22,363 nucleotides of DNA from a virus. The notes under the pieces are model-generated. The model was given only the letters and a program-made list of their open reading frames with translations, searched no databases and had not been told where the DNA came from. How positions within the stretch are numbered: the stretch's first letter is position 1; the number at the start of each line of letters is the position of its first letter. The stretch covers positions 1 to 22,363 of IMG/VR virus record IMGVR_UViG_3300013126_000271, one strand, 5' to 3'. Shown piece after piece: positions 1 through 22,363 of this stretch. The position numbers were made by a program, and so were the translations under genes.

Positions 1-549
1 AATATGATATAAACGTTCATTAAACTTTACTTTTTGGTCTAGATAATTAGTCCTTTTTAGGACTTGGTTAATTATTACCGAATCTGTCGACCGTAAAGAT
101 TGAAAATAAGATTTAGGGTGTAGTAATTTAATTTTTTGAATAATAGTAGATTTTAATTCTTCCGTATTATAATCTTCTTCATGTATATTACTATTTCTAA
201 TTTTAATATTAATAGATCTATTGCAAACACTACATTTATCAAAGTACCCATCTTTAGCTTGAAACCAAACTTTTCTACCACAGATAGAACAAACAGGTTC
301 TTCTATTACTTTTAGTTTACATAGATGATATATTTTACTATTGGAAAGAATGTGTTCATATGTTCTAAAAATTGTTTTATATAGCTCTGGATTACTATTA
401 ATCATTATTCTTTTAATATTAGCAACATCATGAGTTTCAAAAAAGTTAATAAATTGTTCCTGAGCAATATTTAATTCAAATTCTTTTATACTAGAATTGT
501 TAAAAAGTTCTATTTCCCGTTGTTTACTTTTTTCACTTGAAAAATTCAT
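1..549 (-). CDS. Partial gene, zinc-ribbon protein, probable free-standing homing endonuclease (N-terminal part)
   Basis: An open frame of 183 codons starts at 549 and runs off the left edge without a stop. Around residues 83-104 it has a CxxC...CxxC zinc ribbon (CSIC, then CSVC about 15 residues later). The N-terminal part is charged and helical. The end of the visible part (FNERLYHI) resembles the linker before the second zinc motif of Vsr-like (EDxHD) phage homing endonucleases. The catalytic domain would lie outside the window, so this assignment is inferred from layout and zinc motifs. It stands alone downstream of the sheath gene, with its own TATAAATA promoter and a terminator separating it from the sheath. 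Composition is very AT-rich, like the endonuclease gene inside the terminase locus. It could instead be another zinc-binding phage protein. Confidence 0.5.
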   Translation of the reverse strand, partial: MNFSSEKSKQREIELFNNSSIKEFELNIAQEQFINFFETHDVANIKRIMINSNPELYKTIFRTYEHILSNSKIYHLCKLKVIEEPVCSICGRKVWFQAKDGYFDKCSVCNRSINIKIRNSNIHEEDYNTEELKSTIIQKIKLLHPKSYFQSLRSTDSVIINQVLKRTNYLDQKVKFNERLYHI

Positions 550-594
550 ATAATTACCTTTAACCTAAATTAGTAGCTGAATTTATTATAACAG

Positions 595-602
595 TATTTA
601 TA
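595..602 (-). promoter_or_regulatory. T4-type late promoter for the partial gene at 1-549
   Basis: The minus strand reads TATAAATA, the exact T4 late octamer. Its predicted start near 589 lies about 40 nt upstream of the ATG at 549. It sits between the sheath terminator and the next gene, as expected for an independently expressed late gene. Confidence 0.7.
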
Positions 603-615
603 AGAATAGTCAAGA

Positions 616-645
616 AGAAAGGGTTCTAAAAATAGAACCCTTTCA
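616..645 (-). terminator. Intrinsic terminator after the tail sheath gene
   Basis: An 11-bp perfect inverted repeat (AAAGGGTTCTA at 618-628, TAGAACCCTTT at 633-643) has a 4-nt loop. On the minus strand the stem is followed by a T-rich tail. It lies about 20 nt past the sheath stop codon. Confidence 0.75.
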
Positions 646-664
646 ATATAATATATTTTAAATC

Positions 665-3226
665 TTAAAGACCTGTTTTACCTACAACTTCGGCAAAGTT
701 AGTACCACTTGCAGTTACGACCGCATTAACATTGATGAATTCAGCAGTCTTGGCAGGTTTGAGGTACATATCAATAACCATACCGTTAGCATCAATAACC
801 GAACTTGTATTGTTCGACTCATCAATAACCAACAGATAGTCATAAAGTCCACGTCTTGATTTTACTGTACGCAAGAATGGTTCAATTATACCGAAAAGTC
901 TCTGACGAGTAAATGCATCATTAAATTCAAACAACCCAGTTTTTGCTGCAGTTGCTACAGTCTTCTCAAGGAAGATCAACAAACGACGAACATTAACACG
1001 GTCAAAAGCAGAAGCAATAGCAGTAGCAGTTTTCTGGCCGTAAACAACACCAGCACCTTCACCTGGAATGTTGATAATTGGGTTAATAGCATTTACATAC
1101 AGGTCATCACGGTTCTGTTTACCAGCGTTAAAAGCAAGTTTAATAACATTCTTCATAACACCACGCTCTGAACCAGCAGGTGCCCACCATGGATCACGAT
1201 TTGCATCTGTTTGTGCATAAAGTCCAGCAATATCACCAAGAACAGCAACCCAACGGTTTACATCGTTGAATTTATCGTACTGATATTTCATGTTACCATA
1301 TACAGCAGTGTAAGTTCCAAAAGTAGTAAACTCTTTAGCATCATAAACAGTTTTTGAACCAAATTTATTGTTAAGTAATGCAGTAGCTTCAGAGGAAGTT
1401 TTTGTAATAAGTTCCGAAGCATTAAATGGAGCAACAAGTGCTACACAATCTTTACGAGTTTCAGCAATAGTTGAAGCGTAGTTTAAATCTAGTTGATGAG
1501 CAATAAGAATGTTTACATCAAATGATTCTGGGTTAGCAAATTCTTCAAACGCGAACTGTACTGAAGCTTGGTTAAAATCAGTGAACGCATAATCAGTTTC
1601 AGTTGAAGTTCCAAAAGTAAACAACCCACCAGCAAGAGTGCTATTTACAGAAACTGCTTTAGAAGTGCTAACTTTAGCATACAAGTATTTTGAACTTGTG
1701 AAGAATACATTGTCTGCGTAAATGTTACGACCATCAGCATTTTTAGCAGTTTTGCTATAAGAAGCGATAACAGTTTCTTTGATCTCATAAAGACCATCAG
1801 TGTTCTTGTCAAATACAACAGTTAAGAACTCACCGTTCTGCCAGTTAGGCTCATACTCAAGAAGGTCGGAGAAGGAAAGTAGTTCTTCTTTGATGTATGG
1901 TTTAGCAAGTCTTGGAACAGCATCAGAAGCAACTTCAGCAGTTAAACGCTGTTTCTTAATTACAGTAGCATCAAACTTTTCTGCAAGTAAGTTAATACCA
2001 ACGATTTTGGAAGTAGCTGGATCAAGGTCAACATACAAACGGGAACTTGTAATTGCAGTACCGTTAATTTTCTTAACAGCAGAAGCGAGAGGGCTATCCA
2101 AGTAAATTACATTGTTGACTGGATCAGTAGCAACAACAGTATAAGCATCTTGAGTTTCATCTGTAGCAGTAATAGAAGAAATCAAGTCGTTGTTTGCTTT
2201 ATCAAAGTTGAAAACATAACCAACTGGAATGTTAAACCCAGAAAGTACATTAAAACTTGTTGAACCTGCAGGAATTCCTGAAACAGAGTTAGAAGCATAT
2301 TCAGGAGCTAAAGTAGCCCAAGAAGCAGTTTCATTAGAGAAAACAGTTCCACTTGTACCTGGGTTAATAGCAGTACCATCAGCTGAAGTTAAAGCAATTA
2401 CGTTAGCAGCGATGGAAGTTACATAAGCAAGTTTTCCACCGACAGTGAATGCCTGACCAACTTTAGCATTATTAGTAGTAGCTGAAGAAGTTACTGTAAA
2501 AGTTATACCAGAAAGTGAAGCTGATGTGTAAGTAATGTAACCAAGTGAAAATTCAATTTTAGCGTCACTTGCAGAAGTAAAAGTATAATCAAATGTTACG
2601 CTAGTTGGGCTGGAATCAACAACATTATATATCTTACCAGTACCAAGTGAAAGAATTTTGTTACCTTTAACCAAAGAGTTGTTAGTAACAGGAATAGAAG
2701 CCCCAGAAGCACTAATTGTTCCAATGGCAGCCGAATAAGCATCTACAACAGGTTTGCTGTAGTAAGCAGGATTAGAACAAACACCAATAGCAAGAGTTTG
2801 AGTTGGAGTTACATATTTGTTAAAGAATGCAATCTTACCATTAACAACAGTTGACTCCAAAGTTATTTCTGCTTTGTTTGTATTGTACAGTTCTGCATTA
2901 CCTTCTGAAGCTACGTTGTTGCTGATATGAATACCAGCATTTTTGAAAGCGTTGTTTGAATCGTTCCGTGGAAGTGGTCTAACAACATAAAGACTAGAAG
3001 CATACTGTAGGAAGTTCCATGCCTGATACCAATCTTGGTAGTTGTTAGCAGTTGGTTTACCGAAAGCAGCTACCAAATCTGCTTCCGATGTTACTCCAGT
3101 TGGTGTTAAACACGGCCCATAATCAGCCCTTACAACCATACCAGTTCTTGCAGAAGGTATGTTAGGAACTGTTTGTGACAAGTTTAGTTCACGAACTGAA
3201 ACTGCTGGTGATAAACTAAAGCCCAT
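665..3226 (-). CDS. 18: Contractile tail sheath protein, gp18-like
   Basis: This 853-aa protein is the tail sheath subunit that polymerises around the tail tube and contracts at infection. The N-terminus (SPAVSVRELNLS, then a GMVVRADYGPC segment and a WNFLQYASSLYVVRPL segment, residues about 6-85) is typical of myovirus sheath proteins. The C-terminal third (DVNILIAHQLD, CVALVAPFNAS, PWWAPAGSERG, VNAINPIINIPGEG, NVRRLLIFLEKT, VKSRRGLYDYLLV) is the conserved sheath core and locking domain. T4 gp18 has 659 residues; the extra length is a Ser/Thr/Ala-rich beta-type insertion at about residues 165-400. A late promoter lies upstream and a strong terminator follows. It directly follows terL, as gene 18 follows gene 17 in T4. 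The start at 3226 has an AAAGGAG ribosome site upstream. Confidence 0.95.
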   Translation of the reverse strand: MGFSLSPAVSVRELNLSQTVPNIPSARTGMVVRADYGPCLTPTGVTSEADLVAAFGKPTANNYQDWYQAWNFLQYASSLYVVRPLPRNDSNNAFKNAGIHISNNVASEGNAELYNTNKAEITLESTVVNGKIAFFNKYVTPTQTLAIGVCSNPAYYSKPVVDAYSAAIGTISASGASIPVTNNSLVKGNKILSLGTGKIYNVVDSSPTSVTFDYTFTSASDAKIEFSLGYITYTSASLSGITFTVTSSATTNNAKVGQAFTVGGKLAYVTSIAANVIALTSADGTAINPGTSGTVFSNETASWATLAPEYASNSVSGIPAGSTSFNVLSGFNIPVGYVFNFDKANNDLISSITATDETQDAYTVVATDPVNNVIYLDSPLASAVKKINGTAITSSRLYVDLDPATSKIVGINLLAEKFDATVIKKQRLTAEVASDAVPRLAKPYIKEELLSFSDLLEYEPNWQNGEFLTVVFDKNTDGLYEIKETVIASYSKTAKNADGRNIYADNVFFTSSKYLYAKVSTSKAVSVNSTLAGGLFTFGTSTETDYAFTDFNQASVQFAFEEFANPESFDVNILIAHQLDLNYASTIAETRKDCVALVAPFNASELITKTSSEATALLNNKFGSKTVYDAKEFTTFGTYTAVYGNMKYQYDKFNDVNRWVAVLGDIAGLYAQTDANRDPWWAPAGSERGVMKNVIKLAFNAGKQNRDDLYVNAINPIINIPGEGAGVVYGQKTATAIASAFDRVNVRRLLIFLEKTVATAAKTGLFEFNDAFTRQRLFGIIEPFLRTVKSRRGLYDYLLVIDESNNTSSVIDANGMVIDMYLKPAKTAEFINVNAVVTASGTNFAEVVGKTGL

Positions 3227-3278
3227 TTTTATTTCTCCTTTTATTTTAATTCATCCAAATATTGGATTCTGTTGTATC

Positions 3279-3286
3279 TATTTATA
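3279..3286 (-). promoter_or_regulatory. T4-type late promoter of the tail sheath gene
   Basis: An exact TATAAATA octamer on the minus strand, with a predicted start near 3273, about 47 nt before the sheath ATG. It lies in the 99-bp gap after terL. A short ATCCAA/TTGGAT hairpin (3253-3267) lies in the leader. Confidence 0.8.
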
Positions 3287-3325
3287 TTTTGAACTTACCT
3301 TATATCTGGTAATATAAATAGTGTC

Positions 3326-5026
3326 TTACCAAGTAAATCCATCAGCATCTGTTTTGATTTCATTATCAAACTCATCGTCTGGGAGATAACCAAATGCAGG
3401 AGTTTCTTCCATTTCCTGATCTTTTTCAGCCTTTATAACACTAATCAATTTTTGTGGATCGGCAATTTCTGAAATGTCTAATGTTTTTGACATAAGAAAA
3501 AACAATGCAGAAATCAAAGCCATAACTAGATCATCTTGGTAACCAGATTCTGCTTTATAACTATCCTTAACTTTTATAAAGGTTGAAAGTTGTGAAATTG
3601 TATCAAAGTCATTCAATACAAGTTGATTCTTTTCAAGTAACATTTTTAGATTAGTACAACCCATTCTTTTTGTTTTCTTGGTTGTGCGGTAACCAGGAAG
3701 ATTACCTTTCTCAAAGTAAATGTTTTCATACTCATAGTCGAAGTGAATCATGTTTGCAACTTCTTGGCCTATTTCGTTGTTCTCCACGAACATATAAGCT
3801 TCGTTATAGTACATTCCAAGTTTAAAAGCCATCTCTGGAGAGAACAAATAGTTGAAACCTTCTTTAGCGAAGAACGTAGCAACTTGTTTGAACGGGTAAG
3901 CGGTAATATCAAGAACCTGCATACCTAGAGCGTCACCAGAGTTTTCTTCAGTCATTTTACAAGAGTCAACTCCAATAGTATAAGTATGACCTTTCTTTGG
4001 TTCCTCATATATCTTTAAGAACTTATAATACTCTTCTGGAATGTTACTGAATATTCTTGGATGTTCTATCTCCTGTTTGTGTTTTAGTTCTCTAACTATT
4101 TCTGGTTCAATTAGTGTTGCAATACTACCAAGAAAAGAATTTTGATATTCTTGAAGAAATCTTTGCATGCCGATGTTGGCAATAGTTTCTTCTTTCCATT
4201 TTTCGTCCCTACCAGGAACCTGCCACCAGTCAACTTTAATAGGGTGAAATTTATTTCTGCCTTCTATAGCATCTGTCCAATCCTTATAAAAGTGATTCAT
4301 ACCATTAGGAGTAGAAACATAAATTACTTTAGAATCTTTACCTGAAGAAATTGTTGGATAGACTGATGAAATGAAGCCCGACCATACGCTGTTTTCGACG
4401 AATGACCGCTCATCGCATATTGCACACCAAATGGATCTACCACGTATCGCAGTTGAAGATGTTGCACTAGCAATAACCATATTACCATTTTCTAATTTTA
4501 TTGACCCAGAGTTCCAAACATAAACACCTTGTTGTAACCATTTTGGAAGAAGTTCATATGCTAATTTTACTTTTCTTAAAAGGTCTCTAGCTTGTTCAGC
4601 TTTATTAGCCAATAAAGCTATAGTTTTATCTTTATTAAAAAGTAAATTCCAACAAACAAAAATTTCAAATGAAGTTGATTTTCCACAATTATGTGATAAA
4701 ATATCATTTGTATAATACCTAGAATTTGAAACATCTAAAATATCATACATTATTTCTTTTTTGTTTAGAATAGTTTTTTTTATAACACTTTCGGGACCGT
4801 TTTTAGTGAAAATAATATCATTAATTTCTATATTCAATAAATCCACTTCTGAAAGATCGGATTTAAAAATAGAATGATTAGGAGCTCCTTTTAATATTAA
4901 ACCGTTACTTGTTTCTATTTCTATAATATCTAACGGTGGAGTAATTCCCAAACCAGAAAAATCTTTCCAACCTTCATCTGTTAAAATTTCAAAATCTTCT
5001 ATATTAATAATTTTTTGAAATTTCAT
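3326..5026 (-). CDS. 17: Terminase large subunit, C-terminal part with fused C-intein (split terL, gp17-like)
   Basis: This 566-aa ORF encodes the C-intein (residues 1-113) fused to most of the packaging motor ATPase/nuclease. The extein starts at Cys114 with CGKST, the second half of the Walker A loop. Walker B is at about 203-206 (hydrophobic run ending CDE). The RNase H-like nuclease domain shows D354 (IGVDS), E415 (FVENNE) and D498/D499 (YQDDLVMAL), matching the three acidic residues of T4 gp17 nuclease. Joined to the 92-residue N-extein encoded upstream it would give about 545 residues, against 610 in T4. The start at 5026 has an AAGGA site about 9 nt upstream and overlaps the endonuclease gene by 23 nt. 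Without trans-splicing this polypeptide has no adenine-binding segment and only half a P-loop, so it should be an inactive ATPase. Confidence 0.93.
   Translation of the reverse strand: MKFQKIINIEDFEILTDEGWKDFSGLGITPPLDIIEIETSNGLILKGAPNHSIFKSDLSEVDLLNIEINDIIFTKNGPESVIKKTILNKKEIMYDILDVSNSRYYTNDILSHNCGKSTSFEIFVCWNLLFNKDKTIALLANKAEQARDLLRKVKLAYELLPKWLQQGVYVWNSGSIKLENGNMVIASATSSTAIRGRSIWCAICDERSFVENSVWSGFISSVYPTISSGKDSKVIYVSTPNGMNHFYKDWTDAIEGRNKFHPIKVDWWQVPGRDEKWKEETIANIGMQRFLQEYQNSFLGSIATLIEPEIVRELKHKQEIEHPRIFSNIPEEYYKFLKIYEEPKKGHTYTIGVDSCKMTEENSGDALGMQVLDITAYPFKQVATFFAKEGFNYLFSPEMAFKLGMYYNEAYMFVENNEIGQEVANMIHFDYEYENIYFEKGNLPGYRTTKKTKRMGCTNLKMLLEKNQLVLNDFDTISQLSTFIKVKDSYKAESGYQDDLVMALISALFFLMSKTLDISEIADPQKLISVIKAEKDQEMEETPAFGYLPDDEFDNEIKTDADGFTW
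4688..5026 (-). other. C-terminal half of split intein (IntC) in TerL
   Basis: Residues 1-113 of the C-terminal TerL ORF have no terminase similarity but carry intein landmarks. A block-B-like stretch LKGAPNHSIF (residues 45-54) has the conserved His51. The C-terminal block MYDILDV then YYTNDILSHN ends with His112-Asn113, and Cys114 is the +1 nucleophile. Boundary codons check out: Asn AAT at 4688-4690 and Cys TGT at 4685-4687. The usual block-B Thr (TxxH) is Ala48. With the N-part the full intein is about 144 residues, the size of a mini-intein without an embedded endonuclease. Confidence 0.9.
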
Positions 5027-6167
5027 TTAAAAATTCCTTACATTTATTCAATTCTCTTTCCTTGTTATTCTTATAGTCTCGTTCCCAGATAATTAAAATT
5101 TGGTACCCATTATCCAAGGCAACTTGGTGTTTGATTCTATCTAATTCCCATATTTCTAAAGCTGTTTTTTTAATTTTTTTATTAAAAAAATCTTTTTGGT
5201 AAACATCTGGGTTAGCATGCCAATAATCACCATTGTATTCTATAATTTTCTTTTGTGAAGGATCAGCAATGTCAAACAAAAAACATCTTCGATCAAATAA
5301 TGCTAATTGTTGTTCTAATTGAAATTCTTTAGACAAAATATTAAATAATTCTTTTTCTTTTTTTGAAATAGAATATCCTTTAGTAATTTTCTTTCGATTT
5401 ATTTCTGACCGTTCTTCTTCAGATTTTGAGTTTAAAGTTTCTTGCCAACGATCTTGTCTATCTTGCCATATCTTCAACCCTTCTTCTTCCCCATACCGTA
5501 AAATACACTTTTCTTTTGAAAATGTTGCTTGTCTGTCACTTAAAAGTAATTTAGCTTCTTCTAACTCATACCCCAACTTAAGCCAATGTTCAATATGGTT
5601 AGTTTGATTTTGTGGATTATCTTTTTTAGTTTGTTTAACTTTTGATATAACATTTTCGATTGCTATTTCTTTATTATCTAAATCTTGATATTTAACAAAC
5701 TTTTTAGAAAAAGGAGAAAATTTACCACCGTGTTTATAACCAGGATTAGTTTCACCTTTTATTTTTTCGGAGCAATAATTTATATATTCTTTACAAAAAC
5801 AATCTTCTGTCGATAAATTATATTTTTTCTTATATTCACTAAAAGGTATTTTATGATGATCTCTTACATGAGCTAAAACAGATCGACACATAAATCCACA
5901 TATTTTACATTCGACTTTATTACTTGGATCTTTTCTGGAATTTTCTATATGAATTATATTGTAATATTCCTTTCTGCATTTAACCGAACAAAATTTAGCT
6001 GATGACTTTTTATCTGTTATTACAGAATTACAATAGTCACAAAATCTTTTAGGAATGTATAATTCTCTATATTCTTCCGATGTTATGTTATGTACACTTT
6101 TTAAATGATGATAAAAACTTTTAACTTTCTTTTTACAAATTTCACAATACATTAAATTATTAGCCAT
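5004..6167 (-). CDS. Free-standing EDxHD (Vsr-like) homing endonuclease between the terL halves
   Basis: This 387-aa protein probably cuts intein-free terL alleles and drives spread of the split-intein locus. The N-terminal part has three zinc-finger-like motifs: C8/C11/H21/H26, C43/C46/C60/C64 and C87/C90/H100/H105. A basic GETNPGYKHGG-type linker (about 138-148) follows, a motif seen in phage homing endonucleases. The C-terminal ~115 residues have a Vsr-like fold signature: E273 (KELFNIL), D299 (FLFDIAD), H317 (YNGDYWH), D343 (WELDRIKH), then GYQILIIWERDY. This fits the EDxHD catalytic pattern described for I-Bth0305I and for endonucleases between split inteins. A late promoter and AAAAAAGG site precede the ATG at 6167. 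The 3' end overlaps the IntC ORF. It is very AT-rich compared with the terminase body. Confidence 0.88.
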   Translation of the reverse strand: MANNLMYCEICKKKVKSFYHHLKSVHNITSEEYRELYIPKRFCDYCNSVITDKKSSAKFCSVKCRKEYYNIIHIENSRKDPSNKVECKICGFMCRSVLAHVRDHHKIPFSEYKKKYNLSTEDCFCKEYINYCSEKIKGETNPGYKHGGKFSPFSKKFVKYQDLDNKEIAIENVISKVKQTKKDNPQNQTNHIEHWLKLGYELEEAKLLLSDRQATFSKEKCILRYGEEEGLKIWQDRQDRWQETLNSKSEEERSEINRKKITKGYSISKKEKELFNILSKEFQLEQQLALFDRRCFLFDIADPSQKKIIEYNGDYWHANPDVYQKDFFNKKIKKTALEIWELDRIKHQVALDNGYQILIIWERDYKNNKERELNKCKEFLNEISKNY

Positions 6168-6185
6168 ATGAACCTTTTTTACTAT

Positions 6186-6193
6186 TATTTATA
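6186..6193 (-). promoter_or_regulatory. T4-type late promoter of the terL-locus endonuclease
   Basis: An exact TATAAATA octamer on the minus strand in the 40-bp gap between the N-intein stop and the endonuclease ATG. The predicted start near 6180 leaves a 13-nt leader that still contains the ribosome site. It would also drive the downstream IntC-TerL ORF. Confidence 0.75.
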
Positions 6194-6207
6194 CATCTAG
6201 ACAAGTA

Positions 6208-6579
6208 TTAAGAAATTATATTTTCTAATTCTTTTAATGTTAATTCTTGAATTTCACCGGTTTTTTTATTTCTTATTTTAATTTTAGAATCACCCACAAC
6301 ACATTGTCTACTCGCCAGAGTTATGCTAAACCTTCTTTTAATAAATGATTCAACCATATCTATTTGATAATCTCTTAATTTTGGATGTACCATTCCTTTA
6401 TCTATATCTAATATAAAATAATAGTTTTCGGCAAAATACTTCCAATCATTAGCACATTTAAGATACTCCTCTATATGTTCTTTTGTATATGCTAGTTTTG
6501 TATTCGGTTTTTTAAGATTTGGATTTCCATCAAAAGCTATTTCATTTCCAAAAATATCTTCCTTTATATCTTCTACCAT
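6208..6579 (-). CDS. 17: Terminase large subunit, N-terminal part with fused N-intein (split terL)
   Basis: This 123-aa ORF encodes the first 92 residues of TerL followed by about 31 residues of N-intein. The extein carries the segment before the P-loop (KLRDYQIDMVESF, about 67-79, then RRFSITLASRQ), matching T4 gp17 where SRQ is followed by LGKTT. The frame then enters intein sequence at Cys93 (CVVGDSKIKI) and stops at 6208. It cannot act alone as an ATPase. It must associate with the C-terminal ORF encoded about 1.2 kb downstream and trans-splice. The ATG at 6579 has an AAAGGAAAC site upstream; an out-of-frame ATG at 6583 is not used. It is separated from the fibre gene by a terminator, so it needs its own promoter, which I cannot identify. 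It is AT-rich (12 of 60 G/C at 6361-6420). Confidence 0.92.
   Translation of the reverse strand: MVEDIKEDIFGNEIAFDGNPNLKKPNTKLAYTKEHIEEYLKCANDWKYFAENYYFILDIDKGMVHPKLRDYQIDMVESFIKRRFSITLASRQCVVGDSKIKIRNKKTGEIQELTLKELENIIS
6211..6303 (-). other. N-terminal half of split intein (IntN) in TerL
   Basis: Residues 93-123 of the N-terminal TerL ORF form a block-A-like start (CVVGDSKI), a charged turn (RNKKTGE) and a short helix before the stop. Cys93 is TGT at 6301-6303, immediately after the SRQ of the P-loop. At about 31 residues this half is much shorter than the usual ~90-110 residue N-inteins, so the break lies between blocks A and B. Confidence 0.88.
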
Positions 6580-6610
6580 TCATTGTTTCCTTTATGAAAA
6601 TTTGATCAAA

Positions 6611-6642
6611 TAAAAACCCTATGTTTATTTAACATAGGGTTT
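6611..6642 (-). terminator. Intrinsic terminator after the fibre gene
   Basis: A perfect 12-bp inverted repeat (AAACCCTATGTT at 6614-6625, AACATAGGGTTT at 6631-6642) has a 5-nt loop. On the minus strand it is followed by a TTTTTATTT tail. It lies 24 nt past the fibre stop and isolates terL from the capsid operon. Confidence 0.85.
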
Positions 6643-6665
6643 CTAGTTTTTATTGTGAATTGTGG

Positions 6666-7736
6666 TTATAGTTCGGCGTCGGCAGCAAATGTAAAGCGGA
6701 GTCCGTAAATTGAACTGCCGCCTGCATATACTATATGCAGTATATTTGTAGTGTCTAATCCTGTAGACGCATATGAATACGCATTAGCTACTTGCCCCCC
6801 GGGTCCGGTGATTGCAGTCACCTTGCCAGAGGTAGAGACGTCATCAAACACAGTAACTGTAGGTGCTGCCCTTTTTGTAACTTTGTAATTTACCGCTACA
6901 CCAGAGTATGCAGTTCCAGCGCTCGGAAAATAGCTGACTCCCGATCCTACTTCGTAGTACCGCTGGCATAGGGCAAGCTCGGTTGCTGGATGTCTAACTT
7001 CAAAGTTAGTTGCTACTGAACCTTCTTCAAGCTGGACTTGGGCGATGTCGAATGTACCTGATTGCTGACCGAGGGAGTTAGCACGGGAATTATAATCAGA
7101 GCCAGCATCAAACCAAAAAAGTACATTAAGCCTGTCATCACCACTAGTACCAAGAGTCTTGCCATTGATGCTTGGGATGTTTACTGTCACGGTGAATTTC
7201 TGCCAAGAAGTAGTGAGAGCGCAAGTGGTTACTCCTATCCCTGTGATAGCTGCAGATGGAGAGCCGCCTGTACCGAAATCTTGTAAAAATTCAACGGCTA
7301 TATTTTTAGCTGCATCAGCTTTTGCATAGAAAGAGAGTGTTGCGGTTTTGCCTGCAAGCGTACGGACAGATTCAATGCCCTGGTATTTACTACATTGATT
7401 TCCCGCCCCCGCAACAGAAGTTACAACAGTTCTGGAGAAGTATTTTGGTTCATTAGGCACATCAGTTTGCCCGAGAGTAAATGCTTGTTGCGAATGAGTC
7501 TTTGTTGAACCACCGCTACTATTTAACCACCTGTCATCGCTACCGTAACTAGAAGAAGTCTGACTTGTTCCACGCTGCCAGATGTCAAAGTTGCCGTTGA
7601 TGATGTAGTTCTTTCGACCCTTCAACATCTCATTTACATAATGAGTTGATGCTATGTTTGTTGAGTTGTCAGTTAACGCTGGATTACTAGCAATCGCTGT
7701 AATAGGACCAACAACTATTTTATCTCCAATAGCCAT
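6666..7736 (-). CDS. Fibre or decoration protein with carbohydrate-binding-like jelly roll
   Basis: A 356-aa structural-type protein, probably surface exposed. Residues about 12-38 (a DNSTNIAST...YVN stretch) resemble the repeats at the base of tail fibres. Residues 41-70 (RKNYIINGNFDIWQRG, then DDRW) start a beta-sandwich found in fibre and CBM-like phage proteins. QVQLEEGSVATNFE (about 233-246), followed by ATELALCQRYYE, is the hallmark end of that domain. No catalytic motif is visible. It sits between the capsid gene and terL, so it may be a head fibre rather than a tail fibre. The gene is much richer in GC than its neighbours (36 of 60 at 6781-6840; 20 of 60 in the capsid gene at 8161-8220), which suggests recent acquisition. 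A strong AAGGAG site precedes the ATG. Confidence 0.7.
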   Translation of the reverse strand: MAIGDKIVVGPITAIASNPALTDNSTNIASTHYVNEMLKGRKNYIINGNFDIWQRGTSQTSSSYGSDDRWLNSSGGSTKTHSQQAFTLGQTDVPNEPKYFSRTVVTSVAGAGNQCSKYQGIESVRTLAGKTATLSFYAKADAAKNIAVEFLQDFGTGGSPSAAITGIGVTTCALTTSWQKFTVTVNIPSINGKTLGTSGDDRLNVLFWFDAGSDYNSRANSLGQQSGTFDIAQVQLEEGSVATNFEVRHPATELALCQRYYEVGSGVSYFPSAGTAYSGVAVNYKVTKRAAPTVTVFDDVSTSGKVTAITGPGGQVANAYSYASTGLDTTNILHIVYAGGSSIYGLRFTFAADAEL

Positions 7737-7746
7737 TTATATCTCC

Positions 7747-9117
7747 TTAATAAGTTTTTCTAACTTGACTAACTAAATTTGCACCTTGGTTGGCTATAGA
7801 GCTAACATCTCCAAAGTTTACAGAAACATATCTAAAGAAGTCTGAATCGCCAATTCCGTTTCCAGAATCTTGTGGGTGACGTATATAACCATAACGATTC
7901 ATTGTCATATACACTTGACCGAAAGTAGCTGGGTCAGTAGCTTCAACTAAAGTAGAAACATAAGGAGTAAAAATCAATCCAGCATCATCTTTAGCATCTG
8001 ACTCATAACGGTAACCAATGATCATATAATGTTCTGTTGAAAATGGGTCGCAATACAATGGATATGCACCAATAGAACCAACACGGTAAGGGTTTGATTC
8101 TTCAGGAGTTGAATCCGAATGTAGAGCGTTGGTTGTCAACAATGCGACTGTTGCAGAGTCAGCTAGAATAAACATTGTACGATTACGCTTTGTTGCTTTA
8201 ACAATTTCTTCTATTGCAGCAAAAATAGTAAAGTAAAGATCATAAGTTAAGTCACCAATTGAACCAGATGATGCATTTGCAAATGATTTTGAGAGGTCAA
8301 TATCAACAGGCATTGGAGTTGCGATATCTTTTAAGTATTCAACAATTTCACGGTCAATCTCTTGTTGAATTTCATTTGCAATATATCTACCTACAATATT
8401 GTTTGTTTCTTCACCGTAGAGTTTTTGAACATCCTGAACCTTCTCACGAGTAAACGCTGATTTAATCTTTTTAGTTTTACAAGTTAAGGTAGCAGTTCTA
8501 ATTTCAAAGTTGACTTGATTTACAGCTGAATCAATCTCTTGAATTCCAGCGTAGTTAGAAAAAATGCGTTTTACAATGTTACGGTTAGCAGAAGCGTATA
8601 ACACCTTAATTGGAGTTGCTCCAAAAGTAAATGTATCGTTAGTAACAATATTACCGGAATCAACTCTAACCAGTACATGAGTGTAATATGGATTTGCTGA
8701 ACTTTCTGGTGTATAAATTGGACCACCTGAAACAGTTTCTTTATAGAAAACAGTTATAACATTTGACCCAGAACTAGCACTAGATCCAACAGTTATTAAA
8801 GAAGCAGCGGAAGCAGCAACAGTAATAATCTTTGAGTTCGACCAAGTCATACCTGGAACAATACTTCCATCCACGTGAAGGTTGTTGTCGTTGTTAGAAG
8901 CGTTTCCTGAATACATAGAATACAAAGCGGAGACTCTAGCAACAGGGGAAGTTGTTGGTTGAATAGAAGCAATTTGTGCAACCAATGATTCTGGATAAAT
9001 TTTCTGAACCAATGGAAGAATAATTGGTGCGAACTGTCCAACATCACTAGACACGTTTGTTTCTGTCAACACGTTCTTTTGAAGACACTCGTTAATCAAT
9101 TCAAATTTTTGTTTCAT
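7747..9117 (-). CDS. 23: Major capsid protein, gp23-like
   Basis: This 456-aa protein forms the head shell. The HK97-like order of T4 gp23 is visible: ILPLVQKIYPESLVAQIASIQPTTSP (residues about 33-58, quoted in part), a variable loop at about 95-160, then FEIRTATLTCKTKKIKSAFT, VQDVQKLYGEE, and YIANEIQQEIDREIV in the spine region. Later come FILADSATVALL, the YPLYCDPFS strand, IIGYR and DAGLIFTPYVSTL. LTE at residues 17-19, followed by Thr, matches the T4 prohead-protease site in gp23 (LTE then Ala) but much nearer the start, implying a very short propeptide. T4 gp23 has 521 residues. It lies between terS and terL rather than after genes 20-22. It overlaps the upstream Cys-rich gene by 17 nt. 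Confidence 0.9.
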   Translation of the reverse strand: MKQKFELINECLQKNVLTETNVSSDVGQFAPIILPLVQKIYPESLVAQIASIQPTTSPVARVSALYSMYSGNASNNDNNLHVDGSIVPGMTWSNSKIITVAASAASLITVGSSASSGSNVITVFYKETVSGGPIYTPESSANPYYTHVLVRVDSGNIVTNDTFTFGATPIKVLYASANRNIVKRIFSNYAGIQEIDSAVNQVNFEIRTATLTCKTKKIKSAFTREKVQDVQKLYGEETNNIVGRYIANEIQQEIDREIVEYLKDIATPMPVDIDLSKSFANASSGSIGDLTYDLYFTIFAAIEEIVKATKRNRTMFILADSATVALLTTNALHSDSTPEESNPYRVGSIGAYPLYCDPFSTEHYMIIGYRYESDAKDDAGLIFTPYVSTLVEATDPATFGQVYMTMNRYGYIRHPQDSGNGIGDSDFFRYVSVNFGDVSSIANQGANLVSQVRKTY

Positions 9118-9301
9118 ATATTTCCTCTTCTTCTACTAGAAGTTTTATTGTATTATCCTTAATTCCATCAAAGCAGAATGTAGTTCCTTTTGAAATTGGA
9201 AATGAATCCATTTTAGTTACTGGAAGTCTATGACAGGTTCCGTTTAATGAATTTCCAATGCGATTCCAACATAAACAATCTTTACAATATACTTTTTCCA
9301 T
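9101..9301 (-). CDS. Small cysteine-rich protein, probably zinc-binding
   Basis: A 66-aa protein with Cys6, Cys9, Cys11, Cys23 and Cys43, in a CxxCxCW...GTCHRLPV...FCFDG layout. Similar small phage proteins of unknown function have a CxxC, GxCxRxP and C pattern that probably binds one zinc ion. It lies between terS and the capsid gene and overlaps the capsid start. The start at 9301 has only a weak AGGT site and follows the terS stop by 4 nt, which suggests translational coupling. I do not recognise a specific function. Confidence 0.7.
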   Translation of the reverse strand: MEKVYCKDCLCWNRIGNSLNGTCHRLPVTKMDSFPISKGTTFCFDGIKDNTIKLLVEEEEIYETKI

Positions 9302-9305
9302 ATAC

Positions 9306-9791
9306 CTATTTATTGTCCTTAATTAGTTGTAACAAATCAGTTGTACTTCCAGAGTAGACAATATTATTGTTTACTACTGTTCCCATATTTACATTCGCTT
9401 GAGTTTGTTGTTTTGCTGCTTCTTTGATTCTCAATTTTTCTATTTCAGCGATATCTTTATAAATGGAAATAAGCAACTTCAAATTATTACCAATAGTCGA
9501 TTGCATTTCAGACAACGCCTGTAACTGACTCGCTTTCATATCAGTAACATCTAAAACTGATGCAGTATCTAAAACACGTTGACCTGTAGAAACCAGTTTC
9601 AAGATATTATTTCTTATCAACATAAAATCAGTTTTCAAAAGATCTAATGTGAAAACTGTTTCCTGAATTTCCGCTGGAACATCTGAAGATATCGTAAGTT
9701 CTGGTAGATCTTCAACTTCTTCAGTCAACTCTGAAACCAATGATGTTGCTATGTTTAGTTTCTTTTCTAAATTCTCAAATTTTTTGTTCAT
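9306..9791 (-). CDS. 16: Terminase small subunit, gp16-like
   Basis: This 161-aa protein is close in length to T4 gp16 (164). It is mostly helical with a central coiled-coil region (about residues 50-125), consistent with the ring-forming core of TerS that recognises DNA and stimulates the TerL ATPase. The end (NMGTVVNNNIVYSGSTTDLL, about 135-154) resembles the T4 gp16 segment [20 protein letters not shown]. Position supports it: it follows gp15 as in T4. TerL, its partner, is about 2.7 kb downstream instead of adjacent, with the capsid and fibre genes in between. Confidence 0.85.
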   Translation of the reverse strand: MNKKFENLEKKLNIATSLVSELTEEVEDLPELTISSDVPAEIQETVFTLDLLKTDFMLIRNNILKLVSTGQRVLDTASVLDVTDMKASQLQALSEMQSTIGNNLKLLISIYKDIAEIEKLRIKEAAKQQTQANVNMGTVVNNNIVYSGSTTDLLQLIKDNK

Positions 9792-9804
9792 TAGTTACCT
9801 TAAT

Positions 9805-9963
9805 TTATTTCATTACAACAGGAATAAAGTTGAGAATACTTCCAACAACTTCTTTTATGTATACTCTAGAGTCAGGAACAAATACTCCAATCAAAGAAAC
9901 AATTAGAATAAAAGCAACTAAAATAATCATTACGATTTTTTTTGTATTTTCTGAAAGTTCCAT
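9805..9963 (-). CDS. Small single-pass membrane protein (52 aa)
   Basis: A short frame between gp15 and terS, with a GGAG site and an ATG at 9963, one base after the gp15 stop. Residues 1-9 are hydrophilic with a KK pair, residues about 10-29 form one hydrophobic helix (IVMIILVAFILIVSLIGVFV), and a mixed C-terminal tail ends PVVMK. It is preserved in a dense operon, which supports it being real. Size and topology would suit a small holin-like or accessory membrane protein, but nothing in the sequence proves a lysis role. Confidence 0.7.
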   Translation of the reverse strand: MELSENTKKIVMIILVAFILIVSLIGVFVPDSRVYIKEVVGSILNFIPVVMK

Positions 9964-9964
9964 A

Positions 9965-11191
9965 TTACGCTCCAAAGAAAGGATTTGGTGTTGTCGATGT
10001 ATCTACAAAGTAATTAAACTTCTCTTCAATCTTCTGAAGATGTGCAATCCATTGTTGATCTACTTGAATATATTCTGATCCAGAAGCATACATATTAGTT
10101 TTCACATCTAAAATAATTGGATTGATGCCAAAATGTAAAGTAACATTTGAAATATTTATCATTATATTATTAGAAAGTTTTATTGTACCATCAGGTAAAA
10201 TTTCAACAATATATGTGTTATCAGGAATACCTTCACCCCAGACTAACATACCAACTTTCAAATTATTTTGTGCAGGTGGTATAACTTTAATATAATCTGC
10301 ACCACTTGCAGCTGAACATCCTGTGGTTTCAAGTGAATAAAGAATATCTTTACCTGAAAAAACAATATCAGAATTAAAGTCTGCAGTTACACCATTAGAA
10401 AGAATAACAGTACTAGGTGGTATTAAACCTACAATGTAAGCCCCATTTGGTATTCCTGGGCCTGAAACTAAAGTACCTGGTGTTAGTTTATTGAATTCAA
10501 CTTCAGAACCTATTTCAATTTGATTTGAACCTGATACACCAATAGCAAAATAAGTTTTACGGTTGACATATCTTTTCTTCGGATAGAAGTTTGACTTAAC
10601 AGTAAAGTTATAAGAGAAGTTAATTAACCGTTCTTCATCTTCATTAAAGTCTACTGGAATATCAGTTGTTACACCATTAAACACAATAGGGACTGAATCA
10701 GGATCTAATCCAGGTTGTAGTTTAACGGACAAAGATAACTCAGGAGCAAAGTAAGGTAAAATTTGTTCCATTATTTGAAGATTATCATCTAGAGTTTTAC
10801 TTACAACATAAACTTCCAAATCAAAGTTATACGGAGCCGGAACATATTGAGCTTCATTCCCTATCCTTTGAGTTTTAGTTAATTTACGAGTTGCATCATA
10901 GTTAATACCATTCATGAAAACCGAGATACGAGGAAGAACCCATTGCATCTCTACGGGGTTCTTTTCTCTAATTGCTGGGTCCATTACTTTTCTAGCAGTA
11001 GATGAATTATAAATAGCTGACCATTTCTCCCTAGAAGCCCACTGAATAGGAACTGGAACATTTTTTCTTTGAATAAAAACAGAACTTAAACTTGGAGTTA
11101 TAGCTTCCCCGTAACGGTTTACAGTAATACGACTAAACCAATCCATAAAAGTTGTTATGATTATCTTTGTTGTATAATTGTCAACACTCAT
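9965..11191 (-). CDS. 15: Tail completion and sheath stabiliser protein, gp15-like, with C-terminal beta repeats
   Basis: This 408-aa protein is the tail terminator that caps the tail tube and sheath and joins them to the neck. The first ~205 residues follow T4 gp15 (272 aa): FMDWFSRITVNR near the start, VPVPIQWASREKW (45-57), VLPRISVFMNGINYD (85-99), PYNFDLEVYVVSKTLDDN (120-137) and IMEQILPYFAPEL (140-152). The extra C-terminal part holds two tandem beta modules of about 65 residues (219-280 and 290-355), each with a VSG/VWG-GPGIP-like turn, a YIV strand and ILSN/KLSN. These resemble Ig-like decoration modules of phage structural proteins. The ATG overlaps the gp14 stop (ATGA). Confidence 0.88.
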   Translation of the reverse strand: MSVDNYTTKIIITTFMDWFSRITVNRYGEAITPSLSSVFIQRKNVPVPIQWASREKWSAIYNSSTARKVMDPAIREKNPVEMQWVLPRISVFMNGINYDATRKLTKTQRIGNEAQYVPAPYNFDLEVYVVSKTLDDNLQIMEQILPYFAPELSLSVKLQPGLDPDSVPIVFNGVTTDIPVDFNEDEERLINFSYNFTVKSNFYPKKRYVNRKTYFAIGVSGSNQIEIGSEVEFNKLTPGTLVSGPGIPNGAYIVGLIPPSTVILSNGVTADFNSDIVFSGKDILYSLETTGCSAASGADYIKVIPPAQNNLKVGMLVWGEGIPDNTYIVEILPDGTIKLSNNIMINISNVTLHFGINPIILDVKTNMYASGSEYIQVDQQWIAHLQKIEEKFNYFVDTSTTPNPFFGA

Positions 11192-11883
11192 CCAAGTGGG
11201 TCCTCTTCAGTTGTGTCTATTACACTAGATGTTACACTTTGAATCGGTACATTAAAGTTTTCAACTTCTTTCTGTTCTAATGTTACTGTTTGTCCTGCGT
11301 TGTTCAACAACAGATCATCCAATGCTTGAACAGCTTCTGGAATACCCGAAGAAACAGATTGGTTAATAACTTCATGGTTATAACTGAACAATTTGCAACT
11401 AATCTTGTACCCTGTACGGTTTCCAAACAAATAAAACCCGGGTGCTGATTCATCTTCTATATGGGATACTTCAAACAACTTCTGAGCTTTGTTTACATAA
11501 ACTAGATCACCCTGTTTAGGATAACCAGAACTTGATGCATTGTAGAAAGAAGTTTTGTTTATATACAAAGTACATTCATCAGTAACTTGTAAACCAAATT
11601 TACTAAAAATATCACCTGTTCCACCCCAAGCTTCCATTTCTTCAATAAACATACGCATTGGAGTACCTTTATTGAAAACAGCCGACAAATACTCACCAAA
11701 AACAGATTCTTCTTTTCCAACTTCACGGTTCAACCAAACAACATCAGAACCATAAAGCCAAACAAATTCAGAATAGGCGTTGTTAAACAAAGTAGCTTCG
11801 TTTTGCCCGCCAATGGTATGGGTTTGATTTGCGTACCATTTAGGAGCTCCAGAAGGAGCGTATGCATTAAATGTTGGAATCAA
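11188..11883 (-). CDS. 14: Neck protein, gp14-like
   Basis: A 231-aa homologue of T4 gp14 (256 aa), which with gp13 completes the head after packaging and forms the neck to which the tail docks. Matching landmarks include VVWLNREV (about 49-56; T4 CYYVPREY), ESVFGEYL, a mid-protein FSKFGLQVTDECTLYINK segment (T4 FSNFGMQVQDEVTLSINP), PKQGDLVYV, LFEVSHIED, and the FSYNHEVIN strand. It lies between gp13 (4-nt gap) and gp15 (4-nt overlap), the same order as T4. Confidence 0.9.
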   Translation of the reverse strand: MIPTFNAYAPSGAPKWYANQTHTIGGQNEATLFNNAYSEFVWLYGSDVVWLNREVGKEESVFGEYLSAVFNKGTPMRMFIEEMEAWGGTGDIFSKFGLQVTDECTLYINKTSFYNASSSGYPKQGDLVYVNKAQKLFEVSHIEDESAPGFYLFGNRTGYKISCKLFSYNHEVINQSVSSGIPEAVQALDDLLLNNAGQTVTLEQKEVENFNVPIQSVTSSVIDTTEEDPLG

Positions 11884-11887
11884 TATC

Positions 11888-12643
11888 TCAACCCATGAAA
11901 AAATCGCATGGAAGGCTATAGCGATCTTCTAAATCTTGTGATAACTTCTCAATTTTATCTTTAGCTTCGTTATATATAAATTCCATGTTCAACTGCCCTC
12001 CATTTGGAAGAGTTGAACCCTGATACTTAAGCCAATTCATCGCCCATTGATATTGTGCCCTAGCACAAGACATATCTTTGATCCATTTTTCGTTATATAT
12101 GTTATGAATCTCATTAGAACCAGAAGCATCGGTGGTATCTAGCTTTTGATATACATGAAGCATAACATTTTCACCTGTACTAGGAGCAAAAATATGTAGA
12201 TCTTTTGTTATCGAGTTAAAATCATATGAAATCTGTTTAGTAAACATAAGATTCATAGTTTCAATCATTTCATTGATTAACTCATACCCAACGAGATCTA
12301 TTTTAGCAGTTCCTGGTTTATACAAGTCAGCAGCGATAAAGTTGTTTACAGAAAACATATTACTAGGAACAGAGTTACCAATACCACGCATATCAATCGA
12401 CATTACCTTTAAAACAGCAAATGTTTCGTACGGTAAAGTATAGTCTTGAACATCTGGAAGAAGGGTTACAGGAATAAACCGTTCCTTCACACCTGAATAT
12501 GCTACAACAGAATATTCTTCAATAGTTCTAGCTATAACATCTTCTAAATTATCATCAGTTAGTTCAACTGTTACAGCTTCCCCACCCAACTGACGAATGA
12601 TATATTGTTTAAGAAGTGATTTTGTTGCAATGCGTGGTAACAT
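11888..12643 (-). CDS. 13: Neck protein, gp13-like
   Basis: This 251-aa protein is the likely second neck component (T4 gp13, 309 aa). It has the N-terminal layout of this family: a helical segment (LLKQYIIRQLGGEAV), then NLEDVIARTIEEYSV and a DVQDYTLPYE strand. The C-terminus has WAMNWLKYQG, NGGQLNMEFIYNEAK and a tyrosine-proline ending (RYSLPCDFFMG) like other T4-type gp13 proteins. Similarity is weaker than for gp14 and gp15, and the order immediately upstream of gp14 carries part of the assignment. Confidence 0.75.
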   Translation of the reverse strand: MLPRIATKSLLKQYIIRQLGGEAVTVELTDDNLEDVIARTIEEYSVVAYSGVKERFIPVTLLPDVQDYTLPYETFAVLKVMSIDMRGIGNSVPSNMFSVNNFIAADLYKPGTAKIDLVGYELINEMIETMNLMFTKQISYDFNSITKDLHIFAPSTGENVMLHVYQKLDTTDASGSNEIHNIYNEKWIKDMSCARAQYQWAMNWLKYQGSTLPNGGQLNMEFIYNEAKDKIEKLSQDLEDRYSLPCDFFMG

Positions 12644-12651
12644 AATTTACC

Positions 12652-12963
12652 TTACTTCTTTCCTAGGCTAGCTTTCTTTGCAGGAGCTTTCTTTGGTTTT
12701 TCAACCTTTTCAGCTTTTGGTTTCTCAACTATAGGTTCAGATGTTTGTGGCTCAACTTCTGGCTCTTCTACCTTAGGTTCTTCAACAACCTGCGGAGTAA
12801 AGAAAGGGGTAATATCATCATGCATAAGTTTAAAAAAGTTTGGATAAACAGATGCGTAACGAGCATCCTCAATAATAATACCATGTTTAAAAACTTGAAC
12901 CCCATAAGGAGTTGCTACACATACTTCAATGCCATCTGGAGCTTGTACTTGATATCTTGCCAT
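12652..12963 (-). CDS. Unknown protein with Pro/Glu/Lys-rich tail
   Basis: A 103-aa protein in two parts. Residues 1-57 look folded (YQVQAPDGIEV, YGVQVFKHGIII, YPNFFKLMHDDITPFF). Residues 58-103 are a low-complexity tail of VEEP/VEKP-type repeats that turns from acidic to strongly basic (KKAPAKKASLGKK). Disordered acidic-to-basic tails of this kind occur on phage structural proteins. It lies in the late block just before gp13 with tight spacing. I do not recognise a family. Confidence 0.75.
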   Translation of the reverse strand: MARYQVQAPDGIEVCVATPYGVQVFKHGIIIEDARYASVYPNFFKLMHDDITPFFTPQVVEEPKVEEPEVEPQTSEPIVEKPKAEKVEKPKKAPAKKASLGKK

Positions 12964-12964
12964 G

Positions 12965-13669
12965 TTATTTTCCTTTTAGTTTAATTTTAGAGCATTCTGT
13001 TTGAAAAGCACAATACTCACATTTGTTAGTTCTAGACTTCTTAAAATCTTTTAGTGATTCTATTGTTTCTACTAATCCAATGTATTTATTTTGGATTTCT
13101 TGCAATTCTGAACGAAGAATAGTTTTATGTTTAAATGCATCTTGTTCCACATACATTAAGAAACATTGTACTTTGGTGATATGTGGAAACTTGTTAAAAG
13201 CCCATATAGAATAAAACTCTAACTGGTCTAATGAAGCTGACTGTGATTTTCCAGTTTTCCAATCAACGAGGAGTACTGAGTCATCGACTGCTCCAACGTA
13301 GTCAATAACTCCGTTAAATGTTGAAGCTGCTTTCCCCTCAACTGGATTAAATTCTCTATCAAGATAAAATTGTTGTTCTCTTTGAAGGAGTACATCAGTC
13401 CTCAACAAATATTCAATTCTTTTGGTGTTCTTTACTAATGTTTTAACGAAGGATCTATATACTAATTCTTTCTCTCTTACTTCTGGATACTTGAATTTGT
13501 ATTCAACTTCTTTTGGATAATGCTCAATAAGATAGTGTATAAATCTACCTTTTTCAAAGATTGCATTGTCTGAAAATGGTGTTTCTACTTTATCTATATA
13601 TTTTAATTTGTATTGATATTGACATTGTCTAAAAAGGTTAAGTTTACTATAAGAGTAACTTTCGTTCAT
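12965..13669 (-). CDS. PD-(D/E)XK nuclease, Cas4/RecB-like, with probable Fe-S cluster
   Basis: This 234-aa single-domain nuclease resembles the Cas4 or RecB C-terminal exonuclease family. Seen motifs: YSKLNLFRQCQYQYK with Cys16; a GRFIHYLIE helix with His45; D123 in GVIDYVG; D136 and K138 in LVDWKTGK; Q149 in the following helix (LDQLEFYSIW). The C-terminal C217xxC220xxxxxC226 would, with Cys16, bind a 4Fe-4S cluster. The family cuts single-stranded or end DNA in recombination, repair or processing of packaged DNA. It sits at the junction between small unknown genes and the neck operon, 2 bp before the next gene. The exact substrate cannot be told from sequence. Confidence 0.85.
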   Translation of the reverse strand: MNESYSYSKLNLFRQCQYQYKLKYIDKVETPFSDNAIFEKGRFIHYLIEHYPKEVEYKFKYPEVREKELVYRSFVKTLVKNTKRIEYLLRTDVLLQREQQFYLDREFNPVEGKAASTFNGVIDYVGAVDDSVLLVDWKTGKSQSASLDQLEFYSIWAFNKFPHITKVQCFLMYVEQDAFKHKTILRSELQEIQNKYIGLVETIESLKDFKKSRTNKCEYCAFQTECSKIKLKGK

Positions 13670-13685
13670 TAATTTTCCTTTTAGA

Positions 13686-13898
13686 TTATTTTATTTTTAG
13701 CCAAGTATCATTATATCCAACGAAGACCTGGGAAAACTTCAAATTATCCCTCAAAAAGTTTGACATCTCACAAGTTTCTGGATGCTTTGTCCATTGTTTA
13801 CGGTCATCAACACCAGCTTTAAAAGTGTAATAAGCTGCATCACTTTCAAGCTCAATCTTTACAAGGTTACCGTTTTCTGCATCAGTTGTTATTTTCAT
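13686..13898 (-). CDS. Unknown small protein (70 aa)
   Basis: A 70-aa protein with alternating beta-like strands (LVKIELESDAAYYTFKAG; VFVGYNDTWLKIK at the end). It overlaps the upstream gene by 4 nt (ATGA), which indicates coupled translation. Both proteins end in a similar short strand (WLKIK here, YIKVKRGKE in the upstream gene), so they could be distant relatives. No function recognised. Confidence 0.75.
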   Translation of the reverse strand: MKITTDAENGNLVKIELESDAAYYTFKAGVDDRKQWTKHPETCEMSNFLRDNLKFSQVFVGYNDTWLKIK

Positions 13899-14170
13899 TC
13901 TTTCCCTCTCTTTACTTTTATGTAGATTCCATTGTGTTGAATATAGAAAGATTTGTTTGGGTTACTTTTAACCCAATCATGTACTTCTGGAGAGTCTATT
14001 AACTTACGCCATTGTTTGAACTTCATCTTTGTTCCAAGATTAAAGTTTTGAAACTCATGGTGTTTAGAAACATCGAAGACAGGTAGTCCTCTATGTTGTA
14101 CAGGACCCTTTTGACCAGGACCTTGAGCTACATCGGCAGTTGTTGTACCTTCATCCTCTAATACTAACAT
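13895..14170 (-). CDS. Unknown small protein (91 aa)
   Basis: The first ~40 residues are flexible and Gly/Gln/Pro-rich (AQGPGQKGPVQHRGLPVFDVS). A compact, probably alpha-beta domain follows (FKQWRKLIDSPEVHDWVKSN, then SFYIQHNGIYIKVK). It overlaps both neighbours by a few bases and belongs to the run of five tightly coupled unknown genes from 15256 to 13686. No function recognised. Confidence 0.75.
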   Translation of the reverse strand: MLVLEDEGTTTADVAQGPGQKGPVQHRGLPVFDVSKHHEFQNFNLGTKMKFKQWRKLIDSPEVHDWVKSNPNKSFYIQHNGIYIKVKRGKE

Positions 14171-14655
14171 ATCTTCTTCTCAAAATCTACATCTAAAATT
14201 ATTTGGTCTATTTTTTCCATGTACAGGAACATAAGGTATTCAAAATTGTCTTCAGTGACTTTTTCTTCTATTTTAGGTAAGCTCTTAATCATTTCATATA
14301 TAAGAGTTTGTTTGTTGAAGGAAAATGTTTTCAACTCATTCAACTTTTCCTTGTTGTGCTCAATATAAAACAAAGAAAGACTATCTTTCAACAGGTATGA
14401 AGCTGTTAGAAAAGTAGCCAAACGACTTTTACCTATAAATTTGTTTAGGATCTTTTTGAAGTTCCAACAAAATTTGGTAAGCAGATCCCAAGCCTCTATC
14501 TCTTTAGAAGTCTTGGGTTCCTTTAACTTATTACCATCAGAATCTATAATACCGAGTTTATACGCTTCCCAGTCCTCAAATTGTGTCATGAGTTTTTGGA
14601 GTATAACGTAGAGAGCTACAGTGTTTACCATAGATTCTGTCAGAAGATATTTCAT
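14164..14655 (-). CDS. Unknown helical protein (163 aa)
   Basis: A mostly helical 163-aa protein rich in Lys, Leu and Phe (FCWNFKKILNKFIGKSRLATF; FLYMEKIDQIILDVDF). Near the N-terminus it reads LLTE followed by Ser (residues 4-8), which fits the L-x-E prohead-protease pattern also seen in the capsid protein; with seven residues upstream this could be coincidence. Overlaps the upstream gene by 4 nt and the downstream gene by 7 nt. No known family recognised. Confidence 0.75.
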   Translation of the reverse strand: MKYLLTESMVNTVALYVILQKLMTQFEDWEAYKLGIIDSDGNKLKEPKTSKEIEAWDLLTKFCWNFKKILNKFIGKSRLATFLTASYLLKDSLSLFYIEHNKEKLNELKTFSFNKQTLIYEMIKSLPKIEEKVTEDNFEYLMFLYMEKIDQIILDVDFEKKIC

Positions 14656-14981
14656 TCATCACCTAGAGCTTGAAATTTCTTTATAACAGTTTTGAGTTGA
14701 TTTTTGTCGAAGGAAGCTAATTGTTCTATTAGAAATCCAACAGTAGAATGGTACTCAATAAGAACGATATCACATAACACTAGATATAATTTATTCATAT
14801 CAAAAGTGTTAGAGAGAGTCTTTAGGATATTAAAAGTTTCCAGAATATAGATGTCGTTGTTTGTTCGATCAAGACGTTGAAGGACGACATTTATCCTTTT
14901 CATAAGTTGTATGTCTTTGTTTATGAAAAGCGTTACTCTAGGAACTTTATATGCTAATGCGACTCTTTGTTCTAATGTCAT
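14652..14981 (-). CDS. Unknown protein (109 aa)
   Basis: A helical 109-aa protein (TLEQRVALAYKVPRVTLFIN; LFNK-type amphipathic helices; LYLVLCDIVLIEYHSTVGFL hydrophobic stretch at about 65-84). ATGA overlaps at both ends place it in the same translationally coupled run as its neighbours. No motif that identifies a function. Confidence 0.75.
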   Translation of the reverse strand: MTLEQRVALAYKVPRVTLFINKDIQLMKRINVVLQRLDRTNNDIYILETFNILKTLSNTFDMNKLYLVLCDIVLIEYHSTVGFLIEQLASFDKNQLKTVIKKFQALGDE

Positions 14982-15256
14982 TCTTCGCCGCTCTCTTTAG
15001 AATTCAAAGCGTCTTGAAGTTTTTTATAAGCAACCATAAAAAGTTGTACTTCTGGAATTGCTGGCTTTGCTTTAGCTTTAGCAAAAACTTTCTTTAATCC
15101 AGCCGCATCGGTTGATAAGTTTGAATAAAATTGTGATACTTCATCTTTCAAAGCGTTAATGTCTTTGTCAGAGTCAGAAGCACGAAGGGTTCTTTCTAGA
15201 TCTGATCTACTCATTTTCTTCTCTGACAGATAGTCAGCAAACGAACATTTTTTCAT
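14978..15256 (-). CDS. Unknown protein (92 aa), possible head-targeted protein
   Basis: First gene of the five-gene unknown run. It starts MKKCSFADYLSEKKM, which resembles the T4 capsid-targeting leader of internal proteins (MKTYQEFIAE then Ala): an aromatic residue, an acidic residue and L-S-E at residues 10-12. The rest is helical with a Lys/Ala-rich stretch (VFAKAKAKPAIPEVQ, about 60-74). A role as an internal head or core protein is only an inference. The ATG has an AAAAGGAAA site. Confidence 0.72.
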   Translation of the reverse strand: MKKCSFADYLSEKKMSRSDLERTLRASDSDKDINALKDEVSQFYSNLSTDAAGLKKVFAKAKAKPAIPEVQLFMVAYKKLQDALNSKESGEE

Positions 15257-15271
15257 AACAATTTCCTTTTC

Positions 15272-15300
15272 TTTATATTTAATTGACTTTTAACTATCAA
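15272..15300 (-). promoter_or_regulatory. Possible sigma70-like promoter on the minus strand
   Basis: The minus strand reads TTGATA (15295-15300), a 17-bp spacer, then TATAAA (15272-15277). It is divergent from and overlaps the plus-strand promoter. A start at the usual distance would fall inside the ribosome site of the 92-aa gene, which weakens the call. Confidence 0.35.
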
Positions 15301-15311
15301 TTTGTTACATT
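15283..15311 (+). promoter_or_regulatory. Sigma70-like promoter with extended -10, for the plus-strand 121-aa gene
   Basis: TTGACT (15283-15288), a 17-bp spacer and TACATT (15306-15311), with TG one base upstream of the -10 hexamer. The expected start near 15318 leaves a short leader with a GAGGAG ribosome site at 15321-15326. It resembles host-recognised early phage promoters, unlike the late octamers elsewhere. Confidence 0.6.
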
Positions 15312-15334
15312 AACACTATAGAGGAGATAAAACA

Positions 15335-15700
15335 ATGAAAACAAAAATTTATTCCTACGTTAGACAAATAACAGATTTAGAAGATCCAGACTACAACAAA
15401 TTTAGAACACTTTGTATTTCAGAATGCGGTAACGTGTATGATAACGAAACGTATGAAACCGAAGCAGAAGCTAAACAAGCTGTTTTCCAGAATATTAAAT
15501 CTTTTCTAAACGATATAGATGCTACTGGTTGGTACACAATTATTGAAACCAAACCAGGATCTCCAGAAATCAAAGAAGCTATGAATTACCATAGTTTGTT
15601 TTCAAATCCAAGTAAGTGGTCAACATTAAAATTTAAACTGAATAGCTTTAAATTAACAGTTGAAATTTACTGGAATTGGATTAAAACAATTTTTCAATAA
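15335..15700 (+). CDS. Unknown plus-strand protein (121 aa), probable early gene
   Basis: A 121-aa protein read against the prevailing direction, with a near-ideal GAGGAG site 8 nt before the ATG and a sigma70-like promoter. The first ~80 residues look like an alpha-beta fold (KIYSYVRQITDLED, FRTLCISECGNVYDN, ETEAEAKQAVFQNIKSFL, TGWYTIIETKPG). The last ~40 are basic and aromatic (WSTLKFKLNSFKLTVEIYW) and may be amphipathic. Its 3' end overlaps the convergent 145-aa gene by 20 bp. Host-type promoter and orientation suggest early expression, perhaps a host-directed accessory protein, but no family is recognised. Confidence 0.75.
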   Translation: MKTKIYSYVRQITDLEDPDYNKFRTLCISECGNVYDNETYETEAEAKQAVFQNIKSFLNDIDATGWYTIIETKPGSPEIKEAMNYHSLFSNPSKWSTLKFKLNSFKLTVEIYWNWIKTIFQ

Positions 15701-16118
15701 CAGACTCTTTAATGTTTTTAACATCCTTGCCGTTTGAAATTATGTATTGGATTTGTTTAGCCAACATAGTTTCACCTTTGTCTTGAGCAAGTTTAAGACG
15801 TTGTTTCAACATTTCCATTGGTATAGAAGCTGGAAATCCTACCTTAAGTTTATCAACTACAGAATCCTGAAACGCTTTAAACTTTGTACCAAGTAATTCT
15901 GCAACTGCTACATTCTCGTTTATAATACCTTCAAGAATATCTAATGCACGAGTAATGTTATTCTCTTTAATGTACTTACCGTCTTTTAGAACAGCTTTAA
16001 GTTCAGCAATTTCTGCATTAATATCGTCAGCATCTTTTGGATATTTCTTTGCACGAGCTTCAAGTGTTTTAATTTTAGCATCTATTTCTTTTTTTGTGAG
16101 ACGAAATTCAGTTCCCAT
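15681..16118 (-). CDS. Unknown coiled-coil protein (145 aa)
   Basis: A 145-aa protein with a highly charged N-terminal coiled coil (LTKKEIDAKIKTLEARAKKY, then DDINAEIAELKAVL, about 7-45). A helical middle follows (ALDILEGIINENVAVAELLG) and a Lys-rich end (MLKQRLKLAQDKGETML). A late promoter and an AGGAG site precede the start, and a strong bidirectional terminator separates it from the upstream gene, so it is a separate late unit. The length and coiled coil would suit a scaffold or head-assembly protein; this is an inference from composition only. Confidence 0.75.
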   Translation of the reverse strand: MGTEFRLTKKEIDAKIKTLEARAKKYPKDADDINAEIAELKAVLKDGKYIKENNITRALDILEGIINENVAVAELLGTKFKAFQDSVVDKLKVGFPASIPMEMLKQRLKLAQDKGETMLAKQIQYIISNGKDVKNIKESVIEKLF

Positions 16119-16147
16119 TTGGTACTCCTATGTTAAATTTTTAATTT

Positions 16148-16155
16148 TATTTATA
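16148..16155 (-). promoter_or_regulatory. T4-type late promoter of the 145-aa gene
   Basis: An exact TATAAATA octamer on the minus strand directly after the terminator stem, with a predicted start near 16142, about 24 nt before the ATG at 16118. Confidence 0.75.
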
Positions 16156-16160
16156 ATCAC

Positions 16161-16197
16161 AAAAAAAGTCTTTGACGATAAAATCAAAGACTTTTTT
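16161..16197 (-). terminator. Bidirectional intrinsic terminator
   Basis: A perfect 14-bp inverted repeat: AAAAAAGTCTTTGA (16162-16175) and TCAAAGACTTTTTT (16184-16197) around an 8-nt loop. The A and T runs give a U-tract on either strand. On the minus strand it ends the 196-aa gene (stop at 16219). Confidence 0.88.
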
Positions 16198-16218
16198 GTT
16201 TTGTTGATAGTATTACGG

Positions 16219-16809
16219 TTAAGCTACTTCTGGAGCTTGGAGACGAAATCCTTTTTTGGAACCAAGTCGCTTCGCCAATTTCTTGTGCAACGCAATAACT
16301 TTTTTACCATGCGAAGATTTACGCCATTTCTTTGCTTTTTGCTTCAGTTTAGCTTTATTTTTCTTGTAGTACATTTTTGCTTTCTTCTGGAGCTGTTTAG
16401 CAAGTGCACCTTTTTTCTGTTTAACAAAACCTTCAGTAACAATAGACTCCAACATTGTGTCTTCAATCTCAAAAAGCTCTTTAAGATCATCAACAAGTTG
16501 ATTCAATACAGTAGCAGGGAAAACATCGGCATACTCATAAATCAAATCAAGACCAATTTCACCAACAGAATCGTTAAGTTCGTCATCATCTTCTTTGTCA
16601 AGAATTTCATAAACGTAATCGATGATTTCACGAAGATCGTCCGCAGTATAATCACCTTTACCCTGTGGAAGATCATCTAAACTCTCTTCTGCATCTTCAT
16701 CATCGTCGTCTTCTAGTTCAACTTCTTCTTCCTCTTCTGGTGCAACCTCATCAGCTTCACGCAGTTTATAGGTAGACTCTAGAAGATCCTTAAAACTTTC
16801 TTTTGCCAT
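16219..16809 (-). CDS. Acidic/basic bipartite protein, candidate prohead core or internal head protein
   Basis: This 196-aa protein has two oppositely charged halves. Residues 1-125 are strongly acidic (E/D runs at about 25-46 and 72-80). Residues 128-187 are strongly basic (KKAKMYYKKNKAKLKQKAKK, KRLGSKKGFR), as in DNA-binding internal head proteins. IVTE then Gly (123-127) lies exactly at the switch and resembles a prohead-protease site of the T4 LTE type. The start (SFKDLLES) resembles a capsid-targeting leader. Two tandem late promoters and a strong terminator make it a separate, probably highly expressed late gene. I infer a scaffold/core protein whose basic part could stay with the DNA. 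No direct homologue is recognised. Confidence 0.75.
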   Translation of the reverse strand: MAKESFKDLLESTYKLREADEVAPEEEEEVELEDDDDEDAEESLDDLPQGKGDYTADDLREIIDYVYEILDKEDDDELNDSVGEIGLDLIYEYADVFPATVLNQLVDDLKELFEIEDTMLESIVTEGFVKQKKGALAKQLQKKAKMYYKKNKAKLKQKAKKWRKSSHGKKVIALHKKLAKRLGSKKGFRLQAPEVA

Positions 16810-16856
16810 TTGTTAATACTCCTTTATATTATTGATATAAGATAAATGTCTATCTT

Positions 16857-16864
16857 TATTTATA
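16857..16864 (-). promoter_or_regulatory. Late promoter 1 of the 196-aa gene
   Basis: Exact TATAAATA on the minus strand; predicted start near 16851, about 42 nt before the ATG at 16809. A second copy lies 11 bp upstream. Confidence 0.75.
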
Positions 16865-16867
16865 ACT

Positions 16868-16875
16868 TATTTATA
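16868..16875 (-). promoter_or_regulatory. Late promoter 2 of the 196-aa gene (tandem)
   Basis: A second exact TATAAATA, overlapping the stop codon of the 62-aa gene. It lies 11 bp, about one helical turn, from the first copy, so both face the same side of the DNA. Confidence 0.65.
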
Positions 16876-17059
16876 GTGAATCAAAATCCCCAGAATAAAC
16901 TTTATGTATGAACTTTTGTTTTTCTTTATCTTTTGATTTCCAAAAAGATTTTACTTCGGCAATCATCGCTTCTCTTGTTTTATTTAACTCTTCTGGTGGA
17001 GTATTCTGAATTAAAATATCAACAAACTGTTCTATCTTCTTTTTGGCTGAACCTCTCAT
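16871..17059 (-). CDS. Unknown small helical protein (62 aa)
   Basis: A 62-aa, Lys/Glu-rich helical protein (KKKIEQFVDILIQ, TREAMIAEVKSFWKSKDK). Its ATG overlaps the MazG stop (ATGA). Its end contains one of the late promoters of the next gene. No function recognised. Confidence 0.7.
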   Translation of the reverse strand: MRGSAKKKIEQFVDILIQNTPPEELNKTREAMIAEVKSFWKSKDKEKQKFIHKVYSGDFDSL

Positions 17060-17487
17060 GGTTTACAAACTCCTTGAGCATCACAATTTTCACAGTCGTG
17101 AACTTTACCTTCTAGAATAGCACGTTCTGTTTCCAGGTCACGATTCTCTGCGTGGTATTCTGTGAATCTTTCCGGGTATCTAGCAGCCAACTTTTTGATG
17201 TTAGTTTCTAATACAGAATCAAAACTAACACCTAGGACGTCTAGAGTTAAGGCAATATACCAGCACAAATCTGAACACTCTTCAGCTAGATTTACTTTAT
17301 CCAGAGGCTTTCCATAAAACATTGCTTTTTTTAGAGCATCAACAAACTCACCCGCTTCTGAAGCAATACCAAGACCAGCGTGAAGTAACCGTATATTTTC
17401 TGGATTACTAAACCGTTCAATCATAGCATCTGTAACCGGTGCTTCCGTATTTGTTGCTAGTTGTACATAATTACTTGAGTTTACCAT
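17056..17487 (-). CDS. MazG-like nucleoside triphosphate pyrophosphohydrolase
   Basis: A 143-aa protein of the all-alpha NTP pyrophosphohydrolase type that hydrolyses NTPs or dNTPs to monophosphates. The metal-binding pattern is E44xxE47 (IASEAGEFVD) and E69/E70xxD73 (NLAEECSDLCWYIAL), with FYGKPLDKV between them, as in phage MazG-like proteins. A short C-terminal tail has CxxCxxxxxC (about 132-141), perhaps a zinc knuckle. It may trim unusual nucleotides or lower alarmone levels in the infected cell, as proposed for phage MazG. It lies just downstream of the clamp-loader genes, in a nucleotide and replication context. Confidence 0.85.
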   Translation of the reverse strand: MVNSSNYVQLATNTEAPVTDAMIERFSNPENIRLLHAGLGIASEAGEFVDALKKAMFYGKPLDKVNLAEECSDLCWYIALTLDVLGVSFDSVLETNIKKLAARYPERFTEYHAENRDLETERAILEGKVHDCENCDAQGVCKP

Positions 17488-17568
17488 TTATTTCTTCCTT
17501 TCAAATTTTAATTCAGATGTTCTTACAAATCCATAAACTCTACCTTCAAAGAAAATAGGCATGGACAT
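17488..17568 (-). CDS. Candidate 26-aa micro-ORF between the 78-aa gene and mazG-like gene
   Basis: The ATG overlaps the upstream stop (TAATG) and the stop TAA abuts the MazG ATG. The frame MSMPIFFEGRVYGFVR...ERKK therefore fills the gap exactly. Its last codons contain the AGGAAG ribosome site of MazG. The tiling suggests a coupled leader or mini-protein; the upstream ribosome site is weak. Confidence 0.45.
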   Translation of the reverse strand: MSMPIFFEGRVYGFVRTSELKFERKK

Positions 17569-17804
17569 TAATTTTTGACCTTAATTAGTTCTATATTTTT
17601 CAAATCGTATATCCAAGTATATAGGCTATAACGACCGTTCCGGACTTTATTATATTCCGGATACCCTGCATATTTAACAATTATACCATTCTGTTCTGTC
17701 CAATTCATCCTAACTTCGGCTATTATCATATAAGCGTAACCATAACGTCCAGAGTAATATCTAACAACATCACCAGGTTGAAACTCTACTTGAATTGTCT
17801 TCAT
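17568..17804 (-). CDS. Unknown small beta-barrel-like protein (78 aa)
   Basis: A 78-aa protein with an SH3-like start (EFQPGDVVRYYSGRYGYAYMI, quoted in part) followed by strands and a terminal ENIELI-like strand (DLKNIELIKVKN). Many Tyr and Arg residues could suit nucleic-acid or protein binding. The ATG overlaps the gp62 stop (ATGA), so it is coupled to the clamp-loader operon. No specific family recognised. Confidence 0.75.
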   Translation of the reverse strand: MKTIQVEFQPGDVVRYYSGRYGYAYMIIAEVRMNWTEQNGIIVKYAGYPEYNKVRNGRYSLYTWIYDLKNIELIKVKN

Positions 17805-18202
17805 TTCTTCTTTCCTTTCGTTGACGTCTTTTTGTTAGCTCCACGGTTCTCGAAATACTCTATTATGGAGTCAAATTCTTCTTTGGAAATTAGCTGAGCG
17901 TATGTTTTAGCCCGTTGTAGGTCAATATTATAGTATTGCATGAGATATTTCATTTCCTTCTCGGATTTCTCCTTTTTCATATTATAACGAAGGAACTTGT
18001 TTGTTTTTGGAAATGCGTAATACAACAAATCAAAATGCATTCTATCTGTTAAATTGTATGTAGAATTTATTTCAGCAATAACTGGAACATAAGAAGCATC
18101 GGCAACCATGAACCGATTTATCATCCAAGCTGAATAACCGGATAAGTCTTCCTGGTATTCTTTTTTCTGTATAGCGTTTATATAACCAAACAAATCAGCC
18201 AT
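17801..18202 (-). CDS. 62: Clamp loader small subunit, gp62-like
   Basis: This 133-aa protein matches the middle of T4 gp62 (187 aa). GYSAWMINRFMVADASYVPVI (about 22-42, quoted in part) corresponds to T4 [21 protein letters not shown], and TDRMHFDLLYYAFPK corresponds to SDEAHFNYLMAAVPR. The C-terminus is a Lys-rich tail. gp62 completes the pentameric 44/62 clamp loader but does not hydrolyse ATP. It starts 2 bp after the gp44 stop, as expected for coupled subunits. It is shorter than the T4 protein at both ends. Confidence 0.87.
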   Translation of the reverse strand: MADLFGYINAIQKKEYQEDLSGYSAWMINRFMVADASYVPVIAEINSTYNLTDRMHFDLLYYAFPKTNKFLRYNMKKEKSEKEMKYLMQYYNIDLQRAKTYAQLISKEEFDSIIEYFENRGANKKTSTKGKKK

Positions 18203-18203
18203 A

Positions 18204-19157
18204 TTATCTCCAGTTAGCTACTTTACTAATCTGTACCAAATCATGAATTAGTTGTATCTCTCGATCGAGGCAATTAACAATACGGTAATTACCCTCTCCT
18301 AGAACAAGTATAACATCTGGAATACTTTGAGGGTTAAGAACATCACGAATCTTATCATAAAAACCTTTATAAAACTCGGTGGGATCTATAGCATTAGCTG
18401 CTTTCTGGATCTCTGAAAACTTTTTAGATTTCAAAGCATCAACAATGTTATCCACTAAAGAGTCAGAAGAGATCTTGGAAACATTCTCGTCTATCTTACC
18501 AAACATAGAAACAGCTTTTTGGAGTTCGTTAATTATCTTACGGAAGTCTGGATAGAGCCTCTGGATAAAATCTGCAAGTATCTTCTTGTCAAACTCAATT
18601 CCTTCGTTCTTCAAAATAAACTGACAACGCTTAAAATACTGTACAATAATTTCTTTCTGGTCAGTTTGAGTAAAAGAGAAGTCAATCAGCTGTGTTCTGG
18701 ATTTAAGAGGATCTATAATTTTGGAAAGATTGTTAGTTGTAAAAATGTATCTACAATTTTTGTCAGTAGCTTCAATAATCCCTTTCAATGCGTCTTGTGC
18801 AGCGGAAGAACCGTTACCGCCCCCTAATCTTTCTGCTTCGTCCAAAATAACAACTTTTTTACCATCCATAAAAGAAGATGTAACAGCAAATTGTTGAACT
18901 TTATGTCTTACAACATCAATACCTGTTTCTACAGATGCGTTAATAAAAAGAACATCACTATTTAACTCTTTAGTTAAAGCTAACGCCAAAGTTGATTTTC
19001 CAATCCCAGCTGTCCCAGAAAACAATAGATTTGGGATTTCTCCACTATCAACTATTTTCCTAATCATAGATTTGTACTTTTCTGGAAGAATTAAATCCTT
19101 AATACATGACGGCCTGTATTTCTCACACCACAATGACGAGCTACCAATAATTTCCAT
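18204..19157 (-). CDS. 44: Clamp loader large subunit, AAA+ ATPase, gp44-like
   Basis: A 317-aa protein (T4 gp44 has 319) that loads the gp45 clamp on primer junctions using ATP. Walker A is GTAGIGKST (48-56), Walker B VVILDEAE (102-109), a sensor-1 FTTNN at 139-143, and an SRTQ motif (153-156) stands where RFC-type loaders have SRC. LWCEKYRPSCIKDLILP (9-25) is the conserved N-terminal RFC-type box. An AAAAGGAA site precedes the ATG. In T4 the gene follows gp45 directly; here a homing endonuclease gene on the other strand lies between them. Confidence 0.95.
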   Translation of the reverse strand: MEIIGSSSLWCEKYRPSCIKDLILPEKYKSMIRKIVDSGEIPNLLFSGTAGIGKSTLALALTKELNSDVLFINASVETGIDVVRHKVQQFAVTSSFMDGKKVVILDEAERLGGGNGSSAAQDALKGIIEATDKNCRYIFTTNNLSKIIDPLKSRTQLIDFSFTQTDQKEIIVQYFKRCQFILKNEGIEFDKKILADFIQRLYPDFRKIINELQKAVSMFGKIDENVSKISSDSLVDNIVDALKSKKFSEIQKAANAIDPTEFYKGFYDKIRDVLNPQSIPDVILVLGEGNYRIVNCLDREIQLIHDLVQISKVANWR

Positions 19158-19183
19158 TAATTAATTCCTTTTTATATTCGTTG

Positions 19184-19191
19184 TATAAATA
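19184..19191 (+). promoter_or_regulatory. T4-type late promoter of the GIY-YIG endonuclease gene
   Basis: Exact TATAAATA on the plus strand. The usual T4 geometry puts the start near 19197, exactly at the base of the structured leader and about 89 nt before the ATG. Confidence 0.7.
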
Positions 19192-19197
19192 ACTTTA

Positions 19198-19260
19198 GCA
19201 AGTTAGCTGGCTACTACCAATAGACCAGCAATAGTAGAGGTGAAATACTACTGTCCTTGC
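19198..19260 (+). promoter_or_regulatory. Branched RNA structure in the 5' leader of the GIY-YIG gene
   Basis: The segment can fold into a three-way junction. The closing stem is GCAAG (19198-19202) with CTTGC (19256-19260). Hairpin 1 is GCTGG (19206-19210) with CCAGC (19225-19229). Hairpin 2 is ATAGTAG (19231-19237) with CTACTGT (19248-19254), including one G-U pair. CTACTA at 19211-19216 can instead pair with TAGTAG at 19232-19237, which would disrupt both hairpins. The loop of hairpin 2 repeats the ribosome-site sequence GAGGTGA (19237-19243), also present at 19275-19281 before the ATG. It may tune translation of the endonuclease. Confidence 0.5.
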
Positions 19261-19285
19261 CAAATCTATTTATTGAGGTGATTTC

Positions 19286-19954
19286 ATGTTAATCTACAAA
19301 GCAACTAATTCCATCAACGGTAAATCCTACATTGGTCAAACAGCTAAACCTTCTATTGAACCTAGAAAAAATAAACATTTTAAAAATGCCTTTAAAGATT
19401 TAACACAAACCCATTTTTATAGAGCATTACGCAAATACGGTAAAGATAACTTTACATGGGAAATATTGTGTTATTGTAACACAAAGGAAGAGTTAAACCA
19501 AAAAGAAATATACTATATAGAATATTTTCAATCCATGTCTTTTCAAAATGGTTATAACATGACAAAAGGCGGTACAGGAGGTGATACTTGGACCTACAAC
19601 TTCCGTCTTCCAGAACTTAAAAAGTTAAAAAGTTTACAAACCTCTGGTAAAAATAATCCAATGTATGGAAGAGATAGAAAACAAAATTATCTTTTGGTTT
19701 CCCCTGAAGGAATACAGTTTTCTTGTAATGGAATATTGAATATAAAGTTAGTAACAAATAAAATATTAAGTAAACAAATAATTGCCAATTTAGTTTCTAA
19801 AAAATGGGATCATTATAGAGGTTGGCAAGTGTTTAATTACAATTCTACTATTGATATTAAACATTTTAATGAATTATCAGAAGAACATTTTATTCGAAAA
19901 CCAAATGGTAAAGGTCAGGGTATAGTTACTATAGCTTGGTTTCTTCATAAGTAA
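19286..19954 (+). CDS. Free-standing GIY-YIG homing endonuclease
   Basis: A 222-aa protein with an N-terminal GIY-YIG domain: IYKATN (3-8), GKSYIGQT (12-19), R27 and H31 in the next helix, and metal-binding E74 (ELNQKEIYYIEYF). GKNNPMYGR (121-129) is a NUMOD3-like DNA-binding motif, and the C-terminal part is a helical and basic recognition region. It resembles seg-type or intron-type endonucleases of T4-like phages. It lies in the gap between gp45 and gp44 but on the opposite strand, so it is not an intron ORF of those genes. GAGGTGA 4 nt before the ATG is a strong ribosome site. A late promoter and structured leader precede it. Confidence 0.92.
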   Translation: MLIYKATNSINGKSYIGQTAKPSIEPRKNKHFKNAFKDLTQTHFYRALRKYGKDNFTWEILCYCNTKEELNQKEIYYIEYFQSMSFQNGYNMTKGGTGGDTWTYNFRLPELKKLKSLQTSGKNNPMYGRDRKQNYLLVSPEGIQFSCNGILNIKLVTNKILSKQIIANLVSKKWDHYRGWQVFNYNSTIDIKHFNELSEEHFIRKPNGKGQGIVTIAWFLHK

Positions 19955-20033
19955 GCTGCTTGTTCCAATCAATTCCATTTGTTTATTCCTTTGTTGGTTT
20001 TTAAACATTATACAATAAGACTATCAACAAATC

Positions 20034-20072
20034 AAGATGTCGTAACAACCAGGACGATTATTACGACATCTT
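20034..20072 (-). terminator. Hairpin after gp45, possible bidirectional terminator
   Basis: A perfect 12-bp inverted repeat, AAGATGTCGTAA (20034-20045) and TTACGACATCTT (20061-20072), with a 15-nt loop between the convergent ends of gp45 and the endonuclease gene. The T-tracts are short on both strands, so termination efficiency is uncertain. Confidence 0.6.
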
Positions 20073-20096
20073 TTAACGGTGGGATATATCTAAAAA

Positions 20097-20789
20097 CTAG
20101 CTAGCTACTCCAATAAAGTAATCAATACCATTAGTATTAGACCACTTTGAGATCTTCGTGGACAGCTTAACTGTATATGCACCAGGCATAATCTTAAAGT
20201 CAGCCAATACCACTTTAACGGGAGCAGTTAACGAGTTGGACTTAATCCCTTCCTCAATAGTTACTTCATAGTTATTAGAACTGGAGTTAAGTTCATCACC
20301 AGCAGTTAGACGAATCTTCTTTTTATCACTCTCAAAGAAAATATACTTGGACTTCAAAATAGTAGCCATCTTCAAAAGGAACGCAAGTTTATCAGCTGTA
20401 ATAGTAAATTCGAGTTCACATTCTAGAGCATCAAACTTTTTGCCTACATCTGGAACAGTTGGAAGAAGATCTTTCGCAGTTGTAAAATACTTTAGTGAAG
20501 CGTCACCATCTACAATGTTAAGATACTTTGCATTTACTTCTACTTGTGGTTTGTCCATAGCTCCAAGAGCAGTAAGGAATTCCGATGTTTCATAGATACC
20601 AAATGGTTCGTATTCGTACGGAGTTTCAAATTTACAAAATCCTATAACAGATTTCGAGTTATTGATAACCTTAAAACCATCTGGCTCAAGAATCATCGAG
20701 GTATTGATCGTACTAAAGTTTTTTAAGCAATTAATTTCACTTTCAGTATACATGAAAGGTGTTACATTTACAGTTTCTTTTTTTGCCAC
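20097..20789 (-). CDS. 45: DNA polymerase sliding clamp, gp45-like
   Basis: A 230-aa protein (T4 gp45 has 228) that forms the trimeric ring around DNA. It tethers the polymerase and, in T4, activates late promoters with gp33 and gp55. Landmarks include the N-terminal LKNFSTINTSMIL (22-34), FGIYETSEFLTAL (62-74), and the C-terminal end NGIDYFIGVAS, typical of T4-type clamps. Its presence with TATAAATA promoters suggests the T4-style coupling of replication to late transcription. A hairpin follows the gene, so downstream gp44 may be partly uncoupled. Confidence 0.93.
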   Translation of the reverse strand: MAKKETVNVTPFMYTESEINCLKNFSTINTSMILEPDGFKVINNSKSVIGFCKFETPYEYEPFGIYETSEFLTALGAMDKPQVEVNAKYLNIVDGDASLKYFTTAKDLLPTVPDVGKKFDALECELEFTITADKLAFLLKMATILKSKYIFFESDKKKIRLTAGDELNSSSNNYEVTIEEGIKSNSLTAPVKVVLADFKIMPGAYTVKLSTKISKWSNTNGIDYFIGVAS

Positions 20790-20801
20790 GTTCGTTCTCC
20801 C

Positions 20802-20990
20802 TTAATAGTGTTGGTTTGGTTTAAATTTCGTTAGTTTAGGCTCGTTGTACAAATCTTCATCATACGATTCTTCGTGTTCTTCACAATATGTAGTTGTCCA
20901 CCCAAAACCTGGAATGTTTGTAGATATACAACCGCATGCCAGTTTAAATTCCGGAAACCCATCTTCGTTTAGATATTCATTTTTGCACAT
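20802..20990 (-). CDS. Small Cys-containing unknown protein (62 aa)
   Basis: A 62-aa acidic protein with ACGCISTN (about 18-25) and TTTYCEEHEE (32-41). The CxC ... CxxH arrangement could bind zinc. It follows the 92-aa gene by 2 bp (TAACAATG) and precedes gp45 by 12 bp, so it is in the same operon. No function recognised. Confidence 0.75.
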   Translation of the reverse strand: MCKNEYLNEDGFPEFKLACGCISTNIPGFGWTTTYCEEHEESYDEDLYNEPKLTKFKPNQHY

Positions 20991-20992
20991 TG

Positions 20993-21271
20993 TTAATCTT
21001 CCAAATCCTCCTTGAAGTATCGTTGGCAGCGTTCGTAGAAGTATTCAAAATCAACTAACAGGGACGAAGGAACTTCCCAACCCTTGTTCGATTCTGCTCT
21101 GGAAATAGCAATCTTCATAGCCAGTTCCTGGTTGTAGATATCATATTTAGAACAAAGTGAGTACCCAAGTCTTGCCTTACCATTAGGCATTTTAACACCA
21201 ACAAACATTCCAACACGTTTACCTTTTCGCAAAATACGCTGTGAAATCTTTACTTCTACTTCCGGATTCAT
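20993..21271 (-). CDS. Unknown phage protein (92 aa)
   Basis: A 92-aa protein with beta strands (VEVKISQRILRKGKRVGMFV, quoted in part; ARLGYSLCSKYDIYN) followed by a helix (LAMKIAISRAES) and an acidic C-terminal helix (YFYERCQRYFKEDLED). The pattern looks like a conserved phage protein of unknown function. The ATG overlaps the lipoprotein stop (ATGA). Confidence 0.75.
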   Translation of the reverse strand: MNPEVEVKISQRILRKGKRVGMFVGVKMPNGKARLGYSLCSKYDIYNQELAMKIAISRAESNKGWEVPSSLLVDFEYFYERCQRYFKEDLED

Positions 21272-21432
21272 TTCGTTTCTCCTCTGTGGATTTTATATAT
21301 GACTCCTTTAGAGTCAACGTACCAGTCTCTGGTATCGGTTTCATTAACTGTATTAAAGATATCAGGGCCCATACATCCGCACAATAAACTAGAAATACCA
21401 ATACACAATAATCGTGTTCTAATAAATTTCAT
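21268..21432 (-). CDS. Small lipoprotein (54 aa)
   Basis: A short frame whose ATG overlaps the phosphatase stop (TAATG) and whose stop overlaps the next ATG. Residues 1-20 form a lipoprotein signal: basic start (MKFIRTR), a hydrophobic core (LLCIGISSLL) and a lipobox LCGC with Cys20. The mature ~35-residue part is acidic (DIFNTVNETDTRDWYVDSKG). It would be an envelope lipoprotein, perhaps for superinfection exclusion or lysis; the role is not evident from sequence. It lacks the proline-rich character of Rz1 spanins. Confidence 0.72.
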   Translation of the reverse strand: MKFIRTRLLCIGISSLLCGCMGPDIFNTVNETDTRDWYVDSKGVIYKIHRGETK

Positions 21433-22184
21433 TAGAAAGTTCGTTCCAAGATAGATCTCATTTGATCATCATTTTTGTATTCTTCGGAACAATAATCCTC
21501 AAACATTTTAGTTTTTGTATTATAACAAATAAATTTAGGGCTGTCAATAGCGACATGAACAATTCTATGTTTTCCTTTGACGTGTTTTCCAACTTCCTGA
21601 ATGTATGGTTCTTTCTTCGGTGTATGTCCAACAACTTGATTAAATTTACCACAGAATTTTTCATACCCTATAGACGCCCAAAATGGGCCACCGTATTGCT
21701 CCCTTCCACCTCTTATACCTGGAATATAAAACAGTTGTGAAAGTGTTGGTGGGGTTACTGGTTGATTTTTATACCATGTGAATTCCTGATTGATAAACTC
21801 AACACATTGTTCTGCATTATCAAACACTTTACCAAAACCTGCTGTAATACCACCATGGGTTATAATGTGGTCATCTACTAGGAAAGCACCTTTAAGTTGT
21901 TCTTTATATTTGTTAACCATATACCTAAACTCTGGATTAGGTCTGTTTCCAGAACAAGCAAAGTAAGGGTGGGGATTTGGAAGATAAGGAAGTTCATGGT
22001 TACCAGCTAAAGTATATGCTCCAGACTCCATAATCATTTCGAATGTTGTAAGTATATCATCATCCGATGCTGTGTATGAGTCTAGATAGTCACCAACAAA
22101 GATATGTTCTTCTTCTGGTTTGAATTCCAAGAACATCTTTGCTTTAAGATGGTGCCCGTGTATGTCCCCACAAATTAAACTCAT
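21432..22184 (-). CDS. Metallophosphatase of the PPP type (calcineurin-like)
   Basis: A 250-aa enzyme with the complete two-metal motif set: GDIHGH (6-11), GDYLDS (31-36), GNHE (61-64), THGG (about 109-112), and VGHTP (about 186-190). This matches lambda-phosphatase-like Ser/Thr protein phosphatases or related nucleotide phosphatases of phages. It may reverse host phosphorylation or act on nucleotides; the substrate is unknown. Its ATG overlaps the upstream gene's TGA and its TAA overlaps the lipoprotein ATG. Confidence 0.88.
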   Translation of the reverse strand: MSLICGDIHGHHLKAKMFLEFKPEEEHIFVGDYLDSYTASDDDILTTFEMIMESGAYTLAGNHELPYLPNPHPYFACSGNRPNPEFRYMVNKYKEQLKGAFLVDDHIITHGGITAGFGKVFDNAEQCVEFINQEFTWYKNQPVTPPTLSQLFYIPGIRGGREQYGGPFWASIGYEKFCGKFNQVVGHTPKKEPYIQEVGKHVKGKHRIVHVAIDSPKFICYNTKTKMFEDYCSEEYKNDDQMRSILERTF

Positions 22185-22363
22185 TCTTCTTCCTTTTCTA
22201 GATCGTTAAGTTTTTTCAAGGAATCAAAGAAATCGTCTGTATCCATTTCACCTTCTGAATTCCAATACTGGCTTAACGCTTTTCTATTTTTATATATCCA
22301 CAATTTAACTTGAAATAATTCTTTTGAATTAAGTTTACAATCTCCAACAACTATATTACCATA
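22181..22363 (-). CDS. Partial unknown protein (C-terminal 60 residues)
   Basis: An open frame enters from the right edge and ends at the TGA overlapping the phosphatase start. The visible part contains GDCKLNSKELFQVKLWIYKN and ALSQYWNSEGEMDTDDFFDSL, then an acidic end. The W...N..L...W pattern resembles the C-terminal end of DUF4160-type proteins, which I cannot confirm from 60 residues. The start lies outside the window. Confidence 0.6.
   Translation of the reverse strand, partial: YGNIVVGDCKLNSKELFQVKLWIYKNRKALSQYWNSEGEMDTDDFFDSLKKLNDLEKEEE

What the first reader, a model, noticed from the sequence alone, without database searches (positions are those of the whole stretch)
4685..6579. Terminase large subunit split in its Walker A loop by a split intein
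The N-terminal ORF ends its extein at SRQ and continues CVVGDSKI. The C-terminal ORF has a DILSHN end followed by CGKST. Joined, they read SRQCGKST, the P-loop of TerL (T4 SRQLGKTT). Cys1, penultimate His, terminal Asn and Cys+1 are all present, so trans-splicing is plausible. DNA packaging would depend on a protein ligation step between two separately translated ORFs about 1.2 kb apart. From memory this matches the atypically split TerL inteins known from metagenomes (AceL-TerL type), but with the full phage context.
Basis: partly seen in the sequence, partly recalled or inferred. Interest (0 to 1): 0.85.

Follow-up and report, generated by a model that had tools for sequence, protein, structure and literature searches.

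The report
Phage packaging motor in spliced halves
In this virus the gene for the motor that packs DNA into the virus shell is cut in two through the middle of its ATP-binding loop; each half carries part of a self-splicing protein that should join them, a DNA-cutting gene that probably spreads the arrangement sits in the gap, and some relatives hide that cutting gene inside an unbroken splicing gene by reading the same DNA in a second frame.

Summary
The window (a whole 22,363-bp T4-like virus record) carries a fractured terL: N half (6208-6579, minus) ends SRQ plus a 31-aa IntN; C half (3326-5026, minus) starts with a 113-aa IntC ending SHN, then CGKST. The predicted spliced 545-aa TerL aligns without a gap across the junction to an intact relative with TRQCGKST.

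It is an S2-type (atypical, short-IntN) split intein like AceL/GOS-TerL, but at a different TerL site; AceL-like inteins sit at EF(E)|CEFLG. Of 90 distinct junction pairs compared, 81 lie at P-loop GK|[ST]; the window alone lies at RQ|CGKST.

Unexpected, in relatives: in about ten (two tree lineages) the intein is one continuous ORF with the endonuclease nested inside it in another frame. The intein frame has 0 stops where 14-22 are expected; split relatives show about the expected number. The endonuclease's ribosome-binding site and start codon are dual-coded in the IntN motif TIGEFYE, at the atypical split point: a testable origin for such split inteins. Splicing and homing were not tested.

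The parts
6304..6579 (-). TerL N-extein (92 aa, ends SRQ of the Walker A loop)
   Evidence: PHROG 5989 terminase 5.2e-29; gap-free alignment across the junction to intact TerL of L082
6211..6303 (-). IntN, 31 aa, CVVGDSKIKIRNKKTGEIQELTLKELENIIS; stop codon 6208-6210. Covers block A and the first helix (S2 split)
   Evidence: tblastn matches to the IntN of 14 related loci beside the window's own; junction survey
5004..6167 (-). Homing-endonuclease-like ORF, 387 aa, between the intein halves
   Evidence: Vsr fold: VIA Z 12.2 to Vsr 1cw0, 11.6 to I-Bth0305I 3r3p; Ros/MucR zinc finger Pfam 1.7e-7; family sits between intein halves in relatives
5013..5372 (-). Vsr/EDxHD-like nuclease domain (residues 266-385); invariant D299, E310, W316, H317, D343
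6057..6155 (-). First Ros/MucR-type zinc finger (residues 5-37)
5760..5927 (-). Second Ros-like zinc finger region (residues 81-136)
   Evidence: VIA Z 4.5 to Ros 2jsp; Ros 2jsp also the best PDB sequence match, E 0.15 for the window protein and 0.0044 for the family profile
6173..6177 (-). Putative Shine-Dalgarno (AAAGG) of the endonuclease
   Evidence: sequence
5035..5039 (-). Putative Shine-Dalgarno (AAGGA) of the C-half ORF, inside endonuclease codons
   Evidence: duplex energy -6.1 kcal/mol
5004..5026 (-). 23-nt overlap of the endonuclease 3' end with the IntC start, in different frames
4688..5026 (-). IntC, 113 aa, starts MKFQK, ends DILSHN; block-B His51, His112, Asn113
   Evidence: alignment A1; solved inteins
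3329..4687 (-). TerL C-extein, 453 aa, Cys+1 GKST, Walker B ICDE, nuclease domain; stop 3326-3328
   Evidence: Pfam Terminase_6N 6.2e-17, Terminase_6C 5.6e-5; gp17 3.1e-67

Best explanation
The terL gene is broken inside its P-loop by a class-1 split intein of the atypical S2 kind (IntN 31 aa, IntC 113 aa), and an EDxHD/Vsr-type homing endonuclease gene occupies the split point. Most likely mechanism: three proteins are translated from one transcript; IntN threads into IntC to complete the HINT fold; Cys1 makes the N-S shift, Cys+1 takes the N-extein, Asn113 cyclises, and a seamless 545-aa TerL with P-loop SRQCGKST results. Neither half alone has a Walker A motif, so packaging ATPase activity should need the ligation. 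The endonuclease would cut intein-free terL near the P-loop codons and copy the whole IntN-endonuclease-IntC cassette into it. Shown here: ORFs, splice residues, relatives, an intein-free allele that fits the junction exactly, folds. Inferred: splicing, cleavage, homing, co-transcription.
For: All class-1 residues and block-B His present and conserved in relatives. Solved split/atypical inteins are the best matches. Gap-free junction and pre-existing Cys in the intein-free relative L082. The same IntN/HEG/IntC order is repeated in dozens of viral loci: 73 of 90 distinct junction pairs have the HEG between the halves, in TerL and other P-loop genes. The endonuclease model has the Vsr/I-Bth0305I fold. 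No Rfam intron or other RNA family in the window. No second terL in the record.
Against: No splicing, cleavage or homing was measured. The C-half ORF could in principle act as a separate subunit. The genome is incomplete, so an intact terL elsewhere is possible. The record is metagenomic, and a frameshift or assembly error cannot be fully excluded, although all three ORFs are intact.
Confidence: 0.9

Rival explanations
1. The interruption is a self-splicing intron with an intron-encoded endonuclease, inserted within an ordinary contiguous intein; RNA splicing would rejoin the intein frame.
For: EDxHD endonucleases are known from introns (I-Bth0305I, listed as a mobile intron protein).
Against: No group I/II intron or any Rfam family in the window. 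IntC has its own ATG with a good Shine-Dalgarno. Relatives show the endonuclease start codon and ribosome site inside IntN codons and IntC starts inside the endonuclease, leaving little room for intron ends.
Confidence: 0.04
2. A dying element: the gene is broken, the halves no longer splice, and this genome is defective or has another terL.
For: The genome is incomplete; one relative (L021) shows a decayed endonuclease and frame-broken halves.
Against: All three window ORFs are intact and the catalytic and splice residues conserved. TerL is essential, and both exteins keep full-length similarity to intact TerL.
Confidence: 0.04
3. The halves work as a two-subunit TerL without splicing, as reported (background knowledge) for an NrdA split by a homing endonuclease gene in phage Aeh1.
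For: Such split proteins without splicing exist.
Against: The break is inside the P-loop, and both ends carry exactly an intein half with every splice residue.
Confidence: 0.02

Closest known systems
AceL-TerL / GOS-TerL and their consensus CatC (atypical S2-split TerL inteins)
   Same: S2 split after the first helix (as placed by PMC13014065), short IntN (25/37 aa against 31 here), Cys+1, TerL host gene; IntC profile matches CatC at 6e-9
   Different: Different insertion site: the CatC-like intein (88.7% identical, L276/277) lies at TerL EFE|CEFLGS and has a GIY-YIG endonuclease in its gap; the window lies in Walker A with an EDxHD endonuclease
Fractured genes with split inteins and Vsr-like homing endonucleases (Dassa et al. 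2009, NAR; known from citation and background, paper not held)
   Same: Split intein halves in separate ORFs with a Vsr-like endonuclease gene in the gap
   Different: According to the literature read here, canonical split points coincide with the usual endonuclease insertion site (about 100/35 aa) (PMC13014065, PMC12707363); here the endonuclease sits at the early S2 point
Contiguous TerL mini-inteins of Ackermannviridae (Salmonella phage Maynard, Vibrio phages VAP7, Kuja)
   Same: Related IntC (about 39-44% to L002 IntC) at the Walker A GK|T site
   Different: Single ORF, no endonuclease, GK|T rather than RQ|C
[quoted passage not shown] PMC11855218)
   Same: A homing endonuclease hidden in a second reading frame of an insertion that stays open in the host frame, like the open relatives found here
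   Different: The authors found no intein or intron in it; here the open frame is flanked by real IntN and IntC. The window itself is not of this open type

Membership tests
Class-1 intein | Cys/Ser1, block-B His, penultimate His, terminal Asn, Cys/Ser/Thr+1 | tested here: met
   C1, H51, H112, N113, C+1
Class-1 intein | HINT fold | tested here: met
   By sequence to solved inteins for the window family; by model for relative L213: IntN+IntC form a HINT fold, VIA Z 13.7 to 5o9j. The window's own pair was not modelled
Split intein | IntN and IntC on separate ORFs | tested here: met
   Three different frames; 23 stops in the IntC frame through the endonuclease
Split intein | Trans-splicing activity | not testable with these tools
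   Needs co-expression
AceL/GOS-type atypical (S2) split | Short IntN ending after the first helix | tested here: met
   31-aa IntN, 113-aa IntC; definition from PMC13014065
AceL/GOS-TerL allele | Insertion at TerL ...EF(E)|CEFLG | tested here: not met
   Window at SRQ|CGKST; CatC-like L276/277 at EFE|CEFLG
Fractured gene with Vsr/EDxHD endonuclease | EDxHD-fold endonuclease gene between intein halves | tested here: met
   Position; fold Z 12.2 Vsr, 11.6 I-Bth0305I; sequence profile to 3r3p only E 0.08
Fractured gene with Vsr/EDxHD endonuclease | Cleavage of the intein-free allele | not testable with these tools
   Needs a biochemical digest
T4 gp17-type TerL | Walker A/B ATPase plus RNaseH-like nuclease domain in the spliced protein | tested here: met
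Group I/II intron | Rfam-detectable intron core around the interruption | tested here: not met
   No family at gathering threshold
Open (contiguous) intein with out-of-frame nested endonuclease, as in L007/L213/L246 | No stop in the intein frame through the endonuclease | tested here: not met
   Window has 23 stops in that frame, 21.4 expected

The most novel reading that the evidence does not exclude
The window's split intein descends from a contiguous intein in which the endonuclease was dual-coded: its ribosome-binding site and start codon lay inside the IntN helix codons (TIGEFYE) and its ORF ran in another frame through an open intein frame. Such open forms survive in about ten relatives. 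Once stop codons appeared and IntC gained its own start, the gene became split exactly at the endonuclease start, which explains the atypical S2 split point. That open, dual-coded inteins exist is strongly supported (about 0.9); that the window and S2 inteins in general derive from them is much less certain.
Probability: 0.4. Interest if true: 0.82.

Novelty: new variant of a known kind. Interest (0 to 1): 0.62.

Why it matters
Split inteins with short N pieces are prized for joining synthetic peptides to proteins, and only a few natural ones have been characterised; this adds one at a new site plus dozens of relatives as raw material. It shows that an endonuclease gene lies at the atypical split point too, so the same explanation can serve canonical and atypical splits. 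The relatives with an endonuclease hidden in a second frame of an unbroken intein show an alternative way for one element to carry both activities, and make the question of how split inteins arise testable. It also means that packaging in such phages should depend on protein ligation in the ATP-binding loop.

Tried and rejected
Window IntC as a single-sequence query found no relatives in viral contigs; the endonuclease and then the IntC alignment did. Rfam search found nothing. Idea that L007's continuous ORF was chance: rejected by synonymous-codon permutation, the third-frame control and further loci. Idea that the shadow-frame protein is itself functional: not supported, since it is no more conserved than the unused third frame and is predicted disordered (pLDDT about 25). 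Idea that open loci lack a ribosome-binding site for IntC while split ones have it: no difference (p 0.97), although some starts chosen there are probably spurious. Direction of change: the tree gives two changes with split as the commoner state, but clearing 15-60 stops step by step seems unlikely; left open. Dassa 2009, GOS-TerL 2015 and the Gosselin 2025 intein preprint could not be read, so prior description of hidden endonucleases in inteins cannot be excluded. The S2 structures of AceL and the window were not compared directly; the AceL site was inferred from an 88.7%-identical relative of CatC.
Full report
OBSERVATION. The window is the whole of a 22,363-bp virus record with T4-like genes on the minus strand: sheath, gp23-like capsid, sheath stabiliser and clamp loader. 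terL is in two ORFs. The N ORF (6208-6579) ends its extein at SRQ and continues with a 31-aa IntN; the C ORF (3326-5026) starts with a 113-aa IntC ending DILSHN and continues CGKSTSFE.

IT IS TerL AND THE JUNCTION IS EXACT. The N extein matches terminase PHROG 5989 (5.2e-29), the C half Pfam Terminase_6N/6C and T4 gp17 (3.1e-67). Joined exteins align to the intact TerL of L082 over 542 columns with 55% identity and no gap at the junction: ASRQCGKSTSFE against ATRQCGKSTSFE. So the +1 cysteine is already present in an intein-free relative, as a class-1 intein needs. In about 80 TerL loci sampled the residue at that place is usually S, V or T, and C in two.

IT IS AN INTEIN. In 16 aligned IntC sequences the block-B His (H51 in the window) and terminal Asn are invariant and the penultimate His nearly so. 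The profile hits VidaL (1.1e-10), gp41-1 (2.9e-10), CatC (6.2e-9) and NrdJ-1 in the PDB. The IntN covers block A and the first helix, which is the S2 split position named for AceL-TerL and GOS-TerL in PMC13014065.

A 387-aa ORF (5004-6167) fills the gap and overlaps the C ORF by 23 nt. It has Ros/MucR-type zinc fingers. Its model (pLDDT 85) has a C-terminal Vsr-like nuclease: VIA Z 12.2 (115 residues, 2.8 A) to Vsr 1cw0 and 11.6 (96 residues, 3.6 A) to the homing endonuclease I-Bth0305I. By sequence alone the link to I-Bth0305I is weak (E 0.08). The conserved residues D299, E310, W316, H317 and D343 fit an EDxHD-type site (inference). No Rfam intron is present.

THE FAMILY. Scans of viral contigs with the endonuclease, the IntC alignment and a second endonuclease alignment gave over 200 loci. 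Among 90 distinct junction pairs, 73 have an endonuclease of this family between the halves and 81 lie at P-loop GK|[ST]; the window is the only one at RQ|CGKST. Host genes include TerL, gp46-type exonuclease, helicase, clamp loader, polymerase and AAA+ proteins (names by motif and analogy, not each tested). The sample was drawn by similarity to the window and is not unbiased. Some TerLs are in three pieces with two split inteins (L004, L006, L018, L277). In L277 the second intein is 88.7% identical to CatC, lies at EFE|CEFLGS, is also S2-split, and has a GIY-YIG-like endonuclease in its gap (the endonuclease type is read from its N-terminal motif, not scanned). Thus AceL-type inteins use another TerL site, and an endonuclease sits at the S2 point there too. 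The papers read here link endonuclease insertion only to the canonical split point (PMC13014065, PMC12707363).

THE UNEXPECTED PART. In L007, L213 (=L212, L243), L216 (=L218, L255), L246, L247, L248, L249, L254, L262 and, in part, L184, the ORF is open from N-extein through IntN, across the whole endonuclease gene in another frame, through IntC into the C-extein. Permuting synonymous codons of each endonuclease predicts 14-22 stops in that frame for the full-length genes; each has 0. The remaining frame of the same genes has about the expected number (for example 29 against 27), and the split relatives, the window among them (23 against 21.4), have about the expected number in the intein frame. 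The endonuclease protein is conserved between these loci (mostly 40-60%), while the shadow-frame protein is no more alike than the third frame. So openness, not a shadow sequence, is what has been kept. The model of L213's continuous intein puts IntN and IntC together in a HINT fold (VIA Z 13.7 to 5o9j over model residues 59-478) with TerL flanks matching gp17, and the shadow-coded linker disordered (pLDDT about 25). The overall model confidence is low (mean pLDDT 46).

DUAL-CODED START. In about 33 loci, open and split alike, the endonuclease starts 79 nt after the Cys1 codon begins, usually with a strong Shine-Dalgarno, for example ACTATAGGAGAATTTTATG, which is at the same time the IntN codons TIGEFY(E). 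In the window this arrangement is gone: IntN ends at its own stop, and the endonuclease has its own spacer and AAAGG site, starting 43 nt beyond the IntN stop position. The IntC start carries AAGGA inside endonuclease codons.

EVOLUTION. A tree of 85 endonuclease+IntC pairs places the open forms in one supported clade of seven (SH-aLRT 96) and L007 separately, inside a supported 19-member group that holds the window; starred branches force at least two changes. Parsimony favours split as ancestral. Against this, a frame with 15-60 stops cannot easily be cleared stepwise, whereas an open frame is split by one stop plus one start, and N and C halves share a frame in 16 of 20 loci of the main overlap type where both were read. 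I leave the direction open.

MECHANISM AND LIMITS. Most likely the three ORFs are co-translated, the halves splice in trans, and the endonuclease mobilises the cassette. Steps shown: sequence, residues, homology, folds, intein-free allele. Steps inferred: splicing, cleavage, homing. The genome is incomplete and metagenomic.

NOVELTY. The window is an atypically split, endonuclease-bearing TerL intein at a new site, hence a new variant of a known kind. Hidden out-of-frame endonucleases are known from the ShiLan insertion, for which the authors found no intein (PMC11855218); that paper cites a preprint on non-canonical actinobacteriophage inteins that I could not read. I found no held paper describing one within a functional-looking intein.

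Noticed in passing
L007:4470-7457, L213:3783-6629, L246:4643-7444, L247, L248, L249, L254, L216, L262: Continuous inteins with an out-of-frame nested EDxHD endonuclease; intein frame free of stops against 14-22 expected
   Followed up: yes
L277:985-5070 (also L004, L006, L018): TerL encoded in three ORFs with two split inteins and two different endonucleases (EDxHD then GIY-YIG-like in L277; HNH-like by eye in L004)
   Followed up: partly
L162 (Caulobacter phage Cr30, KF301602) 8007-10725: Free-standing endonuclease of the same family directly upstream of an intact terL (P-loop SRQSAKST), a possible intein-less or collaborative homing state in a cultured phage
   Followed up: partly
L324 Maynard, L323 VAP7, L325 VPALA, L327 Kuja: Ackermannviridae and related Vibrio phages carry contiguous TerL mini-inteins of this family at Walker A, mostly unannotated
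   Followed up: partly
L326 (Vibrio phage vB_VmeM-32) 1102-3216: Annotated TerL starts directly with an IntC, so this cultured phage probably has a split TerL; the N half was not found in the stretch read upstream
   Followed up: no
L196, L225: TerL genes with three IntC domains each
   Followed up: no
window 19286-19954 (+): GIY-YIG endonuclease antisense between the clamp-loader gene and the next minus-strand gene (20097-20789, clamp-like by position)
   Followed up: no
window 6666-9117 (-): gp23-like capsid gene and a tail-fibre gene lie just upstream of terL, unlike the T4 order
   Followed up: no
window 1-549 (-): ORF running off the contig end with a zinc-ribbon-like CxxC pair, no confident family
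   Followed up: no
L021:5600-8750: Decaying version: endonuclease and TerL halves broken by stops or frameshifts
   Followed up: no
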